Origin: an uncultured Rhodospirillaceae bacterium
GTDB taxonomy: Bacteria > Pseudomonadota > Alphaproteobacteria > UBA8366
DNA: 54,655 nucleotides
Reading direction: 5' to 3'
Assembly (NCBI GenBank): GCA_913043025.1
Contig: CAJWLM010000017.1
Coordinates: forward strand, 1-54,655
A program made the position numbers and the translations under genes. The notes beneath the pieces are model-generated. The model had not been told where the DNA came from, did not search any database, and worked only from the letters and a program-made list of their open reading frames with translations. Position 1 is the stretch's first letter. Each line of letters begins with the position of its first letter. This document shows, one piece after another, positions 1 to 54,655 of the stretch.

Positions 1-5
1 AAAAT

Positions 6-164
6 TTATCTATCAAAAATATCAGACGACCCCTCGATGGCCGTCATTAACGAAGCTATGAGGCCACCCGTACATGACTCAGCGGTTGCCAGTTTAAGTT
101 TTTTTAATCTGCAGGTTTGAAGAAACTGAGACCCTTGAAGCAATATTTCCCGCTCAAAATTCAT
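6..164 (-). pseudogene. CinA/PncC-type nicotinamide-nucleotide amidohydrolase, N-terminal piece ending at an early stop
   Basis: The minus strand from an ATG at 164 reads 52 codons ending in TAA at 6-8. The product carries the CinA C-terminal family signature TAESCTGGLIAS and goes on to SSDIFDR, where family members normally continue with a Phe-Val-Thr-Tyr-Ser stretch. Family proteins are about 160 residues, so only the first third is here. The gene begins 14 bases after the pgpA stop, and ispDF-pgpA-cinA is a recurrent alphaproteobacterial operon, which supports identity. The stop may be a genuine truncation, or a one-base frameshift or sequence error near 5-9: skipping one base after the Arg codon would read Lys-Phe. 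Only five bases remain before the window edge, so the two cannot be separated here. Confidence 0.6.
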
Positions 165-178
165 TGAAACTCATACCT

Positions 179-631
179 TTACCAGATTAAAAAAATACCG
201 AAGGTCAGATATACATATAATGCGGCTAATATATCATCTGCCATCACTCCAAAGCCGCCCTTAACACCTTTATCGACTAAATTGATTGGCCAAGGCTTTG
301 CAATATCATAAAATCTAAACAACAGAAAGCCGACCCCAAAATAAATCAAATCGGGAGGCAGAAAGGCTAAGGAAAGCCACTGGCCAGACAACTCGTCTAT
401 GACGATTTCTGGGGCATCGGACCGCCTTGTTGATTTCTGATACTTGTCTGCTGCCCAGCATCCAATGCAAAAGGCAACAAATGCAGCCGCAGCTAAAGAA
501 TATGGCGGACCGTAAACATGTAGCGGCCAAGCGGTTCCTACACCAATAAGTGAGGCGATTGTTCCGGGCGCGGGTGTCTGATAACCCAAGCCACCCAAAG
601 TTGATATTGATTTATAAATATTTAAAAACAA
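179..631 (-). CDS. pgpA: phosphatidylglycerophosphatase A
   Basis: This integral inner-membrane enzyme dephosphorylates phosphatidylglycerol phosphate to phosphatidylglycerol. At 150 residues it has the normal family length. Visible family motifs are TPAPGTIASL near residue 20, VIDELSGQW near 77-85, RFYDIAKPWPI near 107-117 and GGFGVMADD near 126-134. Acidic residues in these motifs bind Mg2+ in the family. Several hydrophobic stretches fit a polytopic membrane protein. It starts 25 bases after the ispDF stop and is followed by the cinA-like piece, so the three are probably cotranscribed. Recognition is by motif pattern, and I see no good alternative. Confidence 0.93.
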   Translation of the reverse strand: MFLNIYKSISTLGGLGYQTPAPGTIASLIGVGTAWPLHVYGPPYSLAAAAFVAFCIGCWAADKYQKSTRRSDAPEIVIDELSGQWLSLAFLPPDLIYFGVGFLLFRFYDIAKPWPINLVDKGVKGGFGVMADDILAALYVYLTFGIFLIW

Positions 632-656
632 TTACTTTCAGCGTTTTCCTAAACCT

Positions 657-1838
657 TTACCTAATCCAAATTGTTGCCGCGGCCTGCGCAGCGATACCCT
701 CACGTCTCCCTGTGAAGCCAAGCTTTTCTGAAGTGGTCCCCTTTATGCTTATGAGTTCAGATGACAAGTTTAGAATCTCTGCTAACCGTGATTGCATAGA
801 TTCTCGGTGCGGTCCAATCTTAGGTGTTTCGCAGACAATTGTTAAATCAATATGGTTGATAACTCCATTTTTCTGCGTAACCATCTTTGCTGCTTCAGTG
901 AGGAATATATCTGAAGAGGCGCCTTTCCATTTCATGTCGCTCGGGGGGAAATAGGTGCCTATATCGCCAGCGCAAATCCCCCCTAATATGGCGTCTGTCA
1001 GGGCATGCATTGCAACGTCAGCATCTGAATGTGCCAAAAGCCCATGGGTGTGGGGGATTGGTACACCGCAAAGTATGACATGATCTCCCGGGCCGAAACG
1101 ATGGACATCAAACCCGATCCCCGTTCTGATGCCCGACAAATCAACAATATTGTGGGTTGTCATTTCCTCTGTGCCAGACAAAACTTCACCTCTCACAAAA
1201 TCCTCGGGGTTGGTTACTTTAAAGTTTTCTTCGTTGCCATCGACAAGGAGAACCTTGTGGCCGGCTGCTTCCACGATTGCAGCATCATCAGTATAGCTTT
1301 CATTCTGAAATTGGATGTGTGCGGCTAGTATTTCCTTAAACCGAAATCCTTGCGGTGTCTGGGCTCGCCAAAGTTCTTCTCTAGGTATTGTCTCACGTAC
1401 ATAGCCACCCTTGTCTTGTTTCTTTACCGTATCAGTGATTTTTGATGCAGCCAATGCTGCTGTGCTGCTGTCGAGTGAGTCCAGAACTCGCGTGATGGTA
1501 TCCGCTGCTACAAAAGGCCTTGCAGCGTCATGGATCAATATTTTGCTGGGGCTGTATTCAATGAAGCTTTCAAGGCCGTTTAAGCCTGACTTCTGTCGGG
1601 TATCACCGCCGAAAACCGGAGGTTCCAGTGGTAAATCACGGGCAACCATCTCATATAAATGCTGATCCTCTGGATGGATAACTGCGCGAACCAAGTTGAT
1701 TTCAGGATGTTCGCAAAAAGCAATAAGTGATCGCCTTAGTAATGATACTCCGCGAATCTCTCGATACTGTTTTGGAATGCCGTGGCCCGCACGGCTGCCT
1801 CGCCCGCCTGCTAGCACCAATGCTACATTTTTTCCCAT
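657..1838 (-). CDS. ispDF: bifunctional MEP cytidylyltransferase / MECDP synthase (IspDF)
   Basis: The fused enzyme covers two steps of the MEP isoprenoid pathway. The IspD half makes CDP-methylerythritol from MEP and CTP; the IspF half cyclises the phosphorylated product to methylerythritol cyclodiphosphate. The IspD half (about residues 1-220) opens with the nucleotide-binding motif LAGGRGSRAGHGIPKQY. The IspF half (about 235-392) shows the metal-binding GFDVHRF, then LLAHSDADVAMHALTDA and the C-terminal GFTGRREGIA. I chose the ATG at 1838 because it places the nucleotide motif a few residues from the start; the open frame extends to a TTG at 1868. The fusion is typical of Alphaproteobacteria. 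It is first in a minus-strand unit with pgpA and is divergent from dusB. Confidence 0.95.
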   Translation of the reverse strand: MGKNVALVLAGGRGSRAGHGIPKQYREIRGVSLLRRSLIAFCEHPEINLVRAVIHPEDQHLYEMVARDLPLEPPVFGGDTRQKSGLNGLESFIEYSPSKILIHDAARPFVAADTITRVLDSLDSSTAALAASKITDTVKKQDKGGYVRETIPREELWRAQTPQGFRFKEILAAHIQFQNESYTDDAAIVEAAGHKVLLVDGNEENFKVTNPEDFVRGEVLSGTEEMTTHNIVDLSGIRTGIGFDVHRFGPGDHVILCGVPIPHTHGLLAHSDADVAMHALTDAILGGICAGDIGTYFPPSDMKWKGASSDIFLTEAAKMVTQKNGVINHIDLTIVCETPKIGPHRESMQSRLAEILNLSSELISIKGTTSEKLGFTGRREGIAAQAAATIWIR

Positions 1839-2140
1839 CAACCATTCTTTCTTCAGTGAACTCAGCAATGGAAATGCTAAATGGCATATGCCAAGGGTTC
1901 GCTTTTATAGTCAATCTCTCATGTCTAAATTGTGGCGCTTTTTTAAGCTTGTCTTCCGACATAAACACTTTTGCCGAATTTTATAGAATATTTTATGAGA
2001 ATTTCGCGATGGATCGGTACTTTTTACAGGCGATTGTGAAAACTTGTGAAGCTTTTGTAGCTGCTGCCACGAATTCAGATTGCCAATGCACTAAATTGGT
2101 TATATGTTATGCATAGTCAATAACTGCCCATTAAAGTGGC
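1839..2140. promoter_or_regulatory. divergent intergenic region, ispDF / dusB
   Basis: About 300 bases separate two genes that point away from each other, so promoters for both the ispDF and the dusB-ntr units must lie here. The stretch is AT-rich, especially 1930-2010. I could not place convincing -35/-10 pairs or a sigma-54 site. No open frame in it resembles a protein. Confidence 0.4.
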
Positions 2141-3121
2141 ATGATATTCTCTAACAATAAATATCCATTGGTAATTTTAGCACCCTTATCTGGGGTCAGC
2201 GACTACCCTTTCCGTCAAGCTGTTAAAAGTTTTGGCGCTGACCTCGTCTTTTCTGAGATGATTGCAAGCGATGCTGTTCTTCGTCAGGTGCGCTCAGAGA
2301 TGAAGAAAATTCCCCACAATTGTTTGTCTGAATTTCCTATATCGGTGCAAATTGCGGGGCGGGACCCCTTTTTAATGGCGGAGGCAGCGCGCATTAATGA
2401 AGACAGGGGGGCAGCAGCGATTGATATAAACTTTGGATGTCCCGCCAGAAAAGTAACAAATAAAGCATGCGGCTCCGCACTCATGAGAGACGAGAGTTTG
2501 GCCGCTCAAATTATAAGCGCAGTTGTTAAAGCTGTTTCAGTCCCGGTGACTTTAAAAATGCGCACTGGGTGGGATGAAACATGTCGTAACGCGCCTAACC
2601 TTGCCCGCATTGCAGAAGAACAAGGCGTCCAGATGGTTACCGTGCATGGCAGAACCCGATGTCAATTTTTTAAGGGAACCGCCGACTGGGGATTTATAAG
2701 AAAGGTGAAAGAAGCTATAAAAATACCTGTTATAGCCAATGGAGATATTTGTAGCCCTGAGGATGCGAAGGACTGCCTTTTTTTATCTGGAGCCGATGGG
2801 GTGATGCTCGGTCGAGGAAGCCAAGGGAAGCCGTGGTTATTAAGTCAGGTAAAATTATTTCTTCAAACTGGAGAACAATCGCCAGACCCTTGTTTAGAGA
2901 CTATTTTGTCTTCTGTGCTCTCACATTACGCTGCTATTTTGTCACATTATGGGATCGATCAGGGCCTTAGGGTAGCACGTAAACATTTGTGCTGGTATGT
3001 CCAAAATCTTCAAAACTCCAATGATGTACGCCTGAGTATCAGTAAAAGCAACAACCCTGACCAAGTGATCGAGTTGTTGAAATCATTTTTTTGCGATCAG
3101 CAGAATACGTTGGCGGCATGA
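2141..3121 (+). CDS. dusB: tRNA-dihydrouridine synthase (DusB/NifR3 type)
   Basis: This FMN enzyme reduces specific uridines of tRNA to dihydrouridine using NAD(P)H. The 326-residue product is a normal-length TIM-barrel Dus protein. Visible are the N-terminal [12 protein letters not shown], the [10 protein letters not shown] motif with the catalytic Cys near residue 100, [21 protein letters not shown] and the FMN phosphate site [13 protein letters not shown]. In Alphaproteobacteria this gene (historically nifR3) heads the ntrBC operon, exactly as here: its stop codon overlaps the ATG of ntrB in an ATGA. The start follows only a weak ribosome-binding site. Confidence 0.95.
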
Positions 3122-4230
3122 AAATCAGTAGGTCTTTTGAAACCAACCTCGCACCGGATTTTTTTGCAGAGCTTCTATCCGCAATTCCATTGCCAGTGTT
3201 GGTAGCAGATGGGTCAGACGAAATTGTTTATGCAAATCCCGCTGCAGAAAATTTTTTCCAATTGAGCATTGTGGGGCTCACAAATCGGAATTTGCAAGAC
3301 TTGATTCCACAGGACAGCCCTTTGATGAGCCTTGCCCACAAGGTCCGGCGGACTGGGAACAGTATGCAAGAATTTTCTATCCGTTTGGCGACACCGAGAA
3401 TAGGAGATAAAATGGTGAGTTTGACTGCGGCAACACTCGGCAGTCATGCCTCTTTTGTTGCACTCGTTCTTAATGAAATTACCGTGGCGGAACGGATTGA
3501 TACTTCATTGGTTCATCGGGATGTGGCCCGCTCCGTATCAGCGATGTCGGCAGTGCTTGCTCATGAAATTAAAAACCCGCTTTCTGGGGTACGAGGCGCT
3601 GCTCAATTACTTGAACAATCTGCACCGTCTGATGAAAGGCCTCTTGCCCGTCTAATAGTTGATGAAAGTGATCGTATTTGCAGATTGATAGATCGAATTG
3701 AAGCATTTTCTGACAGGCCAAGAATTGAAAAATATGCTGTGAATTTGCACGAAGTTCTGGACCACGTGATACATATAGCGAATACTGGGTTTGCTAAAGG
3801 AATACCGATTGCAAAGGCTTACGATCCATCTTTACCAAGAGTTTATGGAGATAGAGATCATCTTATTCAAGTGTTCCTCAATTTGGCAAAGAATGCCGCT
3901 GAAGCCTTAGACGGAGTTCAGGAGCCGTCCATAAGGGTGCACACCGCATTTCAATATGGAATGCGACTAGCTACACCAGGATTGCACTCGCGAGTAGATC
4001 TACCTCTCATCGTTTCCATAGAGGATAATGGTGGTGGTATTCCAGACGAAATGGTACGGCAAATCTTCGATCCTTTTGTCAGCACGAAAGCGCAAAATGC
4101 CGGGCTAGGGCTGGCTTTGGTAGCCAAACTTGTCGATGATCACGGGGGAATGATCGATGTTTTAAATGGATCTGACAAAACAACCTTCAAAGTGATGATG
4201 CCTATGGCACGGAGCGACAATGGCGAATAA
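3118..4230 (+). CDS. ntrB: nitrogen regulation sensor kinase NtrB (GlnL)
   Basis: NtrB is the cytosolic PAS-containing histidine kinase/phosphatase that, under PII control, sets NtrC phosphorylation when nitrogen is short. From the ATG that overlaps the dusB stop (ATGA, 3118-3121) the protein has 370 residues. A PAS-like domain lies at about 20-125. The H box [20 protein letters not shown] puts the phosphoacceptor at His149. ATP-binding boxes are visible as [23 protein letters not shown] and NAGLGLALV. No membrane segment is seen, which separates it from NtrY. Its end overlaps the ntrC start by 11 bases, implying translational coupling. Confidence 0.95.
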
Positions 4231-5671
4231 ACAACAACCCGTTATACTGGTAGCTGATGACGACCACTCAATTCGGACAGTCTTAGGACAGGCACTAATA
4301 AGGCAAGGTTATGATGTGCGATCCACTAGCAATGCCACAACTCTGTGGCGTTGGATTACAGATGGCGATGGTGATGTAGTGCTTACTGATATTGTCCTGC
4401 CAGATGAAAATGCCTTGGATTTGATACCTAGAATACGAAAGATGCGCCCAGAACTCCGAGTTATCGCAATGAGTGCTCAGAACACATTGCTTACGGCTGT
4501 TAAAGCAACCGAACGAGGCGCTTTCGAGTACTTGCCAAAACCCTTTGACCTCACCGAATTGTTTCGTGTGATTAATCGCGCGCTTGAAGAGCCGGCCCTG
4601 AAACACACGATAAATGAGGAAGCCGTAGAGGGTGACGAGCGTCTTCCATTGATAGGCAGATCGCCAGCTATGCAGGAGATCTATCGTATACTTGCTCGTC
4701 TCATGGGGACTGACCTCACAGTGCTGATCACCGGGGAGTCCGGCACTGGCAAAGAGCTCGCTGCACGTGCACTTCATGATTATGGGAAAAGAAAGCACGC
4801 GCCATTTGTTGCTATAAATATGGCGGCGATACCTCATGATCTTATAGAAAGCGAGCTGTTTGGTCACGAAAAAGGGGCGTTTACTGGCGCTGGAAACCGG
4901 TTCTATGGACGCTTTGAGCAGGCAGAGGGTGGTACTTTGTTCCTAGATGAAATCGGTGATATGCCGATTGATACGCAAACTAGGCTTCTTCGAGTGTTGC
5001 AAGAAGGAGAGTTTACAAGGGTAGGAGGGCGCATTCCAATAAAGGCCAATGTGAGAATTGTGGCGGCTACCCATCACGATCTCACCAAATTAGTGCAGCA
5101 AGGTAATTTTCGGGAAGACTTGTATTACCGGCTTAATGTTGTGCCAATGCGGCTACCACCCCTACGTGAACGGTCAGAAGATATTCCGGATCTAGCGAGG
5201 TACTTTTTACAACAAGTTTCTTCTGAGGGATTACCCGTTAAATCAATTGATGGTGACGCCTTGTTGCGACTTCAAGCACATCGTTGGCCTGGCAATGTCC
5301 GTGAATTGGAGAACATGGTCCGGCGACTGGCAGCCCTCTACTCACAGCAAAATATCACTATTGACGTTGTGGAAAGTGAATTGGCAGAAATATCACAAGT
5401 CAATGAAACTATGTGCGCGGATTCGGCAAGTCTGTCTGAAACAGTCGAACGTCATTTATTAGAGCATTTTGCGACATACGGGGACGCTCTTCCTCCGAGT
5501 GGATTATACGAAAAAATTATTAGTGAGATAGAGAAGCCTCTTTTGAGCATTTCGCTTAGTTCCGTGCGAGGAAATCAGGTGCGCGCGGCGGAAATACTTG
5601 GGCTTAACAGAAATACCCTGCGAAAAAAAATACGTGAGTTGGGAATAGAGGTAATAAGACGTCCCCGTTGA
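4220..5671 (+). CDS. ntrC: nitrogen regulator NtrC, sigma-54 activator
   Basis: This response regulator activates sigma-54 promoters of nitrogen-assimilation genes after phosphorylation by NtrB. All three domains of the 483-residue protein are intact: a receiver (1-120) with the acceptor Asp57 in [11 protein letters not shown]; an AAA+ domain with Walker A GESGTGKE at 172-179, the sigma-54 contact loop GAFTGA at 219-224, Walker [12 protein letters not shown] and the arginine region REDLYYRLN; and a C-terminal Fis-type helix-turn-helix in [20 protein letters not shown]. The preserved GAFTGA loop implies classic sigma-54 activation, in contrast to the NtrX paralogue downstream. It overlaps ntrB and is followed by ntrY after about 110 bases. 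Confidence 0.96.
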
Positions 5672-5784
5672 TAATTTTTAAATACATCAAACAAAACCAT
5701 AACAAAATTTATACATCTAGAAGTAGGGACTTATTGTTGTAATTGAATTATAACTTTGAGATCACCAAAGCCTGGGAACACTCT

Positions 5785-8073
5785 ATGACTGGGACAAGAA
5801 ATAACCCCTACAATCCGATTAGCACCCCTAAGGTTGCGGAAACGGCACTCAAGAGGCACCTAGCCGGGCGCTGGATTGCTGTGGCGCTAGGTATTTTGGC
5901 ATGTTTTTCCGTAATCGCTACGTATATGGCCATTCGGGGAATGGATCCTTTCGGGCCTGATTCGATATGGGTGTCACGGCTTCTAGTTACAGACCTCGCC
6001 CTATTACTGATACTGGCTATTTTTATTGGCTGGCGGGTTGCTCGTGTTTGGACAGACCGGATAAGAGGCTCAGCTGGATCAAGACTTCATGTGCGCCTTG
6101 CGACTCTTTTTGGTTTCATCTCAATAGTTCCAGCGCTTCTGGTCGCGGGTGCGTCAGTGCTTTTCTTCAAGTTCGGCGTGGAAACGTGGTTTTCAAGTGA
6201 AGTTCGAACAGCATTGAACCAATCCGTGGCAGTGGCTGAGGCTTATATGGCAGAACACAAAAATAATTTACGCGCAGATGTGCTTGCTGTGTCAAAGTCG
6301 CTTAACCTTGAGGCAAATGCTCTTCAGGGAAACCCTAAACTTTTGAATTATGCGCTGAATATTCAATCTAATCTACGCGGCTTGACTGAGGCAATAGTCT
6401 TTATCTCAAGCACGGGAGAAGTTTTAGCCAGAGCAGGGCTCACCTACGTTTTGGAATTTGAGGGAATACCACCTGAAAAATTCAATTTAGCGCGTAAGGG
6501 TGAAGTGGCAATTCTAACAAGTAAAAACGATGATAGAGTAAGGGCACTTGTACGCTTGGATAATTATATTGATCACTATCTCTACGTCGGCCGGTTTGTT
6601 GAACCAAAGGTTTTAGCGCAGACAAAGCGCACACAACTCTCAGTTGAACGGTTTGAAAACTTAGAACTCAAACGGGAGAATATAGAAATCTCGTTCGCAT
6701 TATTGTTTATTGGTCTGGCTCTTATTCTATTGTTAGCGGCGTCGTGGTTCGGACTTATCGTTGCCACTCAATTTTCTCGACCAATAAGTGCTTTGATTGA
6801 TGCAACTGAAAGAGTGCGTTCAGGGGATCTCGCTGTACGAGTACCGGAGGAGGCTGAGACAAAGGAGCTTGGTCTTTTGAGCCGTGCTTTCAACCGAATG
6901 ACTGGTGAGCTTGGAAGAAGTCGTGGAGAGTTAGTTGAAGCTAATCAGCAATTAGATGAGAGACGTCGGTTTACTGAAACGGTGCTTTCTGGCGTATCTG
7001 CCGGGGTTATTGGATTGGATGAAGAGGGACGAATAAACCTTCCTAATAGGTCGGCGTCAACTTTGACCGGCCAAAATCTAGAAAAAAGGCTCGGCGAGTT
7101 TCTCGGTGCGGTTATTCCGGAAATGGCAAACATGCTTGACGAGGTAAAAAAATCATCAACTGGCCGGTTTATCGAACGCCAAATCCGAATCACGCGAGAA
7201 CGCGAACCTTGTACTTTAATTGTGCGTATTGGAACGGAACACGTTGGCGGGCAAGTTTGTGGCTTCGTTGTTACATTCGATGATATTTCACAGTTAATGT
7301 CGGCTCAGAGAAAAGCAGCTTGGGCAGATGTAGCTAGACGAATTGCTCATGAAATTAGGAATCCGCTAACTCCGATACAGTTGTCGGCTGAACGCTTAAA
7401 GCGCAAATATGGGAGTCAAATTAGCTCAGACCGTGAAACGTTTGAAACCTGCACCGACACGATAATCCGTCACGTTGAGGATATTGGCCGCATGGTAGAT
7501 GAATTTTCGAGTTTTGCCAGAATGCCATTACCGGTGATGCGTTGTGAGAACTTGTCTGAACTTGTTCGCCAGGCGGAATTTTTACAACGAAGTGCTCATC
7601 GCGAGCTCAATTTTAAAACCGAATTACCTGACCAGCCGCTTTATTTCAAATGCGATGGTCGGCAGATAAGTCAAGCGCTCACAAACCTCCTTTTAAATGC
7701 GGCAGAGGCCATTGAGGCATGCCCCAATTTAGGGACAAAACAGGGAGAGATTCATTTACGGTTAAGTCATTCTGATGATATTGCGACAATTGAGGTAGAA
7801 GACAACGGAAAAGGTTTGCCAAATAAGCAACGTGATCGTTTGACGGAGCCATATTTCACAACTCGTTCAAAGGGAACTGGGTTAGGGCTAGCTATAGTTC
7901 GAAAGATTATGGAAGATCATAAAGGTAGTTTGCAACTACGTGACGGGAGGATGGGAGGTGCTTGCGTCACTTTGTGTATGAGTGGTCCAAGAATTGAAAA
8001 AACTGAAGATGAAAAAACGCTAGGTGCCTCGTTAGAGGCCCCACAAACATCAATGGAACAAGTTGGTGAATAG
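5785..8073 (+). CDS. ntrY: membrane sensor histidine kinase NtrY
   Basis: NtrY is the membrane-bound kinase of the second alphaproteobacterial nitrogen/redox system and signals to NtrX. The protein (762 residues from this ATG) has N-terminal transmembrane helices at about residues 30-110, a periplasmic or linker stretch, another helix pair near 300-325, a HAMP linker (SRPISALIDATERVRSGDL), a PAS domain, the H box RRIAHEIRNPLTPIQLSAER and an ATP-binding domain with NLLLNAAEAIE, VEDNGKGLP and GTGLGLAIVRKIM. The open frame extends upstream to a TTG at 5743; the ATG at 5785 was chosen without a strong ribosome-binding site, so the start is uncertain by 14 codons. It sits between ntrC and ntrX. 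Confidence 0.93.
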   Translation: MTGTRNNPYNPISTPKVAETALKRHLAGRWIAVALGILACFSVIATYMAIRGMDPFGPDSIWVSRLLVTDLALLLILAIFIGWRVARVWTDRIRGSAGSRLHVRLATLFGFISIVPALLVAGASVLFFKFGVETWFSSEVRTALNQSVAVAEAYMAEHKNNLRADVLAVSKSLNLEANALQGNPKLLNYALNIQSNLRGLTEAIVFISSTGEVLARAGLTYVLEFEGIPPEKFNLARKGEVAILTSKNDDRVRALVRLDNYIDHYLYVGRFVEPKVLAQTKRTQLSVERFENLELKRENIEISFALLFIGLALILLLAASWFGLIVATQFSRPISALIDATERVRSGDLAVRVPEEAETKELGLLSRAFNRMTGELGRSRGELVEANQQLDERRRFTETVLSGVSAGVIGLDEEGRINLPNRSASTLTGQNLEKRLGEFLGAVIPEMANMLDEVKKSSTGRFIERQIRITREREPCTLIVRIGTEHVGGQVCGFVVTFDDISQLMSAQRKAAWADVARRIAHEIRNPLTPIQLSAERLKRKYGSQISSDRETFETCTDTIIRHVEDIGRMVDEFSSFARMPLPVMRCENLSELVRQAEFLQRSAHRELNFKTELPDQPLYFKCDGRQISQALTNLLLNAAEAIEACPNLGTKQGEIHLRLSHSDDIATIEVEDNGKGLPNKQRDRLTEPYFTTRSKGTGLGLAIVRKIMEDHKGSLQLRDGRMGGACVTLCMSGPRIEKTEDEKTLGASLEAPQTSMEQVGE

Positions 8074-8090
8074 GAAACGAGACTGAGCCG

Positions 8091-9488
8091 GTGGCACACG
8101 ATATTTTAATAGTTGATGATGAGGGGGATATCCGGAACCTCATAGCGGGTATTCTGCAAGACGAGGGATATGAAACTCGTGAGGCAGCCTCCAGCCAAGA
8201 TGCTTTTGCCGCTTTTGCCAGCCGCCAACCAAGCCTCATAATTTTGGACGTTTGGTTGCAGAACAGTGAGCTTGATGGACTCCAAATGTTGGAACAAATA
8301 CGCCAAGAAAACCCTGAGCAACAAGTGTTGATGATAAGCGGGCATGCCACGTTTGATATGGCTGTGAATGCGACCAAGATGGGGGCATATGATTTTCTTA
8401 CGAAGCCTTTCAAAACAGATGTCCTTATTCATACTGTGGGGCGTGCTGTAGAGGATATTAGACTAAGAAACGAAAATGAGGAACTGCGAGCTCGTTCTGC
8501 CGAACAGCAAGCAGAACTTGTGGGCAAGTCCGCTGTAATGTCTCAACTACGGAGCTCTTTGAATAAGGTTGCGCTTACAGACAGCAGAGTTTTGATAAGC
8601 GGTCCCCCTGGAAGCGGTAAAGGAGTAACCGCGGCCGTATTGCATGCTAAATCCCCCCGCAATGAAGGGCCCTTTGTCGCACTTTCCTGCGCTGGCCTTG
8701 AACCAGAAGACTTGGAACGAGAGCTGTTTGGTCACGAGGCTAATGATGGAGTTGCTCGGCGGGTTGGAGCCCTTGAAAAGGCTCATCGTGGTACATTACT
8801 TTTGGATGAAGTTGGCGACATCCCCGTAGAAACCCAGGCAAAGCTTGTTCGTGTTTTGCATAAACCAGAATTCACGCGTATTGGAGGTACGTCAATCGTA
8901 AACGTAGATGTGAGGGTGCTTGCGTCAACTAACCGCGACCTTAAGGTTGCCATTGCTGATGGGTCTTTTCGTGAAGACCTTTTCTATCGGCTCAGTGTTG
9001 TACCCCTTCAACTGCCGCCCCTCTGCAATAGACTAGAAGATTTGCCAGAACTCGCCGAAGATATAATGCGAAGAACTGCGCAATCGACTAACCGTCCACC
9101 AAGAAAGTTTTCACCGGATGCACTTGCTGCACTTCAGGCACACCAATGGCCAGGAAATGTATGGGAACTAGTTAACGTAATTCAGCGTCTCTTGCTTTTA
9201 ACGGACGTCGATGTCACGGCTGCTATTTTAGCTAGTGATGTAATCAAGGCCATAGGCGTGGACGAGAGTGAAAAGAATGAGGAAGTTTCTTTCGAGCTTA
9301 TGAACGTCTCTCTGCGGCAGGCTCGTGAAGCTTTTGAAAGACAATATTTGAATTTTCAATTGATACGTTTTGGCGGCAATATCAGTAAAACTGCTAGTTA
9401 CGTTGGCATGGACCGCGCAGCGCTTCATAGAAAGTTGAAAAGTCTCGGCCTTCACGGAAATGAAAAAACCTTGGGTAGTGCGGGTTAA
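8091..9488 (+). CDS. ntrX: response regulator NtrX (AAA+ domain lacking GAFTGA)
   Basis: NtrX partners NtrY. The 465-residue protein has a receiver with Asp53 in IILDVWL, a Walker A GPPGSGKG at 171-178, Walker B GTLLLDEVGD and a Fis-type helix-turn-helix near the C terminus (NISKTASYVGMDRAALHRKL). The segment that carries GAFTGA in NtrC reads ELFGHEANDGVARRVGALE, so the sigma-54 contact loop is missing. The usual WPGNVREL is WPGNVWEL and the LRER after the arginine finger is LCNR. This matches NtrX proteins that are thought not to act through sigma-54, although that is inference. It starts with GTG, 17 bases after ntrY. Confidence 0.93.
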   Translation: MAHDILIVDDEGDIRNLIAGILQDEGYETREAASSQDAFAAFASRQPSLIILDVWLQNSELDGLQMLEQIRQENPEQQVLMISGHATFDMAVNATKMGAYDFLTKPFKTDVLIHTVGRAVEDIRLRNENEELRARSAEQQAELVGKSAVMSQLRSSLNKVALTDSRVLISGPPGSGKGVTAAVLHAKSPRNEGPFVALSCAGLEPEDLERELFGHEANDGVARRVGALEKAHRGTLLLDEVGDIPVETQAKLVRVLHKPEFTRIGGTSIVNVDVRVLASTNRDLKVAIADGSFREDLFYRLSVVPLQLPPLCNRLEDLPELAEDIMRRTAQSTNRPPRKFSPDALAALQAHQWPGNVWELVNVIQRLLLLTDVDVTAAILASDVIKAIGVDESEKNEEVSFELMNVSLRQAREAFERQYLNFQLIRFGGNISKTASYVGMDRAALHRKLKSLGLHGNEKTLGSAG

Positions 9489-9517
9489 CCTATCAATTTT
9501 GAATTGTGAGATAGTCA

Positions 9518-10891
9518 ATGAACGTCATAGTCTGTGGTGCCGGACAAGTTGGTTTTAGCATAGCACGTTATCTTTCTATTGAGGGTAACGATGTTACAGT
9601 CATTGATCGTACCCCGGAACTCATTGGACGTGTAAACGCAGCACTTGATGTGCAGGCGATGGTGGGCAATGCCTCTGAACCTGCAATTCTCGCCGCAGCA
9701 AATGCGGATGAGGCAGATATGATTATTGCTGTCACCTATGCTGATGAAGTCAACATGGTAGCATGTCAGGTTGCTCATTCATTATTCAACGTTCCGACAA
9801 AGATTGCGAGGATTCGCCAACAAAGTTTCCTAGATCCAGTTTGGGCTGACCTATTTAGCCGGGATCATATGCCAATTGATGTTATTATTTCGCCAGAGCT
9901 AGAGGTGGCAAAGGCAATAGATAGGAGGCTTGCCGTACCTGGAGCATTCGACATGATCCCTCTTGCTGAAGACAATGTGCGCGTCATTGGCGTTCGCTGC
10001 TCGGAGAAATGCCCCATTGTAAATACTCCTCTTCGACAGTTGACTGAATTATTCCCGGACCTCAACGTCGTAGTAGTAGGCATTTCACGCGATGGCGATG
10101 TAAGAATACCTACCTCAAGAGACCAGATGTTGGCCGGCGATGAAGTGTATTTTGTCAGCGAAACTGAACACGTAAATAGAGTCATGGAAATTTTCGGGTA
10201 TGAGGAAATAGAGGCTAGTAGACTTGTGATTGTTGGTGGCGGTAACGTTGGTAGTAATCTTGCTAAAACGATAGAGGAACGAGAGGGTGTTACAGCAAAA
10301 ATAATTGAAATGGATCGTGAGCGCGCAAGAAAAATTGCCGAAATTGTTCCAGAAACCACGGTGTTGCAAGGCGATATATTCGATCAAGAGATACTCGCGG
10401 AATCTAATATCGCATCTGCCGACACAATAGTTGCTGTGACAGATGATGACGAAACAAATGTGCTTGGATCTTTGTTAGCAAAACAACTTGGCGTGAAGCA
10501 GGCTATAGCGCTGGTCAAGCGTGATAGCTATGCATCCTTGGTTACCAAACTAGGCGTAGATATTCTCGTAAACCCTCGGTCAATAATTGTGTCAAAAATT
10601 ATGCAACATGTAAGGCAAGGTAGAATACGTAGCGTTTATTCATTATGGGAGGGGTTTGGAGAAATCATAGAAGCTGAGGTAATGGAGACGTCTCCGCTAG
10701 TAGGCGCAACGCTTGGCGACAAGAAATTGCCTCGTGGTGTTATAATCGGAGCAATAGTCCGTGATCGCAGGGTGCTGATACCGCGAGTAGATACTGATAT
10801 ACGCACAGGCGATCGAGTAATATTACTTGCAGCTACTGGTACTATTCGGGAAGTAGAGAAACTCTTTGCTGTGCGATTAGATTTTACGTAG
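9518..10891 (+). CDS. trkA: Trk potassium uptake regulator TrkA
   Basis: TrkA is the peripheral NAD(H)-binding subunit that gates TrkH/TrkG potassium channels. The 457-residue protein contains two RCK units, each a Rossmann domain followed by a TrkA-C domain. The first starts at residue 1 with VIVCGAGQVGFSIAR and ends its second strand with the NAD-binding acidic residue in VTVIDRTPE. The second starts near 233 with VIVGGGNVGSNLAK. The length matches full-size bacterial TrkA. It lies 29 bases after ntrX, a position conserved in many alphaproteobacteria. No trkH is present in the window. Confidence 0.94.
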   Translation: MNVIVCGAGQVGFSIARYLSIEGNDVTVIDRTPELIGRVNAALDVQAMVGNASEPAILAAANADEADMIIAVTYADEVNMVACQVAHSLFNVPTKIARIRQQSFLDPVWADLFSRDHMPIDVIISPELEVAKAIDRRLAVPGAFDMIPLAEDNVRVIGVRCSEKCPIVNTPLRQLTELFPDLNVVVVGISRDGDVRIPTSRDQMLAGDEVYFVSETEHVNRVMEIFGYEEIEASRLVIVGGGNVGSNLAKTIEEREGVTAKIIEMDRERARKIAEIVPETTVLQGDIFDQEILAESNIASADTIVAVTDDDETNVLGSLLAKQLGVKQAIALVKRDSYASLVTKLGVDILVNPRSIIVSKIMQHVRQGRIRSVYSLWEGFGEIIEAEVMETSPLVGATLGDKKLPRGVIIGAIVRDRRVLIPRVDTDIRTGDRVILLAATGTIREVEKLFAVRLDFT

Positions 10892-10946
10892 GCGCAATTG
10901 AATAAAACAATAGATGCATTAGATCGGAATATGAGGTGGTTTGAAA

Positions 10947-11798
10947 ATGTTGAAATGCGTCTATGTAAATGGTCAGTTTTTGCAGCGTCGTAATGCAATG
11001 ATCGATGTTGAAGATCGCGGCTTTAACTTCGGTGACGCTGTATATGAGGTTATTTTTTTGAATAACGGTATTCTTGTCGACGAAGAGGAACATCTCAACA
11101 GGCTTGAATACTCTCTTTCGGAGCTTAGCATTGCGTTACCAAAATCTCGCCGGGTCTTGTCGCTTCTCATTCGGGAGGTGATCCGGCTCAACAAGATCAC
11201 AAACGGCTTCGTTTATCTTCAAGTGTCGCGAGGGGTGGCTCCCCGTGATCACCTCATTCCTGATAACATAACACCTAGTCTGGTTATCATGGCCCGTTCT
11301 TCAAACCTTATCGAAAAACCTAGCATAAGGAACGGTGTTTCGGTCATAACGGTACCTGACTTAAGATGGCACCGTCGTGATATAAAAACTACTCAACTCA
11401 TAGCCAATTGTTTAGCAAAATCCGATGCAGTTAAAGCGGGCGCAGGAGAGGCTTGGATGGTTGATGAAAATGGCGCTATAACGGAGGGGTCTTCCTCAAA
11501 CGCCTGGATAGTAACCACAAATCGAGAGCTTATAACCCGCCCCCCATCCAGTGAAATTTTGAATGGTATTACGCGCCGTACAATCATCGAGCTCGCAAAA
11601 GAGGAACGTTTAGATTTTCATGAAAGAGGGTTTACAACGAGCGAGGCATTAAAAGCTGCTGAGGCCTTTTTCACCTCGGCAACATCTTTAGCCACGCCGG
11701 TATTGTCTATCGATGGACAGCAAATAGGAAGTGGTAAGGTAGGCCCTGTTACCAAAAAATTACAGGCGATGTATGTAAAGTTTGCTAGCAGCGCCTAA
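10947..11798 (+). CDS. dat: class IV aminotransferase, D-amino-acid transaminase type
   Basis: This PLP fold-type IV enzyme probably interconverts D-alanine and D-glutamate with their keto acids. The 283-residue product has family motifs: NFGDAVYEVI near the N terminus, the catalytic lysine in RRDIKTTQLIANCLAK, and the PLP-phosphate contacts ITEGSSSNAWIV and NGITRR. The open frame has a TTG at 10941, but the ATG at 10947 sits at a better distance from GAGGTGG at 10933-10939 and is preferred. It follows trkA and precedes a HAD phosphatase by 8 bases. A branched-chain aminotransferase is less likely, because the spacing and the N-terminal motif fit the D-amino-acid group. Confidence 0.85.
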   Translation: MLKCVYVNGQFLQRRNAMIDVEDRGFNFGDAVYEVIFLNNGILVDEEEHLNRLEYSLSELSIALPKSRRVLSLLIREVIRLNKITNGFVYLQVSRGVAPRDHLIPDNITPSLVIMARSSNLIEKPSIRNGVSVITVPDLRWHRRDIKTTQLIANCLAKSDAVKAGAGEAWMVDENGAITEGSSSNAWIVTTNRELITRPPSSEILNGITRRTIIELAKEERLDFHERGFTTSEALKAAEAFFTSATSLATPVLSIDGQQIGSGKVGPVTKKLQAMYVKFASSA

Positions 11799-11806
11799 AG
11801 AGTAAG

Positions 11807-12469
11807 ATGGTGTCAATCCATATCGAAAAACCTGCGGTAATTTTATTTGATTGGGACAATACTCTTATCGATAGCTGGCAGATTATTCACGCAGCATTAA
11901 CAGAAACATTCGTAGCTATGGGCCAAAGGCCTTGGACGCTTGAGGAGACTAAGCAGCGTGTGCAAAAGTCATTGCGGGATTCGTTTCCTTCGCTTTTTGG
12001 GGAAAAATGGCACGATGCAGCAAATGTATTTTATGAGTCTTTTGAGAAGCTCCATATACAGAACCTGAAGCCTATGCCTTATGCTCATGAAATGCTCTCA
12101 AGAGCGGGTCAGTTGGTAAATGTTTTGGGTGTCATAAGTAACAAGACAGGAAAGTATCTGCGCAAAGAAGTAAAACATCTTGGTTGGGACAGGCACTTCA
12201 TTGACGTTATCGGTGCGGGTGACGCGGACTATGACAAGCCTGATGCCGCTCCCATAAACCTGTTTATTCAGAAAAATTCCATAGCGCGCAACTCGGTCAT
12301 TTGGTACGTGGGAGATTCTGACATCGATATAGAAACTGCACAAAATAGTGGCTGTATCCCCATATTGATTAATAGACAAAAAGAGGAACCCCAAAGGAGT
12401 GATAAGAATTCCGATAAAATATCGCTATCCAGTTGCAAAGAATTCGCTACTTTGCTCGAGACGTTTTAA
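11807..12469 (+). CDS. HAD-superfamily phosphatase (phosphoglycolate-phosphatase-like)
   Basis: A 220-residue haloacid-dehalogenase hydrolase. Motif I is FDWDNTLIDSW, where the first Asp would be the nucleophile and the second the acid/base. Motif II lies around LGVISNKTGKY, a Lys precedes the final motif region, and motif III is VWYVGDSDIDIETAQNSG. The helical cap between motif I and motif II (about residues 20-90) is of the small phosphoglycolate-phosphatase class. Substrate cannot be assigned from sequence. It is tightly linked to the transaminase gene (8-base gap), suggesting cotranscription from the ntr-trkA block. Confidence 0.85.
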   Translation: MVSIHIEKPAVILFDWDNTLIDSWQIIHAALTETFVAMGQRPWTLEETKQRVQKSLRDSFPSLFGEKWHDAANVFYESFEKLHIQNLKPMPYAHEMLSRAGQLVNVLGVISNKTGKYLRKEVKHLGWDRHFIDVIGAGDADYDKPDAAPINLFIQKNSIARNSVIWYVGDSDIDIETAQNSGCIPILINRQKEEPQRSDKNSDKISLSSCKEFATLLETF

Positions 12470-12604
12470 CTATGCCGGCTAAATTGGTTTCTTTTGTTTG
12501 ATTAGTGAAGAGTACTGTGTCTCTATACGTACATAATCATATAATTTTGCTAAACAAATAAAATAACTGTCTGTATCAGGATAGCATAAAAAGGGGCATG
12601 TAAG

Positions 12605-12889
12605 ATGAAGAATGCGGATAAGCATCATAATCTCCAGGATGTTTTTTTAAACTCAGTTCGAAAAGCTAAGATGCCTGTTACGGTATTTTTGGTAAATGGA
12701 GTAAAACTTCAGGGCATTATTACTTGGTTTGATAATTTCTGCGTGCTTTTGCGTCGAGAGTCTCATTCTCAGCTGGTTTATAAGCATTCTATTTCGACAG
12801 TTATGCCATCACAACCGGTACAGCTATTCGAAGGTGATGATGCCGGCGGCGAGGCCGGCGATGAAGCCAATGAAGATACCGACGAATAA
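12605..12889 (+). CDS. hfq: RNA chaperone Hfq
   Basis: Hfq forms a hexameric Sm-like ring that binds small RNAs and U-rich or A-rich mRNA sites. The 94-residue product contains Sm1 ([22 protein letters not shown]) with Sm2 carrying the diagnostic YKHSIST motif, whose Tyr-Lys-His forms the proximal RNA-binding pore. The C-terminal tail after about residue 75 is short, acidic and Gly/Glu/Asp-rich, typical for Alphaproteobacteria rather than the long tail of enterics. Translation starts at ATG 12605. The gene has its own 135-base upstream gap, which probably contains a promoter, and is followed by hflX after 17 bases. Confidence 0.97.
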
Positions 12890-12906
12890 TAATCGATGGG
12901 GTTTCT

Positions 12907-14223
12907 ATGTCGGGTTTCCAATTTGAACGCCCCGACAGCCAGACGAATGGACGGTGTTTCTTAGTACAGCCGAAATTGAAAAAAAATATCGTTCGGCGTA
13001 CTGCAGAGGCGTGTCTTGATGAGGCTGACGGGTTAGCGACAGCAATACAGCTACAAGTCGTCGGCGCTGATATCATTACAGTCAACAAGATCGATCCCGG
13101 TAAATATATCGGTTCGGGACAAGCTGAGCGCATCGGCATCAAGTTGGATAATCTAAATAGACCGTTGTTAGTAATCATGAACTGCGCATTATCACCTGTG
13201 CAACAAAGAAATTTAGAACGCATTTGGAATACAAAAGTAATTGATCGTACCGGATTAATACTTGAAATTTTCGGAGCTAGAGCCAAAACGAGAGAGGGGA
13301 GGACCCAAGTAGAATTAGCTTCGTTGAGTTATCAAAGATCTCGTTTGGTTAGGAGTTGGACGCACCTTGAACGTCAACGTGGAGGGCTCGGTTTCCTCGG
13401 TGGCCCGGGTGAAAGCCAATTAGAAATTGATCGTCGACTCATTGACGAACGCATGGGTAGGTTGAAACGTGACCTTGATAAAATCTGTAAAACACGACGC
13501 ATTCATCGAAAAGCGCGTAAACGTGAACCATATGAAATTATTTCATTGGTGGGATATACAAACGCAGGTAAATCAACACTATTTAATCGTTTAACAAGAT
13601 CAAGTGTTGTCGCACGGGATCAATTATTTGCCACACTCGATCCAACGCACCGTGCCCTGAAACTGCCGTCTGGAAGACAAGCAGTTATTTCAGATACGGT
13701 TGGTTTTATTTCGGACCTACCAACTGAGCTGGTTGCTGCGTTCAGGGCTACACTCGAGGAAGTTAGTGAAGCAGATATCCTGATCCATGTGCGCGATGTC
13801 TCACATGCGGATACAGAGGCTCAATGTGAGGATGTGATGGCGGTACTCTCAGGATTGGTGAGGCCTGATGCGCAGCCTCCGATCGAAGTACTGAATAAAA
13901 TAGATTTACTTGATGACTGCCAGAAGGTCGCGTTACAGCGGAATAACAGTTCACTTATTAAGAAAATTCCTGTTTCTGCGATGTCGGGCGAAGGGCTAAG
14001 CAACTTGATCTCTGCGATAGAGGGAGAACTGGATCAGACCCATGCATGCCATCATATCAAAGTTTCCCTGGCTGATGGTGCGGCATTAGCATGGCTATAT
14101 CGCACTGGGCAGGTTCTTGAGCGGAGCGATGATGATACGTACGCACACATTGCTGTGACACTAAATTCCATTGAATATCAGCGATTTAATGGTCTTTTCC
14201 CAAGTTTTGTGAATACAAAATAA
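12907..14223 (+). CDS. hflX: ribosome-associated GTPase HflX
   Basis: HflX is an OBG-HflX GTPase that binds the 50S subunit and helps split stalled ribosomes under stress. The 438-residue protein has an N-terminal HflX domain (about 30-200) ending in the family signature GGLGFLGGPGESQLEIDRR and a G domain with G1 GYTNAGKST, switch TLDPT, G3 DTVGFI and G4 NKIDLL. The C-terminal 70 residues form the short extension seen in the family. The hfq-hflX pair is a widely conserved operon, here with a 17-base gap. Confidence 0.96.
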   Translation: MSGFQFERPDSQTNGRCFLVQPKLKKNIVRRTAEACLDEADGLATAIQLQVVGADIITVNKIDPGKYIGSGQAERIGIKLDNLNRPLLVIMNCALSPVQQRNLERIWNTKVIDRTGLILEIFGARAKTREGRTQVELASLSYQRSRLVRSWTHLERQRGGLGFLGGPGESQLEIDRRLIDERMGRLKRDLDKICKTRRIHRKARKREPYEIISLVGYTNAGKSTLFNRLTRSSVVARDQLFATLDPTHRALKLPSGRQAVISDTVGFISDLPTELVAAFRATLEEVSEADILIHVRDVSHADTEAQCEDVMAVLSGLVRPDAQPPIEVLNKIDLLDDCQKVALQRNNSSLIKKIPVSAMSGEGLSNLISAIEGELDQTHACHHIKVSLADGAALAWLYRTGQVLERSDDDTYAHIAVTLNSIEYQRFNGLFPSFVNTK

Positions 14224-14243
14224 AAAAAAATAGCACGGACTGG

Positions 14244-14272
14244 TTGACAGGGCTCCTTACGATACTTACATC
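14244..14272 (+). promoter_or_regulatory. probable groESL promoter
   Basis: A perfect -35 hexamer TTGACA lies at 14244-14249. With a 16- or 17-base spacer the -10 would be TTACAT (14266-14271) or TACATC (14267-14272). The CIRCE inverted repeat begins five bases downstream, where a bound repressor would cover the transcription start, a standard layout for HrcA-controlled chaperonin operons. The -10 match is mediocre. Confidence 0.6.
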
Positions 14273-14276
14273 ACGG

Positions 14277-14303
14277 CTGGCACTCCTTTTAATAGAGTGC
14301 CAA
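14277..14303 (+). promoter_or_regulatory. CIRCE operator (HrcA binding site)
   Basis: The inverted repeat CTGGCACTC - nine bases - GAGTGCCAA matches the CIRCE consensus TTAGCACTC-N9-GAGTGCTAA at all core positions, with only outer differences. It sits 80 bases before the groES ATG and just downstream of a TTGACA promoter. HrcA would repress groESL at normal temperature and release it when GroEL is titrated by unfolded protein. hrcA itself is not in the window. Confidence 0.93.
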
Positions 14304-14383
14304 AATTTGGGTGTTTCGCTGGAAGGCAGACGCCAATAACATATGTTCAGATAAACTTTTGACATCTGTAGGAGATAACTAAA

Positions 14384-16338
<1,955 letters not shown>

Positions 16339-16362
16339 AGTCTTGTCACCATTTAGTTTTGG

Positions 16363-16388
16363 AAGGGCCGCACCAGTGTGCGGCCCTT
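16363..16388 (+). terminator. terminator-like hairpin after groEL
   Basis: Perfect 11-base arms AAGGGCCGCAC and GTGCGGCCCTT flank the loop CAGT. A TTTT run lies just before the stem, but there is no long U-tract after it, so termination may be partial. The hairpin ends seven bases before the AGGAGG of the next gene, so readthrough could feed that gene. Folding also argues against any gene start inside the stem. Confidence 0.7.
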
Positions 16389-16404
16389 CTCATTAGGAGG
16401 ACAT

Positions 16405-17217
16405 GTGTCACATATAGATCCAGAGAAGATAGCTGCCATCGTAAGGACAGTTGCAGAAGATGAAATTCTCTCACGGTTTGGTGCGCTTGAGAGTGCTGAC
16501 ATAATTGAAAAAAGGCCCGGCAATGCGGGTAACTTAGTGACCACGGCTGACATAGAAGCAGAAAAGATATTGATTCGCGAATTACAAATATCATTCCCCG
16601 GCACCGTAGCAATTGGTGAAGAAACAGTTGAGAATAATCCATCGGTAATAAAGATCTTAGATGAGGAGGCACCTGTGTGGCTGATAGATCCTGTTGATGG
16701 AACTTCAAATTTTGCGGCCGGCAAGGAGCCTTTTGCGGTACTCTTGAGCCTTATAATAAAACGTGAAACTGTATTCGGCTTAATATTTTCCCCGATGACT
16801 GACGAGATGGCAATCGGTTCAAAGGGAGAGGGGGCCTTTTGCAACGGGAAGCGTATGCGTGTTGCCTCTTCTGTTTCTTTAGAAAAGTCTTTTGGCTCGG
16901 CCCATGCCAGTGCGTGGGGGCGTGAATATCGTGATATAGTTCGGCCCAAATTCGACAGCTTCGCCAAAATGGTTAATTATCATTGTGCTGGTTTTGATTT
17001 TTTGCGTTTAGCCTGTGGTGATAAACATTTTTCTCTTTATCGGACATTGCATCCCTGGGATCATGCTGCTGGAGTTCTGTTGCATAAGGAAGCAGGTGGC
17101 TACTCTGCTTTGCTTAACGGTGATTTTTATAGCGGTGCTGATAAAGTGTTTGGTCTATTGACTGCGCCTGATGAAGGGTGCTGGAATTCAATCAACACCT
17201 ACCTACGGCCACATTAA
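16405..17217 (+). CDS. inositol-monophosphatase-family phosphatase
   Basis: A Mg2+-dependent phosphatase of the IMPase/FBPase/histidinol-phosphatase group. Visible metal-site motifs are GEETVENN near residue 70, DPVDGTSNFAAG near 93 and, toward the C terminus, HPWDHAAG. These supply the Glu and Asp ligands of the family. Candidate substrates are inositol phosphate, histidinol phosphate or a sugar bisphosphate, and sequence alone does not decide. The start is GTG at 16405, four bases after AGGAGG (16395-16400); the longer frame begins inside the groEL terminator stem and is unlikely. The product is then 270 residues. Confidence 0.85.
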   Translation: MSHIDPEKIAAIVRTVAEDEILSRFGALESADIIEKRPGNAGNLVTTADIEAEKILIRELQISFPGTVAIGEETVENNPSVIKILDEEAPVWLIDPVDGTSNFAAGKEPFAVLLSLIIKRETVFGLIFSPMTDEMAIGSKGEGAFCNGKRMRVASSVSLEKSFGSAHASAWGREYRDIVRPKFDSFAKMVNYHCAGFDFLRLACGDKHFSLYRTLHPWDHAAGVLLHKEAGGYSALLNGDFYSGADKVFGLLTAPDEGCWNSINTYLRPH

Positions 17218-17274
17218 TGTTTCCCGGCTATATGAAGTTACTTTAAACCATTAACAAAAAATTGAGGAATTTTA

Positions 17275-18144
17275 ATGAGTAAGATTGCTTTTATTGGCCT
17301 CGGTGTTATGGGCTACCCAATGGCCGGACATCTTCAAAAGGGCGGGCACGATATTTCGGTTTATAATCGAACCAAAACTAAGGGTGATGAATGGGTAAAA
17401 GAATTTGGCGGTATACTTGCAGCTACGCCAAAAGACGCGGCCCTAGGTGCGGACTTTGTTTTTTCATGCGTTGGTAATGACTCAGATGTTCGTAGTGTCC
17501 TTGTGGAGCCAAATGGCGCACTTGAAGGGATGGAAAGTGGCTCCGTCTTAGTTGATAATACAACTGCCTCAGCAACCCTCGCAGTCGAATTACATAAGAT
17601 TTCAAAAGATAAAGGGATTGGATTCATTGATGCACCCGTTTCAGGCGGTCAAGCCGGCGCAGAAAATGGAATTCTAACAGTGATGTGTGGCGGCGATGAA
17701 GATATCTTTGAAAAAGCAGAGCCAATTCTTGACTGTTTTGCACGCCAAGTAACTCTAATCGGGCCACCGGGAAGCGGCCAACTGACGAAAATGGTTAATC
17801 AAATTTGCATTGCTGGCCTTGTACAAGGCCTTGCAGAAGGTATGAATTTTGGTATGAAAGCCGGCCTTGATATGGAGAAGGTTATTGCAACTATTTCAAA
17901 AGGTGCAGCCGGATCTTGGCAAATGGAAAATCGGGCTGAAACCATGTGTAGGGACGAATACGACTTTGGTTTTGCAGTAGATTGGATGAGAAAAGATCTC
18001 AATATTGCGCTCCAAGAGGCGCATAGCAATGGTGCGAGACTGCCTGTGGCTGCCTTAGTAGACCAACTTTATGCCGCCGTTCAAAGTCGTGGTGGAGAAC
18101 GTTGGGACACATCCAGTCTCATGCATTTGCTTAAAAACGATTAA
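17275..18144 (+). CDS. NAD-binding beta-hydroxyacid dehydrogenase (3-hydroxyisobutyrate / tartronate-semialdehyde reductase family)
   Basis: The 289-residue protein begins with the Rossmann motif IAFIGLGVMGYPMAGHL, followed by the NADP-type loop NRTK. The family substrate motif DAPVSGGQAGAENG lies at about residues 120-133, and the catalytic Lys lies in TKMVNQICIAGL near 170. The C-terminal helical domain is complete. Candidates are 3-hydroxyisobutyrate dehydrogenase, 2-hydroxy-3-oxopropionate reductase or a succinic-semialdehyde reductase. The Asn-Arg-Thr at the end of strand two suggests NADPH, which fits reductase use better. It converges with mazG, leaving 10 bases between stop codons. 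Confidence 0.88.
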   Translation: MSKIAFIGLGVMGYPMAGHLQKGGHDISVYNRTKTKGDEWVKEFGGILAATPKDAALGADFVFSCVGNDSDVRSVLVEPNGALEGMESGSVLVDNTTASATLAVELHKISKDKGIGFIDAPVSGGQAGAENGILTVMCGGDEDIFEKAEPILDCFARQVTLIGPPGSGQLTKMVNQICIAGLVQGLAEGMNFGMKAGLDMEKVIATISKGAAGSWQMENRAETMCRDEYDFGFAVDWMRKDLNIALQEAHSNGARLPVAALVDQLYAAVQSRGGERWDTSSLMHLLKND

Positions 18145-18154
18145 TTACAGAGGG

Positions 18155-18964
18155 CTACTTAATTTTCAAAATCGTGGCTTTAGCTGTTTGCCAATGCTCT
18201 TCCAACAATTCCAGGCTAGCATCTTCAAAGCTCATATCGGCATCTTCAAGCTCTTGTTCGATAAAATGAAAACGTTCAATAAATTTTCGGTTTGTTTTTT
18301 TGAGTGCATTTTCAGGGTCGATTTTGCAATGCCGTGCTAAGTTGGCAACCGTAAAAAGAAGGTCTCCAATCTCATCTTCTATATAATCGTTTGATGCATT
18401 AGCATTTATTTCTGCTTTTACTTCAGCCAGTTCTTCGTCGATTTTTGCAATAACCTGGTCTATTTGTGGCCAGTCAAAACCTACCCTTGCAGCCCTTTTA
18501 GTAAGTTTTTCTGCTCGTATTAGTGCTGGAAGATTGGGGGGAACATCGTCCAAAATACTTATTTTTCGTTTTTCTAAAGCTGCTCTTCTGGTGCGTTCCT
18601 CTGCCTTGTGTGCTTCCCAATTATTAGTTTGTTCCTCTGCATTATTAAAAGTTACTTTGTCAAAAACATGAGGATGGCGTTTGATCATTTTTTCCGTAAT
18701 TGCCTCAACGATATCATCGAAAGTAAATTCCCCGTCTTCATTCGCAATTTGCGAGTAAAATACGACCTGAAATAAAAGATCACCCAATTCTGATTTAAGC
18801 GCTTCTGTATCCTTCCGTTCGATCGCGTCTTCAACCTCATACGCCTCCTCTATAGTGTAGGGTGCAATCGACTCATATGTTTGTTTTTGATCCCATGGGC
18901 AACCGGTTTCCGGGTGGCGAAGCTGTCTCATAACGGCTAGCAAATTATCGATTTTATTACTCAT
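18155..18964 (-). CDS. mazG: nucleoside triphosphate pyrophosphohydrolase MazG
   Basis: MazG hydrolyses NTPs and dNTPs to monophosphates and removes aberrant nucleotides. The 269-residue protein contains the two tandem MazG domains of the E. coli type. The first (about 10-130) starts with the family opener LRHPETGCPWDQKQT and has EEAYEVEDAIE and ELGDLLFQVVFYSQIA metal-binding acidic residues. The second (about 150-260) has EELAEVKAEI and EIGDLLFTVANLARH. Both acidic metal-binding signatures look complete. Confidence 0.96.
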   Translation of the reverse strand: MSNKIDNLLAVMRQLRHPETGCPWDQKQTYESIAPYTIEEAYEVEDAIERKDTEALKSELGDLLFQVVFYSQIANEDGEFTFDDIVEAITEKMIKRHPHVFDKVTFNNAEEQTNNWEAHKAEERTRRAALEKRKISILDDVPPNLPALIRAEKLTKRAARVGFDWPQIDQVIAKIDEELAEVKAEINANASNDYIEDEIGDLLFTVANLARHCKIDPENALKKTNRKFIERFHFIEQELEDADMSFEDASLELLEEHWQTAKATILKIK

Positions 18965-19134
18965 TGTATTTTTATATCCTGTTTGTCACCCCGGTTGGGC
19001 CTCGTTAGAAAGGCCATTTATATTTTAAACCTAAGAAATTCACCTAATGATTATTTGCCAAGGGCACTTGTTTCATGATTATGTAACAGTCAATAAAAGC
19101 ATAATAAATCATGAGCATCGAAATGGAGGCGGAA

Positions 19135-19401
19135 ATGGCGACGGCAAGCGCGCAGAACCGCTGGCGGTCAAAAAACCGCTTTGTAAAATCTCAATTGAAT
19201 GTGATGGCACGGAGGTTAGTGCACGATGATTTGGTTGATATTGCAGGACGGTACCGGCTTCGAGGCAAGGGGGAAGCCGTGGGTTTTTCGTCCTACATCA
19301 CCAAAGGTCTAATGCAATATGCAGATCACAATTCGGAGGCACGGAGGCTTTTAGAGATTTTCCGGGATTCCTATGAACGTGATCGAGATCTATACGACTA
19401 G
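19135..19401 (+). CDS. small basic protein of unknown function
   Basis: I do not recognise a named family. The 88-residue product begins MATASAQNRWRSKNRFVKSQ and is strongly basic in its first 35 residues and acidic at the end (DSYERDRDLYD). No membrane segment or signal peptide is seen. The ATG at 19135 is preferred over the upstream ATG at 19111 because GGAGG lies six bases before it. The basic N-terminal half could bind nucleic acid, but that is speculation. It stands alone, divergent from mazG and convergent with the methyltransferase gene. Confidence 0.65.
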   Translation: MATASAQNRWRSKNRFVKSQLNVMARRLVHDDLVDIAGRYRLRGKGEAVGFSSYITKGLMQYADHNSEARRLLEIFRDSYERDRDLYD

Positions 19402-19449
19402 TACTTATTGTTTTGACGTAGCGACTGCCATACGAAGAGATCAGTACAG

Positions 19450-19971
19450 TTATAAAGTATGGTTGGACACATCCTTATTGCGACGTAGTTCTAATGCATT
19501 TTCTTCGATTTTAATCCGCCAAATCAGTACGGCGGCGTTCAAAATGCTAAATATGGTTGCTATCTCTACAGCCCCAAAGACCAGAGGCAGTACCGCTATT
19601 TCTCCGCAAACCACTAAATAATTTGGGTGTTTCATAAAACGATATGGCCCATTTACAATAATTGGGAACTTATTCGATGAAATTACTCGTGTAGTCCAAT
19701 AGGGGCCGAGACTTGCAATAACCCAAAACCTGCAAATTTGAAGTGTAATGAACACAGAAAGTAGTCCTATGCTCGGGTCTGTATCAGGTGGGACAACCAA
19801 CCAAATCGATATCAGCCAAGAGAGATGAATTAGAACTAATAATGGATAATGTTTGCGGCCGTACTCGACCCCACCATTTTCGAGCAAACGTTTCGCATTT
19901 CTGTAAGAATGTATTAATTCAATTAGGCGAAGTACCGCTACAATCACTAAAATTAAATGTAAAATAGACAA
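19450..19971 (-). CDS. isoprenylcysteine-carboxyl-methyltransferase-family membrane protein, partner of the type III PKS
   Basis: A 173-residue polytopic membrane protein of the ICMT/YpbQ type. Hydrophobic segments cover about 1-20, 42-60, 65-85 and 125-150. The SAM-binding region typical of the family is seen in GPYRFMKHPNYLVVCGEIAVLPL, of which RFMKHPNY is the key part. In bacteria such genes sit beside type III polyketide synthases, as in SrsA-SrsB and Bacillus BpsA-BpsB, where the methyltransferase O-methylates the alkylresorcinol or alkylpyrone. It starts five bases after the PKS stop, so the two are one operon. Confidence 0.85.
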   Translation of the reverse strand: MSILHLILVIVAVLRLIELIHSYRNAKRLLENGGVEYGRKHYPLLVLIHLSWLISIWLVVPPDTDPSIGLLSVFITLQICRFWVIASLGPYWTTRVISSNKFPIIVNGPYRFMKHPNYLVVCGEIAVLPLVFGAVEIATIFSILNAAVLIWRIKIEENALELRRNKDVSNHTL

Positions 19972-19976
19972 TCTCG

Positions 19977-21044
19977 TTAACGCTCCAAAACTGAAAATCC
20001 AGCCGAAAAACCGGGCCCGAGTGCACCTAACAAACTCTTACCTGTAAGCCCTTGCTCCATGGACTTCTTTAAAACAAAGAGTACAGTCGGCGCAGACATA
20101 TTACCATATTCTTGTAAGACAGTTCGAGCAGTTGCTAACCGAGTATTATCTAGTTCAAATGCTTTTTCTAAAGCATCTAAAACTCTCGTTCCTCCAGGGT
20201 GGAAGATGTAATTCTGAATTGAGGAAGGAGGTATATTTTTTGACGAGAGAAAATTTTCGGCGGCAGTTCTTAGATTCTGTTGCACAAGCGTTGGCACATC
20301 ACGACTGAACTGAACGCCAAAACCGTCCTCCTCTATGGTCCAACCCATAATGTCTTTGGTATCCGGCCAGCAGTATTCTCCGCCGGCTATTACCTGATAT
20401 CCATCGCCATCGGTTGAAATAACTCCACCCGCTGCACCGTCACCGAAAAGTGCAGTTGCTATAATATTACTTTTGGAAAGATCCGAGCTGCGAAACGTTA
20501 AGCCACAGAGCTCCACAACTAAGAAGAGCCATTTACTACCAGGCGTGGCCCGTGCAAGTGCGGCCACCCGGTTCAGCCCCAAAACCCCGCCAGCACAGCC
20601 AAGACCAAAAATGGGAAGGCGTTCCACATTGCGTCTAAACGGGATTTTTTCCATCAACAGGGCATCAAGGCTAGGTACAGAAAGGCCCGTCGATGAGACT
20701 GTTACGATACCATCTATATCCGCAGGACTGAGTTTAGCATCATGAAGAGCCTGCATGGCGATGTCGTGAAGGAGCGTAGTAGCGTTTTCAACAAAAAGCT
20801 CGGTTCGATTTTTCCAACCAGTGGCTGTGGTGTACCATTCAATTGGCACACATGAATGACGACGAATGATACCAGCATTCTCATATGCTTTTGATAGTCG
20901 TGCAAATGTGCTCGGTCTATCCTTAAATATAGTTCGGCCTAACCCTTCAAATTCGGACTGCTCTATGACGTATTTCGGCACGGCAGTCGCTAAAGACAAA
21001 ATGTACGCGGGTGTTGGTATAGAAGGTGTTGAAACCACAGCCAA
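19977..21044 (-). CDS. type III polyketide synthase (chalcone-synthase-like)
   Basis: The 355-residue product is a thiolase-fold condensing enzyme that would extend an acyl-CoA starter with malonyl-CoA to an alkylpyrone or alkylresorcinol. The catalytic triad is visible: Cys150 in FGLGCAGG, His292 in NYIFHPGGTR and Asn325 in EYGNMSAP. The GFSAGFSVL motif near the C terminus is the usual GPG loop region. The start is TTG at 21044 or the GTG two codons later, neither with a good ribosome-binding site. Linkage to the membrane methyltransferase suggests a methylated, membrane-associated phenolic lipid or pyrone. Confidence 0.92.
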   Translation of the reverse strand: MAVVSTPSIPTPAYILSLATAVPKYVIEQSEFEGLGRTIFKDRPSTFARLSKAYENAGIIRRHSCVPIEWYTTATGWKNRTELFVENATTLLHDIAMQALHDAKLSPADIDGIVTVSSTGLSVPSLDALLMEKIPFRRNVERLPIFGLGCAGGVLGLNRVAALARATPGSKWLFLVVELCGLTFRSSDLSKSNIIATALFGDGAAGGVISTDGDGYQVIAGGEYCWPDTKDIMGWTIEEDGFGVQFSRDVPTLVQQNLRTAAENFLSSKNIPPSSIQNYIFHPGGTRVLDALEKAFELDNTRLATARTVLQEYGNMSAPTVLFVLKKSMEQGLTGKSLLGALGPGFSAGFSVLER

Positions 21045-21279
21045 TTTCTTTACGATTGAATGTTATCGCCCGCATTACAGCATTGTCACCCATGCAACTA
21101 TTCGCTGGGGTTAAACACTGCAATCACTGAGCACAAATATCATCTACTCGATATAATTAGAAAACTTCATATTTCGAGGTAATATGTCCAAAAATATTAG
21201 TTAATTTCTTTGGCCTAGCTAGATTTCATAGACAAAATTTGCTGTATTGGCGTGTATTTTAATTTTAGAGACCATAAAT

Positions 21280-21807
21280 ATGGAAGTTATTAAGTGGCAA
21301 AAAGAGACCTTCTCGGCGCTGAGGCGCCAAGGTATTGATTTAGTGTGTCATGTACCAGATGCAGGCCATGCTAAAGTAATAGAAATGTGTGAAGCAGATA
21401 ATGAGGTAGATTGTATAACATGCACCAGTGAAGAGGAAGGTATTCACATGCTTTCTGGTGCCTGGCTTGGAGGTCGCAGGGGTGCAATGTTGCTACAATC
21501 AAGTGGTGTAGGGAATATTATCAATGCCCTCGCAATGCCCAACACCTGCCGTATTCCTATTCTGATTATTGTTACGATGCGCGGTGAATATGGAGAATTT
21601 AACCCATGGCAGGTGCCTATGGGGCAGGGTACACCAGCTTGCTTAGAAGCTATGGGGATGCGGCTATATCGCGCTGAAGAGCCTACGCAAGTTGCACCTG
21701 CAGTGGAGAATATGGCACGACTAGCATTCGACTCACAGCAATTGTGCGCAATTTTGTTATCGCAAAAACTTCTCGGAGCAAAAGATTTTAGGGAGTTGGC
21801 CAAATGA
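21280..21807 (+). CDS. ThDP-dependent decarboxylase, alpha (PYR) subunit, sulfopyruvate/phosphonopyruvate type
   Basis: A separate pyrimidine-binding half of a thiamine-diphosphate decarboxylase, 175 residues. The catalytic Glu is expected in CTSEEEGIHMLSGAW, followed by the family motif LLQSSGVGNIINAL. The layout matches the alpha subunit of two-subunit sulfopyruvate decarboxylase (ComD) and the N-terminal half of phosphonopyruvate decarboxylase. The ATG at 21280 is preferred over the TTG at 21247. Its stop overlaps the ATG of the beta-subunit gene in an ATGA, so the two should form one enzyme. The substrate (sulfopyruvate, phosphonopyruvate or another 2-oxoacid) is inferred only. Confidence 0.82.
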   Translation: MEVIKWQKETFSALRRQGIDLVCHVPDAGHAKVIEMCEADNEVDCITCTSEEEGIHMLSGAWLGGRRGAMLLQSSGVGNIINALAMPNTCRIPILIIVTMRGEYGEFNPWQVPMGQGTPACLEAMGMRLYRAEEPTQVAPAVENMARLAFDSQQLCAILLSQKLLGAKDFRELAK

Positions 21808-22400
21808 CAGATGAAATTTCCCGACGTCCATTTGTTAAATCACTTCTTAATGCGCGTCCAGATGGCTTAGCTGTTGTCGCTGGCCTTGGTTCTCCATGCT
21901 GGGATGTAGCAGCAGCGGGGGACCATAAACATAACATGTATGTTTGGGGTGCTATGGGTGGTGCAGCGATGATCGGGTATGGTCTTGCGCAGGCTCAGAA
22001 GGAACGACGAATCCTCGTTATTACCGGTGATGGTGAAATGTTAATGGGTATGGGTGCTTTCTCAACCATCGCATGGAAACCGACCCCCAATTTGGCTATT
22101 TTGGTACTAGATAATAGCCGTTTTGGCGAGACCGGTGCCCAATTCACCCATACATCGGGACCAACTGATCTTGCCGCAATCGCAGAGGCCTCCGGGATAA
22201 AGTCTGTCCGCTCTGTTAAAAATACAGAAGAAGCGGAAGACTTAAAATCGTTTCTTTTCAATGAGCCCGGACCAGTCGTGGCTGTTGCCAAAATAAAATA
22301 TGAAAAACTTAAATTTGTCCTTCCATCAAGTAGTGGGAGTTTCTTAAAGGATCGGTTCAGAACATCATTGTTGGGCACAGAGAAAGCTACTTTACCTTAG
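21804..22400 (+). CDS. ThDP-dependent decarboxylase, beta (PP) subunit
   Basis: The 198-residue diphosphate-binding half of the decarboxylase. The ThDP motif runs from TGDGEMLMGMGAF to LVLDNSRFGETG, i.e. GDG followed about 25 residues later by the metal-binding Asn. The preceding GAMGGAAMIGYGLAQAQ is the family's first PP-domain segment. It overlaps the alpha gene by four bases (ATGA). A PhyH-type dioxygenase follows after 42 bases and is likely part of the same unit. Together the pair would yield an aldehyde such as sulfoacetaldehyde or phosphonoacetaldehyde; no dedicated aldehyde-processing gene is in the window. Confidence 0.82.
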   Translation: MTDEISRRPFVKSLLNARPDGLAVVAGLGSPCWDVAAAGDHKHNMYVWGAMGGAAMIGYGLAQAQKERRILVITGDGEMLMGMGAFSTIAWKPTPNLAILVLDNSRFGETGAQFTHTSGPTDLAAIAEASGIKSVRSVKNTEEAEDLKSFLFNEPGPVVAVAKIKYEKLKFVLPSSSGSFLKDRFRTSLLGTEKATLP

Positions 22401-22442
22401 TACCAATTAGTTTGTTTTTCTTTAAATCAATAAGGCAAGGCT

Positions 22443-23810
22443 ATGAAGGAAGAGTATGAGAAAAACGGGTTTCATGTCCTCCGGGGGGTTTTGACAAATC
22501 AAGACGTAGAGCGTTTGTCTACGCCGATCCGTGAAGCATTTCGCAGAGGCGACTACGATACGTTTCATAGGGGCCCTGCGTATCCTGCTCCTGGGATACA
22601 CTCCATGGGTCCACGTGTATTAGATAAACATCCTGAGATAGCTGAAGTTAGCTTGGCTCATCCAGCTATCCTAGCAGCTGTTGAAGATCTTTTTGGCGAG
22701 CCCGCCGTATTAGCGCAATACTGGTCCATTATGCGGCCTCCCGGTGCAGGCGTTAGTGATAAGCCTTTCGTAAACGGTAGTGGTGCCCACTATGACTACA
22801 AGCCCTGGAGATGTGTTGGCTCGAACATAAATTGGATGTTTGCGGTTATACCATTCATTGATTATACCGAAACAGTCGGCCCTTTAACCGTCGCTCCCGG
22901 TTCTCATCGAAAATCAATGGTATTACCATCGGACGGTCGCGTTCATCAAGTTGACGCAGCGAAGGTTCCAGTGCCTAACCAAATTGAATTAGTTGATCCG
23001 TTACTGAAAAAGGGCGATGTCGTTCTGATGAATGGGTTCCTTTGGCATGAGCCTCGACCAAACTATGGTAATTCTGATCGTTGTGGGCTTTATATGAAAT
23101 TTCACGCAAAATCATCGCCTCCTGCTTGCGGTCCGACAATTTATCCCTCTTCAGTGCACGACTTTCTGTCTGAGGATACTAAGCATGTAATCCCGTATCA
23201 TCGTGGAGATGGCCGATTTGCTGCTATCCATGAAAAACCCGTGGACTGTATTGAAGAAGCACAAATTCTAATTGAGGACCTTGACGCTAAAATTCTTTTA
23301 ATCCGAAACAATGCTGGCAAATGGCAACTGCCAAAATGCGTTGCTTCAGAAGATGAAGGAGCGAGTATCTTAGACGCTTGCAACGTCATGGGTTCGGTAA
23401 TAAATCATTTCAATGCTCGCTTCGGTTTAAATTTACCATGGCTGAGTTGGCTGACGGATATCGTCGGCAAGACAGGCGAGAACGATGAGGAGGAGAGCAG
23501 ATGCAGAGTATATGGGCACCGCATACCATCTTCAGCAATCATTCTAACTCATGCAGAGGAGGATTACATTTGGATGTCCTCCATGGATTTACAAAAGGCT
23601 GACAAGTCAGGAATAATATTTAAGAGGCCAGAAATCGCAAAGTGGATTGATATGTGGCAAAACCAAACGGATGAAGACGGGAACCCTGTAACAAGAAGTT
23701 ATGGCTTACCTACAACACATGTGCAGTATTTTCGCTATAACGGTAATGGTAACAAAGAAGGTACCTGCAGGGTTGGCGTGTTTAATGAGAATGGTCTGCC
23801 TATCGCTTGA
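22443..23810 (+). CDS. PhyH-family Fe(II)/2-oxoglutarate dioxygenase with extra C-terminal domain
   Basis: The first ~250 residues are a phytanoyl-CoA-dioxygenase-like fold. The iron facial triad is visible as His116-x-Asp118 (GAHYDYKPWR) and His202 (LWHEPRPNYG), with Arg213 positioned to hold 2-oxoglutarate. The last ~200 residues are not part of that fold. They begin AQILIEDLDAKILLIRNN and AGKWQLPK, which resembles the first strands and W-x-L-P turn of a Nudix domain, but the catalytic Nudix box (RExxEE) is not present. At 455 residues it is much longer than usual PhyH proteins. It is adjacent to the ThDP decarboxylase genes, suggesting one pathway with an unknown hydroxylated substrate. 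Confidence 0.8.
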   Translation: MKEEYEKNGFHVLRGVLTNQDVERLSTPIREAFRRGDYDTFHRGPAYPAPGIHSMGPRVLDKHPEIAEVSLAHPAILAAVEDLFGEPAVLAQYWSIMRPPGAGVSDKPFVNGSGAHYDYKPWRCVGSNINWMFAVIPFIDYTETVGPLTVAPGSHRKSMVLPSDGRVHQVDAAKVPVPNQIELVDPLLKKGDVVLMNGFLWHEPRPNYGNSDRCGLYMKFHAKSSPPACGPTIYPSSVHDFLSEDTKHVIPYHRGDGRFAAIHEKPVDCIEEAQILIEDLDAKILLIRNNAGKWQLPKCVASEDEGASILDACNVMGSVINHFNARFGLNLPWLSWLTDIVGKTGENDEEESRCRVYGHRIPSSAIILTHAEEDYIWMSSMDLQKADKSGIIFKRPEIAKWIDMWQNQTDEDGNPVTRSYGLPTTHVQYFRYNGNGNKEGTCRVGVFNENGLPIA

Positions 23811-23833
23811 CGACTGACATTACGATACAACTA

Positions 23834-24295
23834 TTATATGGATCCCTCTACCCGTAGCGGAGGCGAAACTGACGTTGTCATCCAGGCGCCGTTTAAAGTG
23901 CCTGTTTTTGCTTTCATCAATTCCCATTTGAACGACGACTTGACATTCTCTTTAGAAATAATGGTCACCTTAAATAACGCATACTGATTTGTTGTCACAA
24001 TTGATTTAATCGTGTGTTGAGAGTGATTTATCATATCTCTGTAATAGGGGCTCTTAACCATCGCGGCAAACCTAGCAAGCGGCCCGGTATACCGTTTATT
24101 ATCGGGATGGGCAAAATTCCACGTCTGCACAATGCCAGCATCAACTGACGGGCTATCGTTTTGTTGGAGAGCAATTAATTGAATTTCTACCACTCGTTTT
24201 GCTGACATATTCGGATCTGGTGCCAGCAACTCTTGTGCATTTGTAAAGCTTGTTAAAGATAATACAAAAGCCACACCTACAATGAAATTTCTCAT
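23834..24295 (-). CDS. secreted DUF4864-like protein
   Basis: A 153-residue protein with a clear signal peptide (MRNFIVGVAFVLSLTSFTNA). The mature part has the pattern I associate with DUF4864: VVEIQLIALQQND, then TWNFAHPDNKRYTGPLARF and a SPYYRDM motif. It probably folds as a small alpha+beta periplasmic domain of unknown role. The start at ATG 24295 is favoured by GGAGG five bases upstream; a TTG at 24307 is four codons earlier. It converges with the PhyH gene. Confidence 0.75.
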   Translation of the reverse strand: MRNFIVGVAFVLSLTSFTNAQELLAPDPNMSAKRVVEIQLIALQQNDSPSVDAGIVQTWNFAHPDNKRYTGPLARFAAMVKSPYYRDMINHSQHTIKSIVTTNQYALFKVTIISKENVKSSFKWELMKAKTGTLNGAWMTTSVSPPLRVEGSI

Positions 24296-24479
24296 CAAAA
24301 CCTCCAAGCTACCGAACCATTCCGTTTGTGAATTAACGACAACTAAAATGGTAGATCTTAATGACTATGTTTCTACCCTTTGAAGGGCGAATAAATTGAC
24401 GCACATCAGATAATAGGTCTGTTTTAGTCCTGCAAAGCACGGAGATTCAAAGGATATATTTTTTGCAAACCAAAATTAT

Positions 24480-24869
24480 TTAATTGGAAAAATTGCGAAA
24501 CTTTTTCACGTCCTCTTCATTCAGAACCAACCTGACACCAAGTTTCCCGTTAGCCTCGCGTTTACTCTCTTTTTTAATCGAAATATCAATCTGAATGACT
24601 TCTTCAAATTGTGCGCAATAGCGAACAAGTAAGGATATCAAGCACTCCTGTGTTTCGTATCGTTTGCCCGTTATTGATTTGTATATAAAATCTAATACGG
24701 GATCGTAATCAAAGACATCAGACATCGTGTCGGTTTCTGTACATACTAAATCTTGATTTACGGTCAACACGAGGTCCAGCACCTGTATTTCAGGCAAAAT
24801 CTCTGCAGCGCTATGCTCGCCAATGCACACGCTTAGATGGAGATCTGTAAGCTCTACAGTAGCGATCAA
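24480..24869 (-). CDS. dihydroneopterin-aldolase-family protein (FolB-like, divergent)
   Basis: A 129-residue protein of the tunnel-fold FolB/FolX family. The N-terminal strand LTDLHLSVCIGEHS, the central VFDYDPVLDFIYKSI and the C-terminal IDISIKKESK match the family's strand-helix pattern, including the Tyr of the DY motif and the Lys of the final K-K/P strand. The usual catalytic Glu region after IG is altered (HSAAEILPEIQ), so aldolase activity is uncertain; it could be an epimerase-like or non-folate relative. No other folate genes are nearby. Confidence 0.65.
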   Translation of the reverse strand: MIATVELTDLHLSVCIGEHSAAEILPEIQVLDLVLTVNQDLVCTETDTMSDVFDYDPVLDFIYKSITGKRYETQECLISLLVRYCAQFEEVIQIDISIKKESKREANGKLGVRLVLNEEDVKKFRNFSN

Positions 24870-25023
24870 TTTTTTTCCTCAAGAATTATCGAAATATTGA
24901 AATGACTATATTAATTTATTTGCAGAAAGGCTTGCACAACGCAGCTGTTTGCTAGCAAGTAAGCTCTAAACGAATTAATGGTACGTTACTTCAACATTTG
25001 AACTTAATACAAAATTAACAGCA

Positions 25024-25398
25024 ATGAATTTCGACCCCGTAAAAACTCAAGACGATCCCGATACTCAAGACCGTTTACTCATTTACCGCGACATTGAAAA
25101 ACAAATTACGCAGTTTGCTATTTATGGGGAGATTACAACCTGTAACCATTCTCATCCAATACAGACGCTTGTTTTGCAGCACTATAAAGTCCAAAAGATT
25201 GAAGAGTTAAAACCCAAACAAATTATAGAAATGTGGCGGTTTGCAAAAGGTTTAAATGAGATTGGTGGATTGTGGATGGTGTTTCATGGATACCGAAGAT
25301 TTATCCAAAACTGGATAGATATAACCGGCAATAAACCCGTTGATCTAAATGAATTCTGGATAAATAACACCGACCTAACTTTGCATTCAGAGAGGTAA
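25024..25398 (+). CDS. hypothetical soluble protein
   Basis: I do not recognise this 124-residue protein. It has no signal peptide or membrane helix. The N terminus is acidic (FDPVKTQDDPDTQDR), followed by predicted helices with KPKQIIEMWRFAKGLNE and a Trp/Tyr/Phe-rich stretch, LWMVFHGYRRFIQNW. The upstream gap is AT-rich and divergent from the FolB-like gene. The reading frame has no competing frame with better features. Function unknown. Confidence 0.55.
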   Translation: MNFDPVKTQDDPDTQDRLLIYRDIEKQITQFAIYGEITTCNHSHPIQTLVLQHYKVQKIEELKPKQIIEMWRFAKGLNEIGGLWMVFHGYRRFIQNWIDITGNKPVDLNEFWINNTDLTLHSER

Positions 25399-25402
25399 TC
25401 GA

Positions 25403-25498
25403 TTACGGCGCGACGTGGAGAACCGTAATTACCAGCAGAATATAGGCAGCGGCATAGTAATAGAATATCCAGCGAGGTGTTTTGCTTTTATTTGCCAT
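25403..25498 (-). CDS. 31-residue single-helix membrane protein
   Basis: The gap holds a minus-strand ATG with GGAGAAG six bases upstream, reading 31 codons to TAA. The product has a basic N terminus (MANKSKTPRW) and one hydrophobic segment (about residues 11-29, IFYYYAAAYILLVITVLHV). The positive-inside pattern suggests N-terminus-in insertion. It converges with the neighbouring 124-residue gene, stop codons four bases apart. Good ribosome-binding site and clean composition make it a probable real small protein; its partner is unknown. Confidence 0.6.
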   Translation of the reverse strand: MANKSKTPRWIFYYYAAAYILLVITVLHVAP

Positions 25499-25604
25499 TG
25501 ATCTTCTCCTTTAGATAGCAACCGCATATCTATACCATAGGTTTATAACAATTAATTTCTAGTTTCTTCACTTCGACAAACAGTCATAAAAAATTTTTAC
25601 GTGA

Positions 25605-25997
25605 ATGTTCAACAGCATGTTTTCCACACAGCAACACTATATAAACCTTTCTACAAAAAAGCGTGACGGGAGTTTTGTAAGTACGCCAGTATGGTTTGCA
25701 AACGCTGATCCATTAACTCTTTATGTCTATTCCGTGCAAGATTCAGGCAAGGTGAAAAGAATACGGAATTTTCGGAGGGTACGGTTGGCAAGCTGCAGCG
25801 TCACTGGAAAACTAAGGGCTGAATGGGTGAGCGCTGATGCATTTTTAGTAAATAAAAACAATGAGATAGATACAGCTTTTAGCCTTTTGCGTCAAAAGTA
25901 TGGATACAGATTTTTAATTGCAAATGTTTGCTCTAAAATTGTCGGAAATTATCACCGGCGCCAGATAATAAAACTGAATATCTGCAATAATGAGTAA
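25605..25997 (+). CDS. PPOX-class flavin-dependent oxidoreductase (F420/FMN split barrel)
   Basis: A 130-residue member of the pyridoxamine-phosphate-oxidase-like split-barrel group. The key pattern TKKRDGSFVSTPVWF, followed by a SGKVKRIRNFRRVRLASC segment, is that of small PPOX-class F420-dependent-type proteins. Such proteins bind FMN or F420 and reduce unknown substrates; cofactor choice cannot be told here. An ATG at 25617 is an alternative start four codons in. It stands alone between a small membrane protein gene and a dienelactone hydrolase. Confidence 0.8.
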   Translation: MFNSMFSTQQHYINLSTKKRDGSFVSTPVWFANADPLTLYVYSVQDSGKVKRIRNFRRVRLASCSVTGKLRAEWVSADAFLVNKNNEIDTAFSLLRQKYGYRFLIANVCSKIVGNYHRRQIIKLNICNNE

Positions 25998-26175
25998 TGC
26001 CTACGAGGCGTAGCAACCAGTAAATGCATTCCACATACCGACCCATCGTCTTTACAAGCCTTGTCCGAGCTCATGGTTCGCGCGAGTTGGTGTTTCATAC
26101 TGCGATGATACAACCCTTGAAAGGATAGGATACGGAAGTCTTTAATTTTGGGAACGCCAGAAGCGTAGCAAACGC

Positions 26176-26979
26176 CTAGTAAAAAACCTCTCGAAACAGC
26201 TTAAGTGTTTGTTGCCACGAATCCTTGTCGGCTTTGGCATCATAAGCGAGTGGAAGTTTGAATTTTTTGCCTTTTTCGGTAGCCCCTGGATTCGTGAAGC
26301 TATGAACGACGTTAGGATAATAAATATGTTTGTAGTCGGCTCCTGAAGCTTTCATAACAGCATCAAAAGCAGCCACCGTGGATTTTTGAAGGAATGGATC
26401 ATCTGCCCCGTTAAATACACGGATTTTCGTCCTGAGACCTTTTGGTGCTTTCTTCACCCACTGGGTTAGGGTGCTGTGGTATGCGACGGCAGCATTTAAA
26501 TCAACACCAGCGAGCGCCATGTTAACGGCCACGTTACCGCCGAAACAATAACCAATAGCTGCCATTTTAGATTTTTCTACCGTATTGTGCTTTTTTAAAA
26601 GGTCGTAGGCTGCAAGAAACCTGGACTTCATTTGGCCGACAGATTTAGTTGCTGCCATCATAAAATTTTTAGCATCTTTTGGATGACTGGCCAGTTTACC
26701 CGTACCATACATATCCAGCGCAAGCGCCGTATATCCAAGTTTAGCCAACATTTCTGCGCGCTTTCGAGCGTAAGCATCATGGCCCCACCATTCATGGACT
26801 ACGATGATGCCCGGTCGTTTGCCTGAATATGCATCATCATAGGCGAGATAGCCGGTAAACTTTTCATTATCTACCGTATACGCAACGGTTTGTGCTTTCA
26901 CTGCTGCTTTAGCGTCCATGGGGGAGAGCCCATAAAACGCCAAAATTGTAATTATCACGCTAGCAAGTGTTTTGAACAT
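26176..26979 (-). CDS. secreted dienelactone-hydrolase-family alpha/beta hydrolase
   Basis: A 267-residue hydrolase with an N-terminal signal peptide ending near AKA (residue 25). The dienelactone-hydrolase triad is visible: Cys145 in AAIGYCFGGNV, Asp193 or Asp194 in GADDPF and His226 in VVHSFTNPG. The oxyanion region VVHEWWGHD is also typical. The export signal is unusual for classic DLH and points to a periplasmic ester or lactone hydrolase. The substrate is unknown. It is monocistronic, with a 178-base gap downstream that holds nothing I can identify. Confidence 0.88.
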   Translation of the reverse strand: MFKTLASVIITILAFYGLSPMDAKAAVKAQTVAYTVDNEKFTGYLAYDDAYSGKRPGIIVVHEWWGHDAYARKRAEMLAKLGYTALALDMYGTGKLASHPKDAKNFMMAATKSVGQMKSRFLAAYDLLKKHNTVEKSKMAAIGYCFGGNVAVNMALAGVDLNAAVAYHSTLTQWVKKAPKGLRTKIRVFNGADDPFLQKSTVAAFDAVMKASGADYKHIYYPNVVHSFTNPGATEKGKKFKLPLAYDAKADKDSWQQTLKLFREVFY

Positions 26980-27108
26980 TGCAATCCTCCAACTTAATCA
27001 TCAAGTTCCCGCGCTAAACCATAATATTGTCGATCATTCTAATGGTTTGCAGTGATAGAAATCAATGTGTGCTTGGTACAAAATACTTGGTTCATGGCCT
27101 CCATAATT

Positions 27109-27528
27109 TCAGTATGTACATATTGCTTTGAGGAGTAATTCCTCCACTGATGAAGGTGAAGGAAACTCCCAATTCGGATTTTTTGTATCAAGAGAAGTGC
27201 CGCTGTCATTACCCATCTGCTTCTCATGGAAAGAGTATTTCAATATCTTAAACCGAGACATCTTACAGTCCGTTTGGCGATATACCTGAGTTGATAAATA
27301 TCCAAGATGATTTTCATTCTGCCTGTCTCTTAAAGACCAGAAATATATGAATCCTTCCTTTCTCAGAATTCGCTCAAAATCGATAAAGAATGTATTCCCA
27401 GCGTAATTCTTAATCACTTTTGTCCATTCGGCATTCGATGAAACCGGGAACATTATTACCGAGAGTAATAGTGTTAGCACTAGTCCACGTGAACGCAGAA
27501 TTTTTCGAACTAAAATCATTACTATCAA
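27109..27528 (-). CDS. secreted protein with surface-adhesin protein E-like domain
   Basis: A 139-residue exported protein: a hydrophobic signal segment (residues about 11-32, ending SSNAE) is followed by a compact domain. The mature part begins WTKVIKNYAGNTFFIDF and has YFWSLRD, a STQVYRQTDC motif and a terminal Cys (KAICTY). The Trp-Thr-Lys start, Tyr/Trp pattern and two conserved cysteines fit the surface-adhesin E-like family of small periplasmic proteins. It has no evident operon partner. Confidence 0.7.
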   Translation of the reverse strand: MIVMILVRKILRSRGLVLTLLLSVIMFPVSSNAEWTKVIKNYAGNTFFIDFERILRKEGFIYFWSLRDRQNENHLGYLSTQVYRQTDCKMSRFKILKYSFHEKQMGNDSGTSLDTKNPNWEFPSPSSVEELLLKAICTY

Positions 27529-27612
27529 AACTTCAAAACAGTCATGGAATTTGTTTCGCCGCAGCCTACGGTGTCCCCTAGGGACATATTATGAAGCATC
27601 TTTTTTGCAACA

Positions 27613-28722
27613 TTAAGGAAGGATTTTACTTTTTTTACGTCTTATCTTGCGTTCATCGTCAATTACCTCGGGAGGAAATTGGCTCATAAAGCAGCAACAA
27701 ACTCCCTCATCGATCATAGTTCTTGGTCCATTTGGGTGTGCAATATGCTTATAAAAGCCATGAGAATGCTCGTGGTCATGAGAATGCTCGTGGTCATGAG
27801 AGTGGCCGTGGTCATGAGAGTGGCTATCTGACTCAACCACATCATCATCTTCTGGATCCATAATTGGTTGGTATTCTGCGTGATGATGATGAACCGACAC
27901 CGTGCCTTCTTTCAAACGTTTCTTGAACGATGACATCAGATCTTTGTCATCTGAAAAGATACCGGTTTCAGCTTCCTTGATTCTTTCTACAAAAGTGTTG
28001 ATCACATGATTTTGATCGGCAAGGTATTTTGCTTTGAAAAACTGAATGTCCGAGTGCTGCTCCGCAATGATATCAACGTATTTGTTAATACGGTCAATAA
28101 GCCTTCCCGTGAAAAGGAAATAAGGGGCCACGACAATCTTTGCATATCCAAGCTTGGTTATGATTTCCAAACCTTGACCAACAGATGGGAAAGTCACCCC
28201 TGAATAAAAGGTTTCAGACCATCCAAAACCCATATTTTCTGCAACTATTCTTGTTAATTTGGCAGCCTCGGCATTTGCTAGAGCGTCTGAAGTACCTCTC
28301 CCTACTACCACTAGCATTGTATCGTAAAAAGTATCCTCGTTGATATTAGCATTCTTTAAAGCCTCTAAAATTCTGGCCTGAAAAGCGGCAATCATTTCTG
28401 GATGTAATGCTAATTCACGCCCATATTTAATTGTAATTCCGGAATTCTTTTCTTGGTAAGTTGTAAGAACAGATGGAATATCATTTTTAGCGTGTGTTGC
28501 AGCAAAAAGCATGCCTGGCACAGCCAAAATTTCTTCGACACCCATGTCTCTTAGTTCATCAAGACCCATATGGATATTGGGGGCGGAATACTCGAGGAAG
28601 CCATGCCTCACTGGGATTTTTGGGAACCTTTTCTTAAGGCCCTTTGCAAGTAACGCGAACTCTTTTTCAGCCTCTTTTGATCGACTGCCGTGCCCACAAA
28701 TCATTATACCTTTTTTTGTCAT
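27613..28722 (-). CDS. cbiX: CbiX-type sirohydrochlorin chelatase with His-rich tail
   Basis: The 369-residue protein has two CbiX/SirB-like chelatase halves (about 1-130 and 135-265). The first opens IMICGHGSRSKEAEKEF with the metal-binding His, and a second likely metal His lies in AATHAKNDIPS. This family inserts Co2+ (or Fe2+) into sirohydrochlorin for B12 or siroheme. After residue 280 there is a long His/Asp-rich tail (HHHHAEYQP, then repeated SHDHEH units) and a CCCF motif, possibly a metal store or a cluster site. The tail is encoded by an 18-base tandem repeat at 27759-27824. Other cobalamin genes are absent from the window. Confidence 0.85.
   Translation of the reverse strand: MTKKGIMICGHGSRSKEAEKEFALLAKGLKKRFPKIPVRHGFLEYSAPNIHMGLDELRDMGVEEILAVPGMLFAATHAKNDIPSVLTTYQEKNSGITIKYGRELALHPEMIAAFQARILEALKNANINEDTFYDTMLVVVGRGTSDALANAEAAKLTRIVAENMGFGWSETFYSGVTFPSVGQGLEIITKLGYAKIVVAPYFLFTGRLIDRINKYVDIIAEQHSDIQFFKAKYLADQNHVINTFVERIKEAETGIFSDDKDLMSSFKKRLKEGTVSVHHHHAEYQPIMDPEDDDVVESDSHSHDHGHSHDHEHSHDHEHSHGFYKHIAHPNGPRTMIDEGVCCCFMSQFPPEVIDDERKIRRKKSKILP
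27759..27824 (-). repeat. 18-base tandem repeat inside cbiX (His-rich linker)
   Basis: Units CATGAGAATGCTCGTGGT (27759-27776 and 27777-27794), CATGAGAGTGGCCGTGGT (27795-27812) and a partial copy (27813-27824) encode a repeated six-residue His/Asp/Glu/Ser unit on the minus strand. The copies are near identical, so copy number may vary between strains and alter metal-binding capacity. Confidence 0.9.
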
Positions 28723-28727
28723 GTATT

Positions 28728-28811
28728 TTAGCTTTCTAAAAACCCTTGGTTCATAACTAAATATTCTTGGCGTACTTCATTGACATCTACCTTGCCCAAT
28801 ACAGCGTCCAC
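28728..28811 (-). CDS. possible short upstream gene or remnant before cbiX
   Basis: Reading the minus strand just upstream of cbiX, one frame stays open from about 28914 to a TAA at 28728-28730, only five bases before the cbiX ATG. The residues look protein-like, for example RWYQFLKIYIVDAVLGKVD and NEVRQEYLVMNQGFLES. No ATG lies in the first part; a GTG at 28811 would give 27 residues without a ribosome-binding site. It could be a tiny coupled protein, a gene starting with a rare codon, or the tail of a lost gene. The upstream part overlaps the plus-strand small gene at 28869. Confidence 0.3.
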   Translation of the reverse strand: MDAVLGKVDVNEVRQEYLVMNQGFLES

Positions 28812-28868
28812 GATGTAAATCTTGAGAAATTGATACCACCGCTTGAGGTTAGCAGAAAGGATAGGTAG

Positions 28869-28964
28869 ATGAAGAAATGGTTTGTCCCTTTGATTTCGGT
28901 GATACTCGGTATTGCTGCTTTATGGGCCATAACAGTATTTGTTTTGTATTTGTCGGCAAACTGA
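28869..28964 (+). CDS. 31-residue single-helix membrane protein
   Basis: An ATG preceded by AAGGATAGG reads 31 codons to TGA. The product starts MKKWFVPLISVILG and is one continuous hydrophobic helix (about residues 5-28) ending LYLSAN. The basic N terminus predicts N-in orientation. It is divergent from cbiX and convergent with a glyoxalase-family gene. The composition is typical of a real small membrane protein; the overlap with the minus-strand frame described at 28728 means only one of the two is likely in that overlap. Confidence 0.55.
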   Translation: MKKWFVPLISVILGIAALWAITVFVLYLSAN

Positions 28965-29010
28965 GGTGCTTGTTACATTTAAGCTGTGTGAAATGATTCT
29001 GCCTATGATT

Positions 29011-29361
29011 TCAGAGAGGACGTGCGAAGCTCAATTCATGCCCATCCGGATCTGTGATATGAAAATAGCGCTCCCCCCAAGCAGCGTCCTTCGGAAGTGT
29101 ATCTGGAGTATAGCCAGTCTTCAGCGCTAGATTATAAATTGCGTCGACATCAGCTACATGAAATATAGCCCGCCCCCACCATGACCATTGCTTCTCTGGC
29201 GATTGAACGGTCAGATTGACAAAACCACCTCCAGCAAAAAAGCTGGTGAACGAGGCGTCTTCGCCACCGTATTTGAGTTCAAAACCGAGACTCTTGTAGA
29301 AATGAACCGCCCGCTTCATGTCGTGCGTGGCGAAGGTGACAGCGCTTATCCCCTCAATCAT
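29011..29361 (-). CDS. VOC-family (glyoxalase/bleomycin-resistance-like) protein
   Basis: A 116-residue protein made of two beta-alpha-beta-beta-beta modules. The first starts ISAVTFATHDMKRAVHFYKSLGFEL, of which the THDMKRAVHFY part is the family opener; the second ends FHITDPDGHELSFARPL, whose DPDGHELSFA is the canonical metal-site strand. Internal GRAIFHVADVDAIY marks the second module start. The ATG at 29361 places the first strand at residue 4 and is preferred over the frame start at 29406. The substrate of such single-domain VOC proteins is generally not predictable. Confidence 0.85.
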   Translation of the reverse strand: MIEGISAVTFATHDMKRAVHFYKSLGFELKYGGEDASFTSFFAGGGFVNLTVQSPEKQWSWWGRAIFHVADVDAIYNLALKTGYTPDTLPKDAAWGERYFHITDPDGHELSFARPL

Positions 29362-29504
29362 GTGTTTGTGACATAACGCTTCTACACATATACGGTTAGC
29401 ACGCAAAAAGTGTATTCAAATTCTGCGTCTCTGTTTTCAAAAAGAACAGAAATTGATGGAGTAGATTTTACGCTGAGCTTCGCCATATCAATAAAATGCT
29501 CCAG

Positions 29505-29756
29505 TTACTCGGGTTTGTGCTTCTTTATTATTCTAGAATCCACTCCGGCAATCGGTCTTTCTATTTTAATTGTTTTTGGATTTTGGCCTTCAGGCATCAA
29601 AGCAATCACAGTTTCTACATCCGGACATCCATCCTCATGACACTTCAGTTCCGATACCATAATCACCACATTATCATCAATACCCCATGTATCACGCACT
29701 AAATTTTTTACGCGCTGTGTGTGGTTAACCTTGGGTTTGTTTGAAAATTCGAACAT
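29505..29756 (-). CDS. small CxxxxC protein divergent from cobW-like gene
   Basis: An 83-residue protein beginning MFEFSNKPKVNHTQRVKNLV. The core is VSELKCHEDGCPDVETVIAL, with two cysteines four apart and a following Pro-Asp-Val-Glu-Thr, then a basic KTIKIERPIAGV strand. I recall similar small CxxxxCP..ET proteins near COG0523 GTPase genes in alphaproteobacteria, but cannot name a family. The cysteines, the His in between and the neighbouring CobW-like gene suggest a link to metal homeostasis. The longer frame starts at 29801; the ATG at 29756 is preferred because the sequence upstream of it looks non-conserved. Confidence 0.6.
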   Translation of the reverse strand: MFEFSNKPKVNHTQRVKNLVRDTWGIDDNVVIMVSELKCHEDGCPDVETVIALMPEGQNPKTIKIERPIAGVDSRIIKKHKPE

Positions 29757-29954
29757 AATAAAAATGGTTCCTATTTTTGCCAAATTTTTTCTCGACAGCA
29801 TCCCGAAGAGAGATCAACTTTCCGAAAATACTCGAACTAAGCAGTAGTTTTTATATTTTTGGTAATGCTATAACATCACAATTTTCGGTTATAGCTGAAA
29901 CAGTATTTCTTCGGCTAAATTTTATTTTTTACTTAATAATTGGGAATTGCAGAA

Positions 29955-30926
29955 ATGGTTGGCACTGAACAAGTTCCAGTAACTGTCTTAACAGGGTTTT
30001 TAGGTGCAGGGAAAACCACCCTTTTGAACCGCATTTTAACAGAGCAGCATGGCCATCGGTATGCTGTAATTGTCAATGAATTCGGGGAGGAGGGTATAGA
30101 CAACGACTTGGTTGTAGATGCTGACGAAGAAGTATTTGAAATGAATAATGGCTGCATTTGCTGCACTGTTCGTGGCGACTTGATAAGGATATTAAGTGGC
30201 CTTATGAAGCGTGCAGATCAGCTTGATGCTATTATCGTTGAGACGACAGGTCTTGCTGATCCGGCGCCTGTAGCGCAGACATTTTTCGTGGATGACGATG
30301 TTGCAAGCCGAACCAAGCTTGATGCAATTGTTACAGTCGCTGATGCCGTCCACCTCGGTGCACAATTAGGCGAACACCACGAGGCGGAAGAGCAGATAGC
30401 CTTCGCGGATGTTGTTCTTCTGAATAAGACTGACCTTGTGGATGCTGCTGGACTTGATTCAGTTGAAACTCGTATTCGTAAAATCAATCCATATGCTAAA
30501 ATCATTCGAACCACGCGTTGTGAAGCTGAGCTCAATGCGGTACTTGGACTTGATGCATTCAACCTTGATCGTGTCATGGAATTTGAGCCAGACTTTTTGG
30601 AGTCAGATCATGCCCACGATCATGATGATGATATCACCAGCATTTCCTTCGTTTCAGAAACACCACTGGATATCGAAAAATTTCAGAAATGGTTTGGCAA
30701 ACTTTTGCAGACCCGAGGGCAAGACATTCTCCGGTCAAAAGGTATTCTGAATTTTTCAAGCACGGATGATCGTTATGTGTTCCAGGGTGTTCACATGTTA
30801 ATGGATGCCTCTACAATGGGCGCTTGGCCGGAGGGAAAGGCTCGTAACTCCAGGGTTGTATTTATTGGACGGAACCTTGACAGCATGGGCTTGAAGGAGG
30901 GTTTTGAGAGTTGTAAGGCGGCGTGA
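29955..30926 (+). CDS. CobW/COG0523-family metal-chaperone GTPase
   Basis: A 323-residue G3E GTPase. Walker A is GFLGAGKTTLLN (residues about 14-25), the family metal-binding CxCC is Cys67-Ile-Cys69-Cys70, Walker B lies in IVETTGLADP and the base-specificity motif is NKTD. A His/Asp-rich stretch (SDHAHDHDDDI) precedes the C-terminal CobW domain. COG0523 proteins deliver Zn2+ or other metals to client enzymes, often under Zur control. The ATG at 29955 is chosen over the TTG at 29940. Its stop overlaps the next gene's GTG (GTGA), which indicates coupling to the WD40 protein. Confidence 0.92.
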   Translation: MVGTEQVPVTVLTGFLGAGKTTLLNRILTEQHGHRYAVIVNEFGEEGIDNDLVVDADEEVFEMNNGCICCTVRGDLIRILSGLMKRADQLDAIIVETTGLADPAPVAQTFFVDDDVASRTKLDAIVTVADAVHLGAQLGEHHEAEEQIAFADVVLLNKTDLVDAAGLDSVETRIRKINPYAKIIRTTRCEAELNAVLGLDAFNLDRVMEFEPDFLESDHAHDHDDDITSISFVSETPLDIEKFQKWFGKLLQTRGQDILRSKGILNFSSTDDRYVFQGVHMLMDASTMGAWPEGKARNSRVVFIGRNLDSMGLKEGFESCKAA

Positions 30927-31966
30927 CATTGAGCCAAGCACCTACCAAACCACCTCCTGGATTCAGAAAAACCTCCTTTGAGGAGACGGCAGGACTATTC
31001 GATACGGGCGCACCTGTAACAGGTGCTGTTGCAAATGGTGACGGTATTGCTTCAACCTTTGGGGACGGTACTGTTCGTTTTTTTCATCCTAGCGAAACAT
31101 CGCCTGCTGAAGTGCATGCCCATAATGGTGTTGTTCTTTGTTGTGCAGCCGAAGGGGATCATCTTTTAACCGGCGGAGATGATGGGAAGTTTTTAAGAAT
31201 TGCACCCGATGGCACTGTAAATGAACTCGCTAATTTCGGATCAAAGTGGGTTGATTGTGTCGCGGCAAGCAATGGGTTGCGTGCATGTTCCTCAGGTCGA
31301 AAAGCCTATATATGGACCTCTGGCAGGTCAGAAGCAACAGAGCTAGAACACTCAAGCACTGTGGGTGGCCTGGCTTTTGATGCAAAGGGTAGTCGCCTTG
31401 CAGTTGCACATTACGGTGGAGTAACAGTCTGGGAACAGAAAAAACACAGGTGGAAAAAGTCAAAACTATTTTGGCAAGGGTCCCATGGTGCAATAACATT
31501 TAGCCCGGACGGCAAATTTATTGTAACGGCGATGCAGGAAAATGCACTCCACGGCTGGCGTCTGCGCGGTAAAATTGATCTCGCAATGACTGGCTACCCT
31601 TCCAAAGCCAAGAGTTTTGCGTGGGTAGGTGAAACACCCTATCTCGCCACGTCTGGCGGGTATGAAGCAATTTGTTGGCCATTTGACGGTCCGCAGGGCC
31701 CCATGGAGCGACCGCCACTTTGTGTCGGTCAACACGGTGAAAATATAGCAACTTGTGTGGAGGCATTCCCACTGCTGAATGCAGTCTTCGTTGGTTTTCA
31801 GGATGGCGCCGTGCTTGTGTCGGAACTCCAAGAGACTAAGGATGTAATGGCGCTCAGGGGTCCAACCGGCATCGAGGTAACAGCGATTGCAATCAATCAG
31901 CCTCAGTCACATTTGTTCGTCGGCGACGCAAGGGGGCATTCGCTTTGGGCGCCATTAAAGAACTAA
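30923..31966 (+). CDS. WD40-repeat protein linked to the COG0523 GTPase
   Basis: A 347-residue beta-propeller protein without signal peptide. WD-like blades are visible as HNGVVLCCAAEGDHLLTGGDDGKFLR, of which GDHLLTGGDDG is the clearest, then LEHSSTVGGLAFDAKGSRLAV, HGAITFSPDGKFIVTAM and a last blade ending SHLFVGDARGHSLW. Seven blades are plausible. It begins at a GTG overlapping the cobW-family stop by four bases, so both proteins are made from one message. A propeller of this kind would act as a docking platform, perhaps for the metal chaperone, but that is inference. Confidence 0.85.
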   Translation: MTLSQAPTKPPPGFRKTSFEETAGLFDTGAPVTGAVANGDGIASTFGDGTVRFFHPSETSPAEVHAHNGVVLCCAAEGDHLLTGGDDGKFLRIAPDGTVNELANFGSKWVDCVAASNGLRACSSGRKAYIWTSGRSEATELEHSSTVGGLAFDAKGSRLAVAHYGGVTVWEQKKHRWKKSKLFWQGSHGAITFSPDGKFIVTAMQENALHGWRLRGKIDLAMTGYPSKAKSFAWVGETPYLATSGGYEAICWPFDGPQGPMERPPLCVGQHGENIATCVEAFPLLNAVFVGFQDGAVLVSELQETKDVMALRGPTGIEVTAIAINQPQSHLFVGDARGHSLWAPLKN

Positions 31967-32053
31967 TTTACAGGAGTATAAAAGCCTTTCCTCAAGAATA
32001 AAGGATTGACCATAAAAGAGTACCGAACTGGCAACTCTTATCTTACGCTTTCG

Positions 32054-33637
32054 CTAGAATAAAGTATTCTGGTCCTCACATCCCTTATATTCCTTACGGA
32101 CGCATTCACGGGCAAGTTTCTTTGCCTTTGCAATTTGTGCAGGTGTCATCTTTTGCGCTGTACTATCTTGGGCTTGAATTGAACCTTTATCTCCCGATGT
32201 TGCACCAATATCAAACCACATAAGCGAATAGACCAAGTTCCTTTGAACGCCTTGGCCAAAAAGATACGATTTACCCAGATTATACAAGGATGGTATATGT
32301 TGCTTTTCTGCTCCATGCCTAAACCATTTTACCGCTTCTTTATAATCCTGCGGAACACCATCTCCTTTCCGATACATTAGGCCTAGGGTAAAAGCGGAGT
32401 CTGGATCCCCTAGCTTTGCGGCAGCGTTGTACCACTTCAAAGCAGCTCTAGTATCCTTTGGAACGCCCTTTCCGGTCCTATACATTACCCCTAAATTGTA
32501 AGCCGCACTACCATGTCCCTGTTTCGCAGCGAGCGTGTACCACGTTATCGCAGTCTGCAAATCCAGAGGAACGCCGTGCCCTCTGAGGTACATCTGTCCG
32601 ATATTAAATTGAGCATTTCCATCTCCCCGTTTAGCAAGAAGTTGAAACTCCCCGAACGCAGTTTGATACTTTCCTCTCTCATAAGCAGAAGAACATTTAG
32701 ACGTAATGGGTGAGTGAGAGTGCTTGGTTCCTGGAAGACAGAAACCTGCAATAGGTTGAGGGCTCATACTTAAACTCATACTCTCAAAAGGCTTGGTTTG
32801 TTTAGATGATGTTGGCTTTGCGTAACAGCCCTTGTACTTCTTATTAATACATTCGTGGGCGAGTTTTTCTGCTTTTTCAAGCTGTGATGGTGTCATTTTC
32901 TTGGCGACTATATCTCTAGTCTTAATTCCAGCTTTATCGCCGGATCTTGCAACAATATCCCACCACATATGAGCGCGAATGTAGTCTTTTTGAATGCCGT
33001 CCCCAAAATAATACATTTTACCAAGGTTGAATTGGCAAGGGATGTGACCCATCGCTGATCCCAGCCTAAACCACTTTACCGCTTTGTTATAATCTTGTGG
33101 AATACCATCCCCTTTGCTGTGCATTAGACCTAATGCAAATGCGGAGTGGGGGCTCCCGTGTTTTGTGGCAACTCTGTACCACTTCAGTGCTGTCTGATGA
33201 TTTTGAGGAACGCCATTGCCAGTTCTGTACATGACCCCCAAATTGTGAGGTGCGTCGGCATTTCCCTGTTTCGCTGCGCGTTTGTACCATTTAATAGCAC
33301 TCTTTGCATCCTTTGGAACTCCTGTCCCGTTTTCGTATAGTATGCCCAAACTGTGTTGCGCTTTGGCATACCCTTGCGCGGCAGCCAAATTATACCAATT
33401 TGCTGCCATTTTAAGATTTTTTGGAGTACCTATGCCCCTATAATACATCGTGCCTAAATTAAACTGAGCAACTGCATCGCCCTGTTTAGCGGCTATTGTC
33501 CATTGCTTAAGCGCGGTTGCATAATCATTTTTTCCGTAAGCGTCGGCTCCTTTTTGGTAATCAGCTCGCGCACTTATCCCTACGCTTACAGTAATCACGG
33601 TGAACACAAGACAAAGTATTTTGGTAAATTTGGTCAT
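32054..33637 (-). CDS. secreted Sel1-repeat protein with internal duplication
   Basis: A 527-residue exported protein (signal peptide ending SARADYQ). Sel1/TPR-like units of about 36 residues repeat throughout, with the pattern GNADAxxNLGxMYRxGxGVPxDxxxAxKWYxxAA. The chain is two homologous halves: one from about 27 to 275, closing with KMTPSQLEKAEKLAHEC and KKYKGC, the other from about 310 to 527, closing with KMTPAQIAKAKKLAREC and KEYKGC. The join is a Ser/Pro/Lys-rich linker of about 35 residues. Sel1 proteins are protein-protein adaptors; the partner is unknown. Confidence 0.9.
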   Translation of the reverse strand: MTKFTKILCLVFTVITVSVGISARADYQKGADAYGKNDYATALKQWTIAAKQGDAVAQFNLGTMYYRGIGTPKNLKMAANWYNLAAAQGYAKAQHSLGILYENGTGVPKDAKSAIKWYKRAAKQGNADAPHNLGVMYRTGNGVPQNHQTALKWYRVATKHGSPHSAFALGLMHSKGDGIPQDYNKAVKWFRLGSAMGHIPCQFNLGKMYYFGDGIQKDYIRAHMWWDIVARSGDKAGIKTRDIVAKKMTPSQLEKAEKLAHECINKKYKGCYAKPTSSKQTKPFESMSLSMSPQPIAGFCLPGTKHSHSPITSKCSSAYERGKYQTAFGEFQLLAKRGDGNAQFNIGQMYLRGHGVPLDLQTAITWYTLAAKQGHGSAAYNLGVMYRTGKGVPKDTRAALKWYNAAAKLGDPDSAFTLGLMYRKGDGVPQDYKEAVKWFRHGAEKQHIPSLYNLGKSYLFGQGVQRNLVYSLMWFDIGATSGDKGSIQAQDSTAQKMTPAQIAKAKKLARECVRKEYKGCEDQNTLF

Positions 33638-33882
33638 TTCAACACCATGTCACACAATCCTGCTTCTGTGTAGGGAGATACTTTCCAACAGAACTAGCAA
33701 TCTACGTAATCTCTTATTAATATTTGAAACATGCACTGGAGGTTCACTATTCGATGTATCTTTGGGTGGCAACAGGAGATTTTAAATAGCCTCAAGTGAC
33801 CATTTGAAGGAAGGCGGCTTCGTAGATTTGAGCCTACACGAATGATGAGATTTAAAAATTGTGGTGAACAAGGTTTGCTGAA

Positions 33883-34305
33883 ATGAGGCTTTCTAATAAA
33901 ATATGCTTTCGGATCGTGTTGTATATCACGACTGCCTACACTTTAGCTCTTGGGCAAACTTTCGTTGAAACGTTGACTAGTCAGGGAGGAGGTATTTTCG
34001 TCTTCATACTGTGGCCTTTTATTATTCCACCTCTGTCGATCACCCCATGGTATTTAATAGGCTTTCAAAAAACCAGGTTTGCTCATCTATCAATGCTTCC
34101 ACCTCTTACAGTTATCCCGTGCTGGTTTCTAATAAAAGACCGGTTTATGAAAAAAACTCAGGCTATTACTCCTTCAAACGATACTAAACTATGGAAGTTA
34201 GACCATGCCATTGCCCTGATATGGAACGGAATTATGGGTATACTGTCTTTATTGTGTATCTATTTGATCATTGGTAATCTGGCAATGATCAAATTTTTTA
34301 AGTGA
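33883..34305 (+). CDS. hypothetical polytopic membrane protein
   Basis: I do not recognise the family. The 140-residue product has four hydrophobic segments, about residues 8-28, 33-58, 68-86 and 108-135, and a short hydrophilic loop (RFMKKTQAITPSNDTK). The charge pattern fits an inner-membrane protein. It is isolated between the Sel1 gene and a long AT-rich gap. No catalytic motif is visible. Confidence 0.55.
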   Translation: MRLSNKICFRIVLYITTAYTLALGQTFVETLTSQGGGIFVFILWPFIIPPLSITPWYLIGFQKTRFAHLSMLPPLTVIPCWFLIKDRFMKKTQAITPSNDTKLWKLDHAIALIWNGIMGILSLLCIYLIIGNLAMIKFFK

Positions 34306-34868
34306 ATACTGAGTTAAGATCGGCACTGGTTAATTTGCTGGGCGTTGCGAAACTGTGTTGATGTAGGGTTAGGTTACCTACACGTGCATGAGTGAAACAC
34401 AGAACAGCTCCACAGTTCAATGAGCAGCATTTGCCCGGATCTACTCCAAAATCCTTCCGTGCATTAAACGATTGGAAAGAGGAATTCCATTGGCAATGCC
34501 TCTATGGAATTTTGTACTAACAATCGCATTAGTTTGATTAAAGTTTAATCAAAGCTGAAACCGGGTGCTAATACATTTGGCGTTTTTCGTTTCTTATGGT
34601 TGTTTGATTTTTCCGATAGAAAAAATTATTCAATAAAATTAGGTATTTAGGGGGTTCCGGAACCTTTTTCTTTTTGGCATGAAAATGGCAGTGTCGCGCT
34701 AAGAGCATCATTGTCGCCAGACACTGGAATGTGCACGCAGGATTACGGAAGGAGTGCAGCACAAATTTTCTAAATTAGGTGGTTAATATTTCAACCTTAC
34801 GATGTTTGTCGGGGGATTTTAAAGCTCAAATGCAAGTAAAAACCATAAAGTTTTGGAGTAAGTTTAAT
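34306..34868. promoter_or_regulatory. long AT-rich upstream region of the ABC transporter operon
   Basis: About 560 bases hold no credible gene. They contain a perfect 10+1+10 inverted repeat (34533-34553) and a 12-base palindrome GGTTCCGGAACC at 34653-34664 followed by TTTTTC, which could be a weak terminator or a second protein site. The binding-protein gene's promoter must lie here, but I could not place hexamers with confidence. Confidence 0.45.
34533..34553. promoter_or_regulatory. perfect inverted repeat, candidate operator
   Basis: Arms TTTGATTAAA and TTTAATCAAA flank a single G, giving perfect dyad symmetry over 21 bases. It lies 315 bases before the binding-protein ATG in a gene-free region. 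The arms are too AT-rich to form a good terminator and no U-tract follows, so a dimeric regulator site is more likely. No regulator gene is adjacent. Confidence 0.5.
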
Positions 34869-36554
34869 ATGAAATTTCAGGCTAGGAAAAAATCAAAAGA
34901 GCCTATGAAGTCTTTATCAAAAGCTCTTAGATTCGAAAATTATTTGCCATTCAGAAAATCAGGATATTTCTCTGTTGTGGGGACGGCGCTGGCTGCGTTG
35001 ATCACATTTTCTAGTAGTAACTCTAACGCAGCTTCAACGGTTACTATCGGAATGACGGCGGCCGATATACCCGTGACGACAGGTGCCCCTTCTCAGGGTG
35101 GTGAAGGTCTCAGGTTTACTGGTTTCACAATGTATGATGGATTAATTAATTGGGATTTAACCAAATCAGATGTGCCGGCAAAACTAACGCCAGGGTTAGC
35201 AACAAGTTGGAAAGTAAATCCAAAGGATAAATCAAAATGGATCTTTACTTTACGGAAGGGGGTAAAATTCCACGATGGATCGACGTTCAACGCAGACGCC
35301 GTCATATTTAACTTGGGAAAAATTAAGGATAAAAATTCTCCACAATTTGATCCTAAGGGTGCTGCGCAGATACGTGCAAGGATACCAAGCGTTAAGGCAT
35401 GGAAAAAAATTGATGATTACACAGTTGAAATCTCCACGCCTAGCCCTGACGCGATGTTACCCTATCAGTTAACTTGGTTTTTGATTTCTAGTCCGACTCA
35501 ATGGGAAAAGGTTGGGAAAGATTGGAAAAAATTTGCTTTCAAACCTTCTGGTACTGGTCCATTTAAGCTCACAAAGTTAGTCCCAAGAGAAAAAGCAGTT
35601 ATGGTTCCTTTTAAGGATTATTGGGACAAGAAAAGGGTAGCAAAGTCTACTTTAATCTTGAGGCCGATACCGGAGGCAACAGCAAGAACTGCAGCGTTAC
35701 TATCTGGGCAAACGGACTGGATTGAGGCACCTTCCCCTGACGCAATACCAAGATTGAAAAAGGCCGGTAAGCAGATTGTTACAAATACATATCCACACAT
35801 TTGGCCATACACGCTTAGCTATTTGCCAGACTCCCCTTGGCTTGACGTAAGGGTTCGGAAGGCGGCCAACTTGGCTATCGATCGCGACGGTTTGGTTAAG
35901 CTGCTTGGTGGTCTTGCTGAGCCATCGACCGGCTCGGTTGAAAAGGGTCATCCTTGGCGCGGAAATCCAAAATTTCAGATTAAGTACGATCCAGATGAGG
36001 CTCGTAGATTAATGAAAGAAGTTGGTTACACGCCGGAGAAACCGCTTAAGACGAAGCTAGTCATTTCCACAAGTGGATCTGGTCAAATGCAACCATTGCC
36101 CATGAATGAGTACATTCAGCAAAACATGAAAAAAGTTGGAATAGATTTGCAGCTTGAAGTGGTTGAGTGGGCTCGTATGAGGACGATTTCTAGAGCTGGA
36201 GCTACTACACCAGATCAGAAAGGCTTCCATGCCATAAACAATAGCTATGGTACGCCACATCCGTTTAATACCTTCGTTCGTTTCTTCCATTCATCAAGTA
36301 TTGCTCCGAAGGGTAGAAATTGGGGCCACTATAAAGCAAAGTGGGCCGACGAGATTATTAATAAGATTCTCGTAACATTTGACATTGATGAGCAAAACAA
36401 GCTCTGTGCCAAACTTCACGAGAGACTTGTGGATGAAGCTGCATGGATTTGGATAGTTAAAGATCTTAATCCACGTGCACTAGCGGCGAATGTCAAGGGC
36501 ATGGTTCCTGCCCAGTCTTGGTATCTCGACCTAACTGGTGTCTACAAGGAATAA
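34869..36554 (+). CDS. ABC transporter substrate-binding protein, peptide/nickel (family 5) type
   Basis: This is the periplasmic receptor of the importer that follows. From the ATG at 34869 it has 561 residues. A long basic leader precedes a hydrophobic signal segment (SVVGTALAALITFSSS) with probable cleavage after SNAA. Family 5 features are EGLRFTGFTMYDGLINWD near the mature start, WIFTLRKGVKFHDGSTFNADAV, ARTAALLSGQTDWIEAPSPD and VRKAANLAIDRDGLVKLLGG. Likely ligands are small peptides or amide-like compounds, judging by the downstream hydrolases. A later ATG at 34905 and an earlier frame start at 34779 exist. A strong hairpin follows the stop. Confidence 0.92.
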   Translation: MKFQARKKSKEPMKSLSKALRFENYLPFRKSGYFSVVGTALAALITFSSSNSNAASTVTIGMTAADIPVTTGAPSQGGEGLRFTGFTMYDGLINWDLTKSDVPAKLTPGLATSWKVNPKDKSKWIFTLRKGVKFHDGSTFNADAVIFNLGKIKDKNSPQFDPKGAAQIRARIPSVKAWKKIDDYTVEISTPSPDAMLPYQLTWFLISSPTQWEKVGKDWKKFAFKPSGTGPFKLTKLVPREKAVMVPFKDYWDKKRVAKSTLILRPIPEATARTAALLSGQTDWIEAPSPDAIPRLKKAGKQIVTNTYPHIWPYTLSYLPDSPWLDVRVRKAANLAIDRDGLVKLLGGLAEPSTGSVEKGHPWRGNPKFQIKYDPDEARRLMKEVGYTPEKPLKTKLVISTSGSGQMQPLPMNEYIQQNMKKVGIDLQLEVVEWARMRTISRAGATTPDQKGFHAINNSYGTPHPFNTFVRFFHSSSIAPKGRNWGHYKAKWADEIINKILVTFDIDEQNKLCAKLHERLVDEAAWIWIVKDLNPRALAANVKGMVPAQSWYLDLTGVYKE

Positions 36555-36577
36555 AAACCTTCGAGACAAGGATGTAT

Positions 36578-36613
36578 AACCCGAAAGTCATAATGGCTTA
36601 TGGCTTTCGGGTT
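36578..36613 (+). terminator. intercistronic hairpin after the binding-protein gene
   Basis: A 16-base stem (AACCCGAAAGTCATAA paired with TTATGGCTTTCGGGTT, one G-U pair) closes on the loop TGGC and is followed by TTCATATTTAT. Such a structure between a binding-protein gene and its permeases commonly ends part of the transcripts or protects the upstream message, giving excess receptor over membrane subunits. Confidence 0.75.
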
Positions 36614-36624
36614 TTCATATTTAT

Positions 36625-37575
36625 ATGTTCAGTTATTTCATAAAACGATTACTCTACGCGCTGCCAATTGCTATTGGCGTAACTGTTTTTGTTTTTTCTC
36701 TCGTTTACATGGGTGGAGATCCACTGGATGCGGTGTTGCCTGATGATGCAACAGCGGCCGATGTACAGGAGATAAAAGAGATTTATGGTTTCGACAAACC
36801 CTTACCTGTGCAGTATATTAGATGGTTAGGCCGGGCAATAACCGGAGATTTCGGAACCTCTATAGGAACAGGGCTACCTGTTGCTGACGAACTTGGTAGG
36901 GCTCTTGTAAATACATTAATTTTAGCAATTTGCTCTGCCTTGACGGGGTTTCCTTTTGCTGTGTTTCTGGGAACTTTAGCAGGATATAACCACGGACAAA
37001 GGGCAGATAAAATAGTCTCTGGTTTTGCGATCACTGGAGTAAGTGTACCTCACTATTGGCTTGCAATTGTTATGGTTATAGTTTTTTCGGTGGAACTAAA
37101 TATTCTTCCGTCCCTGGGAATGGGGCCTGGCGGCTCCGAGGATTGGACCTTAGATTGGGCTCATGCAAAGCACTTGATACTTCCAGTCATAGGCGGGTCC
37201 ATCATCTCCATGGGTATCATCGCACGAAGCATGCGAGCAGCTGTTGCTGAAATTCTCAACCAGGAGTTCGTAAGAGCTCTCCGCTCAAAAGGTCTATCCG
37301 AAAGCAGAATAGCTTACCACGTGATGAAGAATGCCTTACCGTCAATTCTTGGAGTAGTGGGACTGGAAATCGGAAGCCTTATGGGCGGGTCAATTTTAAT
37401 CGAGACAATTTTCTCGTGGCCGGGTGCCGGCTTTTTATTAAACGAGGCTATTTTCCGCCGAGATTTGCCTGTTTTACAGGGAACAATATTAGTTTTAGCG
37501 ATGTTTTTCGTCATTTTGAACCTTATAGTTGATATTAGCCAAACCTTTGTAGATAAGCGGATAATTAGAACTTAA
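36625..37575 (+). CDS. ABC transporter permease, DppB/OppB type
   Basis: First membrane subunit of the importer, 316 residues. It opens FSYFIKRLLYALPIAIGVTV, typical of the DppB N-terminal helix, and has about six transmembrane segments. The EAA loop that contacts the ATPase is visible as ALRSKGLSESRIAYHVMKNALPSI, of which RSKGLSESRIAYHVMKNA is diagnostic. It starts 11 bases after the hairpin that follows the binding-protein gene and precedes the second permease. Confidence 0.94.
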   Translation: MFSYFIKRLLYALPIAIGVTVFVFSLVYMGGDPLDAVLPDDATAADVQEIKEIYGFDKPLPVQYIRWLGRAITGDFGTSIGTGLPVADELGRALVNTLILAICSALTGFPFAVFLGTLAGYNHGQRADKIVSGFAITGVSVPHYWLAIVMVIVFSVELNILPSLGMGPGGSEDWTLDWAHAKHLILPVIGGSIISMGIIARSMRAAVAEILNQEFVRALRSKGLSESRIAYHVMKNALPSILGVVGLEIGSLMGGSILIETIFSWPGAGFLLNEAIFRRDLPVLQGTILVLAMFFVILNLIVDISQTFVDKRIIRT

Positions 37576-37618
37576 AGCAGGCCCTTGTTTTGGTAATTAC
37601 AATAATGAAGCAAAAGTA

Positions 37619-38479
37619 ATGAGTGCAAATATTAACAAGCCACGTACCTATTGGCAGTCGGTGCGTTCCCGTCTCAGAAGGGATCCTGTTACCCTAACCT
37701 GCGCTGGAATTATTATAGGAATTGTTCTTCTATCAATATTTGCTCCACTGATCGCGCCAGCAAATCCTTATGATGCAAATATGATGAAGAGGCTCGCACC
37801 GATAGGCTCACCCGGCTACCCTCTTGGTGCCGATGAGCTTGGCCGCGATATGCTTTCGCGTTTGATATACGGTGGAAGGATATCCCTGATAATGGGTTTG
37901 GTCCCCGTTTTTATAGCTCTCATTATCGGGGCCAGTTGTGGTTTAGTTGCCGGCTATGTTGGTGGAAGAACCAACATGCTGATAATGCGGACAATGGATA
38001 TATTCTACGCATTTCCATCGATAATGCTAGCAATAGCAATTTCTGGAGCTATCGGTGCTGGAATAGAAAATGGACTTTTATCCCTTACACTTGTTTTTAT
38101 ACCCCCCATCACACGTGTCTCTGAGACCATTACGGTTCAAATCAAGAGCCTTGATTTTATTGATGCAGCGCGGGCATCTGGGGCTAGTAACAGCCGTATT
38201 ATACTATCCCACATCATAGTAAATGCGCTTGGGCCCATATTCATTTACTGCACAAGTCTAGTCAGTGTGAGCATTATTATAGCGTCTGGATTAAGTTTTC
38301 TGGGCTTGGGTGTAAGCCCTCCGGAGGCAGATTGGGGTCTTATGTTGAGCACACTAAGACAATCGATATATGTGAACCCATGGGTCTGTGCGCTTCCAGG
38401 CGTGATGATATTTACTACGTCTCTCTGCTTCAATCTAATGAGTGACGGCCTGAGAAGCGCAATGGATATGAAGATGTGA
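37619..38479 (+). CDS. ABC transporter permease, DppC/OppC type
   Basis: Second membrane subunit, 286 residues. The N terminus carries the DppC pattern RRDPVTLTCAGIIIGIVLLS followed by PLGADELGRDMLSRLIYGGR, a strong family signature. The EAA loop is DAARASGASNSRIILSHIIVNALG. Six membrane segments are apparent. Near the C terminus, LGLGVSPPEADWGLMLS is the usual DppC motif. It would pair with the DppB-type subunit to form the pore. Confidence 0.94.
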   Translation: MSANINKPRTYWQSVRSRLRRDPVTLTCAGIIIGIVLLSIFAPLIAPANPYDANMMKRLAPIGSPGYPLGADELGRDMLSRLIYGGRISLIMGLVPVFIALIIGASCGLVAGYVGGRTNMLIMRTMDIFYAFPSIMLAIAISGAIGAGIENGLLSLTLVFIPPITRVSETITVQIKSLDFIDAARASGASNSRIILSHIIVNALGPIFIYCTSLVSVSIIIASGLSFLGLGVSPPEADWGLMLSTLRQSIYVNPWVCALPGVMIFTTSLCFNLMSDGLRSAMDMKM

Positions 38480-38569
38480 ATATTTAGTGTAATGAGGATA
38501 TGGGCTTTTTCCCGGTATCGGTCAGGTTCAAGAAATCTTTCAAATTATTTTCTAGGTAGCGGAAAAATT

Positions 38570-39601
38570 ATGGCAAAGATTGATAAAAGTTTTGTGAAAG
38601 TTAGGAATCTTAAAAAGTATTTCCAAACCGGCACCCAAATTCCTTTTTTGAAAAAACCCCCTGCTGTTAAAGCAGTTGAAAACGTCTCTTTCGATGTCTT
38701 TAAAGGAGAAACACTTGGTGTCGTAGGGGAGTCTGGTTGCGGAAAGTCAACTGTCGCTCGCCTACTGATACAGCTAATAAAACCAGATGCAGGAGAAATA
38801 ATCATTGATGGTTTAGCAGTTGAAAAGCGTGGCGGTATCTCCACACGGGATCTGCGGCATAGAATGCAAATGGTCTTTCAAGACAGCTATGCAACATTAA
38901 ATCCCCGCATGCCGATAGAAGAAAGTATCGCATTTGGTCCCATATCTAATGGAAAAAAGCCTTCAGAAGCTATGCTTGAAAGCAAGCATTTCATGGATCA
39001 AGTTGGTTTAGACCCGAATATTTATCTACATCGGTATCCCCATGAATTGTCAGGAGGACAAAGACAACGAGTAAATATAGCCCGAGCATTAGCAATGGGG
39101 CCAGAAGTCATAATTTTAGATGAAGCGGTATCTGCTTTAGACAAATCGGTAGAGGCACAAGTTTTAAACTTATTGACAGACCTTAAATCAGATTTGAAAT
39201 TGACATATATTTTCATCAGTCATGACTTAAACGTGGTTAAATATATTTCTGACAAAGTCATGGTTATGTATTTGGGGGAAGTTGTTGAGTATGGCACCGT
39301 AGAGGATGTGTACAACTCTCCAAAGCATCCTTATACGGAGGCCTTACTTGCCTCACAACCATCTATGGATCCCTCTCGTAAGCTCAAGACTGTTCCAATC
39401 ACAGGCGACCCACCAAATCCAATAAATCCCCCTTCAGGCTGTAAATTTCACACGCGGTGCCCGAAAGTTACGGACTTATGCCGTACCGTAAACCCAAAGC
39501 TCCAGAGTACAGATAATGTAGATCACCTAACAGCTTGTCACTTGGCTTCGAACGTGACCGAGGTAGACGTGCTTAATGCTCAAAAAGGTCTGAACAGTTG
39601 A
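38570..39601 (+). CDS. ABC transporter ATPase, DppF/OppF type
   Basis: One of two ATPases driving the importer. From the ATG at 38570 it has 343 residues. Walker A is GESGCGKST, the Q loop lies in MVFQDSYATLNPR, the ABC signature is LSGGQRQR, Walker B is EVIILDEAVSALD and the H loop is FISHDLN. The C-terminal oligopeptide-transporter extension has the cysteine-containing GCKFHTRCPKVTDLC motif. DEAVSALD replaces the more usual DEPVSALD. Its stop overlaps the start of the second ATPase (TTGA). Confidence 0.93.
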   Translation: MAKIDKSFVKVRNLKKYFQTGTQIPFLKKPPAVKAVENVSFDVFKGETLGVVGESGCGKSTVARLLIQLIKPDAGEIIIDGLAVEKRGGISTRDLRHRMQMVFQDSYATLNPRMPIEESIAFGPISNGKKPSEAMLESKHFMDQVGLDPNIYLHRYPHELSGGQRQRVNIARALAMGPEVIILDEAVSALDKSVEAQVLNLLTDLKSDLKLTYIFISHDLNVVKYISDKVMVMYLGEVVEYGTVEDVYNSPKHPYTEALLASQPSMDPSRKLKTVPITGDPPNPINPPSGCKFHTRCPKVTDLCRTVNPKLQSTDNVDHLTACHLASNVTEVDVLNAQKGLNS

Positions 39602-40593
39602 AAAATAACTCTAAAAACATTGCCCCAACTGTACTCTCGGTAAGTGATCTCAAGGTCAAGTTTGTTACGCCCGATTACTCTGTTCATGCAGTTAATAACG
39701 TCTCGTTCAGTTTAAAACGCGGCGAAGTTTTGAGCGTGTTAGGTGAGTCTGGCTCTGGGAAAAGCGTCACCCTTAGTGCTATTCAGCGTCTATTGCCAAA
39801 AAATATAACCTCTGTTGAGGGCAGTATTAAAATTAATGGCGAAGAAATCTTAACCATGTCAGCCAGACGATTGAACCAGTTAAGAGGCGGACAAATAGCT
39901 ATGATATTTCAGGAACCTGCCACATCTTTCGATCCTGTTTTTACCGTCGGCCAACAAATCACGGAAGGGATCCGACATCATGCCGGGTGTAGTCAAAGCG
40001 AAGCAGATAAGAAAGCCTTAGAGCTACTAGATCTCGTTAGAATCCCATCTGCGAAAGATCGTCTTCACAACTATCCATTTGAGATGTCGGGAGGCATGAG
40101 GCAGCGCGCAATGATCGCATTAGCTCTGTCTTGTGACCCGATGATTTTGCTTGCAGATGAGCCTACCACAGCACTTGATGCAACGGTGCAAATCCAAATT
40201 CTTCTACTTCTGAAGGATATCCAAAAAGAACTTGGTCTGAGTATTATTTTTGTTACCCACGATATCGGCGTCTCTATCGAAATTGGTGATCGCATAGCGG
40301 TAATGTATGGTGGACAGATCGTAGAAACCGGTAACTTAGCCGAGGTAATTAACGACGCTAAACACCCTTATACCAAAGGTCTTTTGTCATCGACAATCCA
40401 CGCTAATAGTTCTGGTAAGCGTTTACATGCTATCCCTGGTTCACCCCCAAATCTGTCAAATGCGCCGAGTAATTGTTCGTTTTCCGAACGATGCGAATTC
40501 GCCAACGAAACATGTAAAAATACAATCCCAGACAATGTAAAGTTAGGCATTGAAAGATTTTCACGTTGCCTGAGAATAGGTGTTTGGGAATAA
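39598..40593 (+). CDS. ABC transporter ATPase, DppD/OppD type
   Basis: The partner ATPase, 331 residues, starting at a TTG that overlaps the preceding stop codon by four bases. Walker A is GESGSGKSV, the Q-loop region is MIFQEPATSFDPVF, the signature is MSGGMRQR, Walker B is MILLADEPTTALD and the H loop FVTHDIG. The C-terminal extension carries NCSFSERCEFANETC, the cysteine motif of dipeptide-type ATPases that in some relatives binds an iron-sulfur cluster. It is the last gene of the five-gene importer operon. Confidence 0.92.
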   Translation: MKNNSKNIAPTVLSVSDLKVKFVTPDYSVHAVNNVSFSLKRGEVLSVLGESGSGKSVTLSAIQRLLPKNITSVEGSIKINGEEILTMSARRLNQLRGGQIAMIFQEPATSFDPVFTVGQQITEGIRHHAGCSQSEADKKALELLDLVRIPSAKDRLHNYPFEMSGGMRQRAMIALALSCDPMILLADEPTTALDATVQIQILLLLKDIQKELGLSIIFVTHDIGVSIEIGDRIAVMYGGQIVETGNLAEVINDAKHPYTKGLLSSTIHANSSGKRLHAIPGSPPNLSNAPSNCSFSERCEFANETCKNTIPDNVKLGIERFSRCLRIGVWE

Positions 40594-40716
40594 CCCTGCC
40601 AATTAGCCCATGGCCCTCGCTCCTTTGTGTGCATAGTCGCAAGCCAAGAGTTGATTTGTCTAATTCTTATAAGAACGTGAATTAAGAACGTGAATAAATT
40701 CACTGACATCTCGTCC

Positions 40717-41967
40717 TCAATCTAATGACTCAATGAAAGATGTTAACAGTTGCGTTGCTTCACCAAAATCTGACATTTCCATTTTTTCATTTGGATTATG
40801 ACTGCCATTTTCGTTTCTTACAAAAATCATCGCGCAGGGAATACCCTCATTAGCAAAAGTTGCACAATCGTGCCCCGCACCACTCGAAATTGGCATTACC
40901 GCGATATCCAGTTTTTCCGCGCATCGGTAAAATATTTCACGTAACTTTTTATTCATTATAGCTGGCTTGGCTTCACGAAATTGGCCAAGCTCAATCTTTA
41001 CATTTCGGCTCGATGCAATCTGTGCAGCTTTTTTTTGAAGGGCCTTATGGGTGGAAATCAGTATTTTGGAATCAAGACTACGAATGTCCATTGTGAACCT
41101 GACATCGCCTGGAATCTTCGTCATGCCGTGATGCTCTGGGTCCGTAAAAAACTCACCAATTGTACATACAAAATCAATGCCCGACGCGTCGTAATCATCC
41201 CAATGTCTTTCGAGAGTATTTGCGAAATCGACAGCGGCAAATAGAGCATCACTTCTACTTTCTCGCGGAACCGCACCGGCGTGGCCATATACTCCGTGGA
41301 CTTTACAATCTCGATAACGAAGATTACCGCGAATGCCGGTCACTATTCCGACTGGCACCTCGGCGTCAACCAAGGTAGGCCCTTGTTCAATATGCGGCTC
41401 AATAAAACAACGGATATGGTCTGCAGTTAGCCATGACTTACCAGACTTTAGTGCGGCTATATTAAAGCCTGCCTCTCCTATATGTGTGCCGAGACTTAGG
41501 CCCGTATCAAAACGCTCTAGGGTATCATAATCTTCGATCGGCAAGCGTCCGAATGCCATTCGGCTGCCAATGTATGGCGCTGAGAACCATAATGCTTCTT
41601 CTGCCCTAATTGCCATTACGGTAATATCTTGAGGGGGTTGCCAGGCAATCTTTCGAAAGTGCTGCAGAACAGTCAACCCCATTATTACACCAGCCGCTCC
41701 ATCATAATTACCACCATGGGGTACTGTATCCATGTGCGAACCGATGAAAACCGCAGGCAAATTGGGGTCTTGTCCCGGTAAGGTCACGTATTGGTTGCCT
41801 GCGAAGTCAACAGAAATATCAAGATTAAGACTGGTAGCTATTTCGTGGATCAACGAGTGTGCCATATCCTCGCCCTTGCCATATGGCGCACGAGTCACTC
41901 CGGGTGGGTTCAGCGAGTTTTTATACAACGCATCAAAAGTTTCGGTAGCGAGTTTAAGATCGGGCAT
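40717..41967 (-). CDS. M20-family Zn-dependent hydrolase, N-carbamoyl-L-amino-acid hydrolase / allantoate amidohydrolase type
   Basis: A cytosolic di-metal amidohydrolase of about 416 residues. Metal-site motifs are GSHMDTVPHGGNYDGAAGV near residue 80, the AIRAEEALWF segment with the catalytic Glu, HIEQGP and the C-terminal SGAGHDCATFA. The dimerisation insert around LRYRDCKVHGVYGHAGAVP is that of the HyuC/AmaB/AllC group, which release ammonia or a carbamoyl group from N-carbamoyl amino acids, ureidoglycolate or allantoate. The start is ATG 41967 or GTG 41973. It converges with the importer operon and may process imported ligand. Confidence 0.88.
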   Translation of the reverse strand: MPDLKLATETFDALYKNSLNPPGVTRAPYGKGEDMAHSLIHEIATSLNLDISVDFAGNQYVTLPGQDPNLPAVFIGSHMDTVPHGGNYDGAAGVIMGLTVLQHFRKIAWQPPQDITVMAIRAEEALWFSAPYIGSRMAFGRLPIEDYDTLERFDTGLSLGTHIGEAGFNIAALKSGKSWLTADHIRCFIEPHIEQGPTLVDAEVPVGIVTGIRGNLRYRDCKVHGVYGHAGAVPRESRSDALFAAVDFANTLERHWDDYDASGIDFVCTIGEFFTDPEHHGMTKIPGDVRFTMDIRSLDSKILISTHKALQKKAAQIASSRNVKIELGQFREAKPAIMNKKLREIFYRCAEKLDIAVMPISSGAGHDCATFANEGIPCAMIFVRNENGSHNPNEKMEMSDFGEATQLLTSFIESLD

Positions 41968-42314
41968 TTTCACTAATATTTAATTTTTAAAATGTTTGTG
42001 GGTACTTGTTTTAAAATTCTATGGTTTCCCTCTTATTTTTTCAATCATCAGGTGCAGTTAGAGCACCAATCAATTGTTCACAAGCATATGCGGACCGCAA
42101 AGGCATAGCAGTGCCTACTTAAGGCAAGCAATACTCATGTTAATATCTACGTTGTTGGATTAGCTAATTACTATTATTAAAACGCAAGCAAAAAACTCGG
42201 CATCTGTTCTTAGAGATTTCGAAAGCTCTGATTACCTAAATCAAAGCAAAAGAACTGAAGGGCTAGCTTAAATTTTATAAAGAGGGACTAACATTAAATG
42301 AAAGTTGACCATTC
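41968..42314. other. gene-free divergent gap
   Basis: This 347-base stretch between the M20 hydrolase and the beta-lactamase-like gene is AT-rich with no convincing open frame, repeat or hairpin. It must carry promoters for both divergent genes, but no hexamer pair stands out. Confidence 0.4.
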
Positions 42315-43364
42315 ATGCCACGTTTAGCGTTTGTTGTTCTATTTACGGTGTTGTTAAGTGATTTTGCAGCGAGTGAAATTTACCCTGGCAAAAAATGGGA
42401 TGTGATTGAAGAACCTGAATCTGTTGGCTTCTCAAATGTCATGTTGAAACAGACCAAAAGAATATTTGAACGTATGGCTTCAAACGCTTTCATTGTTGTG
42501 TATAAGGGCCAGCTTCTCATTTCATGGGGCAACACACACGAAAAGCTCGATGTTTTTTCAGTGCGTAAAAGTTTTTTAAGTTCATTGTTCGGAGCTTTCT
42601 CAGAAACGGGCCAGATCGATCTGAATGCTAGCCTCGAAGCTCTCGGTATTGACGAGGATGATAAGCTTTCCGCAACAGAGAAGTCTGCACGCATCATTGA
42701 TTTACTTCGGTCTAGATCTGGTGTTTACCATCCGGCAGCGTACACATCCTTTAAAAAGACAATTCAACGGCCCGACAGGGGTTCTTACAAACCCGGAGAA
42801 CATTGGTTTTACAATAATTGGGACTTTAATGTCCTAGCAACAATTTTCCATCAGTTAACCGAAACCGATATCTTCAGTGCCTTTTACAATAAGATAGCGA
42901 AACCTATTGGGATGCAGGACTTTAAAGCTTCAGATGGCCGTTTTCACAAAGAGTACCTTTCTCGTTACCCAGCTTATCCATTTCGTGTAACTGCTCGCGA
43001 TATGGCGAGGTTTGGCTTACTCTTTGCCCGGTCTGGGCAGTGGCGTGGAAATCAAATCATACCAGAGGCCTGGATAAAAGAGAGTACTAGAACCCACTCA
43101 GTAACAAGCCGGCGAAACAGTAAAAGTGTTGGTTATGGTTTAATGTGGTGGACAGTGCGTCCTGGGCGCCGCCACTTTAAAAACCGCCTCGGAGACGACG
43201 CATTTTCGGCAAGAGGAAACGGAGGACAATTTATTATCGTGGCTCCAAGTCTTGATATGGTGGCAGTCCATACCACCGATTGGAAGTGGACAAAAAAGAA
43301 GGTAAAAGCAGGTCAAGTTGGGAAATTACTCCGAGCGGTTTTAAAAGCTAAATTATCAAACTGA
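42315..43364 (+). CDS. exported class C beta-lactamase-fold serine hydrolase
   Basis: A 349-residue penicillin-binding-protein-like hydrolase with a signal peptide (LAFVVLFTVLLSDFAAS). The catalytic SxxK is Ser82-Val-Arg-Lys85 in FSVRKSFLSS. The second motif YxN is in EHWFYNNWDFN near residue 170. A HTxG-like third motif may be the terminal AVHTTDWKW. Such proteins include esterases, D-aminopeptidases and D-amino-acid amidases more often than true beta-lactamases. The neighbourhood (peptide importer, amidase) favours amide or ester hydrolysis in the periplasm. Confidence 0.88.
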   Translation: MPRLAFVVLFTVLLSDFAASEIYPGKKWDVIEEPESVGFSNVMLKQTKRIFERMASNAFIVVYKGQLLISWGNTHEKLDVFSVRKSFLSSLFGAFSETGQIDLNASLEALGIDEDDKLSATEKSARIIDLLRSRSGVYHPAAYTSFKKTIQRPDRGSYKPGEHWFYNNWDFNVLATIFHQLTETDIFSAFYNKIAKPIGMQDFKASDGRFHKEYLSRYPAYPFRVTARDMARFGLLFARSGQWRGNQIIPEAWIKESTRTHSVTSRRNSKSVGYGLMWWTVRPGRRHFKNRLGDDAFSARGNGGQFIIVAPSLDMVAVHTTDWKWTKKKVKAGQVGKLLRAVLKAKLSN

Positions 43365-43494
43365 TTTATTAGAAGCGGCGGAATCGAAACAATTTCTTGA
43401 AGCCCCGATCTTTTACTTTTTTAATAAAACTTAAATGCATGCATCGCTTGTCCCTTGCCAAAGCCCTGTTAGCGTAGTTGCACACAAAGCTTTC

Positions 43495-43530
43495 TTTTCT
43501 TGGGTATTAGCCACTGCAGGCCCAAGAAAA
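43495..43530 (+). terminator. hairpin between hydrolase and amidase genes
   Basis: Arms TTTTCTTGGG and CCCAAGAAAA are perfect complements separated by 16 bases. The structure lies 131 bases after the hydrolase stop and 94 bases before the amidase start. It lacks a U-tract beyond the stem on the plus strand, so it may be a weak bidirectional terminator or a regulatory hairpin. Confidence 0.4.
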
Positions 43531-43623
43531 CATATATAATTTTCAGGTATATTGCTGCAGTTAAATCTCGTGGTAGGGGTTTAACTTGGTGTTTCAGATC
43601 ACATAGGTTGGAGGATTATCCCA

Positions 43624-45246
43624 ATGAAGAAACCTTTACATTTGCGGAGTATAGCCGAGTGCGCCCGTGAAATAGCATCTGGTACACTATCACCGGTTGA
43701 GTTGACGGAAGCTTGTCTGAGCGTAATTGAAAAACATAATCCGGATGTAAATGCATTCCTTGAGGTAACGGCCGATCTCGCTTTAGACCAGGCGCGCGCT
43801 GCAGAGGAAGAGATCCGACGCATCGGTCCACGCAGCCCCATGCACGGCATACCATTTGCCCTTAAAGATATATACGACACACGTAAAATCGCTACTACGG
43901 GGAACTCTGCTTTATATCAGAACCGTATTCCAGTAAATGATTCGGCATGCACTGAGCGTCTCTACGGTGCAGGTGCTGTGCTAGTAGGAAAGCTTGCCAC
44001 ACATGAATTCGCCACAGGCGGTCCGGCATACGACTTGCCCTGGCCGCCCGTATCAAACCCCTGGTTATTGGACCGTTTTCCTGGCGGATCCAGCAGCGGT
44101 TCGGGGGCCGCTGTGGCAACTGGTATGGTCCCAGGTGCACTTGGCAGTGATACGGCGGGTTCTATTCGTCTGCCAGCAGCATTTTGTGGTGTTGCCGGAT
44201 TGAAGCCAACGTACGGTCGGGTCAGTAAACGTGGCGTCCTGCCATTATCTTGGACCCTCGATACTTGTGGTCCGCTTGCTTGGACGGTAGAAGATGCGGC
44301 GATTATGTTGCAGATTATTGCGGGGCATGACTCTCTTGACCCGTGTACGGCGAAGCGTGAGGTTCCCAATTACAAAAGCGCGTTGCAGGAGGATCTGAAG
44401 GGTATGCGGATCGGTGTGGTGCGTCACTTCTATCTGCAGGATTCACCAGCCGATGACACAACAGTGGCAGCAATGGAAGATGCAGTTCAAACCCTAAAGG
44501 ATCTTGGCGCAACGCTCGTGGAGGTAACCCTGCCACCTCTAGCAGACTACCAGGCAGTAACGCGTATAATTATTGTGAGCGAGGCATTCGCTATCCACCG
44601 CGAGGGCCTGCTTTCAAAGCCAGAACTTTACAGTGCAGTGACGCGTTATCGGATTATGCCCGGAGCATTAGTGTCTGCCGCTGAATATTCTAATGCGCTC
44701 AGGTTTCAACGGGTCCTTGCAAATAAGACGGTAAATGCGATGGGATCGCTTGATGCGCTTCTAACGGCCACAACTTATGGACCGGCGCCTGTGCAGTCAC
44801 AGATGCGTGCGGAAGCAAATTTTGCGAAACCTCCGCTCACCGGTGCGTTCAATGCGGCACAGTTGCCGGCTTTAAGTGTATGTAACGGCTTTGCGCCAGA
44901 GGGACTTCCGTTGGCGATGCAAATCGTTGGAAAACCATTTGATGAAGCAACTATTCTCCGCATAGGGCACGCTTACGAGCGTGCAACGAAATGGCGCGAT
45001 ATACGCCCAGCTTTGAAGCATCCAGAGCATTATGTAGAACCAATCAAGACTGACGTTAGTTTAGGTACGGTTGACCCAACCGCGCTCGAGCAATACAGGG
45101 TACGGATTGAGTCTCAAGGCATGCAAATCGACGATCGGCAACTAACTAACCTCACAGAGGCTATGCCTCACCTTGAAGCGATGATTGAGCGTATTCCGAA
45201 AGACCTAGAATTTGAAGCTGTCCCAAGCTCAATATTTTCCTGGTAG
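43624..45246 (+). CDS. amidase-signature family hydrolase
   Basis: A 540-residue amidase. The Ser-cisSer-Lys triad is visible: Lys81 in FALKDIYDT, the cis-Ser within GGSSSGSGAA (about 154-162) and nucleophile Ser180 in SDTAGSIRLPA. The C-terminal 80 residues go beyond the core domain and contain charged repeats (LEQYRVRIESQ, LTEAMPHLEAMIERI). GGAGG lies eight bases before the ATG. Two sampled 60-base lines were about 60% and 55% G+C, higher than the importer genes (about 45%), so recent transfer is possible. Likely substrates are aliphatic amides or allophanate-like compounds. Confidence 0.92.
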   Translation: MKKPLHLRSIAECAREIASGTLSPVELTEACLSVIEKHNPDVNAFLEVTADLALDQARAAEEEIRRIGPRSPMHGIPFALKDIYDTRKIATTGNSALYQNRIPVNDSACTERLYGAGAVLVGKLATHEFATGGPAYDLPWPPVSNPWLLDRFPGGSSSGSGAAVATGMVPGALGSDTAGSIRLPAAFCGVAGLKPTYGRVSKRGVLPLSWTLDTCGPLAWTVEDAAIMLQIIAGHDSLDPCTAKREVPNYKSALQEDLKGMRIGVVRHFYLQDSPADDTTVAAMEDAVQTLKDLGATLVEVTLPPLADYQAVTRIIIVSEAFAIHREGLLSKPELYSAVTRYRIMPGALVSAAEYSNALRFQRVLANKTVNAMGSLDALLTATTYGPAPVQSQMRAEANFAKPPLTGAFNAAQLPALSVCNGFAPEGLPLAMQIVGKPFDEATILRIGHAYERATKWRDIRPALKHPEHYVEPIKTDVSLGTVDPTALEQYRVRIESQGMQIDDRQLTNLTEAMPHLEAMIERIPKDLEFEAVPSSIFSW

Positions 45247-45357
45247 ATACGGAGATATTTAATTTTGTCTATATTAGAAACAGGGGTAACAAGTTTCGGC
45301 CGAAGGGTACCCTCAGCGGGGACTATAGCGAAATTTTTACAGATAAGGGTGGCCCAT

Positions 45358-45681
45358 ATGCCTAAGAAAAAATACCTGATCATCGGCATGGTTACGTTCC
45401 TTATGACCTTGCCAAATGTTGGCAGTGGGATGGATATAACAGACAATAAAAATTACTGTGAAGCCCTAAAGTCTGACATAAAAACCGCCATGAGGGCCTA
45501 TCTCTACAGTCGAAAAAGATGGCCCGAATTGGAGAAAAAAAGAGAAAAAGCACAACAGAATAAGCAAGAAGCGCGAGAGCAATCGTTCGCAAAATATCGC
45601 GACCAGATGATAAAACAAAATGATGAATATAGAAAAGAACTAGCAGAATTTGGCTCATCTTGGATTGCCTTCTACAAATGA
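45358..45681 (+). CDS. small exported coiled-coil protein
   Basis: From the ATG at 45358 the product has 107 residues with a signal-like N terminus (KKKYLIIGMVTFLMTLPNVGSG). The rest is a strongly charged helix (KKREKAQQNKQEAREQSFAKYRDQMI in part) with Lys/Glu/Gln heptads. No family is recognised. The frame is open upstream to 45265, but those residues look unlike protein and the signal sequence favours the later start. It follows the amidase by about 110 bases. Confidence 0.6.
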   Translation: MPKKKYLIIGMVTFLMTLPNVGSGMDITDNKNYCEALKSDIKTAMRAYLYSRKRWPELEKKREKAQQNKQEAREQSFAKYRDQMIKQNDEYRKELAEFGSSWIAFYK

Positions 45682-45739
45682 TTTTCACTCAACAAAAAAA
45701 TTTGGTTGTTTTAATAACCCCGTTATAACTCCAATACAG

Positions 45740-47182
45740 CTATACTGGCGGTGGTGTCATTGTAATATTTTGCTGATTGCGTATGGCATCGACGCCTCCA
45801 TTACGTTCTGCATGTGCTAATTGAGCAGCTTTCGCGCGCACGTCTGTTGCCTCTGGATCAACAATTTTCCGCAATTCGCGCTCTAAGCGGTCCAAAATAT
45901 CGGCGTAGGCGGGGTCGTGAGCCAAGTCATTGGTTTCAAATTTATCTTCATTAAGATCATATAGTTGCGGTGAAGAATTAACGTGATAAATTAACTTCAT
46001 ATTGCCGTCGCGCAACATATACGCTGCATCCTTTGTTGACTTAACATGAACTTCAGCAAAGCCAAGACGGGGCTTTCGAACACCATCGATAAGGGGCCAA
46101 AGAGATGATCCCATACGTTTATTGGCACTCCCTTTTACCGAAGACCCAGCGCCCTCTATAACTGTATCAAACAGATCCACATTAGATACGATCTCATCAA
46201 CAACTGTTCCTTTTCGGATATCAGGGCCGCACATCATTAGGGGGATGCCAAGTGAATGTTCATACAGCGTTGATTTTCCAAACATGCCATGATTGCCCGC
46301 TGCTTCCCCATGATCGCTCGTGTAAAGTAAACGCGTGGTTTCCAAAATCCCACACTCACGAGCTGCGCGCATAACCTCGCCAATTTGCTCATCAATGTGT
46401 GATACCAAACCACAGTAGCCGGCCACGGTGCGGCACACGAAATTTTCATCGACCGGCTCTGACAGGCAATCTACTCGGCGAATATGATTCAGGGCAGGGT
46501 GATCGGGCCGACTACGCTCGTCCCATTGAACAGGCATAGGCACTTTATCGAGTGGATACATATCAAAAAAACGTTCAGGAACTGTGAACGGCGGGTGTGG
46601 ACTGGCGTAGGACACCAGCAGAACCCAAGGCTCTTTTATTTTTGGAGCTTCATTATTCAGCCACTCTATTGCACACTTGGTGACATCAAGGTCATACTTT
46701 TGATATGGCGCTTCTCCAACTCCCGACTCACCGTACATGTTGCGAAAGCTAATTCGTTCTGGAACACCCTCGTCTGTCCCCCGCAACAAGCCAACTAGAT
46801 CCCCCGTTGCCTTATGAATGTGCATAGTAACGACTTCGTCGCTGAACCCCTGGGCAATTTCATTGGATAGGTAATGAAGTTTGCCGACAGCAACTGCGGT
46901 CCGTTCTTCGTCACGTAACTGGCCATGCCAGGATGGGTGATCTCCATCGTACGCAAAATAATTATCCCAATATCCACTCTGATGAGGATATAGACCGCTC
47001 GCCATAGCAGCGCGAGATGGGCAGCAAAGTGGGCTAGCGCAATAGGCATTATCAAAACGCACACCCATCTCAGCAATCTTGTCTAAGTTAGGCGTCTTTA
47101 CTAACGGATGCCCGTAACACCCGAGCATGGATCGTGCGTGATTATCCGTAAGGAAGAAAATCAAATTAGCTGCTTTTGACAT
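45740..47182 (-). CDS. formylglycine-dependent sulfatase
   Basis: A 480-residue alkaline-phosphatase-superfamily sulfatase. The FGly signature C-x-P-S-R is Cys53-Cys-Pro-Ser-Arg57, followed by the usual AAMASGLYPHQSG. Metal ligands include Asp13-Asn14 in FFLTDNHARS and the TSDHGEAAGNHG motif near residue 295. No signal peptide is seen, so it is probably cytosolic, as in choline-sulfatase-type enzymes, which it resembles in its N-terminal and central motifs. The substrate is a sulfate ester of unknown kind. No anaerobic or aerobic maturation gene is in the window. Confidence 0.9.
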   Translation of the reverse strand: MSKAANLIFFLTDNHARSMLGCYGHPLVKTPNLDKIAEMGVRFDNAYCASPLCCPSRAAMASGLYPHQSGYWDNYFAYDGDHPSWHGQLRDEERTAVAVGKLHYLSNEIAQGFSDEVVTMHIHKATGDLVGLLRGTDEGVPERISFRNMYGESGVGEAPYQKYDLDVTKCAIEWLNNEAPKIKEPWVLLVSYASPHPPFTVPERFFDMYPLDKVPMPVQWDERSRPDHPALNHIRRVDCLSEPVDENFVCRTVAGYCGLVSHIDEQIGEVMRAARECGILETTRLLYTSDHGEAAGNHGMFGKSTLYEHSLGIPLMMCGPDIRKGTVVDEIVSNVDLFDTVIEGAGSSVKGSANKRMGSSLWPLIDGVRKPRLGFAEVHVKSTKDAAYMLRDGNMKLIYHVNSSPQLYDLNEDKFETNDLAHDPAYADILDRLERELRKIVDPEATDVRAKAAQLAHAERNGGVDAIRNQQNITMTPPPV

Positions 47183-47350
47183 TTCTGGTAACTCCGTTTG
47201 GAATAGCGTTACTCAAAAAATAGGCATAATCGCGAAGGAAGTAGGTGAGGGGTAACAGTGATTGTATAATCGTATGCTGCCATAGTTTTCTTTAGCACAT
47301 TGGTATTCCTCTAGCACGCCGGCAATGTGAGTGACTATGGGTTGCGCGGG

Positions 47351-48046
47351 CTAATTAGAAACTTTTTTTCCATCTTTGTAGGTGCCAGAACCCTCATCAA
47401 ATCCACGACTGCAAGGGGCGGTTCGTTTTGTGCCATCTTTTAAAAAGAAGCTCCATAAGCCGTTTTTAATTCCATTTTTAAAGTTTCCCTTTTCCTGCAA
47501 CTGTCCGTTTTTGTGAAACTTTAGCCAGGAACCGTACCTTACACCGTCCTTATAATTTCCTTGAGACCACAGCTGTCCATCTTCGTAGTACCAGACAAAA
47601 GGGCCGTCATACTTATCACTTTTGAAACTTCCTTTGGCGCGTAACTGTCCGTTCTCATAATAATTGAGATGAGGGCCATCCCTGCTGTCCCTTTTATAAT
47701 TTTGTTTAGTTTCTAACTTTCCGTTTTGAAAATACCAAAGCCAAAGGCCGTGATATAGGCCATCCGAGTAGGTTCCTTCTACCTTCACTCCGCCATCGTC
47801 ATGATAACCAACATAGGGTCCATCCCACTTGCCGTCTTTCAATGACCCGCGCTCTTTTCCTGTCACCTTTCCTGTAAAGGGAGTCTCAGAAAGTTTCTCA
47901 TAAAAAAGGCCCTTCCGTTCAATCAAGTCCTCAAAATCAATCTCGGAGCAGGTCAATCCGGTCACCCTGCAAATTAACGTCTCGCCGGACGCAAATGAGG
48001 AGAAAAAGAGAGACAGCAGAACAACAGGGACAAGGCAGCGCTTCAT
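47351..48046 (-). CDS. secreted MORN-repeat protein (YwqK-like)
   Basis: A 231-residue exported protein with a signal peptide (CLVPVVLLSLFFSSFASG). The body is a run of about seven 23-residue MORN-variant units with the pattern W-x-x-Y-x-x-x-G-Q-L-x-x-x-G-x-Y-x-x-G-x-x-x-G, such as YYEDGQLWSQGNYKDGVRYG. These resemble proteins annotated as the YwqK antitoxin family, but no toxin gene is next to it, and export argues against an antitoxin role. Adhesive or structural roles are more plausible. Confidence 0.8.
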   Translation of the reverse strand: MKRCLVPVVLLSLFFSSFASGETLICRVTGLTCSEIDFEDLIERKGLFYEKLSETPFTGKVTGKERGSLKDGKWDGPYVGYHDDGGVKVEGTYSDGLYHGLWLWYFQNGKLETKQNYKRDSRDGPHLNYYENGQLRAKGSFKSDKYDGPFVWYYEDGQLWSQGNYKDGVRYGSWLKFHKNGQLQEKGNFKNGIKNGLWSFFLKDGTKRTAPCSRGFDEGSGTYKDGKKVSN

Positions 48047-48098
48047 TAAATTAGGTTCCAATTGAATGTGGGACAGACAGCTAGCCGGAGAAGTGAGG

Positions 48099-48140
48099 AT
48101 GAAATTTCGGGCAACCTGTCGAACCCTAGTGTCTAAATGA
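48099..48140 (+). other. 13-codon ORF with adjoining hairpin (possible leader peptide)
   Basis: An ATG with GGAG about nine bases upstream reads MKFRATCRTLVSK then TGA. The stop ends one base before a perfect hairpin (48142-48165). A short ORF abutting a hairpin is the layout of attenuator leaders or very small regulated genes. The downstream plus-strand gene begins at 48328. Confidence 0.35.
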
Positions 48141-48141
48141 A

Positions 48142-48165
48142 GAAACCCACTACTCAGTGGGTTTC
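48142..48165 (+). terminator. hairpin after the 13-codon ORF
   Basis: Perfect 10-base arms GAAACCCACT and AGTGGGTTTC close on the loop ACTC. A run of six T lies at 48171-48176, five bases after the stem, so it could act as an intrinsic terminator with a displaced U-tract. Confidence 0.55.
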
Positions 48166-48327
48166 ATAGGTTTTTTACAGAGGTGCAATTCGTAGATATT
48201 GTTAATGTTGAATGTATTGTATTGTACCATAAAAGTTTCCAATGCATAATGTTTATATGGAACTGTTTTCACAATTTAGTGTTTAGGTGATAGCTTCTCC
48301 GAATCCGCCGGGAAACAAGGTTTCAAA

Positions 48328-48792
48328 ATGAAAAAAACCATTATAGGCGTATTTTTGTTTGTGTTTCTGTCTTCAGAGGTGCTTGGGGAAGACACTGCAG
48401 ATGGTGCAAAATTACCGTACTGGGCTGGGCACAAAACGGTTTTAGTGGCTACGACGGATGATAGCGGTGCAGACGGTCCATTGCGTTGCGAGCTGGCTAT
48501 CGTCTACTCCCAGGATGGAAAACGCTATTCCGCAACTGTAGATATACCATTCATTTGCTTGCATCATAACTCATCAAGTGATGCAAAATGCGCGGGGACA
48601 GTTGATGAGTCCGGTGTGCTTGAACGGCAAGAATGTACGCCAGGCAATTGGTCTCAGAGAGATTTAGCGGGCACTGTCTTAAATCCAATATTAGATAATG
48701 TTGGAGAGGGACCATCTGGCGGATGCTCCTGGAAAGATGCAGAGCTTCTTGAAAAGCGTAAGCTTCTCGCAGAGCGTAAAAAAAGTCAGTAG
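48328..48792 (+). CDS. small secreted hypothetical protein
   Basis: A 154-residue exported protein with a signal peptide (KKTIIGVFLFVFLSSEVLG). The mature part contains several cysteines in LRCELAIVY, PFICLHH, DAKCAG, QECTPGNWS and GGCSWKD, suggesting disulfides. The sequence ends with a charged helix (ELLEKRKLLAERKKSQ). No family is recognised. It lies downstream of the 13-codon ORF and hairpin. Confidence 0.6.
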   Translation: MKKTIIGVFLFVFLSSEVLGEDTADGAKLPYWAGHKTVLVATTDDSGADGPLRCELAIVYSQDGKRYSATVDIPFICLHHNSSSDAKCAGTVDESGVLERQECTPGNWSQRDLAGTVLNPILDNVGEGPSGGCSWKDAELLEKRKLLAERKKSQ

Positions 48793-49020
48793 CGCGTTAT
48801 TTCATTTGTTTCCATATCAGTTGCACAGTGTTTTTAGAAAACATAATCGGGTAAATTCAGGTGCAACAACTAACAGAAACAGTAATGCGTTACCTCATGT
48901 GCTTTTAGTTTATAGACTGACTAACGAGACAAAACAGCGCAAGCTGATTGGCACAACAAAAGTTTCTTTATAAACAATTTAGCTTACCAAAAAGACACTT
49001 TTAACATTAAGGAAATAACT

Positions 49021-49125
49021 ATGAAAAGAATCAATTGGCCAGTGGCATTCCTTGGAACCGTTCTCATTTTAGCCGGATGTTTTGCTTATTTTATTCATCA
49101 TAATTGCGATCACTTCATGCATTAA
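49021..49125 (+). CDS. 34-residue lipoprotein-like small protein
   Basis: The gap after 48792 contains an ATG preceded by AAGGAAATAACT and a 34-codon frame ending in TAA. The product begins MKRINWPVAFLGTVLILAGC, where LAGC is a possible lipobox, so lipidation at Cys20 would leave a tail of only about 14 residues rich in His/Cys (HHNCDHFMH). It could equally be a single-helix membrane protein. The metal-binding-like tail is notable. No partner gene is obvious. Confidence 0.55.
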   Translation: MKRINWPVAFLGTVLILAGCFAYFIHHNCDHFMH

Positions 49126-49371
49126 AATAACATTAACAAAGCGCCAGAGTAAATTGAAAATGTTGAATAATTTGGATAGTAGCGGCGGGCATTTTGCGTT
49201 GTGACAAGGCTTTGCTGAATATCCACAATTCCCTTTTCCGGCAGATGAATAATGACGTTTGAATTTATGCTCTCTATCCATGCGCGCACCGTTATGGTTA
49301 ATTAGTGATTAAAGATTTTCAGTGGTGGTGCACTTGAGCCACGACATCATAAATCCGAGGGAAAATTCATC

Positions 49372-50316
49372 GTGTCTGTACAAATCTCCGAAGAAACGGC
49401 TGAAGTTGTATCTCAATCTATAGAAGTATCACCCTTAACAATTCATATTGGTGCAGAAATTAGCGGTGTTGACCTAACGCGTCCGCTACCGCAACAACAA
49501 ATTGAAGACATACGAGCAGCATTACTCAAGTGGCGAGTAATTTTCTTCCGTGACCAAGCCATGACACATGCACAACACATAGATTTTGCTAAGCAGTTTG
49601 GTCAGTGCACACCAGGGCATGCTGTTTATGGTAGCGATAGTGAATATCCGGAAATTTATCCCATATCTAAAAATCGCAGCGCTAATCATTTTCGCGAGCA
49701 GGTTCGGCAACGTCCCTGGACTGGTTGGCATTGTGATATTACTGCTGCAATCAACCCACCAATGGCTTCAATCCTGCGTGGTGATATTGTGCCGCCGTAT
49801 GGAGGGGATACGCAGTTTACGAACCTCATGGCTGCGTATAATGCTTTATCACCCTCGTTGCAGACCTTTGTGTGCGGCTTAAGAGGCATTTTTAGGAATG
49901 GCATGGCAGGTGGCGCCAACGTTTCCAAGGAATATGCTGAACAGATTAAAAACCGAACATTGGAGTCCGAGCACCCACTGGTAAGGGTTCATCCGGAAAC
50001 AGGAGAACGAGCACTTTATGTTGCTCCGACACATTTGAAAGATATTGTCGACCTTACTCCCACGGAGGGTGCAGGGATCCTCGAAATATTATGGGCACAC
50101 ATCGTTCGGCCAGAGTTTACCGTTCGTTTTAAATGGGAACCCGGCAGTGTTGCATTTTGGGATAATCGGGCCGTCTCTCATCTGGCGCCAAAAGACATTT
50201 TTGCATCCGATTTTGATCGGCAGTTTTACCGAGTGACGCTTGTTGGGGATGTGCCGGTCGGAGTGGACGGAAAGGAATCTATATCTCTCCAAGGCGAGCC
50301 TATTCTCGCAGCATAG
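49372..50316 (+). CDS. TauD/TfdA-family Fe(II)/2-oxoglutarate dioxygenase
   Basis: A 314-residue dioxygenase starting at GTG. The iron triad is His120-x-Asp122 (GWHCDITAA) and His270 (DNRAVSHLAP), with a 2-oxoglutarate-binding Arg near 283 in DRQFYRV. The N-terminal RVIFFRDQAMTHAQHIDFAK is typical of TauD relatives. Members release sulfite from taurine or other sulfonates, or cleave phenoxy acids or sulfate esters; the substrate here is not decided. Placement near a sulfatase and an amidase fits sulfur or nitrogen scavenging. A transport operon for sulfonates is not beside it. Confidence 0.9.
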   Translation: MSVQISEETAEVVSQSIEVSPLTIHIGAEISGVDLTRPLPQQQIEDIRAALLKWRVIFFRDQAMTHAQHIDFAKQFGQCTPGHAVYGSDSEYPEIYPISKNRSANHFREQVRQRPWTGWHCDITAAINPPMASILRGDIVPPYGGDTQFTNLMAAYNALSPSLQTFVCGLRGIFRNGMAGGANVSKEYAEQIKNRTLESEHPLVRVHPETGERALYVAPTHLKDIVDLTPTEGAGILEILWAHIVRPEFTVRFKWEPGSVAFWDNRAVSHLAPKDIFASDFDRQFYRVTLVGDVPVGVDGKESISLQGEPILAA

Positions 50317-50354
50317 GGTTTCTTGCTAAATTAATGCAAGAAGGAAAATTAAAT

Positions 50355-50588
50355 ATGAGCGATAAAAAATTAGATGACTTTCTAGCAGATCGTACCGCCT
50401 CTGCTATGAAGCAAATAGAAGAAAATATCTTTAAAGAGGTAAGAGAAGGCGTCTGCGAGTACTTTGGCACAGACAGCATCAGTAAGCTCAAAGAGGATCA
50501 GATTAAACAAATCAAGGAAGCCCAAGAGGCTCGTGATAAGGGTTTTTTGAAACTCGGATATAACCTGGTGCTTAAGCAGTTACGCTAA
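50355..50588 (+). CDS. small helical hypothetical protein
   Basis: From the ATG at 50355 (after GAAGGAAAAT) the product has 77 residues, nearly all predicted helical: [20 protein letters not shown], then [20 protein letters not shown]. No signal or membrane segment. It ends two bases before the DUF2256 gene, so the two are probably cotranscribed. The family is not recognised. Confidence 0.6.
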
Positions 50589-50590
50589 AT

Positions 50591-50731
50591 ATGCGTAAAA
50601 AATCCGAGCTACCAACCAAAATTTGTAAAACGTGCGGGAAGCCGTTTACGTGGCGTAAAAAGTGGGCGAAGGAATGGGATAATGTGCTTTATTGCTCGGA
50701 GCGGTGTCGACGCAATAAGCATATAGGGTAG
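50591..50731 (+). CDS. DUF2256 family Cys4 zinc-ribbon-like protein
   Basis: A 46-residue protein. The motif [20 protein letters not shown], followed by [11 protein letters not shown], is the DUF2256 pattern: two CxxC-like pairs (C-x2-C and C-x3-C) around a WRKKW core, probably binding one zinc ion. Members often sit beside DASH cryptochrome or photolyase-related genes; none is here. It starts two bases after the preceding small gene. Confidence 0.85.
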
Positions 50732-50756
50732 GTGATGGTCGCACTCTTGGAAATTC

Positions 50757-50888
50757 TTATGAGGTGCCTGCGGTTGTTTTCTTTACTGCCTCTTCGTTTT
50801 TCTTTTTCTTCTCTTCGTTTTTTCGGTCTATCGCATCCAACCGATCTGCAACAAGGAAATTACCTTTTTCAAGGGGCGTGAACTCCAT
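50757..50888 (-). CDS. 43-residue charged small protein
   Basis: The minus strand reads 43 codons from ATG 50888 to TAA 50757-50759. The product begins MEFTPLEKGNFLVADRLDAI and continues with a Lys/Glu-rich helix and TTAGTS end. The ribosome-binding site is weak. It converges with the DUF2256 gene and is preferred over the overlapping plus-strand frame, which translates to improbable Phe/Ser runs. Confidence 0.4.
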   Translation of the reverse strand: MEFTPLEKGNFLVADRLDAIDRKNEEKKKKNEEAVKKTTAGTS

Positions 50889-51102
50889 CGTACTAGGAGC
50901 TCGAAGGGCAATATTACAAACTTTTGCTAGCGCTCAAGACTGCCCACTAGCGATGTGCTTTAAAATAGAGTAATTTTTCAGGGTCTGAGGGTAGAATAAA
51001 GATTCAGATGGCCTTTTTTATGGAATATGAATTCACTGGATTAGGCTGTTGGGGATTATTACGGTGAATATTGTTTTTTCAAGAATGATTTGAGAGAGCA
51101 AC

Positions 51103-52584
51103 ATGGCTTTTAAGATTCCAGATTTGTTTCCTTCGCTTAGCAATTCGGGCTCACCTTTTGATGATGGAACAGGTGAGTTCCTCCCAATTGATGTCGAAGT
51201 CGCCAAGAAACACTTAAGATTGGCGGAGCTTGCCCATGAAAATGGAGAAAAATCTCAGCCATCGGCCACTAGATCTACAAAAGACGCTATGGCAAAGGCA
51301 ATTGATACCCATATCGCAGATCTCGTCAGGATGGCAAAAGATAAATTCCAGAACAGGCTCAATGCTATTGATGAGTTGAGCAAGGCCCACTCCAGTTCCT
51401 TACAATATATTGCTGAAATTTATGAAAATGGGCGGGCGGAGCTTAAAGCCACTGCGCGCAAGCATTACGGTTCTTTGTTTACGGCTAAACGCGATTGGGT
51501 GCTCGGCGAAGATGAAATTACTTCTTTCCGAAAAAAGCATGGTCGTATTGGTCCAGCTCGATACCCTGTAGACAAAACAAAAATATTCGGTTTGATATTT
51601 TTAATAGCGATTGTGGAGATTATGACGAACGCCTACGCTTTGGGAGAAGCTCATCCGAGTGGTCCTATTGGCGTTGTTATGGAAATTTTTATGTTTGGCA
51701 TAGCTAACGTCGGGGTTGCATTTCTTCTGGGCTGTTACGTATGGCGTTATTTTTTTCACATTAGTTTCGTTCAGAAAATGTTCGCTACATTGTTGGCGAT
51801 TCCGATGACCGCCTTTATTTTGTTTTTAAATTTTTTCCTTGCGCATTATCGAGATGCTATTTCAAAGCTTGCTGACAATGACCTTTCGGCTCTCCAGATG
51901 ATGACGCTGATGCAAAAATTAGGCGGACAAGCGAGAGATACACTCGTCCACAATCCTTTTGTCATGGATGATTTTAAATCTTACCTTTTACTATTCGTTG
52001 GCGTGCTAGCATCAACCTTTGCGACTAAAAAAAGTTTTGAGTTGGATGATCCATATCCCGGCTATGGTAAAATTAGCAGAGAGCAGAATGACTTGGCATT
52101 TAACTTTAATAATGACCAGACCTTAGCCTTGAACGAAATGAATAACTTGGTTGACGATTTTTCAGGTCAAATAAATACCCAGGTCAGCATCATAAAAGCC
52201 GGCGACGAAAGGGTAAGTCGACGCGAAAATGACAAGAAACAATTGCAGGACAAGTATAACAATTGGCTTGCTGTCACTGAATCGGTTGGTGAGGCTCTTT
52301 ATGCTTTTTATAGAGAAGAAAATATGAAAGCGCGTAAAGACCAAAAGGAACCAAAATGTTTCATAACTACGAATTTCAGCTTGAGGGGGGCAAACGTAAA
52401 GCTCCCTGTAACCCGTCGGAGAAGAACCGATCACAGTAAGCTAGAAAGAACCGCCAGGAAGTATGTGGATGATTTAAACTCGACTTCAGATGAATTTCAA
52501 AAACATTTTAAAGATATCGAAAATATGTCAGAGGATAAAGTTCTCGCAGCGAAATTCAAGGAACCAACGGTCTTCAGGGATTAA
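51103..52584 (+). CDS. four-helix membrane protein with coiled-coil flanks, first gene of the right-end cluster
   Basis: I do not recognise this 493-residue protein. Residues 30-130 are charged and helical. Four transmembrane segments follow at about 161-180 (IFGLIFLIAIVEIMTNAYAL), 191-217, 225-248 and 291-309. After the motif DDPYPGYGK (about 315) comes a long charged helical tail (340-485). Two central helices pack a 40-residue loop with QMMTLMQKLG. The topology would place both long helical ends in the cytoplasm. It begins the right-edge group and its stop lies two bases before the next ATG. Confidence 0.7.
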   Translation: MAFKIPDLFPSLSNSGSPFDDGTGEFLPIDVEVAKKHLRLAELAHENGEKSQPSATRSTKDAMAKAIDTHIADLVRMAKDKFQNRLNAIDELSKAHSSSLQYIAEIYENGRAELKATARKHYGSLFTAKRDWVLGEDEITSFRKKHGRIGPARYPVDKTKIFGLIFLIAIVEIMTNAYALGEAHPSGPIGVVMEIFMFGIANVGVAFLLGCYVWRYFFHISFVQKMFATLLAIPMTAFILFLNFFLAHYRDAISKLADNDLSALQMMTLMQKLGGQARDTLVHNPFVMDDFKSYLLLFVGVLASTFATKKSFELDDPYPGYGKISREQNDLAFNFNNDQTLALNEMNNLVDDFSGQINTQVSIIKAGDERVSRRENDKKQLQDKYNNWLAVTESVGEALYAFYREENMKARKDQKEPKCFITTNFSLRGANVKLPVTRRRRTDHSKLERTARKYVDDLNSTSDEFQKHFKDIENMSEDKVLAAKFKEPTVFRD

Positions 52585-52586
52585 GA

Positions 52587-53426
52587 ATGTCAAAAAGACG
52601 CACCTCCGTTCAACAGACATCAAATGCGAAAAGCGGAAGTTCGATCGGAAGATATTTTTATTTTGTTATTGGCGGCATAATTTTGGTAGCTGTTGTTAGT
52701 TATATAATAATCCAGCCTCCACCCACTGACCCGAAAACATTTTGTGCCAGAGACACGACAAACATAGGCATGACGGCACTTTTGATTGATGTGAGCGACA
52801 AGCTCAGTAATAGCCAAGTGGCTAGACTTCAAAATGAGTTACAACATATCAGCAGTATTTCTGAAAAACAGTCAGCTTCTTTTCTTGAAAAAGGAGAAAA
52901 GCTTTTGGTTTACTTCGTAGAACCCGAGGGCCAAGTGCCAAGCTTAGTCTTTTCGATGTGTCATCCCGGCGATACCGCCAGCCGAAGTGTTGCTGACGGG
53001 CTCTCGGAAGGAGCAATATTTGCGCGAAAAAAATGGCAAAAGTTTACTAACGATACAATAGCCACTATTGAAAATAAGATCGATGGCTCTTCGGCAATGT
53101 CGACGTCACCATTAATCGAAGTAATTCAATTTATTCGCGCCCAGAACTTTCCGCCGGCACGTTTAATGAACGAGGCTATAAAGCACAGGCTGATCATCTG
53201 GTCAGATCTTCTCCAAAATAGCAATGCGGGCGATCATTTTTCTAAGCTTGATGACTATAAGGAAGTGCTTAGGCGAAATCCTCTGGAAATGAGCGGTATA
53301 GAGGTATCTATCTTTCAAATAATTTCGGAAAAATATTTCAAATATCAAACAAATGAACATACTGCCTGGTGGCGTAAAATATTCGCCAAAGCTGGCGCCA
53401 CCATGCGTATGTGGGAAAAAATTTGA
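52587..53426 (+). CDS. membrane-anchored protein with von Willebrand-like first strand
   Basis: A 279-residue protein with one membrane helix at about 23-42 (YFYFVIGGIILVAVVSYI) after a basic, Ser-rich N terminus. The following domain opens GMTALLIDVSDKLSNSQ: a hydrophobic strand ending in Asp68-x-Ser70, as in MIDAS motifs of von Willebrand A domains, but the second Ser is Lys/Asp, so metal binding is doubtful. Later SGIEVSIFQI and RLIIWSDLLQ are further strands typical of that fold. The domain would sit in the periplasm. Its stop lies one base before the next gene's ATG. Confidence 0.6.
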   Translation: MSKRRTSVQQTSNAKSGSSIGRYFYFVIGGIILVAVVSYIIIQPPPTDPKTFCARDTTNIGMTALLIDVSDKLSNSQVARLQNELQHISSISEKQSASFLEKGEKLLVYFVEPEGQVPSLVFSMCHPGDTASRSVADGLSEGAIFARKKWQKFTNDTIATIENKIDGSSAMSTSPLIEVIQFIRAQNFPPARLMNEAIKHRLIIWSDLLQNSNAGDHFSKLDDYKEVLRRNPLEMSGIEVSIFQIISEKYFKYQTNEHTAWWRKIFAKAGATMRMWEKI

Positions 53427-53427
53427 T

Positions 53428-54627
53428 ATGAAAGCTCCTTTTCGGCGACGCTTGGATGACAGTCATGATAAAACAGCGTTTTTTGTCGCTTTTTTGGGTG
53501 GCTTTATCGGGATCTTGTTTTTTCGACTCGTGGGCGGCGGGCAAAGAGGGATCACAGGTTGGGACTGGGCGGCCATTGCTTTCGCAATTGGCGTACTTAT
53601 CCTGTATGGATTTTATATTTACTTTACAAAAAACAGAAGTGGTATTTCGGTAGATAGAGCGTCAGATAACATCTATTACCTGGGCTTATTATTCACTTTA
53701 TTGTCTTTAGCCTATTCTTTGGTCTTATTGTCAGGAGGTATTGATGCTGACAAAACTAGCGGCAATGCCGTATTAGTGCTTTCACTTTTGCCTGACTTTG
53801 GCCTTGCTCTTTTCTCAACTATCACAGGCATATTTGGACGGATCATTTTGCAACAACTTCGCAATGATCCGATGGACGTTGAAACAGAGGCTCGTGAAGA
53901 ACTTGGTCTTGCTATTCGGCAATTGAGAGAAACAATTGGACAAGTGGTTACAAATTTAAATGGTCTTTCGGATCAGACCAGCTTAACGTTATCAGAATTG
54001 AATCAGACTGTGTCCCAAACACTTGAACGGTCTGCCAATCAAAACACATCGGTGATACGGTCTGTTGCCGACGAAGTGGGCGTGCTCAGCACTCAATTAC
54101 AAGAGCAGGTTACGATTGTAACTAACTTTACGACCGCATCTACCAACCAATTCAGTGAGATAGGCAGTAGTTTGAGAATGCAGTTTGAACACTTTGGTCA
54201 GATACCAGAAAGTCTGGGGACACAATTTAGCGAACTCAGTGAAAAATTGGGGGGCGCTATAGAGCAAATTGAGGTTGCTGCGAGCCATCAGACAAACCTT
54301 TCTAGCGAATTGTTAAATTCTGTTGAGGCGCTAAAGACGGCATTTTCTGGGGGTGGTCTTTCGAGAATTTCCGATATTATTAACGATCTGGAAAAAAGCT
54401 TTTTGGAGGTCGATAAAAGAATGACTGACAAAAAAAATCAGCTTTCATCTACTCTAGACGGTATGAGCGCTCAGATTGAACAACTTGAAGAATCGTCCTC
54501 ATCATTAGCTAGCTACGAAAAAAAGATTGAGGCCTCAGCAACATCTGTGGATGAGGCAAATAATGAATACCTCGAAGAACTCAGCAAAGCAGCTGAGACC
54601 TTAAGGAAAAAAACTGATCGCACGTGA
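53428..54627 (+). CDS. MotA/ExbB-like channel protein with long coiled-coil tail (ZorA-like layout)
   Basis: From the ATG at 53428 the protein has 399 residues. Four membrane helices lie at about 15-35, 46-66, 82-102 and 114-141. The last two, YYLGLLFTLLSLAYS and PDFGLALFSTITGIFGRIIL, match the MotA/TolQ/ExbB pattern of a G-L-x-x-T helix followed by one with a conserved Ser/Thr-Ile-Gly. From 150 to the end is a long heptad-rich tail, as in ZorA of Zorya anti-phage systems and other ion-driven motors. A frame open further upstream (53353) overlaps the preceding gene and is less likely. The stop overlaps the next ATG (TGATG). Confidence 0.7.
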   Translation: MKAPFRRRLDDSHDKTAFFVAFLGGFIGILFFRLVGGGQRGITGWDWAAIAFAIGVLILYGFYIYFTKNRSGISVDRASDNIYYLGLLFTLLSLAYSLVLLSGGIDADKTSGNAVLVLSLLPDFGLALFSTITGIFGRIILQQLRNDPMDVETEAREELGLAIRQLRETIGQVVTNLNGLSDQTSLTLSELNQTVSQTLERSANQNTSVIRSVADEVGVLSTQLQEQVTIVTNFTTASTNQFSEIGSSLRMQFEHFGQIPESLGTQFSELSEKLGGAIEQIEVAASHQTNLSSELLNSVEALKTAFSGGGLSRISDIINDLEKSFLEVDKRMTDKKNQLSSTLDGMSAQIEQLEESSSSLASYEKKIEASATSVDEANNEYLEELSKAAETLRKKTDRT

Positions 54628-54655
54628 TGTCCCAGTCTTTTGATAATTTTGATAA
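54627..54655 (+). CDS. start of a fourth clustered gene, cut by the window edge
   Basis: An ATG overlapping the stop of the MotA-like gene (TGATG) reads MSQSFDNFD and runs off the window. The overlap implies translational coupling. By analogy with MotA-like/OmpA-like pairs it could encode the peptidoglycan-binding partner of the channel, but only nine residues are visible. Confidence 0.45.

What the first reader, a model, noticed from the sequence alone, without database searches (positions are those of the whole stretch)
51103..54655. Four-gene membrane motor-like cluster with a ZorA-like subunit and no recognisable known partners
Four plus-strand genes are packed with gaps of 2, 1 and -1 bases. 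They encode a four-helix membrane protein with helical tails, a single-helix protein whose outer domain starts like a von Willebrand A fold, a MotA/ExbB-like four-helix protein with a ~250-residue coiled-coil tail, and a fourth gene beginning MSQSFDNFD that is cut. MotA-like proteins with long cytoplasmic coils are the hallmark of Zorya ZorA, but the first two genes do not match zorB, zorC or zorD. This could be an undescribed ion-driven defence or envelope machine. Gene packing and topology are seen; function is inference.
Basis: partly seen in the sequence, partly recalled or inferred. Interest (0 to 1): 0.75.

Follow-up and report, generated by a model that had tools for sequence, protein, structure and literature searches.

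The report
Membrane motor linked to periplasmic nuclease
At the end of this bacterial contig begins a four-gene membrane machine that resembles the ion-driven motor of the Zorya phage-defence system, and in many relatives its cell-wall-binding part is fused to, or encoded near, a DNA-cutting enzyme that should work outside the inner membrane, so it may destroy foreign DNA before it enters the cell.

Summary
In detail: three complete genes and 29 bases of a fourth (A 51103-52584, B 52587-53426, C 53428-54627, D 54627-contig end), with gaps of 2, 1 and -1. A: four TM helices and two long helical arms; B: one TM helix and a von Willebrand A fold; C: four TM helices and a coiled-coil tail. In 106 fetched loci (many redundant) A-B-C-D keeps this order. 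D there has one TM helix, mostly an OmpA/ZorB-like outer domain, and an invariant Glu where ZorB has Asp. New here: D carries a C-terminal SNase domain in four loci and an HNH domain in a fifth, and an SNase is fused or within 2 kb in 25 of 35 sequence clusters. In 15 operon genomes, 7 SNases lie within 2 kb or in D; 0.07 expected. Two IMG/VR contigs carry the operon 1.2 and 4.5 kb from a serine integrase. Best reading: an ion-driven, wall-anchored machine with a periplasmic nuclease against incoming DNA, like Zorya in plan but not shown to be Zorya. Function is inferred; the window copy's own D is missing and no SNase lies in the window.

The parts
51103..52584 (+). Gene A: four-TM protein with two long helices (residues 62-146 and 321-410), presumably cytoplasmic
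   Evidence: ORF; model pLDDT 79.6; relatives at 14-24% identity in A-B-C-D or A-B operons
52587..53426 (+). Gene B: one TM helix (19-42) and a von Willebrand A-fold domain, presumably periplasmic, with MIDAS-like residues (D68, D71, S174, S206-D207)
   Evidence: model and fold search
53428..54627 (+). Gene C: MotA/ZorA-like four-TM channel subunit with coiled-coil tail (about 250 residues)
   Evidence: DN.YY.G...T in TM3 and T in TM4 invariant in 23 sequences; weak ZorA profile hits in relatives
54627..54655 (+). Gene D, first 29 bases only (MSQSFDNFD), cut by the contig end; in relatives the one-TM, mostly OmpA/ZorB-like partner, sometimes fused to a nuclease
   Evidence: relatives

Best explanation
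A-B-C-D encodes an inner-membrane, ion-driven motor. C (five copies, by analogy) surrounds the helices of two D subunits; the Glu in the helix of D and the Thr residues of C TM3/TM4 form the ion path; the outer domain of D holds the peptidoglycan. B presents a vWA domain in the periplasm and A adds a helical stalk; they sense, gate or couple the motor. A periplasmic nuclease (SNase, in one case HNH), fused to the tip of D or secreted from a neighbouring gene, cuts foreign double-stranded DNA as it crosses the periplasm from a phage or a donor cell. Shown here: the gene set, order, domains, nuclease fusions and adjacency in relatives, and occurrence on plasmids and near integrases. Inferred: 5:2 assembly, ion flow, wall binding, periplasmic location of the nuclease (topology and hydrophobic N-termini), activation by envelope breach, and defence as the purpose.
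For: Fixed operon: 83 of 83 loci, plus 23 other loci with all four genes (106, many redundant). D: Pfam OmpA at E<=0.1 in 6 of 7 rows; ZorB profiles at E<=0.001 in 5 of 9 D proteins scanned, up to 1.7e-33 (L038), over the outer domain and not the helix. C: ZorA profile alignments confined to the TM region at 1.2e-4 and 5.8e-4, wider ones to 3.2e-8. Invariant GLTxAE-type motif in D: 105 of 106, the exception a fragment. Nuclease: SNase domain C-terminal to the OmpA region in D of L031, L038, L043, L059, and GmrSD_C HNH in L032, the last 34-53% identical to plasmid HNH endonucleases in 24 of the 30 rows shown. SNase within 2 kb or fused in 7 of 15 operon genomes against 0.07 expected and in 25 of 35 clusters; 0 of 7 A-B-only loci. 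SNase-bearing loci are spread over the tree, the fusions in two separate branches. Two of three IMG/VR loci have the operon 1.2 and 4.5 kb from a serine integrase, with CI- or UmuD-like genes. Patchy: A in 16 of 387 class genomes; no match in the two other genomes of the window's genus, of 84% and 100% completeness.
Against: No experiment. The window copy lacks a readable D and the SNase profile finds nothing in the window; the D of G007, in the same order, has no Pfam domain. Ten of 35 clusters show no SNase within 2 kb (one of them has the HNH fusion; other nuclease families were not screened), and in the largest (48 loci) only three loci, two of them the same plasmid, have one. By locus it is 45 of 106 within 2 kb and 29 within 300 bases. 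C shows no profile match to solved MotA/ExbB/ZorA chains nor to E. coli MotA/ExbB. ZorB profiles miss 4 of 9 D proteins scanned. Flanking genes gave few defence hits: 126 ORFs, at most 4 members per family among the 25 of 112 families shown, no background run. Seven of 106 D proteins lack the GHTD-like OmpA motif.
Confidence: 0.55

Rival explanations
1. Envelope-maintenance or wall-remodelling machine (Tol-Pal-like); the SNase is a passenger or clears extracellular DNA.
For: OmpA, vWA and TM proteins are common in envelope machines (recalled); ten of 35 clusters have no SNase nearby; two Paracoccus loci lie beside metabolic or transport genes.
Against: Nuclease domains are fused to D in five loci with two different folds; patchy distribution; two integrase-bearing contigs carry it.
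Confidence: 0.18
2. DNA-scavenging or uptake machine: the motor and periplasmic nuclease process external DNA as nutrient or for uptake.
For: SNase beside or in the operon; an annotated ComEC-like gene lies about 6 kb away in one plasmid locus (L007); ABC-ATPase genes lie near eight of 31 loci, but of several kinds, including ABC-F-like ones.
Against: Among the 40 neighbour families shown no receptor or competence gene recurs; occurrence near integrases.
Confidence: 0.1
3. A divergent member of Zorya proper, with the usual cytoplasmic DNA effector encoded elsewhere and A/B as replaced subunits.
For: ZorB-like D in several relatives and weakly ZorA-like C with coiled tail.
Against: Window A and B match no PADLOC Zorya model at E<=1; Glu replaces the critical Asp; the linked nuclease is on the outer side of D.
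Confidence: 0.1
4. A-B is an independent two-gene system (it occurs alone) that only shares operons with a motor; the window belongs nearer to that type.
For: Seven A-B loci in six genomes with no C profile hit in the genome; the window branches just outside the other four-gene loci on a tree whose support I did not inspect.
Against: The window has C and the start of D in the same packed operon; whenever C was the search key, A and B were present (83 of 83).
Confidence: 0.07

Closest known systems
Zorya anti-phage systems, ZorA-ZorB core (types I-III)
   Same: Four-TM MotA-like subunit with long cytoplasmic coil, followed by a one-TM subunit with a peptidoglycan-binding OmpA-like domain (PADLOC hits in relatives; PMC11890865, section 6 part 1 and Discussion read).
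   Different: Two extra membrane partners (stalk protein A, vWA protein B); Glu for Asp in D; nuclease fused on the outer side of D or encoded nearby with a hydrophobic N-terminus, where that paper has ZorE and ZorCD recruited through the ZorA tail inside the cell.
MotAB / TolQR / ExbBD 5:2 ion-driven motors
   Same: Topology and polar TM3/TM4 positions of C; acidic residue in the D helix (correspondence recalled, not computed).
   Different: No detectable sequence match of C to solved chains or to E. coli MotA/ExbB; no flagellar, Tol-Pal or Ton genes in the six annotated neighbourhoods.
SNase thermonucleases and DUF1524/HNH plasmid endonucleases
   Same: Domain identity and motifs.
   Different: Here joined to, or encoded near, a motor subunit.

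Membership tests
Zorya | ZorA: MotA-like four-TM protein with long cytoplasmic tail | tested here: inconclusive
   Topology and tail present; profile hits weak, many coil-driven; TM-only alignments at 1.2e-4 and 5.8e-4 in two relatives
Zorya | ZorB: one TM plus peptidoglycan-binding OmpA-like domain | tested here: inconclusive
   Met in many relatives: ZorB profiles in 5 of 9 D scanned (to 1.7e-33), Pfam OmpA at E<=0.1 in 6 of 7 rows; not in others (4 of 9); window D is cut
Zorya | critical Asp in the ZorB helix (D24/D21, PMC11890865) | tested here: not met
   In relatives: Glu in 105 of 106 D proteins, the other a fragment without the helix; window D unreadable
Zorya | effector genes ZorC+ZorD, ZorE, or ZorF+ZorG | tested here: inconclusive
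   Window A and B: no PADLOC Zorya hit at E<=1. Flanking ORFs: only 25 of 112 matched families were shown, none a Zorya effector, so absence nearby is not proven
Zorya | 5:2 assembly and ion flow | not testable with these tools
   needs purification or cryo-EM
von Willebrand A fold (gene B) | vWA Rossmann-like fold | tested here: met
   Z 12.2 to 4fx5 over 157 residues, rmsd 2.9; no Pfam vWA hit
von Willebrand A fold (gene B) | DxSxS metal site | tested here: inconclusive
   D-x-S/T-D variant, with conserved S174 and S206-D207
SNase (neighbour and D-fused domains) | PF00565 above cut-off and active-site motifs | tested here: met
   the six SNase-bearing proteins put to Pfam all pass the cut-off; DGDT- and RxxGxxxPE-like motifs in most of 48 profile hits

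The most novel reading that the evidence does not exclude
A class of ion-driven, wall-anchored machines whose stator carries or directs a nuclease in the periplasm, so that invading DNA is cut between the membranes before it reaches the cytoplasm: a periplasmic counterpart of Zorya with swappable nuclease heads and a vWA sensor.
Probability: 0.5. Interest if true: 0.9.

Novelty: new variant of a known kind. Interest (0 to 1): 0.8.

Why it matters
In the published Zorya model the motor recruits nucleases inside the cell (PMC11890865, Discussion). A motor whose peptidoglycan-binding subunit ends in a nuclease domain would put the cut in the periplasm and would make testable how rotation or wall contact controls an effector: here motor subunit and effector can be one polypeptide. 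It occurs in many rhizobia and other Alphaproteobacteria, on plasmids and large chromosome-sized contigs, and near phage-type integrases in two IMG/VR contigs. I found no description of it in seven full-text searches of the open-licence library, which lacks most subscription journals and bioRxiv-only work.

Tried and rejected
The window-protein scans of Pfam, NCBIfam and PADLOC gave only coiled-coil or chance hits. Scans of genome contigs and viral contigs with A alone found nothing; phage records: no match to A. C against solved structures and against E. coli MotA/ExbB: nothing meaningful, so the MotA-like claim rests on topology, operon partner and weak ZorA hits. D against solved structures: none at E<=0.01; A and B nothing usable. 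Fold search of A: no match at E<=0.001. An SNase at C19:980-1978 of the window's genome looked like the lost end of D but is a separate ORF with its own hydrophobic N-terminus. The L033 SNase hit is a 78-aa fragment and was dropped from the counts. Defence-gene enrichment of flanks: not shown. My regular expression for the C threonines was off by one position and its zero count is void; I use the invariants instead. The script found no locus files and gave nothing.

Dropped or chosen rows: duplicate loci L029 and L056 left out and of the alignments; L043 (A cut) also left out; structure alignments used 33 (B) and 38 (A) of the 83 loci plus the window; 16 of 142 picked flanking ORFs left out to stay under the residue limit; five of the D proteins put to Pfam were chosen because they are long.
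Full report
What is there. The last 3.55 kb of the window, which is also the end of contig C17, holds three complete plus-strand genes and the first 29 bases of a fourth, with gaps of 2, 1 and -1 bases. No continuation of the fourth gene was found. The window proteins match no Pfam, NCBIfam or PADLOC family beyond coiled-coil or chance hits.

The organism. The same-class sample includes genomes whose contigs equal named records in length: Tistrella mobilis pTM3 (1,126,962 bases) and a Rhizobium sp. contig of 17,323 bases. So the window lies in Alphaproteobacteria; the species is not known to me.

The conserved operon. tblastn of A found 24 plasmid records. The seven neighbourhoods I opened first (two of them without annotation, read as ORFs) all have A-B-C-D; D is annotated as OmpA family protein in three of the five annotated ones. 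A profile of A matched 16 of 387 genomes of the class at E<=1e-10, in 12 of 264 genera, the window's own genome included, and 13 of 397 genomes of the phylum sample at E<=1e-5, all in the same class; the full make-up of that sample is not shown. In the order, 2 of 43 genomes matched the A protein, the window's own and G007. A scan with the C core gave 273 confirmed stretches in the genome collection, of which the best 80 were kept (nearly all rhizobia and their kin), and 3 in viral contigs. All 83 fetched loci have hits to A, B, C and D in order on one strand, though a few are cut or in pieces. In all, 106 loci with hits to all four were in hand; many are near-identical, so I also count 35 clusters made at 70% identity of A (L043, whose A is cut, was added as its own cluster).

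C and D as a motor. Thr in TM3 and Thr in TM4 of C are invariant, and the Ser before the latter is over 90% conserved, in 23 aligned sequences; that these correspond to the polar ring of ExbB/MotA is recalled, not computed. ZorA profiles match C of some relatives, twice in the TM region alone at 1.2e-4 and 5.8e-4. D has one TM helix with an invariant Glu (105 of 106) where ZorB has its critical Asp (PMC11890865, section 6 part 1 read), and an outer domain that Pfam calls OmpA at E<=0.1 in 6 of 7 rows. ZorB profiles match that outer domain, not the helix, in 5 of 9 D proteins scanned, at up to 1.7e-33. Seven of 106 D proteins lack the GHTD-like motif, and D of G007, in the window's order, has no Pfam domain. 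C against solved structures and against E. coli MotA/ExbB gave nothing.

A and B. B folds as a vWA domain after one TM helix (pLDDT 82.9, Z 12.2 to 4fx5), with a MIDAS-like set of conserved residues. A is modelled with four TM helices and two helices of 85-90 residues, with no fold match. Seven loci in six genomes have A-B without C-D, and the C profile is absent from those genomes, so A-B is a separable module.

The nuclease link. Clustering of flanking ORFs over 31 loci (A-B-only loci and the window included) gave a recurrent SNase in eight; the other family as frequent was the ABC-ATPase superfamily, and the rest of the 40 families shown were in five loci or fewer. A separate whole-genome search with PF00565 showed SNase hits inside D genes, confirmed by Pfam: SNase C-terminal to the OmpA region in L031, L038, L043 and L059, and an HNH (GmrSD_C) domain in L032 (three of these sequences). 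By the SNase profile these are 4 of 106 D genes (the L135 overlap flagged there is an upstream SNase whose frame overlaps the extended frame of A). In the 15 operon genomes other than the window's, which were found through A and not through SNase, 7 have an SNase within 2 kb or in D, against 0.066 expected from their 38 SNases in 81 Mb (Poisson 1e-12; 1e-10 with the same-genus pair counted once). Over clusters, 25 of 35 have it within 2 kb or fused in at least one member, and 23 within 300 bases or fused; over the 83 searched loci 32 and 18, over all 106 loci 45 and 29. The largest cluster (48 loci) mostly lacks it. Stand-alone SNases lie upstream or downstream, on either strand, and nearly all have a hydrophobic N-terminal stretch. 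On a tree of A+B+C the SNase loci are spread over the four-gene group and the SNase fusions fall in two separate branches, with the HNH fusion sister to an SNase fusion (FastTree, midpoint root, support values not inspected). None of the seven A-B-only loci has an SNase hit in the fetched 20 kb.

Mobility. Two of the three IMG/VR loci (L144, L145) carry the operon with an SNase gene, 1.2 and 4.5 kb from a large serine integrase, with CI- or UmuD-like genes and, in L144, a Sak4-like annealing protein; in the third (L143) three flanking ORFs had no Pfam hit. Neither of the window's two genus-mates has a match to A, and in G042 similarity to the window's left flank stops at 50332, just after the dioxygenase gene, where other genes follow. 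The operon's GC, 41-42%, is within the range of the preceding 21 kb, 38.5-54%.

Mechanism. The N-terminal TM and outer OmpA domain of D place its C-terminal nuclease in the periplasm; the neighbouring SNases should be exported. I infer a wall-anchored ion-driven motor that positions or triggers a nuclease at the peptidoglycan, with B as an outer sensor or adaptor and A as an inner stalk. Zorya gives the precedent for motor, wall binding and nuclease recruitment (PMC11890865, Discussion read), there inside the cell. The defence purpose is the likeliest reading (0.55), because of swappable nuclease heads, patchy spread and occurrence on plasmids and near integrases; it is not proven.

Literature. 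Seven full-text searches listed no paper that, by title or abstract start, describes this operon; two of them listed nothing. Of PMC11890865 I read the outline, section 6 part 1 and the Discussion; of PMC12505986 passages only; other papers only as search listings.

Noticed in passing
L039, L040, L041, L042, L060, L061, L062: A-B pairs without C-D, in genomes where the C profile finds nothing; perhaps a two-gene stalk-plus-vWA system of its own.
   Followed up: partly
L154:6095-9831 (G007) with L044:238-1827: Four-gene relative in the window's order, split over two contigs; its D has a Glu in the TM stretch but an unrecognised outer domain, and is followed by a 277-aa ORF with a TM stretch.
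   Followed up: partly
L146:980-1978 (window genome, contig C19): Stand-alone SNase-like ORF with hydrophobic N-terminus and a long Lys-rich tail, near a contig start.
   Followed up: partly
L010:16610-17362 and L113:6658-7602: ORFs with similar basic N-termini and a TM stretch next to the operon; the L010 one reads like an SH3-type domain followed by a Cys-rich CPYNTDRGGRRCG end (by eye).
   Followed up: no
L136 and L111: D and B in L136, and B in L111, appear as two ORF pieces, so some copies look decayed or carry sequencing errors.
   Followed up: no
L143:6451-6891: ORF upstream of the operon in a viral contig with a GIY-YIG-like stretch by eye; Pfam finds no family.
   Followed up: partly
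window 50327-50739: Small ORFs just before the operon match a contig edge of G038 at 93%, although similarity to the flank in G042 stops just as they begin; the neighbourhood is variable.
   Followed up: no
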